Below are positions 1-64,000 of a DNA stretch of 64,000 nt, in pieces. The stretch is taken from contig NZ_CP037968.1 in assembly GCF_019633745.1 (NCBI RefSeq), positions 1,680,789 to 1,744,788 of the forward strand, in the 5' to 3' direction. The notes under the pieces are model-generated. The model had not been told where the DNA came from and ran no database searches. It was given only the letters and a program-made list of their open reading frames with translations. Source of the DNA: Methanofollis formosanus (GTDB lineage Archaea; Halobacteriota; Methanomicrobia; Methanomicrobiales; Methanofollaceae). Each line of letters begins with the position of its first letter. Position 1 is the stretch's first letter. The translations under genes and the position numbers were made by a program.

Positions 1-3000
1 TCGCCGGAGGTGGGGTCCGCGGTGAAACTCGCGACCGGTTGCTGGTACCCGACCACGATCAGGTCTTCACGCACGAGCATATCCTCGCCAGCCCCGTTGC
101 TGACCGTGAGTGTCACCGAATACGTACCCTCCCCGGCATAGAGATGCGTCGGATTCGGATCGGTTGAAGTCCCACCGTCACCGAACTCCCAGGAGTACGT
201 GAGCGGCGGGGTGCCGGTGCACTGGCTCGTGAACTGCACCGCAAGCGACGGTTCCCCTGAAGTGACGTTCGCCGAGAAGTCCGCGACCGGTGCCGCCGGA
301 CCCTCCTTCGTGAAGGTGACGGCGTCGGTGTTCACCCAACCCTGCGGGAAGATGAGGCGGAGCACATGCACCCCGGCCGGGAGATCGACCTCGGTCTCGA
401 CCATCCGGTAGATGCCCCAGCCGCCGGTATTCGGCGAGGTCACGCGTCCGATTTCGGTGCCGTCCACCGAGAGGACACACTCCTTCCCGACCTGCGGCGT
501 CGCAAGACTGAAGCCGGCCGTGTATCTCCCGGCTTCTTCAATGTCGACGGTGTACTCCAGCCACTCACCCGGATAGGCGTACGAGGTGGTGACCGCACCG
601 TTCCAGCCTTCAAGGTCGACGTCGTCGGAGCGGTAGTCGGAGTTTCCCTGGTTGCCGACCTCGGTGTCGTGGTACGCGATCCCCTCGCCGCCGAGGTCGT
701 AGTCCTCGGCCTCGATGCGGCCGGGGAGTGCGTGGTTTTTGAAGGGCGTCTGCCCGCCCGCACCGGTGACGATGATCTCGTCCTCCGCAGAGGCGGTGCC
801 GCCCGCACCGGTGACCGTCAGGGTGACCGTGTAGGTGCCCGGGCTCTCGTAGACATGCACCGGATTTACTTCAGTCGAAGTCTCACCATCGCCGAACGTC
901 CAGGCACATTCGGTCGCGTGGAGCGAGGTGTCGGTGAACTGCACACTTAGAGGTGCCTCACCTGAGGAGGGGTCCGCGGTGAAACTCGCGACCGGTTGCT
1001 GGTACCCGACCGCGATGAGATCCTCGCGGACGAGTGTGTCCTCACCAGCCTCGTTGCTGACCGTGAGCGTCACCGGGTGCGTCCCCTCGATAGCATAGAG
1101 ATGCACCGGATTCCCATCGGTTGAAGTCTCGCCGTCACCGAACTCCCAGGCGTAGATGAGCGGTGGAGTGCCGGTGCACTGGCTCGTGAACTGCACCGCC
1201 AGGGGGGGTTCCCCTGAGGTGACATTCGCCGAGAAGTCCGCGACCGGTGCCGCCGGACCCTCCTTCGTGAAGGTGACGGCATCGGTGTTCACCCAGCCCT
1301 GCGGGAAGGTGAGTCGAAGGATGTGTAAACCGGCCGGCAGATCGACCTCGGTCTCGACCGTCTCGTAGGCACCCCACCCGCCGGTGTTCGGCGAGGTCAC
1401 GCGTCCGACCTCGGCGCCGTCCACCGAGAGGACGCACTCCTTCCCGGCCTGCGGCGTCGCGAGAACGAAAGCGGCCGCGTATGTGCCGGCATCAGGGATG
1501 TCGACGGTGTACTCGAGCCACTCGCCGGGATAGGCGTACGAAGTCGTGATCGCACCGTTCCATCCTTCAAGATCGACGTCGTCGGAGCGGTAGTCCGAGT
1601 TGCCCTGATTCCCGGCCTCGGTGTCGTGGTACGCGACCCCCTCACCACCGAGATCATAGTCCTCGGCCTCGATACGGCACGGGAGTGCATGGTTCTTGAA
1701 GGGCGTCTGGTCGCCACCCGGTGCGAGGGCCGTGATCTCATGCTGCGCAGAGGCGGTGCCGCCAGGACCGGTGACCGTGAGCTTCACCGTGTAGATCCCG
1801 GGTTCGTCATAGGTGTGGGCCGGATCCTGCAGGGTCGACGTGCCGCCGTCGCCGAAGTTCCACTGCCAGGCGGTCGCATGACGGGAGGTGTCGGTGAACT
1901 GCACACTCAGAGGCGCCTCCCCGGAGGTGACGTCCGCCGTAAATCCGGCCTGGGGTGCGGGGTACCCGACCTCGATCAGATCCTCGCGGACGGCGGTGTC
2001 GCTCCCGGCACTGTTGGTCACCGTGAGCTGTACCGTGTAGGCACCCTCATCGGCATAGACATGCACGGGGTGTTCCGCAGTCGAAGTCCCGCCGTCCCCG
2101 AACTCCCAGGCATAGGTGAGCGGGCCGGAACCGGCTGCCTGACTGGTAAAGCGAACCGCCAGCGGTGGGGAACCTGAAGTGACGTTCGCCGAGAAGTCAG
2201 CCACCGGGGCCGCCGGACCGGCCTTTGTGATCTCAAAAGAATCCAGGTTCAGGCCGCCGCCCATCGTAACCCTGATCACATGGCGACCTTCGGAAAGGGC
2301 AAACCCGGCAGGCACGTGCGCGGTGGAGAAGCCCGACCATCCGTTCTGCGGCGCCAGCACTGTCGCCATATACTTGCCGTCCAGGCTGAAATCCAGGCTC
2401 TGATATTTCAGGGCTGAGGTCAGCCTGAAAGAGATGAGATAGTTCCCGGCTTCGGCTACGTCCACCGTATACTCCAGCCACTCACCCTCTGCGGTGTAAC
2501 CGACATTGACGACTCCAAGGTCGTCCCAGCTCTCGATGTCCACACCGTCATCTCTGAAGGCCCCCCCCTGGTTCCCAGAGGTGGCGTCATGGTAGGCGAC
2601 GCCCTCACCGCCATAGTCGTACTCCTCGGCCTCCACCCGGCAGGGAACCGTTCGCTCTACATAGGGTTCGGACTGACCGCCGGTCACGATGACATATTCT
2701 TTCTTCACCTCGTCTGCAGTCCCGAAAGCATTGGTGACCTTAAAAGAGACCGTGTAGCGGCCCGGCGAGGTGTAGGTGTGGGTGGGATCTTTCACCGTTG
2801 CGTCGACGACCGCGTCACCGTCGAAGTCCCATGCATACTCAAAAGGGGGTGTCCCACCCGGGTTCCCGGTGAACCTGACCGTGAGCGGGGCCTTTCCATT
2901 CCGCTGATCCGCGGAAAAATCTGCCGATGGGATTGAAGGCCTTGGTAAGGATTGCGAGAGAGCCTCATACCACCGGTCGGCCATCTTCTCCTCCCCCTGG

Positions 3001-3716
3001 TGGTTCGGATGGAGGTGATCCCTGAGATCGGTGCCGACATTAAATCCGGAGTTCTGGTCGACAAGTATGACCCTGGACTGAGGTTTGTCCAGAGATGTTA
3101 CCAGACCCGGGATCTCTGCATTGTATGCATCCACATATTGCTTGTAGAATGCAATCTTCATCGGAATGATCTCCGCGATGTAGACAGTGACCCTGGGGTT
3201 GTATTCCCTGAGAACGCCGACCACTGCCCTGAGATCCTCGATGGTCTCGTTAGCCACCGTCGCAGGGGGCTTGGGATAGCCCTGCTGAAGAAGGTCGTTC
3301 GTGCCCAGGTGAATGAGCACATGATCGGGTACCTCCCCCTTCGCCTTGAGAGCATCCAGCCAGACCGAGAGTTTCCCGTTCTGGGGTTCGTAATCGAGGT
3401 TCCCAAAGGCAATATGGTCTGCCCGCCACCCGGGCCGCCCCTCATTGTCCCTGTCAAAATCAAGCTGGAAATCCGGGGCCGTCCGGGTTCCGACAAAATT
3501 CACCTGGTAACCATTCTCATTCAACAGGTTCCAGAGGTGATACCGGTAACTCGGATAATTTACACCAGTCTGCTCGTCGATCGCCCCGGCCGTGACCGAA
3601 TCTCCCAGGGGCAGGATCTTCGTCTCATCGGCTGCCGCCGAAACTGTCCCGACGACAGCAATACAGAATAGAACCAGCAATAGCAAAATAAATCGTCTCG
3701 TAACCGTCCCCCCCAT
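1..3716 (-). CDS. Secreted SGNH/GDSL hydrolase with alternating CBM6-like and PKD modules (3' end outside window)
   Basis: The frame is open from the ATG at 3716 to the left edge (1238 codons seen, no stop). The N-terminus MGGTVTRRF is followed by a hydrophobic signal peptide. Residues about 30-250 form an SGNH hydrolase: block I PLGDSV, block III GTNDLL and block V DHLHPNH. Next comes one PKD domain, then a repeating CBM6-like/PKD/PKD unit; three CBM6-like modules (each with EAE(D/E)YDxGGEGVAYHD and GEWLEYTVD) and about seven PKD domains (WxFGDGxTST) are visible. The last two complete units are near-identical at DNA level with a 957-bp period. The protein is extracellular and probably acts on, or binds, acylated surface polysaccharide; the substrate is unknown. 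Neighbouring glycosyltransferases fit an envelope or biofilm role. The missing C-terminus may hold a surface anchor. Confidence 0.88.
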   Translation of the reverse strand, partial: MGGTVTRRFILLLLVLFCIAVVGTVSAAADETKILPLGDSVTAGAIDEQTGVNYPSYRYHLWNLLNENGYQVNFVGTRTAPDFQLDFDRDNEGRPGWRADHIAFGNLDYEPQNGKLSVWLDALKAKGEVPDHVLIHLGTNDLLQQGYPKPPATVANETIEDLRAVVGVLREYNPRVTVYIAEIIPMKIAFYKQYVDAYNAEIPGLVTSLDKPQSRVILVDQNSGFNVGTDLRDHLHPNHQGEEKMADRWYEALSQSLPRPSIPSADFSADQRNGKAPLTVRFTGNPGGTPPFEYAWDFDGDAVVDATVKDPTHTYTSPGRYTVSFKVTNAFGTADEVKKEYVIVTGGQSEPYVERTVPCRVEAEEYDYGGEGVAYHDATSGNQGGAFRDDGVDIESWDDLGVVNVGYTAEGEWLEYTVDVAEAGNYLISFRLTSALKYQSLDFSLDGKYMATVLAPQNGWSGFSTAHVPAGFALSEGRHVIRVTMGGGLNLDSFEITKAGPAAPVADFSANVTSGSPPLAVRFTSQAAGSGPLTYAWEFGDGGTSTAEHPVHVYADEGAYTVQLTVTNSAGSDTAVREDLIEVGYPAPQAGFTADVTSGEAPLSVQFTDTSRHATAWQWNFGDGGTSTLQDPAHTYDEPGIYTVKLTVTGPGGTASAQHEITALAPGGDQTPFKNHALPCRIEAEDYDLGGEGVAYHDTEAGNQGNSDYRSDDVDLEGWNGAITTSYAYPGEWLEYTVDIPDAGTYAAAFVLATPQAGKECVLSVDGAEVGRVTSPNTGGWGAYETVETEVDLPAGLHILRLTFPQGWVNTDAVTFTKEGPAAPVADFSANVTSGEPPLAVQFTSQCTGTPPLIYAWEFGDGETSTDGNPVHLYAIEGTHPVTLTVSNEAGEDTLVREDLIAVGYQQPVASFTADPSSGEAPLSVQFTDTSLHATECAWTFGDGETSTEVNPVHVYESPGTYTVTLTVTGAGGTASAEDEIIVTGAGGQTPFKNHALPGRIEAEDYDLGGEGIAYHDTEVGNQGNSDYRSDDVDLEGWNGAVTTSYAYPGEWLEYTVDIEEAGRYTAGFSLATPQVGKECVLSVDGTEIGRVTSPNTGGWGIYRMVETEVDLPAGVHVLRLIFPQGWVNTDAVTFTKEGPAAPVADFSANVTSGEPSLAVQFTSQCTGTPPLTYSWEFGDGGTSTDPNPTHLYAGEGTYSVTLTVSNGAGEDMLVREDLIVVGYQQPVASFTADPTSG

Positions 3717-3746
3717 ATCTTGGAATGGGAGAGGGATATTCTAATT

Positions 3747-3759
3747 AATATATATATAG
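3747..3759 (-). promoter_or_regulatory. TATA box of the SGNH/CBM/PKD gene
   Basis: A run of alternating A and T (TATATATATAT core on the minus strand) is centred about 38 bases before the ATG at 3716, giving a predicted short leader of about 12 bases. It lies in a very AT-rich 250-bp divergent intergenic region. Confidence 0.5.
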
Positions 3760-3917
3760 TTTTTCAAATATTCTTACCATTTAAAAGAATTAAATGAAAT
3801 TTAATTGATCAATAGCCAGAATTAAATCTTAAAATTTCAATAAGGACACATAATGGGCACATAAATTGAATTTAAGAATTTTTAACAATAAATATATGAT
3901 CCCGGATCGCCGCAATG

Positions 3918-3926
3918 AATATATAA
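3918..3926 (+). promoter_or_regulatory. TATA box of the GT2 gene
   Basis: AATATATAA lies 41-49 bases before the GTG at 3967. A transcript starting about 26 bases downstream would exclude the earlier in-frame GTG at 3928, so the box supports the 3967 start. Confidence 0.5.
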
Positions 3927-3966
3927 TGTGCCTCCCCCAAAGGGTGATCCTGACGGGGGAGACGAA

Positions 3967-4893
3967 GTGGAGAGAGATAAAGTAGCCATTCTGATCATCA
4001 ACTGGAACGGCAAGGAAGACACGCTGGAATGTATCAGGTCACTGCAGAAGCAGGACTATCCGGCCTGCGAGATCGTCGTCGTCGACAACGGTTCGACCGA
4101 CGGATCGGCCGACGCCTTCAGGGCCGTCGACCCCTCAGTGACACTCATCGAGAGCGAAAAAAACCTGGGATTCGCAGGCGGGATCAATATCGGAGTTGCC
4201 TATGCGATGGAGCACAGGATACCCTACACCCTCATCTACAACAACGACACCATCGCCGATCCCGGGATGGTCCGGAGCCTGGTTGAGGTCCTGGAATCGG
4301 ACCCGAGCGCAGGAATCGTCACCGGCAAGGTCTATGACTACTATATCCCTGACCGACTCCTCGTGGTAGGCAAAAAAATCAACTTCTCCACCGGTCGGAT
4401 GTTCAATGAAGGGTACTCAGAGATCGACCGGGGACAGCACGACGAGATACGCGAATACTCATATATCGACGGCGTATTCTGGCTTTCAAGGACCGAGGTC
4501 TTCAAAAAAATCGGGTACTTCGATACCGGTTATTTCTATCAGTTCGAGGAGGTGGACTTCTGCGCCAGGGCGAACCGGCATTATCGGATCCTCTATACCC
4601 CACATGCGAAGATCTGGCATAAGGGAGGGAAAAGTGTCGGCGGACGGAAGAGTCCGACAGAGGTCTACTACTTTGCCAGGAACAAGTTCATTTTCATGCG
4701 TCGTTATGCGACGCAACGACAGTTCCTGACTTTTCTCCTCCACCAGGCCCTGGTTGACAACCCCAGAGAACTTGGCGGGGCGATGATAAAAGGGCGGTTC
4801 AACACACTGATACCGCAAATCCGGGGAGTGAGGGATGGGATCCGCAAGGCAAAGGCGGAACCCCCGTTCAATCCCGGAAAATATGGGGGATGA
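3967..4893 (+). CDS. GT2 family glycosyltransferase (rhamnosyltransferase-like)
   Basis: A cytosolic GT-A enzyme of 308 aa that transfers a sugar from a nucleotide donor to a growing surface glycan. The N-terminus VAILIINWNGKEDT and VVDNGSTDGS are the nucleotide-binding signature. YNNDT stands in the DxD metal-binding position, and EEVDFCAR is the usual ED-containing acceptor/base motif. The overall pattern resembles WbbL-type rhamnosyltransferases, but the sugar cannot be read from sequence. The start is set at GTG 3967, preceded by GGGGGA; an in-frame GTG at 3928 would overlap the TATA box. It converges on the beta-helix gene with only 33 bases between stops. Confidence 0.88.
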   Translation: MERDKVAILIINWNGKEDTLECIRSLQKQDYPACEIVVVDNGSTDGSADAFRAVDPSVTLIESEKNLGFAGGINIGVAYAMEHRIPYTLIYNNDTIADPGMVRSLVEVLESDPSAGIVTGKVYDYYIPDRLLVVGKKINFSTGRMFNEGYSEIDRGQHDEIREYSYIDGVFWLSRTEVFKKIGYFDTGYFYQFEEVDFCARANRHYRILYTPHAKIWHKGGKSVGGRKSPTEVYYFARNKFIFMRRYATQRQFLTFLLHQALVDNPRELGGAMIKGRFNTLIPQIRGVRDGIRKAKAEPPFNPGKYGG

Positions 4894-4926
4894 AGTCCAA
4901 CGGCAGGACGCCGGACCACACCCCAT

Positions 4927-7900
4927 TCAAGAGCCGGATGCGCTGGCAAAGGAGAACTTGTCGAGGTTCAGAGAACCACCGAACGCCATTCTGACGGTGT
5001 GCTCACCGGCAGGGAGCGCGACGCTCTTCTTCACCGTCGTGAACGTGCCCCACGAACCGGTGTTCGGCGAGGTCACCGTTCCGACCTCTTTCCCGTCGAC
5101 GAGCACCTTCATCGACTGCCCGCTCATGGCGGAGGCGACCCTGAACTCAGCATCGTATGTCCCTGCTCTGGGGACATCAACGGTGTACTGGACCCACTCG
5201 CCAGGGAAGGCATAGGCAATGGTGGTGATACCGTTCTTTTCCCAGTACTCGATGTCGACACCGCCCGTGCGGTACGCACCGCCTCTGTTCTCGGCGTCCC
5301 GGTCATGGTAGGCAACGCCTTCGCCACCTTCGTCATAGTCTTCGGCCTGAACCGTAAAGGAGACCGACTCCTGACCGGCGGTGACTGCAACCTTGTCGAG
5401 GTTGAGGGAGCCGTCGAAGACAAACCTGAGGGTGTGTTCACCGGCGGGGAGAGCAATGCTCTTCTTCACCGTCGTGAACTTCCCCCACGAACCAGTGTTC
5501 GGCGAAGTCACGGTCCCGGCCTCTTTCCCGTCGACGAGCACTTTCATCGACTGCCCGTTCATGGCAGAGGCGACGGTGAACGCAACATCGTACGTCCCGG
5601 CTTCGGCGACGTCGACGGTGTACTGGAGCCACTCACCAGGATACGCATAGGCAATGGTGGTGACACCGATCTTCTCCCAGTACTCGATATCGACGCCGTC
5701 CTTGCGGTATGCCCCGCCCTCGTTCACAGCGTCGGTGTCATGATAGGCGACGCCCTCGCCGCCTTCGTCATAATCTTCGGCTTCGAATGTCCCGGGAAGG
5801 GCAATCCCCACCTTTTCTCCAGGCTCCGAACCCGACGAATCAGATGCTGAAAGCACCATCTTGTCGAAATTCAAGGAGCCATCGAAGACAACTTTGATGG
5901 TATGTTTCCCGGCAGGAAGCTCAATGCTCTTCTCCACCGTCGTGAACGTGCCCCACGAACCGGTGTTCGGCGAGGTCACGGTCCCGACCTCTTTTCCGTC
6001 GACGAGCACTTTCATCGACTGCCCGTTCATAGCAGAGGCGACGGTGAACGCAATATCGTACGTCCCGGCCTCGGCGACATCAATGGTGTACTGAAGCCAT
6101 TCGCCAGGGAATGCATATGCGATGGTGGTGACACCGCTGGCTTTCCAAAATTCAATATCGACGCCGTCCTGACGGTACTCCCCGCCTTCGTTCACAGCGT
6201 CGGTGTCATGATAGGCGACGCCCTCGCCGCCTTCGTCATAATCTTCGGCTTCAATGGTACCGGGGACCGCAGCCCCCTCTTCAGAGCCTGCACCATCGTC
6301 AGGGTTCGAACCGTCATCCGGGCCCGATCCTGAAGAAGTGTTCTCGGCAAAGGCAATCCTGTCCAGATTCATCGAACCATCGAAGGCAACTTTGAGTGTG
6401 TGGTTCCCCTCGGAGAGGTCGAAACTCTTCTTCACTGTCGTGAAGGCACCCCATGAACCGGTGTTCGGGGCTTCAACGGCGGCAACCTCCTCGCCATCGA
6501 TGAGCACCTTCATCGACTGCCCGTTCATGGCGGAGGCGACGGTGAAATCAGCGTCGTACTTCCCTGCCTCGGCGACATTGACCGAGTACTGGAGCCACTC
6601 ACCCGGATAGGCATAGGCGATGGTGGTCGCACCGGTCTTCTCCCAGTATTCAATATCGACGCCGTCCTTGCGGTACGCACCGCCTTCGTTCACGGCGTCG
6701 GTGTCATGATAGGCAACACCTTCCCCGCCCTGATCATAGTCCTCGGCCTCGACCGTGCCGGGGAGAGTGTGCCTCTCCACCGGCTCGGGGTTCGGGTCGG
6801 GGTTCGGGTCAGGAGTCGGGGTTGGGGTTGGGTCCACCGGATCGGTGGACTTCTTGATCTCCAGTCCTGATGTGTCCACACCTGAAGACGGCGAGACAAT
6901 CTTGAACGGGTTCTCCGCATAGTTGCCGGTTGCCGTTCCTTCGATGACATCGTTCACACCATAGTGCGAATACAGGATGTTCTCAGGCCCGCCTTCGATA
7001 GTCAGATCGAAGTACGAGTTCTGGCACGGCAGGTCGCGACCAATCGCCGGGTAGTACTTCCCGAGCCGGATCATGGAACCGTCGACACCCTTCGCGTTGA
7101 TGATCTTGAAGTTCTCGAACCTCACGTCATTGGTGTTCGAGGCATCGATGGCATACCCGCCTGCGTTCTCGCTCACACAGTTGGTGAAGACGTTCGGAGA
7201 GATGAAGCCGTTCCAGTGGATCAGGAAGTAGTCAGATGCTTCCGAGTCCTTGGAGTAGCAGTTCTCGAACTTCGCACCGTTCGACGACCAGATCATGAAC
7301 CCATGGTGGTTCCCGATCGCCGTGCAGTCCTTCACGGTGACACCGTTGTTGAGGAAGAACCCTGCACCGAAGATGAGGTTCATGTCCCGCTGGGTGTCTG
7401 ACTCAGGGAAACGTGCCTGTTTCCTGATACCGTTGTCCTTGCTTGTACAGTTCTCGAAGACGACGTTCTTCACTGCCGGGGCCGGTTCGATGTGGAAACC
7501 GGATTCCCAGTTGTCCTCTGCATAGCAGTCTTTGATCAGTGCGTTCTCAAGGTCGTTGTGCTCTGCGAGGATGAATCCCGCAGTCCATGGGTGCGAGTTG
7601 TCGTCGGCACCACACCGGATCGCCTTGCAGTTCTCGTACGTGATGTCTGAGACCTTCAGACCAGCGCTCGTTCCATCGATGTTAAACCCTGTCCAGGTCA
7701 TATCGATGGCCGTGCAGTCCTTGAATGAGATGTCAGTGAGATCGTGCCCGGGGCACCAGACCGTGAAAGCACCGTTCATCCTCGTGTCACCGGTGACGGT
7801 CACACTCTGGATAGAGACGTGGCTGTACTGAATCCAGACAGCACCCTGGCCCGAGATGGTGAAACCCTCAAGGTGAGTGTTCTCGTTGGCAAATACGCCG

Positions 7901-8217
7901 TCCCAGGTACCGCGGATATCGATCCTGGTCTTGTCTTCGCCTGAACCCATGAGCGTTGTTCCAGCTGCCATCTTGGGGCTTCCGTCACATTTGTACGTTC
8001 CAGCGGCAAGGTGAACCGTGCCGCCTTTTCCGGCCGCGTTGAGCGCGTTCGTGATCTCGATCTGATCAGATTTTCCGTCACAGACATAGTCTGCCTGTGT
8101 CTTTGCATCCTGCGAACTGTCAGAAGCGGCCACATTGAGGGTGGCAGCACTGACCGCAGGCGCCAGACATATGAGCACTGACGCCAGGAGCAGGAGGCGC
8201 AACATTGATCTGTTCAT
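4927..8217 (-). CDS. Secreted right-handed beta-helix protein with four C-terminal CBM6-like modules
   Basis: 1096 aa with a signal peptide (MNRSMLRLLLLASVLICLAPAVSA). Residues about 25-455 form a NosD/pectate-lyase-like parallel beta-helix: it opens with DYVCDGKSDQIEITNAL, typical of surface beta-helix proteins, and carries repeated NCxxKD / FENC rungs. A linker of PTPTPDPNPDPNPEP follows. Then come four carbohydrate-binding modules of about 135 aa (roughly 490-620, 650-790, 800-935 and 950-1090), each with EAEDYDxGGEGVAYHD, GEWLQYTVDV and NTGSWG(T/K)FTTV. These modules are the same family as those in the SGNH protein at 1-3716. Likely a cell-surface glycan-binding or glycan-modifying protein; catalytic activity is not provable. 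A GAGGAA ribosome site lies 7 bases before the ATG. Confidence 0.87.
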   Translation of the reverse strand: MNRSMLRLLLLASVLICLAPAVSAATLNVAASDSSQDAKTQADYVCDGKSDQIEITNALNAAGKGGTVHLAAGTYKCDGSPKMAAGTTLMGSGEDKTRIDIRGTWDGVFANENTHLEGFTISGQGAVWIQYSHVSIQSVTVTGDTRMNGAFTVWCPGHDLTDISFKDCTAIDMTWTGFNIDGTSAGLKVSDITYENCKAIRCGADDNSHPWTAGFILAEHNDLENALIKDCYAEDNWESGFHIEPAPAVKNVVFENCTSKDNGIRKQARFPESDTQRDMNLIFGAGFFLNNGVTVKDCTAIGNHHGFMIWSSNGAKFENCYSKDSEASDYFLIHWNGFISPNVFTNCVSENAGGYAIDASNTNDVRFENFKIINAKGVDGSMIRLGKYYPAIGRDLPCQNSYFDLTIEGGPENILYSHYGVNDVIEGTATGNYAENPFKIVSPSSGVDTSGLEIKKSTDPVDPTPTPTPDPNPDPNPEPVERHTLPGTVEAEDYDQGGEGVAYHDTDAVNEGGAYRKDGVDIEYWEKTGATTIAYAYPGEWLQYSVNVAEAGKYDADFTVASAMNGQSMKVLIDGEEVAAVEAPNTGSWGAFTTVKKSFDLSEGNHTLKVAFDGSMNLDRIAFAENTSSGSGPDDGSNPDDGAGSEEGAAVPGTIEAEDYDEGGEGVAYHDTDAVNEGGEYRQDGVDIEFWKASGVTTIAYAFPGEWLQYTIDVAEAGTYDIAFTVASAMNGQSMKVLVDGKEVGTVTSPNTGSWGTFTTVEKSIELPAGKHTIKVVFDGSLNFDKMVLSASDSSGSEPGEKVGIALPGTFEAEDYDEGGEGVAYHDTDAVNEGGAYRKDGVDIEYWEKIGVTTIAYAYPGEWLQYTVDVAEAGTYDVAFTVASAMNGQSMKVLVDGKEAGTVTSPNTGSWGKFTTVKKSIALPAGEHTLRFVFDGSLNLDKVAVTAGQESVSFTVQAEDYDEGGEGVAYHDRDAENRGGAYRTGGVDIEYWEKNGITTIAYAFPGEWVQYTVDVPRAGTYDAEFRVASAMSGQSMKVLVDGKEVGTVTSPNTGSWGTFTTVKKSVALPAGEHTVRMAFGGSLNLDKFSFASASGS

Positions 8218-8260
8218 GGAATGTTCCTCGTGTTCATCCCCCCGTCAAGATCAATTTTCA

Positions 8261-8284
8261 CACAATGTACTTTTAAACATTGTG
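8261..8284 (-). promoter_or_regulatory. Perfect inverted repeat framing the TATA box of the beta-helix/CBM gene
   Basis: CACAATGT at 8261-8268 and ACATTGTG at 8277-8284 form perfect 8-bp arms around an 8-base AT-rich spacer that reads TTAAAAGT on the minus strand and serves as the TATA element, about 55 bases before the ATG at 8217. A regulator bound here would overlap both the TATA and BRE positions. The 14 bases 8276-8289 recur identically at 31022-31035, also just upstream of a minus-strand TATA-like sequence. Confidence 0.55.
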
Positions 8285-8732
8285 ATCTAGAATTATTCAA
8301 TCTCCAAAATTTTTTTGAGAATTTAATATCAAAGAGAGGAAATACGAAATAATTTCCACAAAATCAGAGGAGAAACATCCCTGAATAATTATCTGATGGG
8401 GAGATGATTCCAGACCAGATATCAGATTTAGATCTGGAATTCATTATTAAAATGCGTTTCCTAAAGCCAGGATAATATACAACAAAGGAACGACCATAAA
8501 ACGATTCGAATATATTCAAAAAAACGGCGGTTATGACAGATCTGAGCATGAACGCCCTGATCATCACCGAGCGCGAGTACATAAAGACTTCGGAAAAAAA
8601 GAGAATATTATTTACAAACAATATTTGAAATTCAAGAGATCTCAATCGAATGATCAGACTCACGGAGATGAAAATTCCCAAATCCCAATATAAATAATCC
8701 AATACAAAAAATATATGGATATAGGGCACATT
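8285..8732. other. AT-rich intergenic region without a convincing gene
   Basis: About 450 bases between two minus-strand beta-helix genes. The only long frame (8364-8729, minus, 121 codons) translates to a low-complexity I/F/L/S-rich peptide with no recognisable family and no good ribosome site. I treat the stretch as promoter and 3' untranslated sequence. The AT content contrasts sharply with the GC-rich flanking genes. Confidence 0.5.
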
Positions 8733-10391
8733 TTATCCGCATGAAATCATAATAATTCCTGAAAACAGATCACGTATAAAATCAAATATTTTTCCGAATA
8801 TTGGTATTCCAGACCGGTCTTCCCCGACATATTCATCACCTCCACTGGCTATCGAGATATTCGAGACCACAACTTCACCCTGCGCCTCATTCCTGATCCC
8901 TGTAGAGACCGAATCGCCGAAGATCACCGTGTCCAGCACACTCACCGTACCGGCGTCCGTGAGAGTTTCGCTGACGCAGACTCCTGCTCCCGGACCCCCC
9001 ATGGTGATTCGCATTCCTTCGATGGTGACCCCTCTTGTTGTTTTCCCGCCCACCGCTCGCTGACCGTCACTTGCGATCAGGAGAGGACAGGAGACGGCAG
9101 TCTCGATCTCCCCGGAGAGCGTGAGGTCACGCCCGAGATAGACATAGACAATATTCGGCGAACCCCCACCCTCGATATTAAGATCAAAGAACGAAGCTTC
9201 GCAGGGGTAGTCTCGATCAAGAGAAGGTTCATAGCCACCGATCTGGATACAGGAGTGGCCATCTCCAGCCGGAGAGAATGCCGTGAAATTCTCAAATCTG
9301 AGGTTCGCAGCATTTCGGATAGAAAGGGCGTGTCGGCCGGCCTCAGTGCTCAAACAATCGACAAACGAGTTGCCGGCGGTATACCCACTATGATGGACGA
9401 TGGCATAATCGTCTTTATATGATCGCACCGCAGAACAATCCTCAAAATGTGCTCCGTCCGTCGACCAGAGGAAATAGCCGCGGTAATTCTCCTCGGCGAT
9501 GCACCTCTTCACAGTGGCCGCATTGTTTATGGTAAACCCGGCACCGAACGTAAGCCCCTTCAACTCAGGAGAGGCCGATTCTGGATAAGAACAATTTTTT
9601 CTGAGCCCATTCTTCACCGCCGTACAGTTCTCCAGGACCACATTTTTCACCGAGACCGCAGGTTCGATATGAAAACCTGATTCCCAGTTATCTTCAGCGT
9701 AGCAGTCCTTCACGATAGTATCTTCAAGATCATTGTGTTCGGCAAGAATGAACCCCGCAGACCAGGGGTGGGAGTTATCATCGGCACCGCACCGTACCGC
9801 CTGACACCGTTCGTACCGTAGACCTCTGACCAGAATCGAGTCTCCCCTCCCATCGACATTGAAACCCGTCCAGCTGAGATCAATGGCAGTGCAGTCTTCA
9901 AAGACCACATCCTCGATGATCCGCCCCTCTGCCCAGACCGTAAACCCCCCATTCATTCTGGGATCCCCGGTCACCGTCACCCATTGAACGGTGACATGAC
10001 TTCCCCGAACCCAGACCGCACCATTTCCGGAGATTGTCAGGTGACGTAGATTGGTGTGATCTTTTGCGACAACCCCGATCCACCCACCCACGAACTCCAG
10101 AGTCGTCGTCTCCTTATCTGAACCCTCCAGACAAAACCCCTCTCTAAGGGTGATCGAATCATCACAATGGTATATCCCGGGTCTGAGAAGCACCTTCTCA
10201 CCTCCTCCCGCCCTATCCAGAGCCTCCTGGATCTCGACCTGATCAGAGACGCCATCACAGAGATAATCTGCCCCCTGACTCTCCGAAGATCCTACAGCAG
10301 CGACCGTAATAACTCCTGCAGACGCTGGTACTCCAGAAATGATCGGGAGGATCAAAACAACAAAGAGCCACGACCCGGTTAACCGGCCCAT
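8733..10391 (-). CDS. Secreted right-handed beta-helix protein, paralogue without CBM modules
   Basis: 552 aa from ATG 10391 (MGRLTGSWLFVVLILPIISGVPASAG, a clear signal peptide). An upstream in-frame ATG at 10505 would overlap the divergent gene and its promoter, so it is rejected. The body is a NosD-like beta-helix closely related to residues 25-455 of the protein at 4927-8217: both share DYLCDGVSDQVEIQEAL, SAGFILAEHNDLED and CYAEDNWESGFHIEPA. Instead of a linker plus carbohydrate-binding modules it has about 100 further beta-helix-like residues and a hydrophobic tail near FGKIFDFIRDLFSGIIM, which could be an amphipathic membrane contact. Probably arose by tandem duplication; a surface role is inferred. 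Confidence 0.84.
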   Translation of the reverse strand: MGRLTGSWLFVVLILPIISGVPASAGVITVAAVGSSESQGADYLCDGVSDQVEIQEALDRAGGGEKVLLRPGIYHCDDSITLREGFCLEGSDKETTTLEFVGGWIGVVAKDHTNLRHLTISGNGAVWVRGSHVTVQWVTVTGDPRMNGGFTVWAEGRIIEDVVFEDCTAIDLSWTGFNVDGRGDSILVRGLRYERCQAVRCGADDNSHPWSAGFILAEHNDLEDTIVKDCYAEDNWESGFHIEPAVSVKNVVLENCTAVKNGLRKNCSYPESASPELKGLTFGAGFTINNAATVKRCIAEENYRGYFLWSTDGAHFEDCSAVRSYKDDYAIVHHSGYTAGNSFVDCLSTEAGRHALSIRNAANLRFENFTAFSPAGDGHSCIQIGGYEPSLDRDYPCEASFFDLNIEGGGSPNIVYVYLGRDLTLSGEIETAVSCPLLIASDGQRAVGGKTTRGVTIEGMRITMGGPGAGVCVSETLTDAGTVSVLDTVIFGDSVSTGIRNEAQGEVVVSNISIASGGDEYVGEDRSGIPIFGKIFDFIRDLFSGIIMISCG

Positions 10392-10413
10392 GCCCCCAAG
10401 AAGGATGTCGCGA

Positions 10414-10455
10414 GATATAAATTCTCTTACTCCCGATGCGCAAAACCTATATATC
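10414..10455. promoter_or_regulatory. Divergent TATA boxes between beta-helix and acetyltransferase genes
   Basis: On the minus strand AATTTATATC (about 10414-10425) lies 27 bases before ATG 10391. On the plus strand CTATATATC (10447-10455) lies about 29 bases before ATG 10480. Both distances match leaderless or nearly leaderless archaeal transcripts. Confidence 0.5.
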
Positions 10456-10479
10456 ACCATAAGCGGATAAGGGCTTACG

Positions 10480-11097
10480 ATGTCCCCTGAAGGTCTTTCG
10501 ACCACCCTGCTCGCCGACCTGAACAGGTACTACTCCCACCACGGCAGAGACATCGTCACCGAAGGGAGAATCGCCATCATCAGAGCGATGACTTTCCACC
10601 TTATATTTTCCAGAGGGTTCAGGGCAATCTTCTGTTACCGTCTGCGTAACCACGCAGAGAAAAAGAAAATCCCTCTTCTCGGCGGCCTGGTCGGCCTCGT
10701 CGATATGCTATTTAACAGTATCGAGATCCATCCTCAGGCCAAGATCGGATCCGGCCTCTTCATCCCGCACCCCCAGTGCATCGTCATCGGGGCCAGGACA
10801 GTCCTTGGTTCCAATATCACCATAAACCAGGGAGTCACGATAGGGGCGTCCCCCGGGAAAGAGATAGACGGACAGACCGAACCGGTGGTTGAGGACAACG
10901 TCCTCCTCGGGGCGGGTGCGAAAATCATCGGCCCGGTCACCATCGGGAAAAATGCCATGATCGGTGCAAACGCCGTCGTGGTCAAAGATGTCCCCGCCTG
11001 GGCAGTCGCTGTCGGCGTGCCTGCAGGAGTCGTCAATAAGGTGGAGATCCCATACCACAAACTCCTCGAACTCACCTCACAGAGACAGATTACCTGA
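10480..11097 (+). CDS. CysE/LbetaH-family O-acetyltransferase
   Basis: 205 aa with an N-terminal helical segment (MSPEGLSTTLLADLNRYY) and a left-handed beta-helix of hexapeptide repeats from about residue 85 (IEIHPQAKIGSGLFIPHPQCIVIGA, NQGVTIGA, VEDNVLLGAGAKIIGPVTIG). This is the serine O-acetyltransferase fold; the catalytic-type His of IPHP is present. In CysE the enzyme acetylates serine for cysteine synthesis. Here, inside a glycosyltransferase region, acetylation of a sugar or lipid-linked glycan is equally plausible. Its 3' end overlaps the convergent DUF2206-like gene by 8 bases. Confidence 0.85.
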   Translation: MSPEGLSTTLLADLNRYYSHHGRDIVTEGRIAIIRAMTFHLIFSRGFRAIFCYRLRNHAEKKKIPLLGGLVGLVDMLFNSIEIHPQAKIGSGLFIPHPQCIVIGARTVLGSNITINQGVTIGASPGKEIDGQTEPVVEDNVLLGAGAKIIGPVTIGKNAMIGANAVVVKDVPAWAVAVGVPAGVVNKVEIPYHKLLELTSQRQIT

Positions 11098-13288
11098 AGA
11101 CTGCCGCGGTCCCCCCATCATAGATCTTCCCTCTCCCCACCACCATCGACTGCAGAGGGAGATGGATCGGAACCCTGACAACCTTCCTGTGTGCGGTCAC
11201 TTTCACCGATTCGTTCCTGAGATTTTCAGATCCAAAAAAGAGGTACGAGCCCTCGGGCACATGGCCCCCTTCAGCAGACATCATCCAGGAATTCGTCGCA
11301 GCAAAACCTCGTACGACCAGCCAGGAAATATCGTCGCCGTACATATATCGGTCCTTGCGTTCGGCATCGCCTGCTGCGGAAACAAGCCAGGACGCACCCA
11401 CAACTTCAGGTTCGGAAAAAACTGGATACTCTCCAAGTTCAGAGAGAGCCAACGATGTCGGCCCATCATTAGCGACTTCGAAAACAAAACCGGTATTGAA
11501 GAGGAAGAAAACTGCAAGAAAAAGAGCGATCAGAGCATGTCCCCATGACGTAGCAACCCCGGGCAAGATCTTTCTGAACGGCATTGCAAGAAGACCCGCG
11601 ATCACCATAAACCCATACACCAGGAAAGGAGCGATGAAAATAAGCGAGATCTGGTAGAGCCTGGAAGTGTTCAGGGCACTCGAAAAATACGGGACAACTA
11701 TTCCCGCCACGCAGAGGCCCAGGAACATGATGGAGAGAGCGAAGTAGTCCTTTGAGAAGCGGGACTTCAGCACGGCAAAGAGCGGCACCGAGATGATTCC
11801 AAGGACGATCAGTCCCTGAGAGACGAATTGAAGGATCTTGTAGAGTTCATGGAGGGGCGTCTCCGTGGGAGAGAGAATAATATGCAGCCCCTGCGACGCA
11901 TCAGAACTGAAAAGTTCTTCATGGAGACTGCTCAGGACACTCTCCACGATCTCGGCAGCGGACGTGAAAGCAGCGGCTTCACTGGCAAAAAGATACCAGA
12001 TGAGGATAAATGCACAATATTGCAGAACAAATGAGACACTGATCAGTCGGAGAGTCTTCCCGGTCAGAACCGGTGAAAAATGAGGCCACCACCCCATCAA
12101 CCGCCTCACCACCCTCCTGATGATGTCGCGCTCGGCAATCAGCAGGACAAGGACCGAAGGAACGAGGGCGGCAAGAAAGAGGTACGTAAGCCCATAGTGT
12201 GAACTCACCAGACCGAAGGCGAAGAGAGCCATCAAGAAGACACGGCGCGGACGGTCGAGTGCCTGGTCCAGGAACACCAGCACAATGAGAACAAGAAATA
12301 GTTCGGCGACCTGCTGGCGTGCCAGCTGGAGCATCTCGGTGAAGAAGACATAGAATGAGACAAAGAAGAACGTTCCAAAAAATGCGTTCAAAGGCGATGT
12401 CTGCTGCCGATACACCACATAAAGCCCGAGAGGAACTAAAGAGAATAAAAGTGGATAAATCAGTTTGAATACCCAGACCGGGGTGATCGCACAGATTCCC
12501 GAGTAGAGGGGGAGAAGGATCACGACCGAGAGCATGGCGTTGACATTGGAGTACAGGGTATGGTTCCAGACCCCGTTTTGAGCAACAAGGTTTCCGAAAT
12601 AGAGTTCTTCATTGATATCCCACCCCCATACATGTCCCGAGATCAGCACGGTGTGGAGGAGGAGGGAGAGCCCGATGGAAAAAATAGCAAGAGGGTAGAG
12701 TTCCTCATCGAAGACCTTTCCCGATCCGATCAGAAGAGGAATACAGGCGATCACAAGCACAATTCCCATCAGAACAAGATTCGTTCCCCATACTTCCTTT
12801 GCATAGACCCCAAGCCCGGTAAGCAGAGGAAGGAGGATGAAGAAGAGATGGGACGGACCGATCGTGAAAGATGTTCCGACAGAAGGTATCTCCTCTCTCC
12901 GTCGGCCAACGACGACCAGTAGAGCCAGAAGAATGATCAGAACCACACTCACCCAGAAATAGAGAGATACGCCTGAGAGCGGGGTGCTGACACCGAAGAC
13001 GGGAAGAACCATATTCATGGCAAACCCGATGATCATCCAGAGGATCAGGCTCAAGCCAACGGTGTACACCAGGGCCCTGACGCCGCCGACATCGTTTATT
13101 CCCATCACATGGAAGAGACACAGTCCCGGAACGATCGTGAGGAGGAAGAACCCGGCGATCTGTCTGAGAAGAGGAATACCCGCACCTGTCCAATCAAGAG
13201 CAACCGAACCCCAGAAGAGGAGGAGCATGGAAAAAGAGACTATAATATACTGTCGCCATGATCTGCGATTCACATCAAGATTCAACAC
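11090..13288 (-). CDS. Large polytopic membrane protein, DUF2206-like
   Basis: 732 aa with about 16-18 hydrophobic segments over residues 15-600, then a soluble C-terminal domain of about 110 aa (from about VANDGPTSLALSEL). N-terminal features such as LRQIAGFFLLTIVPGLCLFH and the length match the DUF2206 group found in archaeal polysaccharide clusters, which resembles GT-C or glycan-export membrane proteins. I assign it to surface glycan assembly by topology and neighbourhood only; no catalytic motif is certain. Its start overlaps the end of the upstream GT4 gene by 14 bases, so the genes are co-transcribed from the glycosyltransferase operon. Confidence 0.75.
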   Translation of the reverse strand: MLNLDVNRRSWRQYIIVSFSMLLLFWGSVALDWTGAGIPLLRQIAGFFLLTIVPGLCLFHVMGINDVGGVRALVYTVGLSLILWMIIGFAMNMVLPVFGVSTPLSGVSLYFWVSVVLIILLALLVVVGRRREEIPSVGTSFTIGPSHLFFILLPLLTGLGVYAKEVWGTNLVLMGIVLVIACIPLLIGSGKVFDEELYPLAIFSIGLSLLLHTVLISGHVWGWDINEELYFGNLVAQNGVWNHTLYSNVNAMLSVVILLPLYSGICAITPVWVFKLIYPLLFSLVPLGLYVVYRQQTSPLNAFFGTFFFVSFYVFFTEMLQLARQQVAELFLVLIVLVFLDQALDRPRRVFLMALFAFGLVSSHYGLTYLFLAALVPSVLVLLIAERDIIRRVVRRLMGWWPHFSPVLTGKTLRLISVSFVLQYCAFILIWYLFASEAAAFTSAAEIVESVLSSLHEELFSSDASQGLHIILSPTETPLHELYKILQFVSQGLIVLGIISVPLFAVLKSRFSKDYFALSIMFLGLCVAGIVVPYFSSALNTSRLYQISLIFIAPFLVYGFMVIAGLLAMPFRKILPGVATSWGHALIALFLAVFFLFNTGFVFEVANDGPTSLALSELGEYPVFSEPEVVGASWLVSAAGDAERKDRYMYGDDISWLVVRGFAATNSWMMSAEGGHVPEGSYLFFGSENLRNESVKVTAHRKVVRVPIHLPLQSMVVGRGKIYDGGTAAVFR

Positions 13289-14369
13289 TTACGTTCTTCC
13301 TCCTGATTGTGCTGCGGTATACCTCCCGCGTCCGCTCGGCAACGACCTCCCATGAGAGTTCTGCCCGCATCTTCCGGTATCCGGCCTCGCCCATTTCAGT
13401 GCATCGTTTCGGATCGATAAGAAGGCCACTCAGCGCCTCTTCGAGTGCTTCAACGTCCCGGGCCCTTACGACACGGCCGGTTTCTCCATCATCCACAACC
13501 TCAGGGATACTCCCGACTGCGGTCACGACCACCGGTTTCCTGAAGGCATACGCTATCGGGACGATGCCGGTCTGGGTACCCTCGATGTAGGGGAGGACCA
13601 CTACCGATGCTCGCATGAAGAACCCCGCGACTTCATCGTCTTTAATGTATCGGTTATGCACCTCACACCAGGCCGGGTCTATGGCCTTTTGATATGGCGA
13701 AAGATCTCCACTTCCGGCGATGACCAGCCTGGCATCGGGTACTCTCCGTACAACACCGGACATCGCATCAAGAAGATAGGATAAGCCTTTATAGTCCTCG
13801 ATCCTCCCGAAAAATAGGACGGTCCCTGTTTCTTCGGCACATCTGGCGTTCTCCCCACAGTCACCGAAGAAGGCATAATCCCCATGCGGGACCACATGAC
13901 ACTTCTCTCCGGCACCGAGAACCTCTTTCGCCCACTGTCCATGGACGATGACGGCATCAGAGCGGTTGATATACGCCCCGTTGCTGATCACCTGATCGAA
14001 TGCCCTGCTCCCCGTGTGGGGCCTGACATCATGGATGGTGGTCACCATCGGGTATTTCCGCAGAAATGGAAAAAAAAGAAGAAACCAGGGGGGAGTGAGT
14101 TGGAAATGGATCACTTCGGGCCTTTCCCGCTGTAGGGCCGCAAGAAAACGAACTGCTCTGGGGAAGAGAGCGGTGTTCACAATGAAATTTCGGAGCGTAT
14201 TTCCGACCGGCAGTTCCTCCACCCTCACCTTCGTCGAGAAGTTCTGCCGCTCGATACCGATCGGAGCGAAGAGCACCGTTTCATCCTCATCAGCAAGGGC
14301 GTTTGCGAGCTGCGAGACATAGTGAACGATTCCCCCGGAGACATTGTCGGTGACCATCAGCACCTTCAT
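13275..14369 (-). CDS. GT4 family glycosyltransferase
   Basis: 364 aa from ATG 14369 (MKVLMVTDNVSGGIVHYVSQL), with GGAGGTGG just upstream and an ATGA overlap with the preceding glycosyltransferase. GT-B fold: N-terminal acceptor domain, then VLFFGRIEDYKGLSYLLDAM opening the nucleotide-sugar domain, and the EX7E-type motif in EGTQTGIVPIAYAFRKPVV followed by GSIPEVVDDGETG. It transfers a sugar from a nucleotide donor on the cytoplasmic face. Donor and acceptor are unknown. It belongs to the four-gene operon 16762 to 11090. Confidence 0.9.
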   Translation of the reverse strand: MKVLMVTDNVSGGIVHYVSQLANALADEDETVLFAPIGIERQNFSTKVRVEELPVGNTLRNFIVNTALFPRAVRFLAALQRERPEVIHFQLTPPWFLLFFPFLRKYPMVTTIHDVRPHTGSRAFDQVISNGAYINRSDAVIVHGQWAKEVLGAGEKCHVVPHGDYAFFGDCGENARCAEETGTVLFFGRIEDYKGLSYLLDAMSGVVRRVPDARLVIAGSGDLSPYQKAIDPAWCEVHNRYIKDDEVAGFFMRASVVVLPYIEGTQTGIVPIAYAFRKPVVVTAVGSIPEVVDDGETGRVVRARDVEALEEALSGLLIDPKRCTEMGEAGYRKMRAELSWEVVAERTREVYRSTIRRKNVSVES

Positions 14370-15481
14370 GTCCGGACCACCTCCTCGAAGGCTCTGATAT
14401 ACTGATCCGCTATACCCGACCATTTGAGATTTTCAAGGGCATAACGACGCGCATTGGTTGCATGGGCGGCGACGCCATTCTCCATATACGCCGCCACGGA
14501 CCGGGCGGCAACAGCGGGTTGTGACAGATCGATGACCAGACCGGCATCCGCCTCCTTCACCAGACCCAGTGTGGGGATGTCAGAGACGATACAGGGGAGA
14601 CCTGATGAGAGGGCTTCAAGAAGAGTAAGCGGTTGCCCCTCATATTTCGAGGTCATCAGATAGAGATCTGCAATGGCATAGAGGGATGGGACATCTTCCC
14701 AGGGGATTCTGCCCGGAAAGATAGCATTTTTCACGCCTTTTTCTGCGGCATATTCCCGAGTTGCGTCGAGGAGAGCGCCATGACCTGCCGCCACCAGCGT
14801 GAGATCGTCGCGCAGGCGTTCAAGTTCCGAGAAGAGATCGACCATCCGGAAGGGATCCTTCTGCGGGATGAAACGTCCAACCGAGAGTACGACCTTCCGG
14901 CCATCAGGAACGCCTAACCGTTCCTTTAAGTCTCCAGGATCAGATGAAGGGGAAAAACGCTCGGTATCGACACCATTTGGGATGTACCTGACCCTCTGAT
15001 CGTCTATGCCCATCCCAGTGATCTCGTTGCAGACGCCACGACTCACTCCAGTAAAGAGAGAACCGCCCGGGAACGCCTGCAGACACCGGCGTTCACAGAG
15101 AGAAGAAAACCTCTTATAGGCCTTGATGTGACGGGCAGTGCCGTCGAGCCAGTGGGTGTATTCTCCATATGATGTGGAGTGTAGCGTCGCAACCGATCGC
15201 TTGAACGGCACCCTGCCGGGAAACATCGGTTGATGCATCCAGATCGCATCATAATCATCTTCCCTGAGCCTTCGGGTAACGGTATACCAGTAATGGAAGA
15301 GGCCACCGATCCCGGTCCGCATGATGAGGGGGCGGTTCCCCAGCCTTATGTCTGGACCAGTTGGCGAGGCCACTGTACATGTAATCCCGCGGTTCTCAAG
15401 TTTTTTCACCACATTGTAGGTGACATTGGCAATCCCTGTTCCATACGGATAATATTCAAAACTGCAGATCAACAGATTCAT
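14366..15481 (-). CDS. GT4 family glycosyltransferase
   Basis: 371 aa starting MNLLICSFEYYPYGTGIANV. GT-B architecture with VVLSVGRFIPQKDPFRMVDLF opening the donor domain and the EX7E signature in EGQPLTLLEALSSGLPCIVSD. Lies 12 bases downstream of the third glycosyltransferase and overlaps the next gene by ATGA, so a single transcript and coordinated synthesis are expected. Role: one step in assembly of a surface glycan; specificity unknown. Confidence 0.9.
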   Translation of the reverse strand: MNLLICSFEYYPYGTGIANVTYNVVKKLENRGITCTVASPTGPDIRLGNRPLIMRTGIGGLFHYWYTVTRRLREDDYDAIWMHQPMFPGRVPFKRSVATLHSTSYGEYTHWLDGTARHIKAYKRFSSLCERRCLQAFPGGSLFTGVSRGVCNEITGMGIDDQRVRYIPNGVDTERFSPSSDPGDLKERLGVPDGRKVVLSVGRFIPQKDPFRMVDLFSELERLRDDLTLVAAGHGALLDATREYAAEKGVKNAIFPGRIPWEDVPSLYAIADLYLMTSKYEGQPLTLLEALSSGLPCIVSDIPTLGLVKEADAGLVIDLSQPAVAARSVAAYMENGVAAHATNARRYALENLKWSGIADQYIRAFEEVVRT

Positions 15482-15493
15482 GATCTCGCTCCT

Positions 15494-16762
15494 TCAACCC
15501 TCTTTCTCAGGAGAACGGGCACTACAGGGGGCGATACCGTCCTGTGTGAGTGCTCCCCTGTCCAGAACCGATCTGACCAGGCTCTCGATCTCATAGTACC
15601 ACCGCCCCCTGATAACGTCCCAGGAAAACCGTTCGTCAACCGATTTTTGTGCCGATGCACCGATTTTTTTGGCGAAGTCCGGGTGCTCGATGAGATACGT
15701 GATCCGATTTACCAGCGCGTCCCGATCTCCCGGACGAACAAGAAATCCATTCATGCCGTCGGTGATGATCTCGCGCGTCCCACCGACGTCAGTCGCCACA
15801 ACGGCACATCCCGCCGCACAGGCCTCGATCACCGAGGTGGGCAGGCCCTCCGAGTACGAGGGGTTGACAAAGACAGTGGTCGACGTGAGGATATCGGGGA
15901 TCTCATCGTGTGAGATGGTGCCGAGGAATGAAACGCCTTTCATCCCCGATGCGATCTCCTCAAGATCGAACCTGTACGGGCCATCGCCTACGATTTTCAA
16001 GGTCACCCCTTCAGGGAGGGAGGGATAGATCGAAAGAAGATCCTGTACCCCCTTCCCGTAAACCAGTCTCCCGATGAAGGTGATATCAACCGAAGGATGG
16101 TGACCGTTGCCTCCGGCCTGTGCGGCCCTGAATGGTGCAAGGTCGATCCCGTTGTGGAGTACCCGCGGGTTTTCAGCGCCGAGGTGGCGGAGGAATTCGG
16201 CAGCTGCAGCCGATACACCAAACGTAGCTGCAGCATCCCTGATGATCATGGAGCCAATGGTGTGGTCATAGAGTTCGGCGAGTGCCAGGGCGACCCTTCC
16301 CTCAAGGTAGGGATGGGATGAACCGTGCTCGAGGTGAACGAGCGGGATCTTCTTGACCTTTGCCACCAACCACCCCAGCAGGGTGATCGAAAAAAACCTG
16401 GTATTCGTGCAGACTGCATGATAGTTCCCCCTCAGGATCCTGATGAAGAGGCGGAGTGTGGCAGGGGAGGGGAGAGGGACCGGGTAGCGTGCCCCGAGCA
16501 GGTTCAGAGAAGGGAAACGCAGAACATGAACTTCACCGTATTTTTCAGTCTGAGGTGCATCGTCGGTATTGCAGGTGACCACATCCACCTGATAGCCCAC
16601 CCTGACGAGATTCTGAGATAACTCATAGGTCACCTTCTCAAGTCCCCCTATCCGGGGTGGAAAACCGCCGGTAAAGATGACGATATGATCTTTTTCGATA
16701 CCTTCCGGTGCCGGATCTCTTGGTATAGGTCCCTGAATAGCCGTCCCCCCGTGTAAAGCCAC
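15494..16762 (-). CDS. GT4 family glycosyltransferase, first gene of the operon
   Basis: Up to 422 aa. The conserved domain begins at IVIFTGGFPPRIGGLEKV (about residue 27), so the first residues may be an overextended start. Motifs: GGLEK glycine loop, DITFIGRLVYGKGVQDLL, and the EX7E motif in EGLPTSVIEACAAGCAVVATD followed by GGTREII. Mannosyl- or glucosyltransferase-like GT-B enzyme. Upstream lies about 900 bases of repeat-rich non-coding DNA. Confidence 0.88.
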   Translation of the reverse strand: MALHGGTAIQGPIPRDPAPEGIEKDHIVIFTGGFPPRIGGLEKVTYELSQNLVRVGYQVDVVTCNTDDAPQTEKYGEVHVLRFPSLNLLGARYPVPLPSPATLRLFIRILRGNYHAVCTNTRFFSITLLGWLVAKVKKIPLVHLEHGSSHPYLEGRVALALAELYDHTIGSMIIRDAAATFGVSAAAAEFLRHLGAENPRVLHNGIDLAPFRAAQAGGNGHHPSVDITFIGRLVYGKGVQDLLSIYPSLPEGVTLKIVGDGPYRFDLEEIASGMKGVSFLGTISHDEIPDILTSTTVFVNPSYSEGLPTSVIEACAAGCAVVATDVGGTREIITDGMNGFLVRPGDRDALVNRITYLIEHPDFAKKIGASAQKSVDERFSWDVIRGRWYYEIESLVRSVLDRGALTQDGIAPCSARSPEKEG

Positions 16763-17004
16763 TCTGACGTAACCAGTACTGCTGGTTCATAGAGGATATT
16801 TTATATAAAGTTTCCTCTCCATCTCAGGAGACCTATGTCCTAATATCCACAATAATACCACATTCGAGAGAATTAGCAATACATTATCCGGGGGGTCATC
16901 CCACACGTATCCAGACATAAAAATCCTCTGGATCGCGGTGCATCTTTCCAGGGATTTGGGACGCATTTCTTCTGCCGGACGGGTATGACCCGAATATCAA
17001 AACC

Positions 17005-17317
17005 TGTAGAATCGGGCATGAACCTCTGGCTCACGCATACGCGATGAAAATTTCTTATCACCGATCCTCTGGGGTGTGGACGGATCTTTGATCCTTCTCA
17101 TCACTCCATGACAAGCGGTGTGAACATTCCATCTTCGCCGCCCCTGGCTTATCTTCGTCGTGGGGGGCCCGGGGGGTCTCCCCCCGGCGAGAGAAAGCAA
17201 GGAAACACTCTTTATCTCTCTGTGGGCGGCATATCGGATCATAACGCCTTCCTTCATGAATCACGCCGGAGGAGCTGCCCCCGGAACCCCAGGGATTACG
17301 CTTGAAGCGGGAAGGCA
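17005..17317 (+). repeat. Dispersed intergenic repeat, copy A (full length)
   Basis: Starts with the family signature TGTAGAATCGGGCATGAA and TCACGCATACGCGATGAAAA, continues with a CCATC/GCCGCCCC module at about 17129-17160 and a GC hairpin (GGGGGGCCCGGGGGG... CCCCCCGG, about 17162-17187). It ends with CGGATCATAACGCCTTCC and a TGCCCCCGGAACCCC module. Lies downstream of comDE and upstream of a glycosyltransferase operon, both on the minus strand. Confidence 0.7.
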
Positions 17318-17398
17318 GAAGAATGGCCGAGAAGAGTCTCGATCCAGATGATGGATCAAACTCTGGATACTTTTGGGATATGCTCATAGTATTTCACT

Positions 17399-17433
17399 TA
17401 TGAAGTGAAAGCACGCTTCAAGCATACCGAACA
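17399..17433 (+). repeat. Dispersed intergenic repeat, isolated head fragment
   Basis: ATGAAGTGAAAGCACGCTTC plus AAGCATACCGA matches only the first module of the family (compare 43752-43782). The rest of the element is absent, so it appears to be a remnant between copies A and B. Confidence 0.55.
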
Positions 17434-17453
17434 TAAATCTCATATCACAACTC

Positions 17454-17610
17454 TGTAATATCGGACACGAACCACCCGCTCAAAGATACGCGATGAAAAT
17501 TTCTCGTCGCGTGCTCTCTCTTTCTCAAGACAAAAGGATTGGTGGAGACCTTGTTCCATCACCGCCCTGCCTATCCTCTTCACGGGGTTCAGGGGGCTTC
17601 GCTGACCAGA
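17454..17610 (+). repeat. Dispersed intergenic repeat, copy B
   Basis: Family head (TGTAATATCGGACACGAACC, GATACGCGATGAAAATTTCT), the TGCTCTCTCTTTCTCAAGA box, then TTGGTGGAGACCTTGTTCCA and a degenerate hairpin module (CACGGGGTTCAGGGGGCTTC). Same orientation as copy A, about 140 bases away. Confidence 0.65.
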
Positions 17611-17697
17611 TCTCTCCAGGGGGGAATTCATAGCCCGGCCCTCCATCCGGAGAGAACAAGTCTGACCCCCACGCCGAGGAGTGAAGGAGGAAGCCCT

Positions 17698-18822
17698 TCA
17701 ACGGCCCTTGAGGGCGGCAACAAACCGTTCCCTGATCTCCTGAGGTGTTAAAGGGATGTTTTTGACCGGTGCGTTCCCCGGCCTGAGTACCACATGAATA
17801 AAATTCGGGCCGCCATCAACCGACGCGGCCATCACCCCCTCGAACGCTTCAGGGTGCTCGATCTTCCAGGTTCTCGTAAAGCCGCTGGCATGGGCGATGA
17901 GTTCGAGATCGAGGTCCGCGGCCGCATAGGTCGGTTGGTTTCCGGTGGAGCCAAAGGCCCCGTTGTCCAGACCGATCACCGTGAGGTTTTCCGGGGCGGC
18001 GGCGGCCACCACCGGGAGAACCGACGAGCCCAGGAGACTGCCGTCGCCGTCGAGGACGACCACCCGACGGTCGGTACCAAGGGCGAGCCCGAGGCCGATG
18101 GGCGTCGCCTGCGTGTACGAACCGAGCATATAGAAGTTGAGCGGGCGGTCCATGGCCGCATACAGTTCTTTGCTCGGGACACCGATGTTCGAGACGACGG
18201 CGGCGTCTCCCAGGTGGGAGGTCAGGGCCCTGATGGCGTCATATCGTGCCATCGTCGGTTCCCTGATCTCTCTGTCATAGAGGAGCGCCGAGTGCCGCGA
18301 GCGTGCCGGCGCGGCACGGGAGACCGCAGGGCATGCCTCGCCTTCCCACACCTTCGGCGAGATGAGGGCGACGTGCGGGCGGGAGCGGGCGAAGGCGTCC
18401 TCGACCACCTCGCCGATCCGCGGGAGGTCGGAGGGCTCGGAGATGATCGTATAGGCGATCCCGAGGGCGTCGAGCACCCCGGGGAGTTGACTGTTGAACG
18501 GGATCTGGGCCGGGATCCGTTCCTCGTAGACCCCGCGCCAGCTCGCGAGCACCGGGAGGGGGAGGCCAAAGGTGACGGTGAGCGACATGATCGCGTTGAG
18601 CATGTTCCCGAGACCCGAACTCTGGATGACCACCACCGGGCGCAGCCCGGCAAGCACCGCTCCGGCGGCGATCCCGACGCCGTCTTCCTCGCGGGTGAGG
18701 CCGACGGTCCGGATCCGATCGGGCAGGAGGAAGCAGAGATCCCTGGCACGGTCGCAGGGGAGGGTGAGGGTAAGGTCGACCCCGGCGTCTTCGAGGATCG
18801 TACAGACGAGATCTTCATGCAT
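17698..18822 (-). CDS. comDE: Sulfopyruvate decarboxylase, fused alpha and beta subunits
   Basis: 374 aa cytosolic enzyme that decarboxylates sulfopyruvate to sulfoacetaldehyde in coenzyme M synthesis. Residues 1-165 correspond to ComD (pyrimidine-binding half, with REEDGVGIAAGA carrying the catalytic Glu). Residues about 185-374 correspond to ComE (thiamine diphosphate half, with the motif GDGSLLGS followed by DNGAFGSTGNQ). In Methanocaldococcus the two are separate proteins; the fusion is a feature of Methanosarcinales and Methanomicrobiales. Last gene of a six-gene operon; its ATG overlaps the cysteate synthase stop by 8 bases. Repeat copies A and B follow its stop. Confidence 0.94.
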   Translation of the reverse strand: MHEDLVCTILEDAGVDLTLTLPCDRARDLCFLLPDRIRTVGLTREEDGVGIAAGAVLAGLRPVVVIQSSGLGNMLNAIMSLTVTFGLPLPVLASWRGVYEERIPAQIPFNSQLPGVLDALGIAYTIISEPSDLPRIGEVVEDAFARSRPHVALISPKVWEGEACPAVSRAAPARSRHSALLYDREIREPTMARYDAIRALTSHLGDAAVVSNIGVPSKELYAAMDRPLNFYMLGSYTQATPIGLGLALGTDRRVVVLDGDGSLLGSSVLPVVAAAAPENLTVIGLDNGAFGSTGNQPTYAAADLDLELIAHASGFTRTWKIEHPEAFEGVMAASVDGGPNFIHVVLRPGNAPVKNIPLTPQEIRERFVAALKGR

Positions 18823-20086
18823 GGTTTCTCACCCATGAGAGGACGTCGCCGGCAAGAGCGGCGGTCTCGACATCGGCGGAGACCCGGAACGCCGGTTCGA
18901 TCCGATACTGCTCGTGATCCTCGGCGACCCGCCGGTACCCGCCGCCGGTGAGATTGAGGAGCACGGCCTCGTCAGGGCCGACCGATCCGGTCTCGACGGC
19001 GTCGGCCAGGGCGGCGAGCGCGATCGCGGCCGCCGGATCAAGATCGATCCCCTCGGCCTCCTCGCACCAGCGCGCCGCCGCCTCCGCGGCAGGGTTGGTG
19101 ACCGCATGCATCGCCCCCCTGGTGGCCGTGAGGGCGTCGAAGACCCCGCCTCCGATCCCGTAAGGCGGCTTCCGGTTGGTCAGCACATCGGCGTAGACCA
19201 CGGCGACCGCCGTGCGGGCGTCGGGCATATCGATCGCCGGGACAATCTCCCGCCGCCCGGCCTCCCATGCCCTGACCATCGGGACGAAGGGGAGGTTCTG
19301 GGCAAGGTGGAGACGCGGGAGGACCGAGCCGAACCGGCCGTCTTCGACCAGTCGCATCGCCGCTTCCCACGCGGCGATCCCGCCGGTACCGCTCCCGACC
19401 GCCTGGAAGTAGCGGTCAGGCAGACGGCCGATGGTGACCGCCGCGTCGAGCATCACCGTACCCATCCCGTCCCGTCTCGCGACATTTCTGGCCCCCCCCT
19501 CGGGGAGAAGAGAAGGGTGGGTGCAGAGGGCGTCGGCGACGGCGATGGTGTCCGAGTAGTCGCCGTCCACCAGGACCATACAGACCTGATCGGTCTCGAT
19601 GGTCGTCCAGAGACGCGTGGCGGCCTTCTCTGGCACCACCACCACGACCTGTCCGCCGGTGGCGGCGACGGTCTGGCAGAAGGCGCGGCCGGTGTTCCCG
19701 GCCGAGGCCACGACCAGCGTGCCGTCACCGGTCTCTCTCACCCTGACCATCGTGGGCAGGGCTTCCAGTTCTTTGAACGAACAGGTGTGGATCTCGGCGC
19801 CCCGTTCCGGCCAGTAGCCGTTGAAACCGATATACAGGTTCTTGAGCCCGAGGTCACGGGCCAGGCCCTCGCTCCGGTAGGTCACCGGCCCGGCCGCGGC
19901 CTTAAGTGTTCCCTCGATCGGGAGCCAGTCGGCGAAACGGAATATTCCGAGTTCGTTCCTGAGATTCAGTTTTTTTCTCCGGTATCTGGCCCTGATCAGT
20001 GCGTCGCACCCCTGCGGACACGAAAGCGTGTACCGGTCTTCAAGGACCGCTCCGCACCCGGGACAGATGAGTTCATAGTGTCGCAT
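18815..20086 (-). CDS. Cysteate synthase (threonine-synthase-like, PLP-dependent)
   Basis: 423 aa from ATG 20086, preceded by GGTGAAAGG; an earlier in-frame ATG at 20146 would run into the upstream gene. It converts O-phosphoserine and sulfite to cysteate, the entry step of coenzyme M synthesis in these orders. N-terminal zinc-ribbon-like cysteines (CPGCGAVL and CPQGC), PLP-lysine region TCSFKELEALP, ASAGNTGRAF (substrate loop) and GSGTGGIAAWEA (phosphate-binding loop). It resembles threonine synthase, but the direct linkage to comDE makes cysteate synthase much the likelier assignment. Confidence 0.9.
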   Translation of the reverse strand: MRHYELICPGCGAVLEDRYTLSCPQGCDALIRARYRRKKLNLRNELGIFRFADWLPIEGTLKAAAGPVTYRSEGLARDLGLKNLYIGFNGYWPERGAEIHTCSFKELEALPTMVRVRETGDGTLVVASAGNTGRAFCQTVAATGGQVVVVVPEKAATRLWTTIETDQVCMVLVDGDYSDTIAVADALCTHPSLLPEGGARNVARRDGMGTVMLDAAVTIGRLPDRYFQAVGSGTGGIAAWEAAMRLVEDGRFGSVLPRLHLAQNLPFVPMVRAWEAGRREIVPAIDMPDARTAVAVVYADVLTNRKPPYGIGGGVFDALTATRGAMHAVTNPAAEAAARWCEEAEGIDLDPAAAIALAALADAVETGSVGPDEAVLLNLTGGGYRRVAEDHEQYRIEPAFRVSADVETAALAGDVLSWVRNHA

Positions 20087-20099
20087 TTTCCTTTCACCC

Positions 20100-21323
20100 C
20101 TATAATTCAAATGATCCGTCCAGGAGAGCGCCTTTGAGACGCACACAGAGTTTTTCAGCCTTCTTCCGGTCTGACTGCCGCATGGTGATCGGGACCGTCA
20201 GACCGGCGACGTCGAGGGTGCCGAGGTCGGCACGGACCGCGCCCCCCGTACAGGCAACCGCACAGGCCCCGCACGAGGCGCAGAGGCAGGGGTCGATCCC
20301 TTTTCCGGCGATAAAGGCGCCGGTCGGGCAGATCGCCGTTGCCCGGCATGGTTCGCAGAAGAGGCAGGACGAAGGATCATAGACCACCTCGTGATCGGTC
20401 CCCTTCCAGACCTCCGCGTAGGTGGTCCTCGTAAAGGGTCGCCGGTCCTTGATATCGGCGATCGGGAGGGCGACCTCCTCGTCCAGCACCGAGAGGGCGT
20501 CGATCGAGGCCTGGTCCAGCACCGGGATCGGGGCGGCGATGCTGGTGATGCACTCGGGGCCTGCGGCCGTGACAAAACCGCCGCAGGTGCAGGGGTCCAT
20601 CCCTTTCATCTCGGCAAAGACCGAGAGGTTCGGTTTTTCCGGTGTGCTCCTCGTCCCCTCGCCCATCACCAGACCGGGGGCCCCGTTCAGCAGCACCCGC
20701 GCGCCGGGCCCCAGCACCCTGAGCGCGGGGTCGTTCTCCACCGGACTGATCTCGCCGCACCCGCTGACCGAGGCCTCGGCACAGGAGCCCTTCAGGCCGG
20801 TCACCGAGAAGATCGTCTCTTCCGACGCAGCAGAGCAGTTTACAAAGGCGGTGTAGTTCTTGAAGGCGCCCCTGGTGGTAAAGAGGCGGTCGGTGCCGCA
20901 GTCGTCGAGGGTGACCTCGGCTTCATAGGTCCGCCCTCTCGCATCGACCTCCACATGGACCTCTTTCCCTGCCGCAAGGTCGGCAAAGAGGTGGCCGCCG
21001 CCATAGCGTGCCCCCAGATGGGCCGTGCCGTAGACGATCATATCGACGAGGCCGAGACGTTCGTTCGGGCAGGGGCCAGGATAGGCCGGAACCCCGTTGA
21101 GCCTCACCGCCTCGGCACGGCCGAAGGTGCCGGGCGGCGCGACCGGGACCGAGAGGAGGGCGGCGGTCCCCGACATCACCCCGCAGGTCCCGCAGGTGAC
21201 CACGTCCACGTCTCCGGGCCCCGGACGTTCCCCGTCTCTGACCCGTCTCTTGAACTCCGATGCAGTCAGGACGACGGCATTCCCATCCCTGACCCGTTCC
21301 CGGATCTCAGAGATCGTCTTCAT
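20100..21323 (-). CDS. DUF39 (COG1900) plus ferredoxin protein, methanogenesis marker 16 type
   Basis: 407 aa from ATG 21323, which overlaps the previous stop (ATGA). Residues 1-340 are a DUF39/HcyBio domain with a CxxC at residues 44-47 (TCGTCGVMSG) and PAYPGPCPNERLG. Residues about 345-395 are a two-cluster ferredoxin (CLFCEPCRATAICPTG, then CLCASCGACAVACTGG). Relatives of DUF39 convert aspartate semialdehyde to homocysteine, putting sulfide on an aldehyde carbon. Conversion of sulfoacetaldehyde to coenzyme M is the same chemistry, and the gene sits immediately before cysteate synthase and comDE. I infer a role in the last CoM step; this is not proven by sequence. Confidence 0.85.
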   Translation of the reverse strand: MKTISEIRERVRDGNAVVLTASEFKRRVRDGERPGPGDVDVVTCGTCGVMSGTAALLSVPVAPPGTFGRAEAVRLNGVPAYPGPCPNERLGLVDMIVYGTAHLGARYGGGHLFADLAAGKEVHVEVDARGRTYEAEVTLDDCGTDRLFTTRGAFKNYTAFVNCSAASEETIFSVTGLKGSCAEASVSGCGEISPVENDPALRVLGPGARVLLNGAPGLVMGEGTRSTPEKPNLSVFAEMKGMDPCTCGGFVTAAGPECITSIAAPIPVLDQASIDALSVLDEEVALPIADIKDRRPFTRTTYAEVWKGTDHEVVYDPSSCLFCEPCRATAICPTGAFIAGKGIDPCLCASCGACAVACTGGAVRADLGTLDVAGLTVPITMRQSDRKKAEKLCVRLKGALLDGSFEL

Positions 21324-21931
21324 ATGATGACGTCCTCCACCCGCACATGCAGCCCCTCTGGACGCTCCACGATCATATTGGTAACCCCGGTATGGGCAAG
21401 GGCCATCATGCAGAATCCGGGGAGGAAGCGCTGGCGCTTTCCGAAGACCGGAGGAGACGAGAGATGAGTGGCCATCCCCTCGAACCCGAGCATATGATAG
21501 GCCCTGAGATCGTGGTACTCCTGACCCCGCGAGAACTGCGGGCCGACGACATGACCGGTGATCACACCGGTGACCGGATCGGCCTCGATCACCCGGATCA
21601 CATGCTGGACCGGACACCCGGCACCCATCGGGCGGCCGACGACGATCTCGCCCTCCGCGATCTCCCACTTCTCAACCAGGTCGGGCCTGAAGGGAAGGAT
21701 GATCTTTCGGGCCGAGGGTTCGCCGGGGAGCGGGTCGATGATGAAGTCGTAGGTATTGCCGACGATGTCCCGCCCCGTATAGATCGCATCGGGGGCGGCG
21801 ATACATGCCTCACCCGCGGAGAAGGGGCAGTCGGCGAGAGACCGTTCCCCTGCGGCGACCATTTCCATGAACGCCTCGCAAGTCCGCGCCCCGCAGAGCC
21901 CGCAGTTTTTTCCGGGCGGTGTCCACCCCAT
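21320..21931 (-). CDS. Fe-S cluster protein with N-terminal four-cysteine domain
   Basis: 203 aa, ATG 21931 directly after the upstream TAG, with GGGGTGAT as ribosome site. Cys10, Cys13, Cys18 and Cys35 (KNCGLCGARTC ... ADCPFS) form the PF04060-type 4Fe-4S motif seen in corrinoid Fe-S proteins and related redox partners. The remaining 165 residues (with VVGRPMGAGCPVQHVIRVI and GHVVGPQFSRGQEYHDL) are conserved-looking but not a family whose activity I can name. Operon position suggests it delivers electrons, or a cluster, to the DUF39/ferredoxin protein encoded next. Confidence 0.82.
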   Translation of the reverse strand: MGWTPPGKNCGLCGARTCEAFMEMVAAGERSLADCPFSAGEACIAAPDAIYTGRDIVGNTYDFIIDPLPGEPSARKIILPFRPDLVEKWEIAEGEIVVGRPMGAGCPVQHVIRVIEADPVTGVITGHVVGPQFSRGQEYHDLRAYHMLGFEGMATHLSSPPVFGKRQRFLPGFCMMALAHTGVTNMIVERPEGLHVRVEDVII

Positions 21932-22639
21932 CTAATCACCCCGGAAGAGGGTGCCCGCGTCCCCGAGTCTCCTGACGACCCCAAAATGGTGCTGCCACCC
22001 GATCTCTTTCTTGCCGACGCAGACGGTGCAGACGCCGAGGGGCGGGACGCCGCGAAGTTCGACGGTGGCAGCGTCCTGCACCTCTTCGGCCTCTGCGATC
22101 CTCTGGAGCAGATAGCGCATGCCGGTTCCCTGTACGGCATTCGTCTCCACGATCTCGATCCCGGGCGCCACCTCCCTGATCCCCTCCCTGAAGACCTCCT
22201 TCTCGGCCTGGGAGACGAGGTCGATCCTGGTGACGACCGCCACGTCGGCGAGGGCGATCATCGGCCCCATCTTGAGGGGGGCGTGGGTGCCGGAGATGGC
22301 GCTGAGGACGACGATCCCGAGGGCCTGGGTGACGTACGGCGAACACCGGAGACAGAGGCCTGCGGACTCGACGATGAGGACGGACGCCTCTTCCTTCTCT
22401 GCCCACCTGAGGGCGTCGGCCATCACCATGATCCCGGCATGGTCGGGGCAGAGGTCGCCTGAGTAGACTTTCCGTGTCGGAATGCCGAACTCAGTTGCAA
22501 GTTCCTCGTCCTCGAAGGCCCGGACGACGTCGATCTTGAGGTAGGCCGCTGTCTCCCCGGTCCCGAGGTTCCTGAGAACCTGGCGGACGACCGCCGTCTT
22601 GCCGGCCGAAGGGGGTCCGGCAATAACGACCAGTTTCAT
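21932..22639 (-). CDS. SIMIBI-class GTPase (HypB/UreG-like) with C-terminal CxxC/HH motif
   Basis: 235 aa from ATG 22639, overlapping the upstream stop as ATGA. P-loop GPPSAGKT at residues 8-15, VLIVESAGLCLRCSPYV as the switch region and TRIDL as the guanine-specificity-type motif. This is the G3E/SIMIBI family whose members HypB, UreG and CobW help insert metals or activate enzymes. The C-terminus carries PPLGVCTVCVGKKEIGWQHH, a CxxC plus HisHis pair well placed to bind a metal. Client enzyme unknown; the DUF39/Fe-S proteins in the same operon are the obvious candidates. Confidence 0.83.
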   Translation of the reverse strand: MKLVVIAGPPSAGKTAVVRQVLRNLGTGETAAYLKIDVVRAFEDEELATEFGIPTRKVYSGDLCPDHAGIMVMADALRWAEKEEASVLIVESAGLCLRCSPYVTQALGIVVLSAISGTHAPLKMGPMIALADVAVVTRIDLVSQAEKEVFREGIREVAPGIEIVETNAVQGTGMRYLLQRIAEAEEVQDAATVELRGVPPLGVCTVCVGKKEIGWQHHFGVVRRLGDAGTLFRGD

Positions 22640-23415
22640 AGTGCCTGCACCCCGCCGGTGAGGGCCTCGCCGGCACGGATCCGCTCCCTGAGACGGCAGA
22701 GGATGCCGTCCATCTTTTTCACTACAGAGAGAGCCTCCTCTTCCTCGCCTGTGTGTTCGATGACCCTGACGACCGTCCCGTTCCGCATCACGACCCTTCG
22801 ATCGCACATCAGGGCGACGAGGGGGTCGTGGGTGACGAAGACCACCGCCTTCTGGTAGCGCCGGAGCACCTCGATCACCCGGTCCTTGAAGATCCCGGCA
22901 TTCTCGACCTCGTCGAGGATGATCACCGGCGTGCTTCCGACGAAGATCGCGTCCGCGACCATCAGGGATCTGGTCTGCCCGCCTGAGAGGGAGGTCATCC
23001 GCGCCTCAGGCATGATCTTCTCGCCGGTGAACTCGTTTGCAAGGGCGATCGTCTCGCTGATGATCTCGTCCCCTTCGATCTTTCGCGACCTGACATGCAT
23101 CTCAAGAAACTCCGCTACTTTGAGGTCGGCGAGGCATTTGGTGTTCTGGGTGATGAGGGCGATCGGTTTTTTCGCCGGGTCGCGTACATAATCGTCGGGA
23201 GGTATCGCTCCGTTGACGAGGACGGTCCGACCGGTGACGGTGTCGTCCCTGGCAAAGACTTCGATGTCGTTGATGAATGCACTCTTCCCCGATCCGGTCG
23301 GCCCGACGATCGCGAGGGTCTCCCCCGATCTGATCACGATCCGGTCGAAGTGCTCGGTCTCGCCGTTCTTGTCCTTCCCCGGGAGGACGGTGATCTCGGT
23401 GACCTGCAGATCCAT
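22636..23415 (-). CDS. Stand-alone ABC-type ATPase, first gene of the CoM operon
   Basis: 259 aa from ATG 23415 (MDLQVTEITVLPGKDKNGET). Walker A GPTGSGKS, Q-loop region LITQNTK, signature LSGGQTRSL and Walker B VIILDEVENAG (the usual DEP is DEV here), then FVTHDP. No permease gene is nearby, and the sequence is not a standard importer subunit. It may instead act as a soluble ABC ATPase, as AtwA does in methyl-coenzyme M reductase activation. Residues 15-30, before the P-loop, are short. No clear ribosome site precedes the ATG. Confidence 0.82.
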   Translation of the reverse strand: MDLQVTEITVLPGKDKNGETEHFDRIVIRSGETLAIVGPTGSGKSAFINDIEVFARDDTVTGRTVLVNGAIPPDDYVRDPAKKPIALITQNTKCLADLKVAEFLEMHVRSRKIEGDEIISETIALANEFTGEKIMPEARMTSLSGGQTRSLMVADAIFVGSTPVIILDEVENAGIFKDRVIEVLRRYQKAVVFVTHDPLVALMCDRRVVMRNGTVVRVIEHTGEEEEALSVVKKMDGILCRLRERIRAGEALTGGVQAL

Positions 23416-23623
23416 GCAGGGGCGTATTCGCCCGGCTTCTGATAATAGTATCTCTGTGTCATATTGTCTGGGGACATTGGGGTGAAACTGACTGTAAAAA
23501 TATACAAAGGGGCAATATTGGTGCCCAAAGAGATCCCGCCGCCGTGCCTGACTCTGCCCAGATGGAGAGTACAGACCAGATCTCCGGACAGATGTCGGGA
23601 GAGGAACAGGAGGATGCGGCCCC

Positions 23624-25336
23624 TCAGTGGTCAAAATGGAGGAAGACACGGCACCGCCCGTCTTCCTCTGCGCTCCGGGCGGTATCGGCGTACCGCCCGG
23701 CCATATACCACGCAAAGGCGGCAAAACCCCGGTCGTCTTCGAGCATCTCCTCCTCGGTCGGACGGGAGGATGGGAAGGCCATCGCCTGCCCGGTATAACT
23801 GAGGGCGAGGTCGAGGTTCAGTTCGTCGAAGGAAGCCGAGACCTCGACCGGTCCGTCGGTGAGGCACCCCATCGTGCCCTCCGCGATCTCGGTGGCGGCG
23901 GCGGCGGCGCGGACGACCACCTCCTCGCGGGCGCCCCACTCCTCCCCTTTACGCTGGAGGAAGGCCTCGATCTCCCTGGCCGCGGCCGACCCCGGTTCAA
24001 GCACGACGCTCTCCTCCTGCCTGATGCCGAACCTGAAGGCGAGGTTGAGCACGATGGCGGTGATGGTGGCCAGGGTGATCGAGGAGGCAAAGACCGGTTC
24101 GAAGATCGGGGGCACGTCCTCGAAGACGTACGGAACAAACTGGACCGAGAGACCAAAGACAAGGGAAATACCGATGACCAGCACCTTCCGGGTATCCATC
24201 ATCCTGGAGAGCATCGTCGTGATCCCCACCATGATCAGGAAAGCGCAGATGTAGATGACGACCGCACCGATGACATAGATCGGCACCAGGGAGAAGGCGG
24301 TCGTCGCCTTCGGGACAAAGGCGCAGACGACGAGTGCTCCCCCGAAGAGGAAACCGATGAATCGGCTTGTGATGCGGGAGGCGACCGAGATGCCGAGTTC
24401 CGACGATGCGGTGGAGACACCCGGCGATCCGATCGCGCCGGCAAAGACGTTCGTGAGTCCCATCGTGAAGATGCCGTCCCTGATGTTCTCCATGTCGGGC
24501 CTGACCCAGGCGGCGTCATTCACCCGCTGCCCGATCGTCACGTTGGTGATCGTCTGGATCGTCGTCGCGATCACGGCGATGAGAAAGATCGGAAGCAAAC
24601 GCAGGTCGAAGGACCACCCGAAGTACGAGATGTCGGGGGCCTGGAGGAGAGGGGCCACCATCACCCGGTCAAGGGCGTCGGCGGGGTACAGGCCGAGAAG
24701 ATAACTCGCACCAAGGCCGACGGCAAGGGCGACGATGATCGCGTTCGCTTCATATTTCTCGCCGAATCTGGGTGATATGACGAGGACCGTAAGGGTGAGG
24801 GCCGCTACACCGACTCCCGCAGGGACCATCCCGACCGCGCTTGCCTCGCCGGTCATCCCGAGAAAACTCTGTATCCCGAAGGGAATCAGAGAGAAACCGA
24901 GGACGGTGATGACCATTCCCATCACCTCGGGCGGGAAGAGGACACGCAGTTCCCTGACGACTCGCGAGAGACCCATCTGGAGAAGACCGGCGACGGCGGT
25001 CATTCCGAACGCAAGGGCGAGGCCCCCGGCCTGGGCGGCGTGGAGGGTCGCCACCAGGAAGGACTCGTCGCAGGCGTTCGGCATCAGGTAACCGCACCCG
25101 ATACCGCGCCTCCGGAGGGCCTGAAGGGCGGTGCCCACCCCCTCGGCGATGAGGAGGGACGAGAGGAGAGCGGCCGTCATCTCGGGCGGGCCCCCGATAG
25201 CCGCGACGATGATGATCGGGATCATCAGGGAGAGAGCGACGTGCTGGACCACGAACTGGAGGGTGAAAGGCACCGCCACCGAGGCGGGCGGGCGTTCGTC
25301 GACGCTGTACACAAGGTCTTCAGGTCGCCTGCTCAT
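23624..25336 (-). CDS. NCS2 family nucleobase permease with C-terminal soluble domain
   Basis: 570 aa, ATG preceded by GGGAGGCG. Residues about 15-440 are the 14-segment xanthine/uracil permease fold (PFTLQFVVQHVALSLMIPIII at the start; GSPGVSTASSELGISVASR in the conserved NCS2 region). Residues about 445-570 form a cytoplasmic domain unusual for NCS2 carriers: REIEAFLQRKGEEWGAREEV, VEVSASFDELNLDLALSY and the end RVFLHFDH. The pattern is weakly like anti-sigma/HATPase folds. It imports purines or uracil; substrate unknown. Paired with a second NCS2 gene 39 bases upstream, likely one operon. Confidence 0.88.
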   Translation of the reverse strand: MSRRPEDLVYSVDERPPASVAVPFTLQFVVQHVALSLMIPIIIVAAIGGPPEMTAALLSSLLIAEGVGTALQALRRRGIGCGYLMPNACDESFLVATLHAAQAGGLALAFGMTAVAGLLQMGLSRVVRELRVLFPPEVMGMVITVLGFSLIPFGIQSFLGMTGEASAVGMVPAGVGVAALTLTVLVISPRFGEKYEANAIIVALAVGLGASYLLGLYPADALDRVMVAPLLQAPDISYFGWSFDLRLLPIFLIAVIATTIQTITNVTIGQRVNDAAWVRPDMENIRDGIFTMGLTNVFAGAIGSPGVSTASSELGISVASRITSRFIGFLFGGALVVCAFVPKATTAFSLVPIYVIGAVVIYICAFLIMVGITTMLSRMMDTRKVLVIGISLVFGLSVQFVPYVFEDVPPIFEPVFASSITLATITAIVLNLAFRFGIRQEESVVLEPGSAAAREIEAFLQRKGEEWGAREEVVVRAAAAATEIAEGTMGCLTDGPVEVSASFDELNLDLALSYTGQAMAFPSSRPTEEEMLEDDRGFAAFAWYMAGRYADTARSAEEDGRCRVFLHFDH

Positions 25337-25375
25337 CGTTCGCCTCCCTGTTCTGTCATCTCCATCTCCTCTTTC

Positions 25376-27019
25376 CTACTGGTCGAAGTGCAGGTGGAGC
25401 GTGCACCTGCACGAAAGATCGCTTTCATCGGCCATCCTGCCGGCACCGGTCGTCAGCCGCCCCCTCTCGCCGGACCGCCGCGTGAGGTACGAGACGAAGA
25501 TCTCCAGATTGAACTCGTCGAAACGCATGATCACCCGCACCGGGTCTTCCGTCAGTCCCTGGGTCTCGATGTCCTTGATACAGGTCTGCACTGCCCTGAC
25601 CGCCCGGGAAAAAACCTCTTTGCGTGCCCCCCATACCCTGGCCGCCCTCATCATCGCGTGGTTTACGTCGGCAGGCGAAGCGACCGCCGGGTCATGGAAG
25701 AACTCCACCGTGTCCTTTACCCCCACCTGGTACAGGGCATTGAGGAGGATCGCAAGGAGCGCGGCGACGGTGAGAGAGATCCCAAAGGTCTGGGATAAGA
25801 GGTCATTCATCCCGACGATTTTGTCAGAGACCAGATCGATCCCGACGCCGATCGCCAGCGGGACGCCGATGACCAAGGAACGCCTGGAGTCAAGCATGCG
25901 CGAGGAGATGATCGCAAGCCCTGAGACGATGATGAAGGAGACTGCAAAGAGGGAGATGGCGGCAAGGACGGATGGCGGCAGAGAGGTCATGAGCCTGACG
26001 AGGAGGGGCGAGCACCCGATGAGGATGAGAAGGACGCCGGTGACGACTCCGATGATCCGGGAGAAGGCCCCGTTCGCGATCGAGACCCCAACGGCCGCGG
26101 GCGACGCCCCGACACCGGCACCGCCGATCAGGCCGGAAAAGGTGGTGGCAAGGCCGGTGACGAGCACGCCCTTCTCGATGTTCTCGAAGTCCGGCCGCTG
26201 CCATTCCTGGTTAGTGCTCACCTGGCAGAGGGTGAAGGTGCCGAGGTCGTTGAAGACAGTGCAGAACCCGGCGACAAGGAAGGGCAGGAGGAGCGCGGCG
26301 TCGAAGGACCAGCCGATCTGAGTAGGGTCAGGAAAGGCAAAGAGAGGGGCGGCGGCGATTTCAGCGATCTCGGCCGGACCGAAGGCGCCGGTGGCGGCGG
26401 CGATGAACCAGCCAGCACAGATGCCGAGCATGATCCCGGCGGTCCTGAGCATCCCCCTTCCATAGACATAGACCATGACGAGAAAACCGAGGAGGAGGAC
26501 GCTTGTGACGACCGAGGCGATGTCGGTGCCGGAGCCGGCACCGTACTTCCCCATGAACGCGGGCATGATATGGCTGATGAGCATGATGCCGAGCATGAGG
26601 AGGATCATCCCGGCGATCTCGACCGGGAAGTACCTCCTGAGACGGGAGATGTACCGCGAGAACCCGACCTGGACGAGACCGGTCACCGCCGTCATGCCGA
26701 AAAGGAGTGAGAGGCCGCCCGTCTTGACCGCGAGGACCATCGGCCCGAGGTATGCGGCCGAAAGGGTGTACGGCACAAGGTACCGGACGCCGGCCCCCCG
26801 GTACCCGACGGCATTCACGATCGTCGCCGCACCCGCGGCGATCGCGATGCCGCCGATCAGGACGAGAAGGTCGTTAACCTCGATACCCGCGACGCTGGCA
26901 AGGGCGGTGACGATCTGAAGGCCGATCACGAAGAGGAAGAGGTGCTGGACGGCGAGCACCAGCGTGACGGACCATGGTGGACGGTCGTCTGATCGGTATA
27001 CCAGGTCCGGCAGTTTCAC
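25376..27019 (-). CDS. NCS2 family nucleobase permease, paralogue with the same C-terminal domain
   Basis: 547 aa, GTG start giving (M)KLPDLVYRSDDRPPWSV, which parallels the start of the neighbouring permease (DLVYSVDERPP). Membrane domain residues about 15-420, with GGAGVGASPAAVGVSIANG in the substrate region. Residues about 425-547 hold the same kind of cytoplasmic domain as the neighbour (ARVWGARKEVFSRAVRAVQ, VRVIMRFDEFNLEIFVSYL, ending LHLHFDQ). The two proteins may form a heteromer or differ in substrate. Upstream 112 bases contain AT-rich sequence suitable for a promoter; the ribosome site is weak. Confidence 0.88.
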   Translation of the reverse strand: MKLPDLVYRSDDRPPWSVTLVLAVQHLFLFVIGLQIVTALASVAGIEVNDLLVLIGGIAIAAGAATIVNAVGYRGAGVRYLVPYTLSAAYLGPMVLAVKTGGLSLLFGMTAVTGLVQVGFSRYISRLRRYFPVEIAGMILLMLGIMLISHIMPAFMGKYGAGSGTDIASVVTSVLLLGFLVMVYVYGRGMLRTAGIMLGICAGWFIAAATGAFGPAEIAEIAAAPLFAFPDPTQIGWSFDAALLLPFLVAGFCTVFNDLGTFTLCQVSTNQEWQRPDFENIEKGVLVTGLATTFSGLIGGAGVGASPAAVGVSIANGAFSRIIGVVTGVLLILIGCSPLLVRLMTSLPPSVLAAISLFAVSFIIVSGLAIISSRMLDSRRSLVIGVPLAIGVGIDLVSDKIVGMNDLLSQTFGISLTVAALLAILLNALYQVGVKDTVEFFHDPAVASPADVNHAMMRAARVWGARKEVFSRAVRAVQTCIKDIETQGLTEDPVRVIMRFDEFNLEIFVSYLTRRSGERGRLTTGAGRMADESDLSCRCTLHLHFDQ

Positions 27020-27131
27020 GATAAAAATTGGATGTTACCATGAAAAAAACCTGCGATTTTTTCCAGAGAACCGTTCGACAATTCGTTTCATAAAGGGTTT
27101 TAATGACCCAAAAAGCGCTGTGAAGTTTAGT

Positions 27132-28232
27132 TTACGAATCCCCTGAAGACCTGACCAGGGGCATCCGTCTCGCACTATGGTAGCCGCAGATGACCAGGAT
27201 CGTCTCCCCGAAGACGGCGTCGAGGGCGGGGTCGCCGGTGTCCACGAAGAGTGTTGGTGTTGCGTCGAGTTTGCCGGGCGTGGCGACGACGACGAGGTTC
27301 TCAGGCCCCGCGGCCCTGAGCACGGCGGGAGTGATCGGTCCTGTGCCCCGGCCGATGACCGCCCCCTGCGCTCCGATCGGGCTGACAATGATCCGGCACC
27401 GGCCCGCCTTCCTGATCTGCGCGAGGAGCGTCGCCTCGTCGGTGTCGGCGACGACAAGTTTTCCGCCGACGATCAGGTCCACGCCGAGCAGGGTCGCCTC
27501 GATCCCGACCTCCCGCGCGATCGCGGTGGTGGTGCCCCCGGCCCCGAGGGCCACGCACCCGCCCGCCTGGATCAGGTCGGCCATGAACCGGGCGATGCCG
27601 TCGAGGGCGGCGGCCTCGTTCCCGAAAGAAACTTCTTTGCCGGACTGCACATGACCGGGGAGGAAGGGCACCCTGGCTGTCGCATAGAGGCGGGCCTGCA
27701 GGTCGCCCTGCCGGTACGCCTCCTCGTCGATGTCCATCACCTCAGCCTCGCGGAGAGCATAGTCGCCGGCAAGCACCTCGGCCACCGCCGCGGGCCGTAC
27801 CACAAAGACCCCCGAGTACATCTTCACCCCCGCGGGGATCCCGAGGATTGGTGTTTCTCCCGCGGCCGCCGCAACGTCCCGCGCCGTGCCGTCGCCGCCG
27901 CAGAAGAGGACGAGATCGACGTCAGCATCGACACAGGCCCTGACCGCGGCACGGGTGTCCTCAGCCGTCGTCTCCAGACCCTCGGGTACATGGACGATCC
28001 TGAAGTCGTTGATGCCCGCGGCGTCAAGGGCGTCGGCCCCCATCGCCCCGGCAGAGGTGAGGAAACGGATTGGAAATGCCCGGAGAGCGCGGAGTGCCTC
28101 GACGGCACGCGCCTCTGCCCGCGGTACCGCCCCCCGTCGCCGCGCCTCGGCGGCCGTTCCGTCCGTCCCCTTCAGGCCGACCGCGCCGCCGAGGCCGGCG
28201 AGGGGGTTGATAACCAGGCCGATCGTCGTCAT
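27132..28232 (-). CDS. ATP-NAD kinase-like protein (COG3199 type)
   Basis: 366 aa from ATG 28232 (MTTIGLVINPLAGLGGAVGLKG). An in-frame ATG at 28277 is possible, but the family begins at TIGLVINPLAG. LFCGGDGTARDVA is the GGDGT nucleotide-binding motif of NAD kinases and diacylglycerol kinases, and IPAGVKMYSGVF is the second conserved motif. The C-terminal half (ALGAGGTTTAIAREVGIEATL, SPIGAQGAVIGRGTG) matches the AcoX/COG3199 branch. It probably phosphorylates NAD or a related small molecule; the substrate is not established for this branch. Divergent from the methyltransferase gene. Confidence 0.82.
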   Translation of the reverse strand: MTTIGLVINPLAGLGGAVGLKGTDGTAAEARRRGAVPRAEARAVEALRALRAFPIRFLTSAGAMGADALDAAGINDFRIVHVPEGLETTAEDTRAAVRACVDADVDLVLFCGGDGTARDVAAAAGETPILGIPAGVKMYSGVFVVRPAAVAEVLAGDYALREAEVMDIDEEAYRQGDLQARLYATARVPFLPGHVQSGKEVSFGNEAAALDGIARFMADLIQAGGCVALGAGGTTTAIAREVGIEATLLGVDLIVGGKLVVADTDEATLLAQIRKAGRCRIIVSPIGAQGAVIGRGTGPITPAVLRAAGPENLVVVATPGKLDATPTLFVDTGDPALDAVFGETILVICGYHSARRMPLVRSSGDS

Positions 28233-28296
28233 AGGAGATGGAGAATATGCCACCGCCGGGGGAAAAAGATGTGTCATGGGGGGAGGAAGAGAAGGT

Positions 28297-28854
28297 ATGC
28301 ATCTCCGCCAGGACAGAGATCAAAACCGGGAACAGATGGCCGACATCAGTTTCCGTATCATGGCGATCCTCTTCAAGATCAGAGATTGGTTCAGACCGCC
28401 CGACCGTCTCCTGGACCTGATCGGGATCAGGGAGGGAATGGTCGTGGTGGACTATGGCTGCGGCCCGGGGAGGTATATATCAGGGGCATCCAGGCGGGTC
28501 GGTGGGGCCGGGCGTCTCTATGCTGTCGATATCCATGAACTGGCGGTCGAGGCAGTAAAAAGACTGGTGAAGGAAGAGAGGCTTACCAATGTCTTCCCGA
28601 TCCTCGCCCGGGGCTACGACTCTGGTCTCCCGGACGGGACCGCCGACCTCGTCTATGCCCTCGATATGTTCCACATGATCCGGGATCCGGCCACCTTCCT
28701 CGGAGAACTCCGCAGGATCACAAAACCCGACGGCGTGCTGGTCATCGACGACGGCCACCAGCCGCGCAAGACCACCCAGAAAAAGATCCGTGCTTCGGGG
28801 CTGTGGGAGATCAAGGAGGAAAACGAGGCATATCTACGGTGCCACCCAAAATAG
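28297..28854 (+). CDS. Class I SAM-dependent methyltransferase (small)
   Basis: 185 aa from ATG 28297, chosen because GGAGGAAGAGAAGGT precedes it; ATG 28276 and 28336 are alternatives. VVVDYGCGPGRYISGAS is motif I (SAM-binding), LYAVDIHELAVEAVKR motif II, DLVYALDMFHMI motif IV and ITKPDGVLVIDDGHQ motif post-III. It resembles UbiE/COQ5-like methyltransferases. Substrate unknown. A copy of the intergenic repeat follows its stop. Confidence 0.85.
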   Translation: MHLRQDRDQNREQMADISFRIMAILFKIRDWFRPPDRLLDLIGIREGMVVVDYGCGPGRYISGASRRVGGAGRLYAVDIHELAVEAVKRLVKEERLTNVFPILARGYDSGLPDGTADLVYALDMFHMIRDPATFLGELRRITKPDGVLVIDDGHQPRKTTQKKIRASGLWEIKEENEAYLRCHPK

Positions 28855-28868
28855 AGTAAGTTGGCGCC

Positions 28869-29199
28869 TATAGAATTGCTCATGAAGCGAAAGCATGTCT
28901 CAAGCATACCTGATGAAAATTTCTCGCCGTTTGATCTCTCTTTTCAAGACAGGAGAATTGGCGGGGACCGTGTTCCATCGCCGCTCCCACCTATCCTCCT
29001 CATGGGGGCTCCCGGCTGTGCAACCCCCCGGCGCGAGATTCCAGGAAAGATTCTGCGAGAGGGGCGGCACGATACTTGATTTCTGTTCGCTCATCGAACA
29101 CAAGGAGAGGGATCAAGGATCGATCCTTCCCCACCCCGGAGAGCCACAAGAATTTTCAATCGCGTATGCTTGAGCCCAGGGCCGGTTCATGCCCGATCC
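28869..29199 (+). repeat. Dispersed intergenic repeat, copy C, with an inverted second head
   Basis: Head TAGAATTGCTCATGAAGC and CAAGCATACCTGATGAAAAT (28871-28920), then TGATCTCTCTTTTCAAGA, GTGTTCCATCGCCGCTCCCA and a GC module near 29000-29045. At 29154-29199 the same head recurs in reverse orientation (GTATGCTTGAGCCCAGGG, TTCATGCCCGATC). The element thus looks bounded by inverted heads and lies between two convergent genes. Confidence 0.68.
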
Positions 29200-29225
29200 C
29201 CCATAGCCGCAAGATGAAAGCACTC

Positions 29226-30710
29226 TCACACATGCCTGATCCCGGTGTACCCCGAGATCTCCGTATTCGTCGTGCAGAGATCGTCGACCGAGAGGGCGTG
29301 GACATCGTCATGACCGGTGAGGCGTGCGAACGTTCTGAGTTCTTCGGTCGAGACCGTGAGGAAGTTCTCAAGCATCCTGGCAGAGATATCCACCCGCAAC
29401 CGCCCTCGCATCTCCGGGTCCTGGGTGGTCACCCCGACCGGACACTTCCCGGTATTGCAGAGGCGGTACTGCTGGCAGGCGCAGGCCATCAGGGCGGCGG
29501 TCCCGATTGCAACGGCGTCGGCTCCCATGGCCAGGGCCTTGGCAAAGTCAGCAGAGATGCGCAGGCCCCCGGTGATCACCAGAGAGACGTCTTCGGCACC
29601 GTGGCGGTCGAGAGAGACCCGCGCCCGGTGGAGCGCGAAGGGCGTCGGGACCGAGGTGGTGTCTTTCACAAAGAGCGGCGCGGCCGCCGTCGCGCCTGGC
29701 CGCCCGTCGATGGTGACAAAGTCGGGGCCGGCAGGGAGGACCACCGCCAGGTCGTCCTCGATGTGGCCCGCGGCAAGTTTCACCCCGACCGGGCGCCCGC
29801 CGGTCGCATTACGCAGATGCTCTATCGTCTCCCTGAGGGTCGCGGTGTCCCTGATCTCCTCGAACCTGGCAGGGCTTGTGATATCGCGCCCTGGCGGAAA
29901 ACCCCGAATCGCCGCGATCTCGTCGGTCACTTTCTCCGCGGGCAGATGGCCACCCATCCCGGGTTTGGCCGACTGCCCGATCTTGATCTCGACGGCGTCC
30001 ACCTTCCTGAGATCTTCAGGAGTGGCGGTGTAGTGGTTCGGGACGTACTCAAAGATGTACCGGTACGAAGCCGCCCGCACCTCCTCAAGCATCCCCCCCT
30101 CCCCCGAACACATCGCCGTCCCCACAGCGGCGCTTCCTTTCGCCAGGGCACGTTTGAACTCGCGCGAGAGCGCCCCGAAGGACATATGCGTGATGTAGAT
30201 GGGGGTCTCGATGACCAGCGGATGATCGGCACGCGGGCCGATAACCGTCCCGGTGTTCACCGGTTCGTCCTGGTTGAGAGGAAGTCTTGCCAGTTGTGCA
30301 CCGAGCACGAGGATCTCGTCCCAGGAGATTACCGGCTTCTGTGTCCGCATCGGCTCGAGGATCGACTCAGCCGTCGCGGCCATCCGACGGATCTCGGCCA
30401 TATGCACTTCCAGAAGGTCGGCCTCCCGCCGCCATTCTCCGAGATAACCCTCTGCATAGCCGAGGCCATAATGTGACACGGTGATGGAATGGGTGGCACC
30501 GCAGACAGGGCAGACGACCGTCTGTTCCACCGTCTTCTTCGGCTCCACCTCGATGATTTTCAGGTGGGAGCGGTCGGAGCGGCATATCGGACACTGCCAG
30601 TCATCGGGAAAGGCCGATGGTTCGGTGCCCGGCCTGAGACCGATAGCCGAGTCACCTCTCTCAGAGTCGTACTCGAAGACCTGACAGATATCGCAGCGGT
30701 ACCTCGCCAT
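29226..30710 (-). CDS. Archaeal glutamate synthase-like FMN protein with N-terminal rubredoxin domain
   Basis: 494 aa. Residues 1-55 are a rubredoxin (YRCDICQVFEYD and WQCPICRSD), and a further CPVC at about 68-71 may bind metal. Residues about 95-470 are the FMN/3Fe-4S barrel of glutamate synthase: YITHMSFGALSREFKRA, IKIGQSAKPGMGGHLPAEKV, DGRPGATAAAP, and the cluster ligands CQQYRLCNTGKCPVG. This form lacks the glutaminase domain. It either makes glutamate with a separate amidotransferase or does another flavin reaction; the fused rubredoxin suggests direct electron delivery. The DUF2769 gene lies just upstream on the same strand. Confidence 0.9.
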   Translation of the reverse strand: MARYRCDICQVFEYDSERGDSAIGLRPGTEPSAFPDDWQCPICRSDRSHLKIIEVEPKKTVEQTVVCPVCGATHSITVSHYGLGYAEGYLGEWRREADLLEVHMAEIRRMAATAESILEPMRTQKPVISWDEILVLGAQLARLPLNQDEPVNTGTVIGPRADHPLVIETPIYITHMSFGALSREFKRALAKGSAAVGTAMCSGEGGMLEEVRAASYRYIFEYVPNHYTATPEDLRKVDAVEIKIGQSAKPGMGGHLPAEKVTDEIAAIRGFPPGRDITSPARFEEIRDTATLRETIEHLRNATGGRPVGVKLAAGHIEDDLAVVLPAGPDFVTIDGRPGATAAAPLFVKDTTSVPTPFALHRARVSLDRHGAEDVSLVITGGLRISADFAKALAMGADAVAIGTAALMACACQQYRLCNTGKCPVGVTTQDPEMRGRLRVDISARMLENFLTVSTEELRTFARLTGHDDVHALSVDDLCTTNTEISGYTGIRHV

Positions 30711-30725
30711 GGAGTGTCCCTGCTC

Positions 30726-30980
30726 TCACGTCCCTGTCTGTTCCTTCTCAGAGCCACGCGAACAATAATAGAGATGTTCAAGCCCCATCTTCTCATAGAC
30801 CGGGCAACCGCCGCAGATGCACCCCTCCTCTACGGTGATGCACCCGCTCTTCCCGATCGCCGGGAAGCAATAACCACCCTCTTCACCACAGTCCTCAAAA
30901 CTCGGGCACTGCGTGCAGGTGCAGAGGGAGAGGACCATCTGTTTCTTTTCTTCCATCTCCGTTGCCATGGCAGGTTTCAT
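30726..30980 (-). CDS. Small cysteine-rich DUF2769 protein
   Basis: 84 aa from ATG 30980; starts at 30968 or 30956 are possible. Cysteine pattern CTCTQCPSFEDC, GYCF, GKSGCITVEEGCICGGCPV and YYCSRGSE matches DUF2769, a methanogen-enriched family predicted to bind metal or Fe-S; function unknown. A TATA-like ATTATATG lies about 38 bases before the start, itself preceded by the 14-base motif shared with 8276-8289. Lies 15 bases before the rubredoxin/glutamate synthase gene, so a redox partnership is plausible but inferred. Confidence 0.75.
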   Translation of the reverse strand: MKPAMATEMEEKKQMVLSLCTCTQCPSFEDCGEEGGYCFPAIGKSGCITVEEGCICGGCPVYEKMGLEHLYYCSRGSEKEQTGT

Positions 30981-31021
30981 TGTTCTGAACCCCGAACTGC
31001 CATGAATAATCACCATATAAT

Positions 31022-31035
31022 AACATTGTGATCTA
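31022..31035 (-). promoter_or_regulatory. Half-site shared with the beta-helix gene operator
   Basis: AACATTGTGATCTA is identical to 8276-8289. In both places it lies on the upstream side of the TATA-like element of a minus-strand gene, the position of the archaeal BRE or an activator/repressor site. No second arm is visible here. Confidence 0.4.
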
Positions 31036-31094
31036 TTGTCATCTAATCTGGATGAGCCGGCCACATCTTTAAAAAAGGAGAGATTGGACCGGCA

Positions 31095-32453
31095 TCACCC
31101 CACCTTCGGCAGGTGCGCGAGCGATTCCCTGATCAACTCGGCCGGGTACTCGTAGTCGGGAAGGCCGCCCGCGAGATAGATGTCGTAACTTGCGAAATCG
31201 AAGTTGCCGTGGCCCGAGTTATTGAAGAGGATCACCTTCTCCTCCCCGGTCTTCCGGCACTCGATGGCGGCGTCGATCGCCGCCTTCACGGCGTGGGCCG
31301 CCTCGGGAGCGACGACGATCCCCTCCGTCCGGGCGAAGGTGATGGCCGCATCGAAGACCTCGTTCTGGTGGTATGAGACGGCCCGCATCGCCCCGGCGTC
31401 GGTGAGGTGGGCGACAAGAGGCGAGACGCCGTGGTACCGCAATCCGCCCGCGTGGATCGCCGGCGGCACGAAGTCGTGGCCGAGCGTGAACATCTTCAGG
31501 AGAGGGGTGAGGCCTGCGATGTCGCCGTAGTCATAAGCAAAGAGCCCCTTCGTAAGGGTCGGGCAGGCCGTAGGTTCAACGCCGACGACGTCGGTCTCCG
31601 GGTACCTGCCGCGAAGTTTCTCCCCGACAAAGGGAAATGCGAGACCGGCGAAGTTCGAGCCGCCGCCGACACAACCGATGACCGTGTCGGGATAGGTGTC
31701 CTCCATCGCGAGTTGTTCCCGCGCCTCAAGGCCGATGACGGTCTGGTGGAGGCAGACATGGTTCAAGACGGAACCGAGGGCATAGTTCGTGTTCGGGTGG
31801 TTCACTGCGTCCTCCACCGCCTCAGAGATCGCAATCCCGAGGCTTCCCGGCGTGTCCGGGTAATCGGCAAGGACTTTTCTGCCTGAGGCCGTCCTTTCGC
31901 TCGGCGAGGGGAGGCACTCGGCCCCATAGACCTGCATCATACTTTTCCTGTACGGTTTCTGGGTATAGGACGACCTGACCATGTACACGGTGCAGGTCAT
32001 TCCGAAGAGAGCGGTCGCAAAAGCGAGGGACGAACCCCACTGCCCGGCGCCGGTCTCGGTGGCGATCCGCTCGATCCCCTCCTGCCGGTTGTAGTAGGCC
32101 TGGGGCACCGCAGTGTTCGGCTTGTGCGAACCCGGCGGACTGACGCCTTCCCACTTGTAGTAGATCTTCGCCGGCGTCTTGAGGTGCTCTTCGAGGCGTC
32201 GCGCCCGGTACAGGGGGCTTGGCCTCCAGAGTCTAAGGATATCCCGCACCTCGTCAGGGATGGGAATCGAACGTTCGGTCGCCATCTCCTGCCTGATCAG
32301 CTCGCGGGGAAAGATCGCCGCAAGGTCGTCCGGGGTCACCGGTTTTCCCGTGCCCGGGTGAAGAGGCGGGGCAAGGGGCGCCGGCAGGTCGGCCTGAATG
32401 TTGTACCAGGCCTTCGGCATCGCGTCCTCGTCGAGGAGGATCTTGGTGCGCAT
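31095..32453 (-). CDS. trpB: Tryptophan synthase beta chain, TrpB2 type
   Basis: 452 aa from ATG 32453 ([19 protein letters not shown]). PLP-dependent enzyme joining serine and indole. [13 protein letters not shown] holds the PLP lysine, [11 protein letters not shown] is the substrate loop, and [16 protein letters not shown] is the phosphate-binding glycine loop. The long N-terminal [15 protein letters not shown] segment marks the TrpB2 subgroup, which often lacks a TrpA partner next to it, as here. In-frame ATGs at 32462 and 32516 exist, but the TATA box about 24 bases upstream points to a leaderless mRNA beginning at 32453. Confidence 0.92.
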
Positions 32454-32472
32454 GCAAAACATTGTAGATGCC

Positions 32473-32482
32473 CATATATATG
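32473..32482 (-). promoter_or_regulatory. TATA box of trpB2, probable leaderless promoter
   Basis: CATATATATG is centred about 24 bases before the ATG. Next to it are two close direct repeats (TGCATTGC and TGCATTGA, 32481-32497) that could be a regulator site; no known operator is recognised. Confidence 0.5.
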
Positions 32483-32594
32483 CATTGCTGCATTGAAACA
32501 TACATTGCCGTGGCATCGATTTCCGGAGATTTCAGTATCAAAATATTTGCAAAAAAGAGAATTAAGCCCATTTAATTCAAAATTTGGGATTGAT

Positions 32595-32607
32595 AAAATA
32601 TATATTA
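32595..32607 (+). promoter_or_regulatory. TATA box of the ParB-like gene
   Basis: AAAATATATATTA lies centred 27 bases before ATG 32629 and no ribosome site is present, as expected for a leaderless archaeal mRNA. Confidence 0.5.
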
Positions 32608-32628
32608 TAGAATCCCGATCCTGGGCTT

Positions 32629-33387
32629 ATGAAGCACATAGTCGGAACTCTTCTTCATCTCAAGAACTCTTCACCAGGGTTCTACTATTCTTTCCGCCAG
32701 ATCGTCAGCCTGTACAAGTATCATCGACTCAACTACTATTATCTGAAAAATAGTCGAGGCCTTCCTAACTGGCCACGCGAAGTAAAGGATACGGTCATCA
32801 GAGTACATCCCCCTGCGATCAGAGGTGTCTCAGAGATGAAATTCGACACCGTCCTGGACTCGGGGGCGGCTCAAAGTGGAGACTGGGACATCCCGAAGAA
32901 AAAATTTATCGAATCACTCCAGTTCCAGGCAGTCAGATCCCGATATCTTGAAGGGAGATCCTGGGAAGAGACAGAGATATTTCAGACTACTGCAGAAGAA
33001 CTTGAGCAGGGGCGGGTACGATGGGGATGCTCGACAATAGCAGAACTGAAAAAACGGTTCCTGATGATCGACAAATTGTATGAAACTATAAAAAAAAACG
33101 GATATAAGAGCAAAAGAGAGATTATTGCAGAGCACATCAATGACCCCTTCCTGCACTTCGAACCCCTCGACGAGGTCACCGTCAATATCGGGAGAAACGG
33201 AGATCTTCTCTTCAATGACGGAGCCCACCGCCTCTCGATCGCCCTGATACTTGGTATCGAAGAGATCCCGGTCAGAATCGTGGGGAGGCATGAGGACTGG
33301 CAGGGCCCGTGGATCTGGAAGAACGAGAACTTCCCGGATAGAAATTTCCCCGATGTCCTGAAGAGATCATCACTCCATCATCGCTGA
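32629..33387 (+). CDS. ParB-N/sulfiredoxin-fold-like protein of unknown function
   Basis: 252 aa. The C-terminal third has VNIGRNGDLLFNDGAHRLSIALILGI followed by IPVRIVGRH, the DGxHR-type signature of the ParB N-terminal/sulfiredoxin-like fold, which can bind and hydrolyse nucleotide. The N-terminal 150 residues (with YYSFRQIVSLYKYHRLNYYY) are not recognised. Similar single-domain proteins occur beside polysaccharide genes in archaea, so a link to glycan metabolism is possible. No DNA-partitioning partner is nearby. Confidence 0.7.
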   Translation: MKHIVGTLLHLKNSSPGFYYSFRQIVSLYKYHRLNYYYLKNSRGLPNWPREVKDTVIRVHPPAIRGVSEMKFDTVLDSGAAQSGDWDIPKKKFIESLQFQAVRSRYLEGRSWEETEIFQTTAEELEQGRVRWGCSTIAELKKRFLMIDKLYETIKKNGYKSKREIIAEHINDPFLHFEPLDEVTVNIGRNGDLLFNDGAHRLSIALILGIEEIPVRIVGRHEDWQGPWIWKNENFPDRNFPDVLKRSSLHHR

Positions 33388-33426
33388 CAGGGTGGCAGAT
33401 CAGATCATCTCGCCTTCCTCCATCAA

Positions 33427-33565
33427 CCGCGCCTGGGGCGCGGCCCCCGGACCCGGAGATGAAGATAGGGCCAAGAAGGCTGAATAAAAGATCCTGATAG
33501 ATGGGATGCCGCCCACCGCCTATCTTCGCGCGAGGGGTTCGGGGGGGCAAGCCCCCCGTCGAAGA
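33427..33565 (+). repeat. Dispersed intergenic repeat, copy D (rearranged modules)
   Basis: A GCGGCCCCCGGACCCGGAGA tail module (33427-33483) comes first, then the GCCGCCCACCGCCTATCTTC module and a GC hairpin (GGGGGG-CAAG-CCCCCC near 33541-33557). In copies A, H and I the hairpin comes before the tail, so the module order is swapped. Lies between convergent genes; the head module is missing. Confidence 0.6.
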
Positions 33566-33602
33566 GAACCATCAAGATCATTTTTACAAAGCCTCTGAAC
33601 CA

Positions 33603-35129
33603 TTATGCCGGGAGAATGGCAACCTCCACAACACCACGCACCGATACCCCGGCTGCCGAAGGGTACTGTACCCCTTCGGTCCAGTAATGAGTCCAGGAGG
33701 TGTTCTTGAGACAGAGACGCATGTCTTCATTTCCAAACGTGTGATCCGGGGCAAGGAAGAAGAGACGGGGACCATCTCTGTACGCGGGGGCATAACCGGC
33801 CCCGGCACTCCACCAGGTCAGGACTGCCTCGCCCTGTCTGGGAGTGGGCTCATAAAGATTCTCGTATGCCAGTTCGGTCACATAGCCATCAGAAGCAGTC
33901 AATCTGACCTCCTCCCCTGGCGCCATCCCCCCGATCAGATCGCAGAGATCAGAGAGCCTCGTCCCCAATACGGCGTCCTCAATCTTGACAAGATTTTTAT
34001 TCTCATCAGGGTTCCAGAGGTCTTCAGGGTCGAAGGTCGGCCCCTGGAAACGGTACGGGTTGGTCTCGTGTCCCAGAACCTCCAGATGCTTTCCCATCCA
34101 GGAGGTGTTCACGGCAGTCTCGCTCACGGTGGTGACCCCATCCCGGGCGTAGCGGACGATCCTGACTTCAGGGGGTGCCGGCGGTTTTTCAAAACCGATC
34201 AGATCGATCACGGTGACGCCGCCAAAGATCTGACCGTCCATACCTGCTCCGGTGAGCACAAGAGGGCCGAGGGTTGGATCTCCAGAGAGGATTTCTTCGT
34301 CCTTCATGTACGCCAGGAGATAGTCATTGTTCCTGACCAGATCCGTACTGTTCAGGGTAAGTGTAGTGCCGTCTGCGGCCGCAAATCGGACCAGATATCC
34401 GGACGCTGCCAGATGGGAACTGAGCATCGGGTGATGAGGCGATTCCTCCCCGTCCACCAGGCCGATATAAAACCAGACCGGGACGCCACTCCAGACAGCT
34501 CCGTCGGCATCGGTATATGCTTCCCCGTGACACCGCAGTGCGCTGGCGTACATTCCAGGACCGGTAGACGTCTCCGAGACGCCCTTGAGCGCGAGGTTCC
34601 AGGTCTCGGTTGCATCTCCATGCCCGGAAAGACTGTGTACCCTGAGGCGGAGAAGAGCACCGGCTTCATCAGACCCACTGCCCTTCTTCCCATAGAAGAC
34701 GATGACGTCATCCCCATCTTTGAGAATATGACTGCAAATCCCGTCCTCTGCAGAACTCAGAAGGACCGGTTCACCGTTCACCGTGCAGTTCCATTCCATC
34801 CCCTCAGTCTCTCGATAACCGGCGATCTCGCTCACCACCTGCGAGTGAAGACGGGGATTCCAGGACCGGTCCTCGACCGAGAAGATCAAACCCCTCTCAG
34901 CTGCAGATGTCGCAAGGGCACCATACAGGCTCATATTGTCGATACAATATCGGATCCCTGAATTGGGGGTACAATAGACAGTGGTGCCGGGAGTGAGATT
35001 CACCTGGTCGTCATAGAGCACCTCAGGTTCCGCGTCGGATCCTGCGGGCAAAAGGAGCAGCACGGCACAGATTACTACAGCAAAGAGTGCCATTGATGCA
35101 AAAAGAAGATTAAGTGTCTTTCTTTCCAT
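33603..35129 (-). CDS. Secreted or membrane-anchored protein with DUF4430-like and molybdopterin-oxidoreductase-like domains
   Basis: 508 aa with an N-terminal membrane anchor or signal (LLFASMALFAVVICAVLLLL). Residues about 45-150 resemble DUF4430/transcobalamin C-like domains (SGIRYCIDNMSLYGALATSA, EGMEWNCTVNGEPV, LKDGDDVIVFYG). Residues about 175-300 and 310-500 resemble the non-catalytic fold of sulfite-oxidase-type proteins (VWSGVPVWFYIGLVDG, LVLTGAGMDGQIFGGVTVI), without the cofactor-binding cysteine I would expect in an active enzyme. Extracellular ligand-binding is inferred. Function unknown. Confidence 0.7.
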   Translation of the reverse strand: MERKTLNLLFASMALFAVVICAVLLLLPAGSDAEPEVLYDDQVNLTPGTTVYCTPNSGIRYCIDNMSLYGALATSAAERGLIFSVEDRSWNPRLHSQVVSEIAGYRETEGMEWNCTVNGEPVLLSSAEDGICSHILKDGDDVIVFYGKKGSGSDEAGALLRLRVHSLSGHGDATETWNLALKGVSETSTGPGMYASALRCHGEAYTDADGAVWSGVPVWFYIGLVDGEESPHHPMLSSHLAASGYLVRFAAADGTTLTLNSTDLVRNNDYLLAYMKDEEILSGDPTLGPLVLTGAGMDGQIFGGVTVIDLIGFEKPPAPPEVRIVRYARDGVTTVSETAVNTSWMGKHLEVLGHETNPYRFQGPTFDPEDLWNPDENKNLVKIEDAVLGTRLSDLCDLIGGMAPGEEVRLTASDGYVTELAYENLYEPTPRQGEAVLTWWSAGAGYAPAYRDGPRLFFLAPDHTFGNEDMRLCLKNTSWTHYWTEGVQYPSAAGVSVRGVVEVAILPA

Positions 35130-35204
35130 AAAATCATCCTTTGAATTCGGGATATCCAGATCTATTACCTATCACGGCGTATAAATGAAAGGTATTGAAC
35201 TCTC

Positions 35205-35882
35205 TCAGGGCCTTAAAAACCCGGCCGCATCGGCAACACCCGCAAGACCACACTGAAGAAAGACAATCCCGAGCACCGCTTCTACGAGCGTCCCTTTAAT
35301 ATGTTCAACCTCTTTTTTCTTCTTCTGGACCGGGGGGTCGAAGTGGATCCGGTGTTCGTACAGTCTCCACCGGTCCGCAAGTCTGGCCATGTTCGCGTTG
35401 CTCTCATACGCCTTTCGCCGCTCAGATAACCTGCCGACATCGACAACCTCAGGAGTCCAGAGTTCACGGAGAACCCCGATTTTCAACGCGGCGTCCCCGA
35501 TCCAGGCAAGTGTTTCGGCTGCATCAGGGAGCGCTGCCATTTCAGTTAATTTCTTCTCCGAGAGCCTGCATCCTCCATTTTTAAAATGAACTGCAATCTC
35601 TGAGAAGACATTTCTCGTACTTGGCTGAAAAAAAGCAATGACAAACATTTCATGATTCTTGATCGCATATCCGAGATCCACTTCGATTTCAGGCTGTACC
35701 TCTGCCCTGACCGCTATCACCCGGTCAATCATCCGGTCAAGAGAATTGATCCAGTGTTCCCTCTTCCTCCTGAGGTGATGAATATCAGGTGAGAGGGCGT
35801 TTTGCTGTTCGAGAAGTCCATCTCGTACGATCTGCAAGTTCTGCTCGACTCCTACCGCATGCCAGTGGAGTGTCCGGTGCAT
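35205..35882 (-). CDS. RNase III-fold protein with Mini-III-like active-site pattern
   Basis: 225 aa from ATG 35882, supported by a TATA box at 35926-35941; a longer frame from 36035 would include that promoter. Residues about 118-210 resemble the RNase III catalytic domain: ETLAWIGDAALKIGVLREL, then SNANMARLADRW and KGTLVEAVLGIVFLQCG. Compared with classical RNase III, the second Glu of the signature is Ala and the later Asp is Thr, while the Asp of GDA and the final Glu remain. Bacterial Mini-III enzymes have the same pattern and are active. There is no dsRNA-binding domain. The N-terminal 115 residues are not recognised. Likely an RNA-processing nuclease; substrate unknown. Confidence 0.7.
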   Translation of the reverse strand: MHRTLHWHAVGVEQNLQIVRDGLLEQQNALSPDIHHLRRKREHWINSLDRMIDRVIAVRAEVQPEIEVDLGYAIKNHEMFVIAFFQPSTRNVFSEIAVHFKNGGCRLSEKKLTEMAALPDAAETLAWIGDAALKIGVLRELWTPEVVDVGRLSERRKAYESNANMARLADRWRLYEHRIHFDPPVQKKKKEVEHIKGTLVEAVLGIVFLQCGLAGVADAAGFLRP

Positions 35883-35925
35883 CGAGAATAAGAGAGCGGG
35901 ATCGGGTTTATTCCTTCGGCCGTAA

Positions 35926-35941
35926 AAAAGTATAAATATAT
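35926..35941 (-). promoter_or_regulatory. TATA box of the RNase III-fold gene
   Basis: On the minus strand AAATATATTTATACTTTTTT-type sequence is centred about 52 bases before ATG 35882, giving a predicted leader of about 26 bases. It defines the start codon choice for the gene. Confidence 0.5.
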
Positions 35942-36074
35942 TTTCTCCCACCTGTGCCTGCCTCAGGGGGACGCGCCCGAAGACTGACCTGCCGTGACGA
36001 GATGAGAGGGATGGCTGAAACGGCTTGAAGGCCATGCCGACGCTGAAAACTCCTCATCACGGGGCCGAACAGAC

Positions 36075-36184
36075 GCCCGGTTGAAGATAAGGCCGTGATT
36101 GGTCGGACCCACAGACCTTTTCCAGCAGAGGGACTGTGGGTAGCGAAGACGGCCGGACATGGTGCCGGCTTATCTTCAACGGGC
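36075..36184. repeat. Long nested inverted repeat (possible structured RNA)
   Basis: Outer arms GCCCGGTTGAAGATAAGGCC (36075-36094) and its near-complement GGCTTATCTTCAACGGGC (36167-36184) pair over about 17 positions. Inner arms CCCACAG (36108-36114) and CTGTGGG (36134-36140) pair within. Flanking this, AAACGGCTTGAAGGCCATG and CACGGGGCCGAACAG (about 36018-36071) recur imperfectly near 36215-36267. It lies between the divergent RNase III-fold and GerW-like genes. Confidence 0.55.
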
Positions 36185-36569
36185 ACGATGCCGCATCCGC
36201 CCGGCCCAGTGGTCAAAACGGCTGAAGACCATGGGCAGAGAAGGGCATGATGCGGGGCCGACCAGGGATTTCGGAAGAGCCCTCTGGGGCGCCACATCGA
36301 TACAAGATCTCTTTTTATTGAGAATTTATCCCTCCAAGCAGCACTATGTACCCATAACACTTAAATGGAGTATTTTTCCACACAGAATGCCATACAAAGC
36401 CAATATTTAGCCCAATTAAGTTATTAATTTCGAATTTGAACCAATCTCTTCCATAACCCTCACGAACAGGATCAATAAACTCATTCTCGCCTCCAGTCGA
36501 CATCATAGCCCATATCTTCTTATATCATCTTGACCATGCTCAATCGTGGTACCCATGCCAGGAGAAGAG
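36185..36569. other. Intergenic region, AT-rich in its second half
   Basis: GC-rich repeat-like sequence to about 36300, then AT-rich DNA with several TATA-like stretches (ATATTTAG, CTTATATCATC near 36519-36529). The last lies about 45 bases before ATG 36570 and is the best promoter candidate for the GerW-like operon. No gene seen. Confidence 0.45.
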
Positions 36570-36965
36570 ATGGTCAGAGTCACCGCCGAAGAGCTCAGGA
36601 ACTTCATCACGGCGAAGGCGGTCATCGGGGAACCCCTCGACCTTGGAGATAAGGTCGTCTTTTCAATCGCACGATTTGGATTTGCTTTTGGCGCCGGAGC
36701 AGGCCACGGAAAAGAATCCGAGAAAGGCGGAGAAGGAAGGGGAGAAGGAGGCGGAGCAGGAGGAGGAGTCGATCCCATCGCTCTGCTCGTTGTTCATAAG
36801 GACGTAAAGGGTCCGGGAGGTGTCCAGCTCTTCCCGGTGACCCGGAAGGGAATGGTTGCAGAGGTGATCGAGACGATCGGGGAGACTATCCCACCGGTGA
36901 TCGAACAGGTAGCCTCTGTCATCGGAGAGAGAAAGAAGAAAGCAGAGGAACCTGAAGAGGAGTAG
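36570..36965 (+). CDS. GerW/YtfJ-family protein
   Basis: 131 aa from ATG 36570, with GGAGAAG five bases upstream. RNFITAKAVIGEPLDLGDKVVFSIARFGFAFGAGAG and GGGVDPIALLVVHKDVKG followed by VQLFPV are the family features: a conserved beta-rich core, a Gly/Glu-rich loop, then the second half. Bacterial relatives (YtfJ/GerW) are spore proteins, but the family is widespread in non-sporulating microbes and its biochemical role is unknown. First gene of a three-gene operon with a DUF2953 protein, a pairing also known in bacteria. The C-terminal 30 residues are highly charged (ERKKKAEEPEEE). Confidence 0.85.
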   Translation: MVRVTAEELRNFITAKAVIGEPLDLGDKVVFSIARFGFAFGAGAGHGKESEKGGEGRGEGGGAGGGVDPIALLVVHKDVKGPGGVQLFPVTRKGMVAEVIETIGETIPPVIEQVASVIGERKKKAEEPEEE

Positions 36966-36977
36966 ACGTCCTGAACC

Positions 36978-37631
36978 ATGGGAGGCAGTGAAATAATCCT
37001 CCTCTGCATCCTTCTAGGATGTGTCGGTCTCTTCATGTATTTGATCCTCCTCATGCCGTTGCATATCAGAGGAGCGGGGTCGTTCGAGGGTGGCACATGG
37101 GCGATCACCCTCGGCGCAAGGTGGACAGCCGCGGGGATCAGAGTGGACGGGGGGGAGCGATGGACGATGACCTTCCTCCTCAGCCGTACGCCGGTGGCAG
37201 AGATCTGCCTGCCGTCGGGTGAAAAAATTCCTGAGATAGAGGAAGAAGAAGCCGAGGAAAAAAGAAGGGTGCCCGACCTGGAGCAGATCAGAGCGGCCGG
37301 CCCGATCCTCCGCTATCTGTTCGGATATTTCAGGCAGATCATCGCCCATACCGGTCTGGAAAAGATCTCTCTCAGGTTTCGCGCCGGATTCGGGGACCCG
37401 GTTACAACCGGCGAGGTCTTCGGCGTGGTGCAGGCATTGAACGGTGTTCTGTGGCCGACACCGGTACACCTCAGAATGGAACCTCTCTTCGCCGCGGGTG
37501 AACCTGCCGGAGAGGGGGAGGTCGCCCTCAGGATCAGACGACCGGTCGTCCTCCTCGTCTCCGCGGCACGCCTGATCATGCAGCCTGAAATGCGCACCGT
37601 CATCCAGAAGGCGACACGGAGAAGAGAATGA
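36978..37631 (+). CDS. DUF2953 membrane-anchored protein
   Basis: 217 aa, with an N-terminal transmembrane helix (IILLCILLGCVGLFMYLILLM) and a soluble domain. A charged EIEEEEAEEKRR stretch near residue 90 is followed by LEKISLRFRAGFGDPVTTGEVFGVVQAL, the DUF2953 core. Begins 12 bases after the GerW-like gene and overlaps the next gene by ATGA, so the three are co-expressed. Function unknown; membrane association is seen, not inferred from neighbours. Confidence 0.82.
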   Translation: MGGSEIILLCILLGCVGLFMYLILLMPLHIRGAGSFEGGTWAITLGARWTAAGIRVDGGERWTMTFLLSRTPVAEICLPSGEKIPEIEEEEAEEKRRVPDLEQIRAAGPILRYLFGYFRQIIAHTGLEKISLRFRAGFGDPVTTGEVFGVVQALNGVLWPTPVHLRMEPLFAAGEPAGEGEVALRIRRPVVLLVSAARLIMQPEMRTVIQKATRRRE

Positions 37632-37867
37632 ACGATCTCACCATTGGAGAAGCAGTCGTCGCCGGGGATCGGGCGGTAGTCCCCCTCATGCGAGAGACCG
37701 AACTCGCAGGTATGGGAGGGGTGCTCTTCTCAGGACGGCCGGTCGCGCTCATCGTAGCTGAAATCGGAAGTACGGTGCTCTTCCGTCTCGACACCGACGT
37801 GCCCCTCGCCGAAGGGATGGTGAGGCAGGCGACGGAACGGGCCTTTGCCGCCCTCAAGAAAAATTAA
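37628..37867 (+). CDS. Small protein resembling half of a GerW/YtfJ domain
   Basis: 79 aa, starting in an ATGA overlap with the DUF2953 gene. TIGEAVVAGDRAVVPLMRET followed by RPVALIVAEIGSTVLFRL mirrors the order IGEPLDLGDKVVFSI ... DPIALLVVHKDV of the GerW-like protein two genes upstream, without the glycine-rich loop. I read it as a shortened paralogue, which is an inference from pattern only. Confidence 0.65.
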   Translation: MNDLTIGEAVVAGDRAVVPLMRETELAGMGGVLFSGRPVALIVAEIGSTVLFRLDTDVPLAEGMVRQATERAFAALKKN

Positions 37868-38075
37868 ACCCCAGAATTTTTCGAGACTGCAACGCTCTTT
37901 TCAGGTTCGTCGACGGTACCCCCCTCCTCTCTTCATCTTTCCTCTGAACCGAAGAAGAGTTATTTACCGCGTATGTTCAAGTCCGGGTTTCAGGCATTAT
38001 CCCACAAAAAACTACACAAATAACAATTGATGTGAAAAATCAAATTATATATAACATTAATGCAGACGATCCTGC
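37868..38075. other. Promoter region of the FmdE/ABC importer operon
   Basis: 208 bases, increasingly AT-rich towards the start. ATTATATATAA (about 38045-38055) lies 20-30 bases before ATG 38076, consistent with a leaderless or short-leader mRNA. Upstream, CTACACAAATAAC and GATGTGAAAA (38013-38039) give TGTG/CACA elements that could be regulator contacts; TTCACACA recurs next to the TATA box at 40127. Confidence 0.45.
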
Positions 38076-38516
38076 ATGGATATCGACCCATCATGCAAGT
38101 TCATGAACCTCGACCGCCCCTTCACCGTCGAGAACCTCGCCGCGTTCCACGGCCATCTCGGCCCGTACATCGTCATCGGATATCGTATCGGCCGGTACGC
38201 ACGAGAACATTTCTGCACCAACCCCTTCGAACTCAAAGCACGCGTCTTCTGTGCCGGCACGCCACCCGAATCCTGCCTCGCCGACGGCGTCCAGATCGGT
38301 AGCGGGTGCACCCTCGGAAAACAGAACATCGAGATCGTCGAGAGCGAACAGATCGCCATCGAGTTCGAGAACGGAGACAGAACGATCCGACTCACGCCGC
38401 TATCCTTCGAACTGCCAGACCACCACGACGAAGACGGAGAGCGGGCGATCGAGATCGCCGCCGAAGCGATGTACCACCTCGACAGCCACGACCTCTTCAC
38501 CGTCGAAGAGCGTTGA
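38076..38516 (+). CDS. FmdE-family protein
   Basis: 146 aa. ENLAAFHGHLGPYIVIGYRIG and CAGTPPESCLADGVQIGSGCTLGK are the FmdE hallmark motifs (HGHxGP; Cys-rich substrate or metal site). The zinc-ribbon tail of full FmdE is absent. FmdE was first found with molybdenum formylmethanofuran dehydrogenase, but stand-alone members are common and functionally unassigned. Here the gene is the first of an importer operon (2 bases before the ATPase), so metal binding or sensing tied to uptake is the best inference. Confidence 0.85.
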   Translation: MDIDPSCKFMNLDRPFTVENLAAFHGHLGPYIVIGYRIGRYAREHFCTNPFELKARVFCAGTPPESCLADGVQIGSGCTLGKQNIEIVESEQIAIEFENGDRTIRLTPLSFELPDHHDEDGERAIEIAAEAMYHLDSHDLFTVEER

Positions 38517-38518
38517 AC

Positions 38519-39259
38519 ATGGCCGGAGGCAGCATCAACCTCGCCAGGGTCTACACCGCATACGAGGGATCGGACCTCCCGGTACTCAGGGATGTCTCCA
38601 CATCCGTCGAACCGGGCGAGTTCGTCGTCGTCGGAGGGCCGAACGGTGCCGGCAAGACGACCCTTCTCGAATCGATCAACGGGATGCTCCCGATCACTCA
38701 CGGTACCGCCACCGTCTGTGGTCTCGACGTCCTCTCCCACGGCTATGCGGTACGTCGGCGAGTCGGCTACGTCATCCAGAACTTCGCCTTCGACCCCCTC
38801 GCCCCCTTCACCGTCGGCCACGTCGTGATGATGGGAAGATACGGGCTGCTCGGCTACGGCAGGCAACCCGGCGAAGAGGACCGCCGGGCGGCCGAAGAGG
38901 CGTTGCACCTCCTCGGGATCGAAGACCTCGAAGAGCGGTCGATCGGCAAACTCTCCGGCGGCCAGCAGCAGAAGGTGCTCATCGCCCAGAACCTCGCAAA
39001 AAAACCCGACATCCTCCTCCTCGACGAACCCTTCTCCAACCTCGACCTCTGCACCCGCGACTTCATCTCAGAGATCCTCACCGGCACCGCCGACGCCGGA
39101 TGCACCATCGTCATGGTCTCCCACGCCTTCGACGCCCTTCCTGCACGAGAGATCAGGGTCCTCGTCATGAACGACGGCCGGCTCACTTTCGACACCCGCT
39201 GTCCGGGCGAGGAGGTCGAGGAGAGAGTCCGCACCCACTCGGGTGATCCCCATGCTTGA
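38519..39259 (+). CDS. Metal-type ABC importer ATPase
   Basis: 246 aa from ATG 38519. Walker A GGPNGAGKTT, Q-loop VIQNFAFD, signature LSGGQQQKV, Walker B ILLLDEPFSNLD and H-loop VSHAFD. The ZnuC/MntB-like spacing and the adjacent ABC-3 permease indicate a Zn/Mn/Fe-type importer. Its stop overlaps the permease start by 8 bases. Confidence 0.92.
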   Translation: MAGGSINLARVYTAYEGSDLPVLRDVSTSVEPGEFVVVGGPNGAGKTTLLESINGMLPITHGTATVCGLDVLSHGYAVRRRVGYVIQNFAFDPLAPFTVGHVVMMGRYGLLGYGRQPGEEDRRAAEEALHLLGIEDLEERSIGKLSGGQQQKVLIAQNLAKKPDILLLDEPFSNLDLCTRDFISEILTGTADAGCTIVMVSHAFDALPAREIRVLVMNDGRLTFDTRCPGEEVEERVRTHSGDPHA

Positions 39260-40172
39260 GTTTCTCATCCAGAACAACATCGTTTGCCACGCCGTCGAGG
39301 CGATGCTCTTCGCCTCGATCGCCTGTAGCGTCCTCGGCGTGATCATCACCCAGTTGAACATCTCCTCCATCGGCTTCACCATGACGCACGCCGCCTTCGC
39401 CGGTGCGGCCGCCGGGATCTTCTTCGGCCTCGAAGGAACGGCCGCCGCCATCCTTGCAAGCCTCACCATCGCCACCATCCTCGGCCCCCTCTCGGAAAAG
39501 GCGAGGATGTCGACCGACACCATCCTGGGGGTCCTCTTCGGGATGATGATGGCCGTCGCGGTTTTCTTCATCTCGTACATGCAGTACCTCGGTTCAGGCC
39601 TTAATGCGAGCGCCCTCCTCTTCGGCAACGTCACCTCCCTGTACCGGGAGGAGATCTATGCCCTCGCCCTCATCTCCCTTGTCGCCGTCCTCTTTGTGGC
39701 GGTCTTCTTCAAGGAGATCACCGCGATCATCTTCGATCGCAAGATCGCCGAAGCGGCCGGGATCAGAGTGCGGCCCATCTACTATGCGCTCCTCTTCATG
39801 ATCGCGATCTCGGTCTCCCTCTCCCTCAACATCATCGGCGGCCTCCTCCTCTATGTCTGGCTCGTCACCCCGGCCGCGATCGCCTACCAGTTCTGCACCA
39901 CCGTACGCGGCCTCTTTCTCTCCGCCCCTCTTATCGCGGGGAGCGTGAGCGTCGTCGGGGCATGGACCGGCCTCCAGTACTCCCTCCCGGTCGGCCCCCT
40001 CACTGCCGTCGTCTTCAGCGCGCTCTTCCTGGTGGCCGTGCTGCTCTCTCCGAAACGACGGGTCCCCAGGGGGACCGGAGGACCCTCTTCAGACAAATCG
40101 AATATTCATCCACACAAATTAACAAAATTTATAAATTTATTCACACATGATCTGGTCAATGACAGGAAATAA
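39252..40172 (+). CDS. Metal-type ABC importer permease (ABC-3 family)
   Basis: 306 aa from ATG 39252, with GGTGAT upstream; a GTG at 39243 is the alternative start. About eight or nine transmembrane segments, with the ABC-3 features VLGVIITQLNISSIGFTMTHAAFAGAAAG near the N-terminus and SLNIIGGLLLYVWLVTPAAIAYQ. The hydrophilic tail (from about KRRVPRGTGG) runs into the promoter and start of the binding-protein gene, overlapping it by 14-26 bases. Confidence 0.92.
   Translation: MLEFLIQNNIVCHAVEAMLFASIACSVLGVIITQLNISSIGFTMTHAAFAGAAAGIFFGLEGTAAAILASLTIATILGPLSEKARMSTDTILGVLFGMMMAVAVFFISYMQYLGSGLNASALLFGNVTSLYREEIYALALISLVAVLFVAVFFKEITAIIFDRKIAEAAGIRVRPIYYALLFMIAISVSLSLNIIGGLLLYVWLVTPAAIAYQFCTTVRGLFLSAPLIAGSVSVVGAWTGLQYSLPVGPLTAVVFSALFLVAVLLSPKRRVPRGTGGPSSDKSNIHPHKLTKFINLFTHDLVNDRK
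40127..40139 (+). promoter_or_regulatory. Internal TATA box of the binding-protein gene
   Basis: ATTTATAAATTTA is centred 27 bases before ATG 40159 and is followed by TTCACACA. It sits inside the end of the permease gene and would allow separate, higher expression of the binding protein. Confidence 0.5.
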
Positions 40173-42519
40173 TTGGACCACATTCCTGGTGGTCGCCCTT
40201 TTTGTTTTTTGCGCCCTTCTGACACCTTCCGCAGCGGCACTGGACGTCGTCGCAACGACCAGCGTCCTCGCTGACCCCTTCCAGGCGATTGGCGGGGAGC
40301 ATGTGGAGGCCATCGCAGTCGCCGACCCGGCTATCTGCCCCCATATGCAAGGGGACATCATCGACAACCGCATCCAGATGCAGAAAGATTTCATCGCATC
40401 GGCGGACCTCTTCGTCGCCCACGACTCCTCGATGGACAAACCGGTGGTGATGCCAGCGATCGAGAAGTTCATCGACGCCAACGACTACGGCACGGTCGAC
40501 TGGACCGTGGTGGAGACCGAATACTGGAACACCCCCGAGAATGCGAAAGTTCTTGCCGCGGAGGTCAGGTCCATCCTCGCCGAGGTCGACCCGGAGAACG
40601 CAACCGCCTACGAGGCGAACTACGAGAGTTACTGTGAGGCGATCGACGCCACCGACCTTACCGAAGAGGAAGCGGCCCGGATCAACGGTCAGGATGTCAT
40701 CGTGATGGCCTGGCAAAAGAACCCGGTCGAAAACTGGCTCGGCCTCAACGTCGTCGCCGTCTTCGGCCCCGAGTTCTACATGGAAGGAAAGTTCACCCCG
40801 GCAAAGGTCGTCGACGACATCAACGCGGATCCGGAGAAATACCAGAACGTGAAGTACGTCATCGAGAACATGCAGTCGGGCGAGATGGCAAAAGGGATCG
40901 AGGAAGCCCTCCACGACCAGGGGATCAGGGCCGAGCGCGTCATCTTCACCAACTTCCCGATGTCGATCACAGACGTCAAGTCCATTCCCGACGTCCTCGT
41001 CCACAACAAAGAGGCCATCACCCCGCCCGACCGGCCCATGACAATCGTCGCCACGACCAGCGTCATCTCCGATCCCTTCCAAGCGATCGGCGGGGAGCAT
41101 GTGGAGGCCATCGCAGTCGCCGACCCCACCATCTGTCCCCACATGCAGGGCGACATCATCGACAGTCGCATCCAGATGCAGAAAGATCTCATCGCATCGG
41201 CAGATCTCTTCGTCGCCCACGACTCCTCGATGGACAAGCCGGTAGTCATGCCGGCGATCGAGAAGTTCATGGACGCCAACGACTACGGCACCGTCGGCTG
41301 GACGGTGATGGAAGTACAGGACTGGAACACGCCTGAAAAGGCGATACTCTTTGCAAAGAACGTGAGAGACATCCTCTCCAACGCACAGCCCTGGCATGCC
41401 GACGAGTTCGAGGAAAACTTCCAGACCTACTGCGATGCGATCGACGAGGCCGACATCGCCGCAAGCGAGCGGGAACGGATCGAAGGGCAGGACGTCGTCG
41501 TGATGGCCTGGCAGAAGGACCCGACGGAGAACTGGCTCGGCCTCAACGTCGTCGCCGTCTTCGGCCCCGAGTTCTATATGCAGGGGAAGTTCACCCCGGC
41601 GAAGATCGTCGACGACATCAACGCAAACCCGGAGAAATACCTGAACGTGAAATACGTCATCGAGAACATGCAGTCAGGCGAGATGGCAAAAGGGATCGAG
41701 GAGGCCCTCAACGACCAGGGGGTCCAGGCCGAGCGCGTCATCTTCACCAACTTCCCGATGTCAATCGCAGGCGTCGAGTCTATTCCCGACGTCCTTGCAC
41801 ACAACAAAGAAGCTGTGATGGCACCCGCACGGAAGTACTCCGAATCCGACGATGACTGGGAGGCTCCCGCCGCCCAGCTCGGCGCTGGCGAAGAGAACGA
41901 GTTCTGCTTCGAGGGGTGTGCCGTCAGCAGGATCGCCCTCATCCCTGAAGGAGCGATCGGATCGCTTATCCTCACGGCAAAAGAGGTGGCCTCTCTCCCA
42001 GGAGAGATCGAGCCACCGGAGAACACCACCTACCGCTACCTCGCCATCACCCCCAGTTCAGAGAGCGTACAGGAAAACTGCGAGGCCTGGATCGAGTTCT
42101 CGGTCGGCGAGTCCTGGCTCACGGAAAAGGGGATCGAACCCTTGGACATCGTGATGATACACTATCATGACGGCGCCTGGCAGATCCTGGACACCGAATA
42201 CCTCGGCACCACCAACGGTGTGGCCATCTACCGCGCCCGGTGCACCGGGTTCTCGTACTTCGCGATCACCGTGCTGCCGGGCGGCGCAACGTTTGCGGAG
42301 ACCACAGCCTCCCACCAGACGATAGAGACAAACGAGAGCACGGAATCCAACTCAATCGTTACCACCACAAAACCGCAGGCACAGGCGGCCGTCCCGACAG
42401 AGACCACGGCCTCGTCGACGGCGGCACCCCCCCAGACCACCCCGCAGCAGTCCCCGATCGGGCCTGTATTCTTCTTCGCCCTGGCGGCAGTGGTCTTCGG
42501 CCTGATGCGACGGATTTAA
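40159..42519 (+). CDS. Metal-binding ABC importer protein with two tandem binding domains and a PGF-pre-PGF-like C-terminal region
   Basis: 786 aa from ATG 40159 (ATG 40147 is possible); signal peptide MTGNNWTTFLVVALFVFCALLTPSAAA. Residues about 29-294 and 295-560 are two ZnuA-like domains, near-identical with a 798-bp DNA period. Each has VATTSV, GGEHVEAIAVADP, CPHMQGDIIDNRIQMQK or a near copy, and VAHDSSMDK. Residues about 570-720 resemble the PGF-pre-PGF domain of archaeal surface proteins (VSRIALIPEGAIGSLILTA, YRYLAITPSSESVQENCEAW, WQILDTEYLGTTNGVAIY). A Thr-rich stalk and a final helix with RRI (IGPVFFFALAAVVFGLMRRI) follow, an anchor resembling archaeosortase-processed tails. It captures a metal ion at the cell surface; the metal is unknown. 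Confidence 0.9.
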   Translation: MTGNNWTTFLVVALFVFCALLTPSAAALDVVATTSVLADPFQAIGGEHVEAIAVADPAICPHMQGDIIDNRIQMQKDFIASADLFVAHDSSMDKPVVMPAIEKFIDANDYGTVDWTVVETEYWNTPENAKVLAAEVRSILAEVDPENATAYEANYESYCEAIDATDLTEEEAARINGQDVIVMAWQKNPVENWLGLNVVAVFGPEFYMEGKFTPAKVVDDINADPEKYQNVKYVIENMQSGEMAKGIEEALHDQGIRAERVIFTNFPMSITDVKSIPDVLVHNKEAITPPDRPMTIVATTSVISDPFQAIGGEHVEAIAVADPTICPHMQGDIIDSRIQMQKDLIASADLFVAHDSSMDKPVVMPAIEKFMDANDYGTVGWTVMEVQDWNTPEKAILFAKNVRDILSNAQPWHADEFEENFQTYCDAIDEADIAASERERIEGQDVVVMAWQKDPTENWLGLNVVAVFGPEFYMQGKFTPAKIVDDINANPEKYLNVKYVIENMQSGEMAKGIEEALNDQGVQAERVIFTNFPMSIAGVESIPDVLAHNKEAVMAPARKYSESDDDWEAPAAQLGAGEENEFCFEGCAVSRIALIPEGAIGSLILTAKEVASLPGEIEPPENTTYRYLAITPSSESVQENCEAWIEFSVGESWLTEKGIEPLDIVMIHYHDGAWQILDTEYLGTTNGVAIYRARCTGFSYFAITVLPGGATFAETTASHQTIETNESTESNSIVTTTKPQAQAAVPTETTASSTAAPPQTTPQQSPIGPVFFFALAAVVFGLMRRI

Positions 42520-43346
42520 TCCCCCTCTTTTTCCCACCAGATGTGCGCCGCACGCGAACGCTCACGCAGCACCAGACCGTCCCCCTCTCTGACAAGCCAC
42601 CGCCCCAGTGCTTCGCGCACCACCTCTTCCTCTCCTGCACCGGCCACCCCGAACTTCGGCGCATAATGGGCAACCGCCTCCTCGAGATCCCTGAAATATT
42701 CTTCCTGGATGAGTGGCATCTGGACCAGGTTCGGATGGTACTCCATCTGCCAGAGGAGGTTGAAGACCACGTCTGCCTTCGGAACCGGGCTATACGGCGC
42801 CCCATGGAGGGGAGGCCAGATCTCAAGATAGTGTCGTTCCCACCCCGGGAGATCGGCAAACCAGAAGAGGTGTATCGAGCCCGAGGCGACGGCGTCCATC
42901 TTCTCGAGGCTCGCCGCCAGGTTTTCCATCGCAAGAGAGAACGAGGCGACGACAAGGTCGTACGGTCCCTCCAGATCGCACGCGGGATCGACCGCCTCCC
43001 ACCGCTTCTGCACCGCCCGTATATTCCTGCAGTCCCTGACCCTCGCCTTTTCTTCCAGGACCGACATCATCCCTGCAGCAGGTTCCACGGCGGTGACCGA
43101 CTGCACCTCCCGTGCGAGAGGGAGCGCGAGGGTGCCGGGGCCGGCACCGATATCGAGGACCGATAGTCGCGGCATCAGGGGGAGGCGGGCCAGCGTCGCC
43201 GCTACCCGGTCGGTCGGCACCCTGTACTCTGCCGCCACCTTCTTTTCCTCCCAGAGATCTTTGCCAGTCCTGAAACCAGGGACCGCACGATTCGCCCGCA
43301 CCCTGTCCGCCCAGACCTGGTTCCAGTCTGTATTCGCAACCTTCAT
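42516..43346 (-). CDS. Class I SAM-dependent methyltransferase
   Basis: 276 aa from ATG 43346 (MKVANTDWNQVWADR). LSVLDIGAGPGTLALPLA is motif I, VTAVEPAAGMMSVLEEKA motif II and YDLVVASFSLAMENL motif IV. The HLFWFADLPGWERHYLEIWP region is seen in corrinoid- or metal-cluster-associated methanogen methyltransferases, but the substrate is unknown. Converges on the binding-protein gene with a 4-base overlap of stops. Distal ATG at 43421 lacks support. Confidence 0.85.
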   Translation of the reverse strand: MKVANTDWNQVWADRVRANRAVPGFRTGKDLWEEKKVAAEYRVPTDRVAATLARLPLMPRLSVLDIGAGPGTLALPLAREVQSVTAVEPAAGMMSVLEEKARVRDCRNIRAVQKRWEAVDPACDLEGPYDLVVASFSLAMENLAASLEKMDAVASGSIHLFWFADLPGWERHYLEIWPPLHGAPYSPVPKADVVFNLLWQMEYHPNLVQMPLIQEEYFRDLEEAVAHYAPKFGVAGAGEEEVVREALGRWLVREGDGLVLRERSRAAHIWWEKEGD

Positions 43347-43459
43347 GGATGAAAATAGCTTTGAAAAGGCAAAAAAATAGTTCGAGTTCTCCCAGGATCC
43401 ACAGAGAGGAACAAGACTCATATGCAGGACCGGACAATCATTCTCCGGTGACGCTGTCT

Positions 43460-43639
43460 ATGGACAAGACTGGTGTTGCAATGATTGTCGTGGGGTTGGT
43501 CCTGATTGCCGCCGGCATCTACGGGATCACCCTCCTCACCCCTGAAGTGGTGACCTTCCTGATCGGGCTCATCGAACTTGCCATCGTGATCATCGGCCTC
43601 GGAATCCTTGTGGTCGGCGCGATCATGGCAAAAGAGTGA
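43460..43639 (+). CDS. Small two-helix membrane protein
   Basis: 59 aa from ATG 43460 with GGTGA eight bases upstream. Two hydrophobic helices (VAMIVVGLVLIAAGIYGITLL and LIELAIVIIGLGILVVGAIM) separated by TPEVVTFLIG. No family recognised; the clear ribosome site and clean hydrophobic pattern argue that it is a real gene. The dispersed repeat begins about 95 bases after its stop. Confidence 0.7.
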   Translation: MDKTGVAMIVVGLVLIAAGIYGITLLTPEVVTFLIGLIELAIVIIGLGILVVGAIMAKE

Positions 43640-43734
43640 CTGCAATCCCGGAGAACCGACAGCGGGCCCTCATACCCCTGTCCTTCTTCTCCCGGAGAAC
43701 GAGGAGATGAAATTTTTTCTGGGTTTATCTTTTG

Positions 43735-44122
43735 GATCTGTAGAATTGAGCATGAAGCGAAAGCACGCCTCAAGCATACCGAATGAAAATCTTTCATAGC
43801 AGATCTTCGGGATGATTATCATAGAGGTCATCCCAAAACTCTCCGGTCTTGATAGGTGAGTGGAAGACGTTCCTGAAGTACGGCTTCGTTCAAGAGATTG
43901 GTGCCGCCCCACCCCAATCTTCGTCGTGGGGATCCGGGGGCAGCGCCCCCGGAGCGATTGATGTTGAAGGCGTGGTGATCAGGGCGGCACATCCGATCAG
44001 CACACTATCTCAAGCATAGGCGCCGGTGGGAGCGTCTCCGGCGTGAAGATGTGGGAAGACGAAGGGTTCGGTTCACAGGGCGTTGAAATGATGAAAAGAG
44101 GATGATTTCTACAGAGCCAAAA
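43735..44122 (+). repeat. Dispersed intergenic repeat, copy F, with inverted ends
   Basis: Head GGATCTGTAGAATTGAGCAT and CAAGCATACCGAATGAAAAT, GTGCCGCCCCACCCCAATCT, a perfect hairpin CCGGGGGC-AGC-GCCCCCGG (43935-43953), CGGCACATCCGATCAGCAC, and a TTCGGTTCACAGGG module (44068-44081). It ends GATTTCTACAGAGCC (44108-44122), the inverse of the opening CTGTAGAAT. Total about 388 bp between convergent genes. Confidence 0.7.
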
Positions 44123-44124
44123 AA

Positions 44125-45282
44125 TTATTTCTCGTTCTCCTTCGCCTTCTTCCACGAATAAAAGATCACCGCACCGGCGATCACCGCAACGACAAGAACA
44201 AGCACAACCGCTGTTGTCGGGAAAGACGTTGTTTCCCCTTCTCCTGGAGCAGGAAGCGTGCTCGAGACTCCGATCATGGCCGTCGATGAGTAAGTGTTCC
44301 CGTCGACATCCTTATACTCGATGACCAGGGGGATCTCGGTGGCATTCTCCACCCTGAAAGTGACGTCGAAGTTCGCAAGGTCGTCGGGATCGAGGGACGC
44401 AACCGGATAGACGCGGTTCGGGTCCACAGGCATTGCCGGTGCACCCGTGGTGATCACCACCGCCTTCGCCACCTCGAGGCCGGCGTTGGTTACATCGCCA
44501 CTCGCCCGGTAGTGCCCTCCCTCCGTCGTCACTTCGACACCGGAAACGACGATCTCGGCACGCTTCTTGTCCTCAGAGAAGACGATCGGGAGAGGAACCT
44601 CGATGCTTCGCTGGTTGTCGCCGTTCCGGTAACGGAGCGTGAAGATCAGATCGGTCTCTTCGGCGGGAGTGATGTTGAAAGCGACCTCCCCGGCCTGATC
44701 GGGTTCAAGAGCCCCGATGAAGGCGCTCGTCGGTGTGACCTCAAGGTTCTGACCTGATGGGACGACCGAGACGCCGTTGATGGGGCCGGGACGCGGGTTG
44801 CTCACCGAAACCCGCACGATCTCCTTTTTGTCCTTGACAAAGGAATCGGGCCTGGAGATGACGGAGAAACGCGGCTCGGTCCCGTCCACTTTCACCGGGA
44901 CAGGATACCTGAGCGAACCTGCATCCCTGAAGTCGAGGACAAAGACCGGGTAAAAGATCCCTTCACGCAGAGAGGCCTTCACCCTGAAGGTGAAAGTGGC
45001 CTCGTTCCCGGGCCCGATGGCCCCGAACGTCTGGTACGGGCTGTCAAGGACCGCCACGTTCTTGTCGGTATACAACCGGGCGCTGCTGATCGGAACACTC
45101 TGGTTGGCGGTGTTCTTTATCGTCACCGAGACCGTCGCCTCGTCGCCGGGCATCAGAACGGTCGGATCGGTCTGGGTCCCGAGGACCGTCACCCTCGCTG
45201 CATTCTCCTCACCGTCGACCGCTGCCGCAGCTGCCGGGAGGAGGAGCAGGAAGACCGCGAAGCATATCCACAGCGTCCGCAT
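44125..45282 (-). CDS. Surface-exposed CARDB/COG1361-like protein with C-terminal membrane anchor
   Basis: 385 aa. Signal peptide (WICFAVFLLLLPAAAAA), three or four Ig-like beta domains with PGDEATVSVTIKNTANQSVP and GPGNEATFTFRVKA (COG1361/CARDB-type repeats), then a C-terminal helix VVLVLVVAVIAGAVIFYSW and a lysine-rich tail on the cytoplasmic side. The ATG follows the Yip1 stop immediately, so the two membrane proteins are translationally linked. Such pairs sometimes accompany ABC exporters, which are not seen here. Likely an S-layer-associated adaptor; function unknown. Confidence 0.78.
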   Translation of the reverse strand: MRTLWICFAVFLLLLPAAAAAVDGEENAARVTVLGTQTDPTVLMPGDEATVSVTIKNTANQSVPISSARLYTDKNVAVLDSPYQTFGAIGPGNEATFTFRVKASLREGIFYPVFVLDFRDAGSLRYPVPVKVDGTEPRFSVISRPDSFVKDKKEIVRVSVSNPRPGPINGVSVVPSGQNLEVTPTSAFIGALEPDQAGEVAFNITPAEETDLIFTLRYRNGDNQRSIEVPLPIVFSEDKKRAEIVVSGVEVTTEGGHYRASGDVTNAGLEVAKAVVITTGAPAMPVDPNRVYPVASLDPDDLANFDVTFRVENATEIPLVIEYKDVDGNTYSSTAMIGVSSTLPAPGEGETTSFPTTAVVLVLVVAVIAGAVIFYSWKKAKENEK

Positions 45283-45930
45283 TTAGAGAACTCCCAGCGC
45301 ACTTATCTGAAAGATGATATATATGCCCACCGGCACCCCGACGGTGATGGCGGCGTTGCGGAGGGTGAGGGAGCGTGCATACCGCATCCCGAAGATCCAG
45401 ATGTTCGCGGCCCAGAGCATGAAGAGGATCCCGAGAATAGAAGAGATCATCGTCATCGGCGAACTGGCGATCACCTGATTCAATGCCTCCGCTCCCGCCG
45501 GAGTGGTCAGATCGACCTGTGGGAACACAAAAGACGGAGCATAATAGATGATGGCCAGGGACGAGAGCAGGTACCCGACGACCAGCGGGAGATATCCATA
45601 GCCCACCGCTTCAAAACTCTTCTTTATATCGCCGCTGCCCTTGAAAACCAGGGAGAGTAGATAAAAAACGATCACGAACACGATATAGAAGATAATCGTG
45701 GAGAAAAACGCTGCGACTACCGCAATAGCCATGACAATCCCGAGATATGACTGCGCCTCCGGGGGAAGAAGCGGCCCGGTCATCCCGGCTACCACATATG
45801 CTCCAGGCGCCGCAGCAAGTCCGGCCAGCAGGACAAACAGCAAGGGGAACTTCAGTCCTGCCTCATGCCCCTCCCGCTCCCTGAAGAAGGTATCAGGGTT
45901 GAGGAGGAGGTCGACAATCCAGTGACTCAT
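45283..45930 (-). CDS. Yip1-domain integral membrane protein
   Basis: 215 aa from ATG 45930 (MSHWIVDLLLNPDTFF); ATG 45951 would leave only 9 bases after the TATA element (ATTTATAT, about 45956-45964). NPDTFFRERE and five hydrophobic helices (FPLLFVLLAGLAAAPGAYVV; VAAFFSTIIFYIVFVIVFYLL; FEAVGYGYLPLVVGYLLSSL) match the Yip1 family of small polytopic proteins in archaea, of unknown function. Operon with the COG1361-like gene. Confidence 0.8.
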   Translation of the reverse strand: MSHWIVDLLLNPDTFFREREGHEAGLKFPLLFVLLAGLAAAPGAYVVAGMTGPLLPPEAQSYLGIVMAIAVVAAFFSTIIFYIVFVIVFYLLSLVFKGSGDIKKSFEAVGYGYLPLVVGYLLSSLAIIYYAPSFVFPQVDLTTPAGAEALNQVIASSPMTMISSILGILFMLWAANIWIFGMRYARSLTLRNAAITVGVPVGIYIIFQISALGVL

Positions 45931-45971
45931 GGTGATCTCTGGAACATCCATGCCATATAAATGAGAGGGGC

Positions 45972-46400
45972 CTATTCTTCAAGCGCCAGGAGGATTGCCT
46001 TCCTGAAGACGATCTCCGGGACGACACACCCCGCTCGTGCATCGGGGTCATAGGTGATCTCCGGTCGGCCCAGTTCTTCCATCCTCGACGGCCCGGTGCA
46101 GTAGGCCGCGGCCCCGGCAACTTCGTCGATCAGATCCTGCAAGGGGATCCCGTTGAAGAAGACCGCGGAAATAGTACCTAGACACTCTTCCACCCGCAGT
46201 TCCACACCGATATCATTCTCCTCAAGGAGCGGACGCATCTCCTGTAAGACCGCTCCCAGGGATCGCCCGGTGTCGATAGTGCGATACTGACACTCAACCC
46301 CTCCGCCCCGACGCCAGAGGACGACAAACCGGTCTTTCGTCAGGCCACCTCCCGGTTCTGCATCTGCATATCCCACACCATCGAGAGCAGGCCATATCAA
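45972..46400 (-). CDS. DUF2703-like thioredoxin-fold protein
   Basis: Up to 142 aa. RFVVLWRRGGGVECQYRTIDTG, VLQEMRPLLEENDIGVELRVEE and VFFNGIPLQDLIDEV match DUF2703, a thioredoxin-like family. The usual CxxC is reduced to a lone Cys plus YRTIDTG here, so redox activity is doubtful. The family normally starts near VVLW: the sequence GGGAGGTGGC lies immediately before a CTG at 46343, which could be the true start, giving 123 aa. The ATG at 46400 has no ribosome site. Lies just after the sensor gene on the same strand. Confidence 0.65.
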   Translation of the reverse strand: MIWPALDGVGYADAEPGGGLTKDRFVVLWRRGGGVECQYRTIDTGRSLGAVLQEMRPLLEENDIGVELRVEECLGTISAVFFNGIPLQDLIDEVAGAAAYCTGPSRMEELGRPEITYDPDARAGCVVPEIVFRKAILLALEE

Positions 46401-46423
46401 CCTGCGCCTGAGAAACCATCAGG

Positions 46424-48208
46424 TCAACCCCGCTTTCTCAGGAAGGCCTGTACCTTCTCAGACTCGATCCATCCCTGGTCGAGACGGTCGATGATCGCAT
46501 CGATGATCCTGGCCTGCTCAAAGATCCGCTCCGCATCCTCTTCGGTGCAGTTGAGATCGGCAAGCCCGACGATCACGGAGAGAGGATTTCGGATCTCGTC
46601 GCCAAGAGCCGCAAACTGGAGGATGTTCCGCTCGATCTGAGTATATGCTTCTTCACGAGCCTGTTCCATCTCCCGGCGCTCGGTGACGTCACGCACCACC
46701 CCCTGGACCCCGGCCATCTCACCCTCGACCATGATCGGTGCGGCATTGATCTCAAGGTGCCTGGGAGTCCTGTCCTTCGCATGGAGGCAGACCGCAACAC
46801 CCTCCACCGCCCGGCCATTTTTCAGGGCATCAATTACTTCATCCGATATTTTCTGCCAGTTATTATCGAGACCAACGAGGTAGGACTTCCCGACGAATTC
46901 CTCCGGATCGTAGCCGGTGACTCTCCTGAACGAGGGAGAGAGATAGGTATACCGTCCTTCGGCGTCGGTGGTGAAGATAATGTCGAAACTGCGTTCTGCA
47001 ATCCCACGGAACATCTCCTCGCTTTTTCTCAGGGCATTTTCGGTCTTTTTTCTCACCCGGATCGTATATCCAAGATACAAGACCAGGAGAAGAAGGATTA
47101 CAAGGGCGACGAGCACCACGGTCAGGACGTCCCGTTCGATCTCGATAGATGATGTCGGGGCATGGATCATCACGCTCCCTGCCGGGAGGTCTGACTCCTG
47201 AAGCCCGAAGCGTTGCAATTGGTGATAATCAAAGGTGTACACTCCCTGAAGATCCTTTTTGACCGGAACCGTCGAGGCCGACTCCCCTTCAAGAATCCCC
47301 AGTGCCATTTCCCCGGCCGCCGTCCCCTGGTCCTTTCCCGACGTGAGGCGACCGCCGACGAGGCCGTCGCCCAGGTAGACGTCCCAGACCCCATAGACCG
47401 GGACCGGAGAGGCGGCCGAAACCGCGGTGATCACCTCGGTATGATCATACGAGGTGCCGTCAGGATCCTGATAATAGGTCATCAGGAGGACGACGGTGTC
47501 AGGCGGGAGGACTGAGATCTCGCCCATGACCTCATCGAAACTCCGTCCTTCCGATGAGACGATCTCCAGACGACCTCGATAAATATCTGCCGCCCGCTCG
47601 ACCACCTTCCAATTGGAAAGACCGGTCTCAGAACGGTCGTTGACGACATAGACTCTCCGCACGTCCGGGTCGAGAGCGAGGGCGGCATCGATGGTGCCGA
47701 CGACGTCGTAGGCCTCGACGATCCCGGTGCAGTCCTCCCAGTCATCGAGGTACGAGTCTTCGAAATAGTTCACACCACAGAAGACGACCGGGACACCCGG
47801 AAAGAGGTCGTCATGGTACTCGCGCAGAAAACGGAAGGCATACTCATCGGAGCAGATGATCAGATCAAAAGAGATCGCCGCATACTTGACCCTGAAGAGA
47901 TCGGCCATCCCCTCCACATACCCCGGCGAGTTCACCCGCGGCATGTCCATATACTCGATATACAGGTTGACGCCCTCTCCCGGATCGTCCAGGACCGAAC
48001 GCACCCCGTCTGTCACATCGTCGCTCCAGGAGAGACCGTCATAATAGGAATGAAGAAGCAGGACATTCTGCTGATCGTCGGGGACAAACGCTCCGACCGC
48101 AGTAAAAGAAGTGAAGATGAGAAGAACAAAAATAAAAACCCGGAGGAATCCCTTCCAGGCGCCCCCGCCACCGCCGGAACCGGGCCTTCCTCTCATCTTC
48201 CTGGGCAC
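46424..48208 (-). CDS. Membrane sensor protein with periplasmic binding-like domain, PAS domain and truncated kinase region
   Basis: 594 aa, GTG start with GAGGCG upstream. N-terminal helix (FLRVFIFVLLIFTSFTAVGAF), an extracytoplasmic ABC-substrate-binding-like domain (residues about 45-365; VLLLHSYYDGLSWSDDV, TGIVEAYDVVGTIDAALAL), a transmembrane helix at about 380-402 (VVLVALVILLLLVLYLGYTI), then a PAS domain (ERSFDIIFTTDAEGRYTYLS ... GVQGVVRDVTERR). The last 65 residues resemble a kinase dimerisation helix (ILQFAALGDEIRNPLSVIVG), but the phospho-accepting His is Asp-Glu and no ATPase domain follows. It probably senses a ligand and signals through a partner, not as a kinase itself. Confidence 0.82.
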   Translation of the reverse strand: MPRKMRGRPGSGGGGGAWKGFLRVFIFVLLIFTSFTAVGAFVPDDQQNVLLLHSYYDGLSWSDDVTDGVRSVLDDPGEGVNLYIEYMDMPRVNSPGYVEGMADLFRVKYAAISFDLIICSDEYAFRFLREYHDDLFPGVPVVFCGVNYFEDSYLDDWEDCTGIVEAYDVVGTIDAALALDPDVRRVYVVNDRSETGLSNWKVVERAADIYRGRLEIVSSEGRSFDEVMGEISVLPPDTVVLLMTYYQDPDGTSYDHTEVITAVSAASPVPVYGVWDVYLGDGLVGGRLTSGKDQGTAAGEMALGILEGESASTVPVKKDLQGVYTFDYHQLQRFGLQESDLPAGSVMIHAPTSSIEIERDVLTVVLVALVILLLLVLYLGYTIRVRKKTENALRKSEEMFRGIAERSFDIIFTTDAEGRYTYLSPSFRRVTGYDPEEFVGKSYLVGLDNNWQKISDEVIDALKNGRAVEGVAVCLHAKDRTPRHLEINAAPIMVEGEMAGVQGVVRDVTERREMEQAREEAYTQIERNILQFAALGDEIRNPLSVIVGLADLNCTEEDAERIFEQARIIDAIIDRLDQGWIESEKVQAFLRKRG

Positions 48209-48217
48209 CGCCTCGGA

Positions 48218-49360
48218 CTAATTCGTATTCTTCCAGAGTCTGATCCGGTGCATCGCCTCTTTCAAGGTCTCAAGCGATGCGGCATAGCTGACCCGCATCC
48301 ACCCCGGCGCGTTGAAGGCGGTGCCCGGCGTCGCGGCGACATGCGCCTCGTTGAGCCACTCGCGGGCGATGGCCATGTCGTCGCCCTCCACCTTCACAAA
48401 GGCGTAGAAAGCGCCGTCGGGCGGGGCAACCGTGTAGCCCATCGAACCGAACTCGTCAAGCATGTACATCCGGCGCCGCTCGAACTCCTGCCGCATCGCC
48501 TCAACACAGGACTGGTCGCCGGTGAGGGCCGCCACCCCGCCCCACATCACGAAGGTGGTCGGGTGAGAGACCGAGTGCTGCTGGACCTTGACCATCTGGC
48601 GGAGGACCGGCAGCGGTGCCACCGCATAGCCGAGCCGCCACCCCGTCATCGCATAGGCCTTGGAGAAGCCGTTGATGGTGATCGTTCGCTCGGCCATGTC
48701 GCCGATGGACGCAAGGGAGTGGTGTTCCCTGCCATAGACGAGTTTCTCGTAGATCTCGTCTGAGAGAGCGAGAAGGTCGTAATCCTCGCAGAGGTCGGCG
48801 ACGAGTTTCAGCGAGGCATTCGAGAGGACGGTCCCGGCCGGGTTGGAGGGCGAGTTGACCACGATCATCCTGGTCTTCTGCCCCACCCGCTCCAGGATCG
48901 AGTCGTCGATCTGGAAGTCGGGCTCGTCCATCAGGTGGTGGACGACCCGAGCGCCGGCCATCTGGACACAGGGTTCGTAACTGACCCAGGCGGGATCAGG
49001 AAGGATCACCTCGTCGCCGGGGTTGAGACAGGCCTGCATCACCTCGTAAATGGCACTCTTGGCCCCGCAGGTGGCGATGACCTGCTCGGGGCCGCAGGGG
49101 ATCCGGTTCTCGGTCCAGCACTTCTCGGCCACCGCGTGCAGAAGTTCGGGGATGCCGTTGGAAGGGGCATAATGGGTTTCGCCCCTCTTCATGGCGTCAC
49201 AGCAGGCCTGCACGATGTGTTCCGGAGTATCGAAATCCGGTTCGCCGATGGAGAGGGATATGACGTCTATCCCCTCTCTCTTCATCCGCTTGGCGGCGTC
49301 CGATATCTCGATCGTCGCCGACGGGGCGACGGCACCGACCTTCTCAGAGAGGGCTCTCAT
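48218..49360 (-). CDS. Class I/II aminotransferase (aspartate aminotransferase type)
   Basis: 380 aa from ATG 49360, overlapping the ribH stop as ATGA. PLP enzyme: [12 protein letters not shown] holds the Asn contacting [14 protein letters not shown] the Asp/Tyr pair, [18 protein letters not shown] the Schiff-base lysine, and [14 protein letters not shown] the substrate carboxylate Arg. [16 protein letters not shown] is typical of subgroup I-gamma aspartate/aromatic aminotransferases. Exact amino donor unknown. End of a four-gene operon with riboflavin genes. Confidence 0.92.
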
Positions 49361-49764
49361 CCTAATCTCTGCACCATCTTGACGGCCGACTCGACCGCAC
49401 GCTTTGCATAGTCGATCCGCTCGTTGGCCTCGAGTCTGGTCATGCCGGGCCCGGAGATCCCGAGGGCCACGGGCTTGTTGTACTCGAGGGAGAGGTCGAT
49501 GATCTTGCGGGCGGCGTGCTGGACCACGATCTCGTCGTGCTGCGTCGCACCCTCGATGACGCAGCCGACGGTCACGACGGCGTCGACCTTCCCGTCTTCC
49601 AGCATCTTCTTGATCGCAAGGGGCATGTCGTAGGCGCCAGGCACGTAGAAGCACTCGGTCACCTCTGCGCCCAGGAACTTTGCGTGCTCCCGGCCCTCGA
49701 TCTCCATCATATAGGTGATGTCGCGGTTGAACTCCGCCACGACGAAGCCAAGTTTGATTGTCAT
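49357..49764 (-). CDS. ribH: 6,7-dimethyl-8-ribityllumazine synthase
   Basis: 135 aa. Condenses 5-amino-6-ribitylaminouracil with 3,4-dihydroxybutanone phosphate. [31 protein letters not shown] and [19 protein letters not shown] (His of the active site) are diagnostic. The precursor is also the substrate of CofH encoded at 56059, so flavin and F420 synthesis compete for it. Lies 51 bases after ribC and overlaps the aminotransferase gene. Confidence 0.95.
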
Positions 49765-49815
49765 GGTGATCTCCTCGATTGATTCTTTTTCCGGTCGTCT
49801 ATTATTCCTGCCGGT

Positions 49816-51407
<1,592 letters not shown>

Positions 51408-51520
51408 AGGTACAGGTTTGATTCGCCGTACGTGGCAATGTAGGTTGCCCCCGACAGGGACCGGGAGAAGGCATAACCGTCCCGCACCCCTATCTTGGAT
51501 GAAGACGTAGAGGTATCACC

Positions 51521-51910
51521 ATGCCAGATGTTGCGGTCATCACCGGATCGGCCTCGGACAGCGCAATCGCCGAGAAGGCCACGCATATACTCGCCGAATA
51601 TGGGATCACCTATGACGTTCAGGTGATCTCGGCCCATCGGGATCCCGAGCGCCTGGACGAGTATGTGAAGGCCTCCGATGCGAAGGTCTTCATCTGCATC
51701 GCGGGCATGTCGGCGGCCCTCCCCGGCGTCGTCGCGTCGAAGACGAAGAAGCCGGTGATCGGGGTGCCGGTCTCGGGCAAACTGCTCGGCGGCCTCGATG
51801 CTCTGCTCTCGGTGGTGCAGATGCCCAGGGGCGTGCCGGTCGCGTGTGTCGCCGTGGACGGCGGCGAGAACGCCGCCCATCTTGCGGCACGGATCCTGGG
51901 CGTGACGTGA
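51521..51910 (+). CDS. purE: 5-(carboxyamino)imidazole ribonucleotide mutase
   Basis: 129 aa cytosolic purine biosynthesis enzyme. [16 protein letters not shown] is the phosphate-binding loop, [19 protein letters not shown] holds the catalytic His, and [25 protein letters not shown] completes the CO2-binding site. Length is short but usual for archaeal PurE. Divergent from the class V aminotransferase. Followed by a 970-base non-coding stretch containing the tandem repeat array. Confidence 0.95.
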
Positions 51911-51965
51911 GGGATAAGAGCCGGGGGAGAGATCCCGGCGCGACCTTTCTTTCAGGACTTTTTGC

Positions 51966-52018
51966 ATCAGACATGAAACTCTGACTCAAGCATACGTGAT
52001 TGACCATTGTTCGGAGAA
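51966..52018 (+). repeat. Dispersed intergenic repeat, copy G (head module only)
   Basis: CATCAGACATGAAACTCTGA and CTCAAGCATACGTGATTGA correspond to the family head; the following CCATTGTTCGGAG is divergent. It leads directly into the tandem array, so the array may be a copy whose internal module was amplified. Confidence 0.55.
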
Positions 52019-52070
52019 ACTCTCTCAATCGCGACAGGGCACTCGGAGGACACCGCTCAACTGCCGCCCC

Positions 52071-52850
52071 CTATCCTCACGCGAGACGACAGGACAGATC
52101 CTACGATGGGGGGACGGCACGGTTGATCATCACGCCGTCCCGCCGCCATGACCCCGAAGATTGAACCGGGACGGGAGGGAGCGGGGCGATCTTTTTTCGG
52201 CGGGAGCACACCGCCCCGTGCCGCCCCCATCCTATCCTCTCGCGAGATGGCAGAACAGACTCAATGATCGGGGGCGGCATGGTCTGATCGTCACGCTGTC
52301 TCGCGAGAGGATAGGAGCGCTCGACTCTTCCATCACAGAAGTGCAGCAGACACGAACACCATCCCTCACCGTCCTCACCCCCCCTCTCGCGAAACAGTGA
52401 TAGGGGGCGGCCCTTCTGATCGTTATGCCATCCCATCGTCATGACCCCGAAGATTGGAGCGGGACGGGGAAGATCACACCACCCCATGCCGTCCCCCGCA
52501 CTATCTTTTCGCGAGACGGCGGAAAAGATCCGGTGATCGGGGACGGCACACCTGATCTTCATACTCCCTGTCGTCACGACCCCGAAGATAAAACCGGAAC
52601 GAGGGAAGGGCATGCCTTCTCGCCGCCCCCGCCCTATCTTCTCGCGAAACTGCAGAACAGGTCCGGTGATGGGGGGACGGGATGTTCAGATCGTCACACC
52701 GTCCTGTCAGCATGACCCCGAAGATAGAACCTGGATGGGAGCGGGCCGATCCATTCTCAGCGGGATCACCGACGTGCCGTCCCACACCCTATCCTCTCGC
52801 GAGACGGCAGGACAGATCGGGTGATAAGGGGCGGCACATCGATCACCGAA
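52071..52850 (+). repeat. Degenerate tandem array of six 123-160 bp units
   Basis: Units begin at about 52071, 52231, 52378, 52501, 52633 and 52788. Consensus order: CTATCCTCTCGCGAGACGGC, then CAGATCCGGTGAT, GGGGGACGGCAC, TGATCATCACGCCGTCC, CATGACCCCGAAGAT and AACCGGGACGGGAG. Identity between units is only moderate but the order is kept. The self-complementary TCTCGCGAGA starts most units, and GGGACGGC ... GCCGTCCC (52116-52146, unit 1) can form a hairpin. The same module occurs once each in dispersed copies H and I. Between convergent purE and flavoprotein genes; no coding potential. Confidence 0.75.
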
Positions 52851-52884
52851 CCGGACCTTTCCCTCCGGCCGTTCCGTTTCCGCC

Positions 52885-53436
52885 TCAGTCCCTCGGCTGG
52901 AGGAGGTTGACGATCTTTTGCGCGACCCCGTCGGCCTTCTTCACCGCCCTCACATCGGTCATGATCTCACCCGGTGCATAGGCTTTCCCGCAGACATGGC
53001 CGAGGTACGAGAAGTGGTGGGTGTTCAGGAACCCCTCGATCGTCTCGAGCGAACGTTCACAGCCGCGGTCGGCGCAGACGGTCACCGCCACCGCGCTCCG
53101 TCCCGCGAGTTTTCGGTCATGGAAGAGCGAGTACGTGCGGTCGATGAAATTCTTCATCTGGCCGTTGACGTCATAGTAATAGGTCGGCGACCCGAGGACG
53201 ACCACCTCGGCCTCAAGCATCTTCCGGGCAAGGTCGGCCCAGTCGTCGCCCTCGACGACACACCATTTTGTTTCCTTGCACTGCTCGCACCCGGTGCAGG
53301 GCTTGATCGTCCTGCCCGTAAAAGAGACGAATTCGGTCTCGATACCGGTTGCCTGGACCTTTGCGAGGATGTACCTGACAAGCTGGGCGGTGTTCCCGTC
53401 CTTTCTCATGCTCCCTGAGATGCCGAGGACCTTCAT
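52885..53436 (-). CDS. Flavodoxin-fold FMN reductase / iron-sulfur flavoprotein
   Basis: 183 aa from ATG 53436, overlapping the preceding stop as ATGA. KVLGISGSMRKDGNTAQLVRYIL is the FMN phosphate loop, CTGCEQCKETKWCVVEGDDW gives the compact cysteines of iron-sulfur flavoproteins (CxxCxxxxxxC), and VLGSPTYYYDVNGQMKNFIDR is the flavin-binding region. Likely a small redox carrier in the methanogen cytosol. Third gene of an operon with a metallo-hydrolase and a DUF123 gene. Confidence 0.9.
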   Translation of the reverse strand: MKVLGISGSMRKDGNTAQLVRYILAKVQATGIETEFVSFTGRTIKPCTGCEQCKETKWCVVEGDDWADLARKMLEAEVVVLGSPTYYYDVNGQMKNFIDRTYSLFHDRKLAGRSAVAVTVCADRGCERSLETIEGFLNTHHFSYLGHVCGKAYAPGEIMTDVRAVKKADGVAQKIVNLLQPRD

Positions 53437-53888
53437 ACATTGAGATGGCATCCACCCATATTGGTCTTTCTGATCCTCGGATCAAGCCTGATCGCGGTAA
53501 AGGCGTCGGCAACTTCAGTGAACGGCTCGTCAGGGCGGTAGAAGAGATGAGAAAAGCACCGGCAGTCGCTGCACCCGAACCCTTCGACCGCTTCGCCCCC
53601 GATCGCGGCGGCAAGTCCGCACTCGAGGTCATCGTCGGTCGCTGCGCACACCGCTCCCCTGAGGACGAAGGCGCCTGAGAGGAGAAGGCGGTCGACGTGC
53701 CAGCGCGGCCGTCGATCCTTATCCGCTGCGAGGTGGACGTGGCGACCTACCCTGGCCCCAAGCCCACCAGGCCCCTGGGCCGACCCGACATAGAGGTGCC
53801 ACCCCTCCCTGAACGCCACCTCGCCGAGGGCTCCGATCCCGAGGGTGACGGCCCGGTTCTGGAAGACCAGGCAATAGATCCCTCTCAT
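53433..53888 (-). CDS. DUF123 / GIY-YIG-like nuclease-fold protein
   Basis: 151 aa from ATG 53888. MRGIYCLVFQNRAVTLGIG and GWHLYVGSAQGPGGLGARVGRH resemble the GIY-YIG order with YVGSA; RWHVDRLLLSGAFVLRG and GFGCSDCRCFSHLFY complete the DUF123 pattern. Homologues occur alone or fused to endonuclease III in archaea, which suggests DNA repair, but this is unproven. One-base overlap with the metallo-hydrolase stop. Confidence 0.85.
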   Translation of the reverse strand: MRGIYCLVFQNRAVTLGIGALGEVAFREGWHLYVGSAQGPGGLGARVGRHVHLAADKDRRPRWHVDRLLLSGAFVLRGAVCAATDDDLECGLAAAIGGEAVEGFGCSDCRCFSHLFYRPDEPFTEVADAFTAIRLDPRIRKTNMGGCHLNV

Positions 53889-54484
53889 CAACTGCCCCGG
53901 AGAGCGAGAGCCGACGCCCTGACATGCCGCCCGCCCCCTTCCCGCACCGGTTCGCCATGGCCGGGGTACAGTCCTTCCACCTCCAGGGCCGCAAGCCGCT
54001 CGACCGACCTGCTCAACGCGACGCGGTCGCCGCCGGGGAAGTCGTAGCGCCCAAAGGACCCGCCGGGAAAGACGGTGTCCCCGCAGAAGAGGGCCTTCTC
54101 CTCTTGATGGTACAGCGAGATCCCGCCCGGCGTGTGGCCTGGGGTGTGGATGATCTCGAGGTCGCCGATCCGGTCGCCGTCCTCGAGCAGACGGTCGGGG
54201 GCGATCCCGGGAGGCCGGGCCACGAAGAGCGGGGCAAGACTCGGACCGTCGTCGACGAGCCCCCTGACATCGAGAGCATGGACGCAGACCCCGGCATGGC
54301 AGAGGTCTCTGAGCTCTTTCAGGTGGGCGGTGTGGTCGTAGTGCGTATGGGTGAGCACGATTGCGGTGATCTCTTCTGCATAGGGCGCGACGGCCATGGG
54401 GAAGACCCCGGCGTCGATGAGCACCTCGCCGCAGATGTAACTGTTCGCGAGGAATCCCTCTCCTGGCAACCAGACGACTGGCAT
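53888..54484 (-). CDS. Metallo-beta-lactamase-fold hydrolase
   Basis: 198 aa from ATG 54484. LTHTHYDHTAHLKEL is the HxHxDH metal site, TPGHTPGGISLY and FCGDTVFPGGSFGRYDF supply further ligands, and LYPGHGEPV the last His. Glyoxalase II-like size. Substrate unknown. Divergent from thiC with only 34 bases between start codons, so the two promoters overlap. Confidence 0.88.
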   Translation of the reverse strand: MPVVWLPGEGFLANSYICGEVLIDAGVFPMAVAPYAEEITAIVLTHTHYDHTAHLKELRDLCHAGVCVHALDVRGLVDDGPSLAPLFVARPPGIAPDRLLEDGDRIGDLEIIHTPGHTPGGISLYHQEEKALFCGDTVFPGGSFGRYDFPGGDRVALSRSVERLAALEVEGLYPGHGEPVREGGGRHVRASALALRGS

Positions 54485-54518
54485 GCAGAATAATAAGGAA
54501 CACCGACAGATGTGTGTT

Positions 54519-55799
54519 ATGCAAACCCTGATCAAGGAGTGTCTCAACGGCGTCCCTCCCGAGGTCGAGGCGATCGCACGGGACGAAGGGCTCTCACCCA
54601 GGCAGGCGGCCCGTGCGGTGACGAGAGGGCGGATCACGGTTGCTGCAAATCCTCGCCGCCCACACCGTCTTTGTGCTGTCGGCGAAGGGTGCAGCGTAAA
54701 GGTGAACGTGAACATCGGCACCTCAGCGGAACGGTGCGACCCTGATCTCGAGATCGAGAAGGCGAAGGTAGCCCTTGCCAACGGCGCCGACACCCTGATG
54801 GACCTCTCGACCGGGGGCGACCTCCCGGCGATCCGGAAACGGATCCTGGAACTGGACGCACCACTCGGGACGGTCCCGATCTACGAGGCGGTGCGGCGGG
54901 CCGGTTCGGCTGCCGACGTCACCGCCGATCTCCTCTTCAAGGTCATCAGGGAGCACTGCCAGCAGGGGGTGGATTTCCTCACACTCCACTGCGGCGTGAA
55001 CCTGGACGCCTTCGCCGATCTCAAGGCCGACCCAAGGATCATGGGCGTGGTCTCCAGGGGCGGGGCCTTCCATGTGGCTATGATGGCGGCGACCGGGGAG
55101 GAGAACCCGCTTTACAAGGAGTACGACTATCTCCTCGAGATCCTGGAGGAGAGCGATGTCGTCGTCTCGCTCGGCGACGGGATGCGGCCGGGGTGTATTT
55201 ATGATGCCGAGCGTCTTGCCAAGGCGACCGAGTACATCACCCTTGGCCGTCTCTCGAGACGTGCGCTTTCTGCCGGGGTCCAGCGTTTCATCGAGGGGCC
55301 GGGACACATGCCCATCGACGAGATCGGGTATAATGTCAAGATGATCAAGGAGGTCTGCGACGGGGCGCCGCTGTACCTCCTCGGTCCCCTGGTCACCGAC
55401 ATCGCACCCGGCTATGACCATGTGGTCGGGGCGATCGGCGGGGCGGTGGCGGCGATGCACGGCGCCGACTTCCTCTGTATGGTCTCGCCGAGCGAGCACC
55501 TCGCCCTGCCCGACATCGACGATATCGCCGAAGGTACCCGGGTGGCGCGGGTCTCCGCTCACGCAGGCGACATCGTCAGGCTCGGAGAAGGGGCTTCATC
55601 GGCGCCCGACCTCAAGATGGCCCAGGCCCGCCGACGTATCAACTGGGAGGAGCAGTTCGAGGCGGCGATGTTCGGCGACCTGGCCCGGAAGGTCCACGCC
55701 CGTGACGGGGACCTGGACACCTGCTCGATGTGCGGCGATCTCTGCGCGATCAAGATGGTGCGCGAGGCTCTGGAAGGGGACGAAGAGAAAAAAGACTGA
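54519..55799 (+). CDS. thiC: Phosphomethylpyrimidine synthase (radical SAM, ThiC)
   Basis: 426 aa from ATG 54519 (MQTLIKECLNGVPPEVEAI). Converts aminoimidazole ribonucleotide to the thiamine pyrimidine. KVNVNIGTSAERCDPDLEIEKA, ALANGADTLMDLSTGGDL, GVDFLTLHCGVN and EGPGHMPIDEIGYNVK (His ligands for zinc) are diagnostic, and the C-terminal CSMCGDLCAIK is the CxxCxxxxC cluster motif. Length fits the short archaeal form. AIR is also a purine intermediate, linking it to purE nearby. No thiamine riboswitch is seen in the short upstream region. Confidence 0.95.
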   Translation: MQTLIKECLNGVPPEVEAIARDEGLSPRQAARAVTRGRITVAANPRRPHRLCAVGEGCSVKVNVNIGTSAERCDPDLEIEKAKVALANGADTLMDLSTGGDLPAIRKRILELDAPLGTVPIYEAVRRAGSAADVTADLLFKVIREHCQQGVDFLTLHCGVNLDAFADLKADPRIMGVVSRGGAFHVAMMAATGEENPLYKEYDYLLEILEESDVVVSLGDGMRPGCIYDAERLAKATEYITLGRLSRRALSAGVQRFIEGPGHMPIDEIGYNVKMIKEVCDGAPLYLLGPLVTDIAPGYDHVVGAIGGAVAAMHGADFLCMVSPSEHLALPDIDDIAEGTRVARVSAHAGDIVRLGEGASSAPDLKMAQARRRINWEEQFEAAMFGDLARKVHARDGDLDTCSMCGDLCAIKMVREALEGDEEKKD

Positions 55800-55854
55800 A
55801 AAATAACTGATGGGTCGCGTCGACCCACGGTATTTATTTTTGGCTTTTTAGGGC

Positions 55855-56010
55855 TGTGTAGAATCGGGTATGAACCCTGGGGCCCAAGCATACGCCATGA
55901 ACATTTTGTGGGTCTCTGGAGTGTGCACGGCCCCGTGTTCCCCTCCGGAGTAAGACACGAGGTGAGAACTCTGTCTCATTGCCGTCCCCGGAACCCCCGG
56001 GATGGCGATG
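55855..56010 (+). repeat. Dispersed intergenic repeat between thiC and cofH
   Basis: GTGTAGAATCGGGTATGAAC and CCAAGCATACGCCATGAACA (head), then CCCGTGTTCCCCTC, and a GCCGTCCCCGGAACCCCCGG tail module near 55981. The GC hairpin and middle modules are lost. A poly-T run (55835-55848) precedes the head and may terminate thiC. Confidence 0.6.
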
Positions 56011-56058
56011 GGGGGCGGGAAGGCAAAAAGGGGAGTCGTTCTGAGTTCAGTGCTCTCC

Positions 56059-57150
56059 TCAGATCAGTTCATACAGCGTCGTCCGCTGCCGCAACGGGCG
56101 CCCGAGGTCTTCGGTGATCCGGCACATCGCCGATGGGTCGAGGTAATCGGCGTCCTCCGCCCCGGCGTCGGTGGAGACCTCGTCGTCGAACATCGTGCCT
56201 CCCAGGTCGTTGCACCCGGCCATGAGCCCGAGCTGCGCCATCCTGGTCCCGACCTTCCCCCAGGAGATCTGGATGTTTTCGAAGTTGTCCAGGAAGAGAC
56301 GGGCAACGGAAAACATCAGCATGTCCTCCCGTCCGGTGGTACCCGGCCTCGCAATCCCGGCCTTATAGAGCGGGGTGTTGGTATGGATGAAGGGAAGTGG
56401 GACGAGTTCGGTGAACCCACCGGTCTCGTCCTGCACCTCGCGCAGCACCGCAAGGTGCCGCACCCGGTCGGCCTCTGACTCGTAGCTCCCGTACATGATC
56501 GTGGCCGTCGACCTGATCCCCATCTGATGGGCCTCCCTGATCACCCGCACCCAGGTGGCGGTGTCCACCTTCCGCGGACAGATCACCTGCCGCACCTCGT
56601 CGACCAGGATCTCGGCCGCCGTCCCCTGAAGGGTGCCAAGGCCCGCGGCACGGAGACGTTCCAGCACTTCTTGTGTGGATATCGCGCTCTGTTCCGAGGC
56701 AAAGACCACTTCCTCTGGACTGCAGGTGTGGATGTCCACATCAGGGAGGATCGCGTGGACCCATCCGATCATCTCCTCATATGAAGAGACGTCGAAGGCC
56801 GGGTGGACGCCTGAGAGAAAACAGACCTCGCTGACACCGCGGTCACGGGCGAGACGGGCGCGGCGCTCCACCTCTTCTCTCCCATGGAGATAGGCGCCGG
56901 GATCGGTGGCCTTCCGTCCGAAGCCACAGAAGCCACAGAGGTTCTTGCAGATATTCGTGATATGGAGGTTCTGGTTGCGCACGTAGGTGACCGTCTCCCC
57001 GGCACGCTCCTGCCGGGCTTCGTCGGCGGCCGCCGCAATCTCCCACACCCGCCGGTCCCGGACTGTGAGGAGGGAGAGGGCCTCCTCCTCGGTCATCCGG
57101 TGGCCGGCAAGCGTGTCGGAGAGTAGGGTTCTGATATCGTCTCTGGGCAT
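56059..57150 (-). CDS. cofH: FO synthase subunit 2 (CofH)
   Basis: 363 aa radical SAM enzyme that joins tyrosine to 5-amino-6-ribitylaminouracil in coenzyme F420 synthesis. ITNICKNLCGFCGFGRKATD holds the CxxxCxxC cluster, and VCFLSGVHPAFDVSSYEEM, LGTLQGTAAEILVDEVR and VIREAHQMGIRSTATIMYGS match CofH and not CofG. cofG is not in the window. The precursor is shared with riboflavin synthesis (ribH, 49357). Just downstream of the signal peptidase gene on the same strand (17 bases). Confidence 0.93.
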   Translation of the reverse strand: MPRDDIRTLLSDTLAGHRMTEEEALSLLTVRDRRVWEIAAAADEARQERAGETVTYVRNQNLHITNICKNLCGFCGFGRKATDPGAYLHGREEVERRARLARDRGVSEVCFLSGVHPAFDVSSYEEMIGWVHAILPDVDIHTCSPEEVVFASEQSAISTQEVLERLRAAGLGTLQGTAAEILVDEVRQVICPRKVDTATWVRVIREAHQMGIRSTATIMYGSYESEADRVRHLAVLREVQDETGGFTELVPLPFIHTNTPLYKAGIARPGTTGREDMLMFSVARLFLDNFENIQISWGKVGTRMAQLGLMAGCNDLGGTMFDDEVSTDAGAEDADYLDPSAMCRITEDLGRPLRQRTTLYELI

Positions 57151-57167
57151 GGGGGGGTTCCCTCGGG

Positions 57168-57839
57168 TTATTTCTGTTCTTTCCGGCGCTCGACCAGGAA
57201 GTCGTAGATGAACATCAGGACGATCAGGACGACGGCCACCTCAAAGATATGGAGGGGGAGGTAGCCAAGGAAGGGGATCGCAAAGAGGGCCTTGCCGACC
57301 ACCCATTCCTTCTTCACCGGTTCGATCTGCCCACCGATCTCACGATAGACCGAGAGTTGATCAGGTGCCGGGTTGTTATCTCCCATCGTGATATAGCCCT
57401 CGTGCGGAGCAGTATACTCGACGGTCTGCCCATTCTGGAGAGGCAACATTACGGTCTGGTTCGCTTCGACCCACATGAGCGCACGATGGATGATCGGGTT
57501 GACAGAGTCGGCGCCGTTGGGCCGGTAGATGACCACGTCACCGTAGTCGTTGTACTTCATGTATCCCGAGACCTGGCCGTCCTCCCACGTCTGGAAGGTG
57601 CCGAACCGGTCCGGGGCGGAGACAAAGACCAGGTCGCCGATGTTCATGTTCGGAATCATGCTCCCTGACTCGATCGCCACCACCGCGGGCCAGGTGCCAG
57701 AGACCAGGAAGAGGACCAGGGCGATCCCTGCAACAACCGCGACTGCCCAGGCGATGTCCCGGCCGATGGCGACGGCAGGGTGCTTGCTTGTCCTGATCTG
57801 TTCGATCAAACCGGGTTTCCGGGCCGCTCTGTCAGACAT
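57168..57839 (-). CDS. Type I signal peptidase (archaeal)
   Basis: 223 aa membrane enzyme that removes signal peptides from exported proteins such as the beta-helix proteins here. N-terminal helix AWAVAVVAGIALVLFLVSG, catalytic Ser in VAIESGSMIPN, GDLVFVSAP, then DVVIYRP and IIHRALMWVE with His in place of the bacterial Lys, and YITMGDNN. A second helix near the C-terminus (FEVAVVLIVLMFIYDFLV) anchors it. Lies about 150 bases upstream of repeat copy H. Confidence 0.92.
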   Translation of the reverse strand: MSDRAARKPGLIEQIRTSKHPAVAIGRDIAWAVAVVAGIALVLFLVSGTWPAVVAIESGSMIPNMNIGDLVFVSAPDRFGTFQTWEDGQVSGYMKYNDYGDVVIYRPNGADSVNPIIHRALMWVEANQTVMLPLQNGQTVEYTAPHEGYITMGDNNPAPDQLSVYREIGGQIEPVKKEWVVGKALFAIPFLGYLPLHIFEVAVVLIVLMFIYDFLVERRKEQK

Positions 57840-57990
57840 CTGTAGGGAGATGTTAGGACCGGCATATAATATAAATATGGGAGCAGACAGGGCAGGGTTC
57901 AGAGCGCACTCAGATGTACTGAGCGCCGAATTCCCTGATCGATCGATGCCGTCGAGAGAGCCCCGGGTAAATCATCGAATACGGTTCCAG

Positions 57991-58326
57991 TTTAGAATTG
58001 CTCATGAAGCGAAAGAACGTCTCAAGCATACGGAATGAAAATTTCTCGTCGCTTGATCTCCCATTTTCAAGAATGAAGAATCGGTGGGGATCGTGTTCCG
58101 TCGCCGCCCCCACCGATCCTCATCGTGGGGGGTCCGGGGGGCACTTGCCCCCCGGCGCGAGACGGCAGTGAAGATTCTACACTATGAGCGGCACATCGGA
58201 TCATCACGCCTTCCCAAACATCGGTGCCGGGAGCGCCGCCCACTGACCCCTTGGATGAAGATCGGGCAGGAAAGGCGGTTGAGTTACGCTCACACCCAGA
58301 ATGGGTGAGAGTTTTCTACACAGCCG
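57991..58326 (+). repeat. Dispersed intergenic repeat, copy H (best preserved)
   Basis: Head TTTAGAATTGCTCATGAAGC, CTCAAGCATACGGAATGAAA; arms ATCGGTGGGG and CCCCACCGAT (58080-58117) forming a first hairpin; a perfect second hairpin CCGGGGGGC-ACTT-GCCCCCCGG (58134-58155). Then GCGCGAGACGGCAG, CGGATCATCACGCCTTCCC, GGTGCCGGGAGCGCC, and TCTACACAGCC (58316-58326), the inverse of the head's GGCTGTGTAGA. Between the signal peptidase and metal permease genes. Confidence 0.72.
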
Positions 58327-58428
58327 AAAATTCGGCTTTGAAGCGATCTTCTGGAGTGAAATCTGCAGAAATGCTCTGGACGGATATTTTTTCGGGGAAA
58401 TAGCCGCCCCACCAGACGATCCATACCC

Positions 58429-59238
58429 TCACGACGAAGATGTGAGAGCCTTGCCGCCCATCACCATCCCGTAAGCAACGACACCGAGGAGAATTACCGT
58501 CGCTCCCGACGGCACGTCGAGGAGCGATGAGAGCACGATCCCGCCGGTCGTGAAGACGGCACCCAGGAGGACGGCGAGGCCCATCATCTTCCAGAGCCTT
58601 GCGGTGAACTCCCGGGCGATCGCGGCCGGAAGGGTGAGGAGGGCGATGACCAGGATGATCCCGACGACCTGAATGAGCATCACCACGTTCAGGGCGATGA
58701 GCACCAGGAGGAGAAGATAGATCCGCTCGACCGGGAGGTTCATCACCCGTGCGTACTCCTCGTCGAAGGTGACGGCGAAGAACTCGTGGTACTGCAGGAA
58801 GACCGTCCCGAGGATGAGGAGATCGAGGAGGGCCATCACCAGCACCTCGTCTGAAGGAACCAGGAGGATGTTCCCGAAGAGATAGCCGAAGAGGTCGGGG
58901 GCGGAGCCTGGTGCCAGATAGACGAAGAGGATTCCGAGCGCCATCCCTGCAGACCAGAGCGCACCGACAAGGGTGTCGAGATGCTGGTGACGACGCAGGG
59001 AGAGTTCGCCCATGCCCAGGGCGGCGGCCACCGTGAAGACGCCGGCGCCGAGGAGGGGTTCGATCCCCAGGAAATAGCCGAGCCCGATCCCGCCGAAGGC
59101 CGCGTGCGAGACCCCGCCCGCGAGGGCTACCATCCTCTTGACGACGACATAGGTCCCGATCACGCCGCACGCCACGCTGGCAAGCAACCCGACCAGCAGG
59201 GCGTTTCTGAAGAACTCGTAGGCAAAGATATCGATCAT
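58429..59238 (-). CDS. Metal ABC importer permease (ABC-3 family)
   Basis: 269 aa from ATG 59238, overlapping the ATPase stop as ATGA. About eight transmembrane helices; VLAGGVSHAAFGGIGLGYFLG-type segment (residues 37-55) and LIQVVGIILVIALLTLPAAIA are ABC-3 hallmarks. Third gene of a binding protein/ATPase/permease operon for a divalent metal, most likely Zn or Mn. A different locus from the importer at 38-42 kb. Confidence 0.92.
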   Translation of the reverse strand: MIDIFAYEFFRNALLVGLLASVACGVIGTYVVVKRMVALAGGVSHAAFGGIGLGYFLGIEPLLGAGVFTVAAALGMGELSLRRHQHLDTLVGALWSAGMALGILFVYLAPGSAPDLFGYLFGNILLVPSDEVLVMALLDLLILGTVFLQYHEFFAVTFDEEYARVMNLPVERIYLLLLVLIALNVVMLIQVVGIILVIALLTLPAAIAREFTARLWKMMGLAVLLGAVFTTGGIVLSSLLDVPSGATVILLGVVAYGMVMGGKALTSSS

Positions 59239-60011
59239 CGCCGCCCCTCCTGCCGATGCTCCGGAAAGACGCGATGAGGAACGCCATGGGCGATGAGGTC
59301 GACCGGGCACCCGTAAGCCGCCTCGATCATGTCGGACGTGAGTTCGGGAGATTCGTGAGTGTACAGCCGCCTGTTGAGACAGGCAACCTTCGTCACCCGG
59401 GAGGAGAGGACGCCGATGTCGTGAGTGACGAAGACAATGGTCATCTGCTCGCGGAGGGTGTCCAAGGTCTTCATGAAGTGGTCCTCGGTGGGCGAGTCGA
59501 TGTAGACCGTCGGTTCGTCGAGGATCAGCACCCTGGGCCCGGCGGCAAGGGCCCTGGCGATGATCGCCCGCTGCTGCTGCCCGCCCGAGAGCCGACTGAT
59601 CTCCCGGCCCGCGAGGTCGGCGATCCCCATCAACTCGAGGGCCTCGTCAGCCATCTCATGATCTTTCCGCCCGTAGCGTCTCGGGAAACCCTGCAGATGA
59701 CCGAGCCGCCCGGAGAGTACCATCTCCCCGACGGTCACCGGGTACGAGAAGTCGAAGGTGCGGTACTGCGGGACATACCCGAGAAGATGACGACGTTCCT
59801 GCGGGCGGCCTCCCAGCACCTTCACGTCTCCGGCCGCCAGTCTGACCAGGCCGAGGACCGTCTTGAGGAGGGTGGACTTTCCGCCGCCGTTCGGTCCGAT
59901 GACCGCGTAGAAGTCGCCCTCCTCGACCGTAAGACTGACATCTTCAAGGACCCGCTTCCCGCCGAGGTCGACCGTGACCCCCGAGAGTTCGATGACCGGT
60001 GCCCTTTTCAT
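59235..60011 (-). CDS. Metal ABC importer ATPase
   Basis: 258 aa. Walker A GPNGGGKSTL, signature LSGGQQQRAIIAR, Walker B VLILDEPTVYID and H-loop VTHDIG. KVACLNRRLYTHESPELTSD at the C-terminus is the ZnuC-like tail. Overlaps the binding-protein stop by 4 bases and the permease start by 4, so the stoichiometry is translationally coupled. Confidence 0.93.
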   Translation of the reverse strand: MKRAPVIELSGVTVDLGGKRVLEDVSLTVEEGDFYAVIGPNGGGKSTLLKTVLGLVRLAAGDVKVLGGRPQERRHLLGYVPQYRTFDFSYPVTVGEMVLSGRLGHLQGFPRRYGRKDHEMADEALELMGIADLAGREISRLSGGQQQRAIIARALAAGPRVLILDEPTVYIDSPTEDHFMKTLDTLREQMTIVFVTHDIGVLSSRVTKVACLNRRLYTHESPELTSDMIEAAYGCPVDLIAHGVPHRVFPEHRQEGRR

Positions 60012-60868
60012 GGCGACCCTGCGAATGCCCCGGCCACATGCCGCATGTTCTCGATATATCCTTTCTCCAGGGGACTGACCAGGACGACCGACCCGTTGAT
60101 TTCCCCGGCGACCACCTCGGCACTCCGCGTGGACTGTTCTGGCGAGGCGAAGACGACGCTGATATTTTCCGCCCGCGCCTGAGCGATGAGATGCTGCAAC
60201 CCCTGGGGAGTCGGTTCCTTGCCCTCATCCTCGATCGGGACGATCTTCAGCCCATAGTCCCGGGCAAAGTATCCCCATGCCGGGTGATAGACGAGGACTG
60301 CCTTCCCCTCCCGGCCGTCGAGGGACGCAACGATCTCCGTGTCGAGGGCATGGAGTTCGGCGAGATACCGGTCCCGGTTCGCCTCATAGATCGGCTTCCC
60401 CTCGGGATCGACTGCAATCAGTCCGTCGCAGATATTCGCGACCATCGTGGCGGCATTTCTTGGAGAGAGCCAGATGTGCGGGTCGCCGTCGACGATCTCG
60501 ATCCCTTCAGAACAGTCGACGACAAGCATGTCCGGATTCAATCCGGCAATCTTCTCCATCCAGGCGTTCTCGACCTCCACACCCGATCCGACCTTGGCAT
60601 ACATCGCCGCCTCGCCGAGTCTGGCAAGTTGACCGGGCGTCGGTTCATAGGTGTGCGGGTTCTCGCCCGGGCCGACGAGGATCATCGCGTCCACACGGTC
60701 GCCGCCGACGGCTTCCACAAATTCTGCCTGCGGCGGGATGGTCACGGCGACCAGCACCTTTCCGTCTGCACCGGCCTCTCCCTCCCCCAGGCAACCTGCA
60801 ACAAGAATAAAAGACAGGACAAGCACTGCACCACAGAGCGCCTGCCCCCCATATCGCGCCTCTGGCAT
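60008..60868 (-). CDS. Metal-binding lipoprotein of the ABC importer (ZnuA-like)
   Basis: 286 aa with a lipobox after the signal peptide (VLSFILVAGCLG, Cys26). ZnuA/PsaA-type ligands: GPGENPHTYEPTPGQLARL (His), DGDPHIWLSPRNAATMVA (His) and VYHPAWGYFARDYG (His). A final acidic ligand is expected near VFASPEQSTRSAEVVA. No His-rich loop, so Zn versus Mn/Fe cannot be decided. The operator palindrome lies 18-36 bases upstream of the ATG. Confidence 0.92.
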   Translation of the reverse strand: MPEARYGGQALCGAVLVLSFILVAGCLGEGEAGADGKVLVAVTIPPQAEFVEAVGGDRVDAMILVGPGENPHTYEPTPGQLARLGEAAMYAKVGSGVEVENAWMEKIAGLNPDMLVVDCSEGIEIVDGDPHIWLSPRNAATMVANICDGLIAVDPEGKPIYEANRDRYLAELHALDTEIVASLDGREGKAVLVYHPAWGYFARDYGLKIVPIEDEGKEPTPQGLQHLIAQARAENISVVFASPEQSTRSAEVVAGEINGSVVLVSPLEKGYIENMRHVAGAFAGSP

Positions 60869-60885
60869 CTGAGATTCCTCCAGAA

Positions 60886-60904
60886 ATTTGGTGTGTAACC
60901 AAAT
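60886..60904 (-). promoter_or_regulatory. Palindromic operator of the metal importer
   Basis: ATTTGGT-GTGTA-ACCAAAT is a perfect 7-bp inverted repeat with a 5-base spacer just upstream of the binding-protein ATG. The preceding gene encodes a DtxR/MntR-type repressor, so metal-dependent repression at this site is the natural reading. Confidence 0.65.
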
Positions 60905-60936
60905 ATCGCGGGCGCCCTATATACGCCTTCCGCGGC

Positions 60937-61368
60937 TCAGGGCTCGTCAGGACAGCAAGAACGGTCGTGCTCAATGGGGCCGCAGCAACTCATCATCGGG
61001 TGACCGAGGGACGCGCAGATCCGGTCGACGAGTTCCCTGGATACACAGGCCTCGATCTTCCTCGCCTCCAGGCATGCCTCCTCTGAGGAGAGCCCGAAAC
61101 GGCTCAGGGCAAGAGAGACGATCCGGTGCCTTCTGACCAGGAACCGGGCATATTCTTCCCCTTTTCCAGTAAGGGAGACCCCCCGATAGCGCGTGTGTTC
61201 CAGGTACCCCGCATCCGCCAGGACCGCCGCCGCCTTCGTCGCGGTCGAGGGAGAGACCCCGAGGTCCGCGGCGAGGTCGTTGGTGCGGACAACTCCTCCC
61301 ATTCGATAGACTGCTTTGAGAAATTCGGCCTTCCTGGCAGGGAGTTCAGAGCCGTCGATCTCCTCCAT
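60937..61368 (-). CDS. DtxR/MntR-family metal-dependent repressor
   Basis: 143 aa from ATG 61368; GTG 61410 is an alternative. Winged-helix N-terminus (AEFLKAVYRMGGVVRTNDLAADLGVSPSTATKAAAVLADAGY, residues about 12-55), the EHTRYRGVSLTGKGEEYA wing, and the dimerisation domain with RRHRIVSLALSRFGLSSEEACLEARKIE, the metal-ligand pattern of the family. It ends with an unusual cysteine-rich tail (MMSCCGPIEH then SCCPDEP). It probably represses the downstream importer through the palindrome at 60886. Confidence 0.88.
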   Translation of the reverse strand: MEEIDGSELPARKAEFLKAVYRMGGVVRTNDLAADLGVSPSTATKAAAVLADAGYLEHTRYRGVSLTGKGEEYARFLVRRHRIVSLALSRFGLSSEEACLEARKIEACVSRELVDRICASLGHPMMSCCGPIEHDRSCCPDEP

Positions 61369-61494
61369 ACCATCATACTCCGGTCTGGTCAGAATAAAAT
61401 TTTCCCCCACGCCAAATTCGGGAGATGATCAGACCCCAAAAATGTCGCAGGGATTGAACCCTCCCTGAACCAAATTGCTCTATTCCAAACATTG

Positions 61495-61975
61495 GGCTCT
61501 GTAGAATCGGGCATAAACGTTGGATTCAAGCATACGGGATGAAAAATTCTCGTCACGTGCTCTCTCTCTTTTCAAGAGAGGAGAATCGGGGGGGATCGTG
61601 TTCCATCGCCGCCCCCACCTATCTTCGTCGTGGGTGGTCCGGGGGGCAACGCCCCCCGGCGCGAGATGCCAGAGGAATCTCGACGATGGGGGCGGCCGAT
61701 CCATCAGAAGAATTTTCTATCCTCTGCGTATCGGCTTCAAAGTGATATGAAAAGTTCAAACTCTCATGCAAACCTGAAGAGATGATCGTCAGGGTCATTT
61801 TCATGGTAAACCATCCTCTATTCATCACTTCAACCCCCTGTGAACCGAAGCCATCGCCTTCCCTCATGCTCACGCCGGGAGCGCTGCCCCCGGACCCCTG
61901 GGATGCAGATTGGACAGAGAATGGGATCTCTGATCGCTTTCCTCATATCGGTGCCACGGGGGTGGTGCCGTGATC
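61495..61975 (+). repeat. Dispersed intergenic repeat, copy I (composite)
   Basis: Head CTCTGTAGAATCGGGCATAA and TTCAAGCATACGGGATGAAA; TGCTCTCTCTCTTTTCAAGA; CGTGTTCCATCGCCGCCCCC; GC hairpin CCGGGGGGC-AAC-GCCCCCCGG (61640-61660) followed by GCGCGAGATGCCAG. At 61805-61862 a segment matches copy F's 44055-44112 in inverse orientation (CTGTGAACCGAAGCCATCGC). Ends with GGGAGCGCTGCCCCCGGACC. Between divergent genes, unlike most other copies. Confidence 0.68.
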
Positions 61976-62022
61976 TGCTTCATGCAAAGAATTGATCACC
62001 CTGCATCCCCAACAGATCACCA

Positions 62023-63453
62023 ATGCTCTGCGACGAGGAGATCGTCGCCAGGTTCCTGGACGCCTCCTTTCAGGTCACCCAGGACGTGGTGGACTACATA
62101 AAGGAACAGGGCGACCCCGCGCTCATCGATCGGATCATCGCCGGAGCACCGCCCAACTCCTTTGTGATAGACCGCTCCTCGATACCCTCCACACCTCCTG
62201 TCCAGACACCAAAAAAACTGCGCGACGGGATCCGATTCCTGGCAGATCCCGAGATCGAGGTCCTCCAGGGCAAAGAAAACACGGCCAAGGGGATCAGGGA
62301 ATTCGAGGAGTATGTCAACTACTTCAAAGACCGGTACACCAAACTCTCGGCCGTCATGCGGGGCCGGATCCAGCCGGTCCCGATCGAAGCCCTGGGGAGA
62401 AACGGACGATACCGGGAGGACGAAGCTTCGTTCACCGGGATGGTCGCCGAGATCCGGAACAGCGCCAAAGGCAACAAGATCGTGGAACTCGAAGACCCGA
62501 CCGCCACGATGCGGGTGCTCTTCAACCGGTCCAGGGACGGTTTCGAAGAAGCCGAAAAACTCCTCCCCGACGAGGTGATCGGGGTCAAGGGCAAACTTTC
62601 CAACGACGGCAACATCTTCTTTGCCGACACCCTGATCAGGCCCGACATCCCGATCAACAACGCACCCTTCCGTTCAGATCGCCCGGGCAAGGCAGTTTTG
62701 ATCTCCGACGTCCACGTCGGTTCCGACACCTTCCTTGAAGACGCCTGGCACCGTTTTGCCGACTGGCTCTCCGACCAGGACGACATCGGCTACCTCCTCG
62801 TCGCCGGCGACATCGTCGACGGGATCGGTATCTATCCCAACCAGGACAAGGAACTGGTTATCACCAACATCTACGGGCAATACCGCGCCTTCGGCGAGAT
62901 GCTCGCCGCCCTCCCGCATAGGATCAAGATCGTCCTCTCACCAGGCAACCACGACGTGGTGCGGGGGGCGGAACCCCAGCCCGCCATCCCGCCGGAATTC
63001 AGGGAAGGGTACCCGCCGAACTGCATCTGGGTCGAGAACCCGGCCATGGTCAGTCTCCAGGGGGTGCGCGTGCTGATGTACCATGGCCGATCCTATGACG
63101 ACATGATCGGGATGATCCCGGGGGCGTCGTACCGCCACCCCGAAGAGATCATGGAAGAGATGCTGAAGCGCCGCCACCTCGCCCCGACCTACGGGATGCG
63201 GACTCCCATCGCACCCGGGAGGACCGACCACCTCGTCATCAACCCGGTACCCGAGGTACTCCACACCGGCCACGTCCACATCTCCGGGATAAAACGCTAC
63301 CGGGGCGTCCTGATGGTCAACGCCGGCACCTGGCAGTCCCAGACCGCCTTCCAGAAACAGATGAACGTGGTGCCCACCCCCGCACTGGCGGTCGTCCTCG
63401 ACCTCCAGACTCTGGAGCCCGAGGTCTTCGATTTTTCAGGCACACCGTCCTGA
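62023..63453 (+). CDS. polB: DNA polymerase D (PolII) small subunit, DP1
   Basis: 476 aa. 3'-5' proofreading exonuclease subunit of the Euryarchaeota-type replicative DNA polymerase. An OB fold (residues about 135-220; ASFTGMVAEIRNSAKGNKIVEL) is followed by the calcineurin-like phosphoesterase domain with all motifs intact: ISDVHVGSDTF, VAGDIVDGIG, LSPGNHDVVRG, MYHGRSYDDM and LHTGHVHISG. The N-terminal 60 residues form the helical interaction region. DP2, the catalytic subunit, is not in the window. Upstream repeat copy I occupies the intergenic region. Confidence 0.95.
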   Translation: MLCDEEIVARFLDASFQVTQDVVDYIKEQGDPALIDRIIAGAPPNSFVIDRSSIPSTPPVQTPKKLRDGIRFLADPEIEVLQGKENTAKGIREFEEYVNYFKDRYTKLSAVMRGRIQPVPIEALGRNGRYREDEASFTGMVAEIRNSAKGNKIVELEDPTATMRVLFNRSRDGFEEAEKLLPDEVIGVKGKLSNDGNIFFADTLIRPDIPINNAPFRSDRPGKAVLISDVHVGSDTFLEDAWHRFADWLSDQDDIGYLLVAGDIVDGIGIYPNQDKELVITNIYGQYRAFGEMLAALPHRIKIVLSPGNHDVVRGAEPQPAIPPEFREGYPPNCIWVENPAMVSLQGVRVLMYHGRSYDDMIGMIPGASYRHPEEIMEEMLKRRHLAPTYGMRTPIAPGRTDHLVINPVPEVLHTGHVHISGIKRYRGVLMVNAGTWQSQTAFQKQMNVVPTPALAVVLDLQTLEPEVFDFSGTPS

Positions 63454-63639
63454 ACCGGCACGGCGCCGGAAAATAGTTGCATACTGGCAGAAATTGGCCT
63501 CGAGTCGTCGGTCAGGACAGGATCGCCGAACGGCCATACCAATAAAATCGCTCTCTTTTTATCATTGAAACATCAGATACATAGAGGAACAGCAACCGGG
63601 TTTTGATGGAACAATCATCGCTCGGAGGATAGAAAAAAC
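63454..63639. other. Intergenic region with the hppA promoter
   Basis: A TTTTTATCATTG stretch (about 63556-63567) and CAGATACATAG (63571-63581) are the promoter candidates; GGAGG at 63624-63628 is the ribosome site for the pyrophosphatase. No other feature seen. Confidence 0.4.
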
Positions 63640-64000
63640 ATGGATCCAATCGTGTATCTGGCACCTCTGTGTGCTCTTCTGGGCCTCCTTTTTGCAGGTT
63701 ACTCCTTTATGAGAGTCAAAAAGGAAGGCGAGGGCACCGAGGTCATGAAAAAGATCACCGCGGCGATCCACAACGGGGCCATGGTCTACCTTAACAGGCA
63801 GTACAAGGCCATCGCTGTGTTCGTCGTGGTGTTAGCCATCGTCATAGCGGCGATACTGCCCGACGGCGCGCTCACTGCGGGTTGTTTTGTGCTCGGTGCC
63901 GTGCTCTCGGCAACCGCGGGCTACATCGGCATGTTCACCGCAACGAACGCCAACGGCAGGACGACCAACGCCGCCCGTCGCGGCATCGCCGAGGCTTTCA
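63640..64000 (+). CDS. hppA: Membrane ion-translocating pyrophosphatase (3' end outside window)
   Basis: 120 codons seen from ATG 63640 with GGAGG upstream. MDPIVYLAPLCALLGLLFAG, then the MKKITAAIHNGAMVYLNRQYK motif, VVVLAIVIAAILPDGAL and FVLGAVLSATAGYIGMFTATNANGRTTNAA match the first three helices of the H+/Na+-pumping pyrophosphatase. It hydrolyses PPi and moves H+ or Na+ across the membrane; the residues that separate the two ions lie beyond the window. Methanogens often have a Na+ or K+-dependent form. Confidence 0.9.
   Translation, partial: MDPIVYLAPLCALLGLLFAGYSFMRVKKEGEGTEVMKKITAAIHNGAMVYLNRQYKAIAVFVVVLAIVIAAILPDGALTAGCFVLGAVLSATAGYIGMFTATNANGRTTNAARRGIAEAF

Follow-up and report, generated by a model that had tools for sequence, protein, structure and literature searches.

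Six open reading frames (ORFs) lie on the minus strand between positions 17698 and 23415 of the window, the 64,000-nt stretch of the Methanofollis formosanus genome analysed here, and neighbouring ORFs overlap or nearly abut (Table 1). They are transcribed in the order ABC ATPase, GTPase, Fe-S protein, DUF39/ferredoxin protein, cysteate synthase and ComDE, an arrangement that the first-pass annotation of the sequence had described and that our ORF and family searches confirmed. Its identification of the last two genes as cysteate synthase and ComDE also holds, with TIGR03844, TIGR03845 and TIGR03846 all scoring over their cut-offs. The GTG listed as the start of cysteate synthase (20146) appears too early; the likely start is the ATG at 20086, which has a purine-rich stretch ahead of it. 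Since the same genes occur together in dozens of methanogen loci, their grouping is far from chance. Upstream of the operon, the window carries two tandem NCS2 xanthine/uracil-type permeases (23624–27019), each with a C-terminal extension.

Table 1. Genes of the coenzyme M (CoM) operon in the window, with the family matches on which their naming rests.
Feature	Position	Strand	Family match
comDE, fused sulfopyruvate decarboxylase (alpha + beta)	17698..18822	-	TIGR03845 202.8 bits (cut-off 147.95); TIGR03846 231.2 bits (cut-off 221.5)
Cysteate synthase (phosphoserine + sulfite to cysteate)	18815..20086	-	TIGR03844 634.9 bits (cut-off 324.9)
comF / methanogenesis marker 16	20100..21332	-	TIGR03287 520.4 bits (cut-off 363.95); PF01837 322.5 bits
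COG2000 Fe-S protein	21320..21931	-	PF04060 only
HypB/UreG-like SIMIBI GTPase	21932..22639	-	PF02492 48.2 bits (cut-off 20.7)
Soluble ABC-type ATPase	22636..23415	-	PF00005 51.6 bits

The operon belongs to the Type 2 CoM pathway, as cysteate synthase and ComDE are present and the genome contains no ComA. The DUF39 protein combines a COG1900 (DUF39, HcyBio) domain, for which PF01837 is over its cut-off, with a C-terminal ferredoxin domain in which two four-Cys ferredoxin motifs are readable, Fer4_7 itself scoring under its cut-off. It is an ordinary member of the ComF/methanogenesis marker 16 family (TIGR03287, COG1900d): it exceeds the family cut-off, shares the COG1900-plus-ferredoxin architecture and has the same neighbours (cysteate synthase and ComDE), and we found no difference. 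Taking its function from these relatives (PMC12068725), we predict that it is the CoM synthase. The first-pass annotation rightly proposed the DUF39 protein as the last CoM enzyme. It held this step to be unassigned in Archaea; the assignment was already in print, in White 2019 (as cited in PMC12068725) and in Chadwick et al. 2025 (PMC12068725), who report that deletion of marker 16 (MMP16) gives a CoM-dependent phenotype. According to work cited in PMC12068725, E. coli with plasmid-borne MJ1681 converts sulfoacetaldehyde to CoM. Both the operon and the identity of ComF, the core of the finding, are published. Together, cysteate synthase, ComDE and ComF would turn phosphoserine, sulfite and a second sulfur into CoM, ComF taking the known last, aldehyde-to-thiol step. 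The genome (2.97 Mb, one contig) has another PF01837 protein, encoded at 486 kb, whose TIGR03287 score is far under the marker-16 cut-off, as would be expected of the homocysteine enzyme.

The other three genes, encoding the ABC ATPase, the HypB-like GTPase and the COG2000 protein, are referred to below as the cassette. Chadwick et al. 2025 (PMC12068725, Fig 2B legend) describe frequent colocalisation of CoM genes with an ATPase, a GTPase of the Ni type and a COG2000 Fe-S protein, the trio that also stands beside the CoM genes in the window. Our literature search found no study that tested any cassette gene biochemically or genetically, and a text search for COG2000 gave a single relevant paper. 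In the ABC ATPase alignment, the Walker A, LSGGQ signature, Walker B DE and H-loop THD motifs are all conserved, and the operon encodes no permease. The protein is very unlikely to be part of a CoM or sulfonate transporter: an NMT1-like binding protein does adjoin the cassette in some Methanoregula-type loci, but this neighbour is limited to a few lineages, no conserved permease neighbour was found among the loci examined, and the GTPase and COG2000 partners are soluble.

The GTPase belongs to the HypB/UreG/CobW superfamily (PF02492) and shares its G-domain, Cys/His motifs and homology to solved structures with the nickel-insertion GTPases HypB and UreG; its CPDH, CxRCxPY and CxxC motifs are invariant in our alignment. 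However, it falls below the cut-offs of both families (61.8 bits against 121.2 for HypB, TIGR00073), carries an extra C-terminal CxxC and is partnered by COG2000 rather than by a hydrogenase or urease. A second GTPase-ABC pair, related to that of the cassette, occurs elsewhere in some methanogens (L163–L167, in genomes G080, G060, G016, G028 and G046), next to a gene for a DUF1858 plus SBP_bac_6 protein or another binding protein in several loci (the one tested carries DUF1858), after mtr-like genes in L166 and beside an iron/cobalamin-type transporter in L165. The GTPase-ABC pair may therefore be a reusable activation module.

Across 93 COG2000 sequences, nine residues are invariant: C10, C13, C18 and C35 in a [4Fe-4S] domain of the type found in the corrinoid Fe-S protein (CFeSP), and C106, H110, C174, H180 and E199 in a beta-domain. 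In the AlphaFold2 model (pLDDT 91.9), the N-terminal 33 residues match CFeSP with an rmsd of 0.6–0.8 Å and 48–52% identity. COG2000 thus has this domain type in common with the CFeSP gamma subunit and RnfB, but only this N-terminal part matches the gamma subunit; the corrinoid-binding domain is absent, and the remainder is the beta-domain, for which a fold search of the PDB gave no match at E ≤ 0.001 and a PDB sequence search likewise recovered only the Fe-S domain. With Pfam at E values up to 1, PF04060 was the single family found in all 93 members, and none covered the beta-domain. Because the predicted structure places both the C106/H110 and C174/H180 pairs in loops that lead into strands, the model suggests that they form a shared metal site.

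We searched 100 genomes of the window's phylum, a survey set apart from Methanobacteriales and Methanococcales, for COG2000, the GTPase, marker 16, McrA, cysteate synthase and ComA. Full-length COG2000 and the matching GTPase occur in the same 25 genomes, all of which have cysteate synthase, 23 of which have ComF over the cut-off and none of which has ComA; conversely, the cassette is found in 0 of 10 ComA genomes. Cysteate synthase itself is present in 42 genomes, and 17 of these are without the cassette, so the cassette is not required. ComF is present in 48 genomes, 25 of them without the cassette. In genomes with MCR, the cassette tends to accompany cysteate synthase (Fisher p = 3e-6), and its link to ComF is only weak (p = 0.055); within cysteate-synthase genomes no ComF association is added (p = 1.0). 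All three values ignore kinship. Turning to the discordant genomes, we found the cassette in 2 of 3 with cysteate synthase but no ComF, and in 0 of 9 with ComF but no cysteate synthase. One of the two cassette genomes without detected ComF is complete (G046) and has the cassette adjoining cysteate synthase and ComDE; the other (G033) is a fragmented assembly. Siroheme sulfite reductases (PF01077), considered as a complement of the cassette, occur in most genomes with and without it, in no pattern. The M. acetivorans genes MA3300–MA3302 were considered as a cassette and rejected, as MA3302 is the regulator mreA.

The survey also turned up several unusual gene contents. Two methanogen genomes, G018 and G033, encode cysteate synthase together with ComDE yet no protein that passes the ComF cut-off; G022, G029 and G036, which lack McrA, encode full-length cysteate-synthase-like proteins of 251–288 bits (cut-off 325); and in G020 the cysteate synthase frame is split into two that overlap, which could reflect a disrupted gene or an error in the sequence. 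A literature search on the CoM growth requirement of Methanoregula boonei found no paper.

The first-pass annotation had read the four upstream genes as the terminal synthase plus its maturation or energy system, of which the DUF39 synthase stands and the role of the other three as its helpers is not supported. Some arrangements do favour a cassette that matures or powers ComF: it directly adjoins ComF in Methanomicrobiales, adjoins ComF and not cysteate synthase in the Methanosarcina loci L111 and L114 and in ANME-1 (L072), and ComF carries ferredoxin-type Fe-S motifs. Yet more than half of the ComF genomes manage without the cassette, it persists in the two genomes in which ComF was not detected, it is missing from every ComF genome that lacks cysteate synthase, and it occurs in Bacteria not expected to make CoM; the MJ1681 plasmid, as cited in PMC12068725, yields CoM in E. 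coli. We consider this reading unlikely, and it is very probable that the cassette is not specific to ComF. In 29 of the 38 archaeal loci, cysteate synthase lies no more than 1.3 kb from the cassette, the side varying with lineage.

Scanning GTDB genomes with a COG2000 alignment revealed full-length relatives in many bacterial phyla, accompanied by the GTPase and ABC genes in nearly every locus. In many bacteria the three genes stand beside other sulfur genes, which speaks against the idea that they are CoM-specific helpers. A large bacterial group has the order Rrf2 regulator, ABC, GTPase, cysteine desulfurase, COG2000, and several of its loci also have CysK/CBS and MetY close by. Within 2.5 kb of the cassette in 56 mostly bacterial loci, we counted cysteine desulfurase in 19 (mostly between GTPase and COG2000), the Rrf2 regulator in 14, MetY in 5, CysK/CBS in 4 and ComA in 3; one further locus, L228, from the Bacillota survey described below, is flanked by MetY and CysK genes. 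A Methanocella-type archaeal locus reads ABC, GTPase, IscS, COG2000, with SufBC, IscU and ThiF near. The common thread of these contexts is inorganic sulfur.

Bacterial cassette operons share an Rrf2 regulator, a cysteine desulfurase and an ABC ATPase with ISC and SUF operons, but contain a HypB-like GTPase and COG2000 in place of IscU or SufB; the window operon has no cysteine desulfurase, and the cassette no known scaffold. The cassette could alternatively assemble Fe-S or metal clusters for several Fe-S enzymes, COG2000 acting as scaffold or carrier. This reading would suit the IscS and Rrf2/IscR-like bacterial neighbours, the SufBC and IscU genes near the Methanocella-type cassette and the HypB-like GTPase. 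It is nevertheless rather doubtful, as IscS and Rrf2 also serve sulfur metabolism in general, none of CysK/CBS, MetY, ComA and cysteate synthase is an Fe-S enzyme, and separate SUF or ISC genes are also present in the loci where these are visible.

Among the scanned loci, L084 and L097 lie on contigs titled Nanohalarchaeota and Bacilli and have methanogen-like CoM operons; these contigs are probably mis-binned. An NMT1-like binding protein gene lies near the cassette in L070, L109, L112 and L073 (Methanoregula- and Methanocella-type loci).

Peptococcaceae-type loci have ComA immediately upstream of the ABC gene in three cases and within 7 kb in two others. ComA joins sulfite to phosphoenolpyruvate. 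In a set of 149 Bacillota genomes chosen around a Peptococcaceae genome, 15 encode full-length COG2000, and ComA is present in 14 of these compared to 44 of the 134 others (Fisher p = 6.5e-6, kinship ignored), a result that spore formation may confound. When we considered the 47 genomes reached through loci, ComA was found in 9 of the 11 Bacillota of that branch and in just 5 of the 36 others; ComA is therefore not a general partner of the cassette.

In an unrooted tree of the three joined cassette proteins, the Methanomicrobiales-type CoM-operon cassettes are placed next to those of Bacillota, far from the Methanosarcinaceae/Methanotrichaceae type. A single clade of all archaeal CoM-operon cassettes was rejected (p-AU 0.009, tested on 36 rows), and the two types lie on opposite sides of cysteate synthase. 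CoM operons hence contain two separate cassette lineages: either the cassette entered these operons twice, or Bacillota lost an older link to sulfonate synthesis or exchanged it for ComA.

We propose, with a probability of roughly 60%, that the cassette is a general, portable inorganic-sulfur module that has been recruited beside sulfonate-making enzymes, and that it more likely feeds the sulfite end than matures ComF. COG2000 would be the working protein, in which a low-potential [4Fe-4S] domain sits beside a beta-domain whose conserved Cys2His2 set could hold one metal, and the HypB-like GTPase and ABC ATPase would load or activate it. The module would handle inorganic sulfur, as sulfide or, where a cysteine desulfurase is present, persulfide, and pass it to enzymes that form C-S bonds. 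In CoM operons, we infer that the client is more likely cysteate synthase, the sulfite-using front end, than ComF. That the cassette handles sulfur is probable; that it serves sulfite supply or use is tentative and less probable than not. Three observations favour the sulfite end: the cassette is nested in cysteate-synthase genomes, it is kept where ComF was not detected, and in Bacillota it goes with ComA. Against it, ComA-type genomes in Archaea need sulfite too and yet have no cassette, the genes near bacterial cassettes use sulfide or cysteine and not clearly sulfite, the cassette stands beside ComF alone in Methanosarcina and ANME-1, and 31 of 36 cassette bacteria outside the Bacillota branch have no ComA.

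A redox role on sulfite or sulfide is a candidate function drawn from genomic association. In its most specific form, which we regard as a long shot, COG2000 would be a siroheme-free metalloenzyme, loaded by the GTPase and activated by the ABC ATPase, converting sulfide (or persulfide) to sulfite and back. If so, methanogens would draw on it for the sulfite that cysteate synthase uses and Bacillota for that used by ComA, and in other bacteria the reaction would go in the sulfide direction to supply CysK and MetY. Such an enzyme would also explain where strict anaerobes obtain the sulfite for CoM, whose in situ source one paper (PMC6286981) describes as unclear, suggesting a siroheme reductase working in reverse as one option. 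The main text of Chadwick et al. 2025 (PMC12068725) treats the three genes as CoM neighbours only, whereas our analysis follows them across Bacteria with other sulfur genes and so ties these unexplained neighbours to a wider bacterial system, an ATP/GTP-linked, metal-type module found in many phyla and, in most loci with readable context, among sulfur genes. For methanogens, this makes the cassette a testable candidate for sulfite supply.
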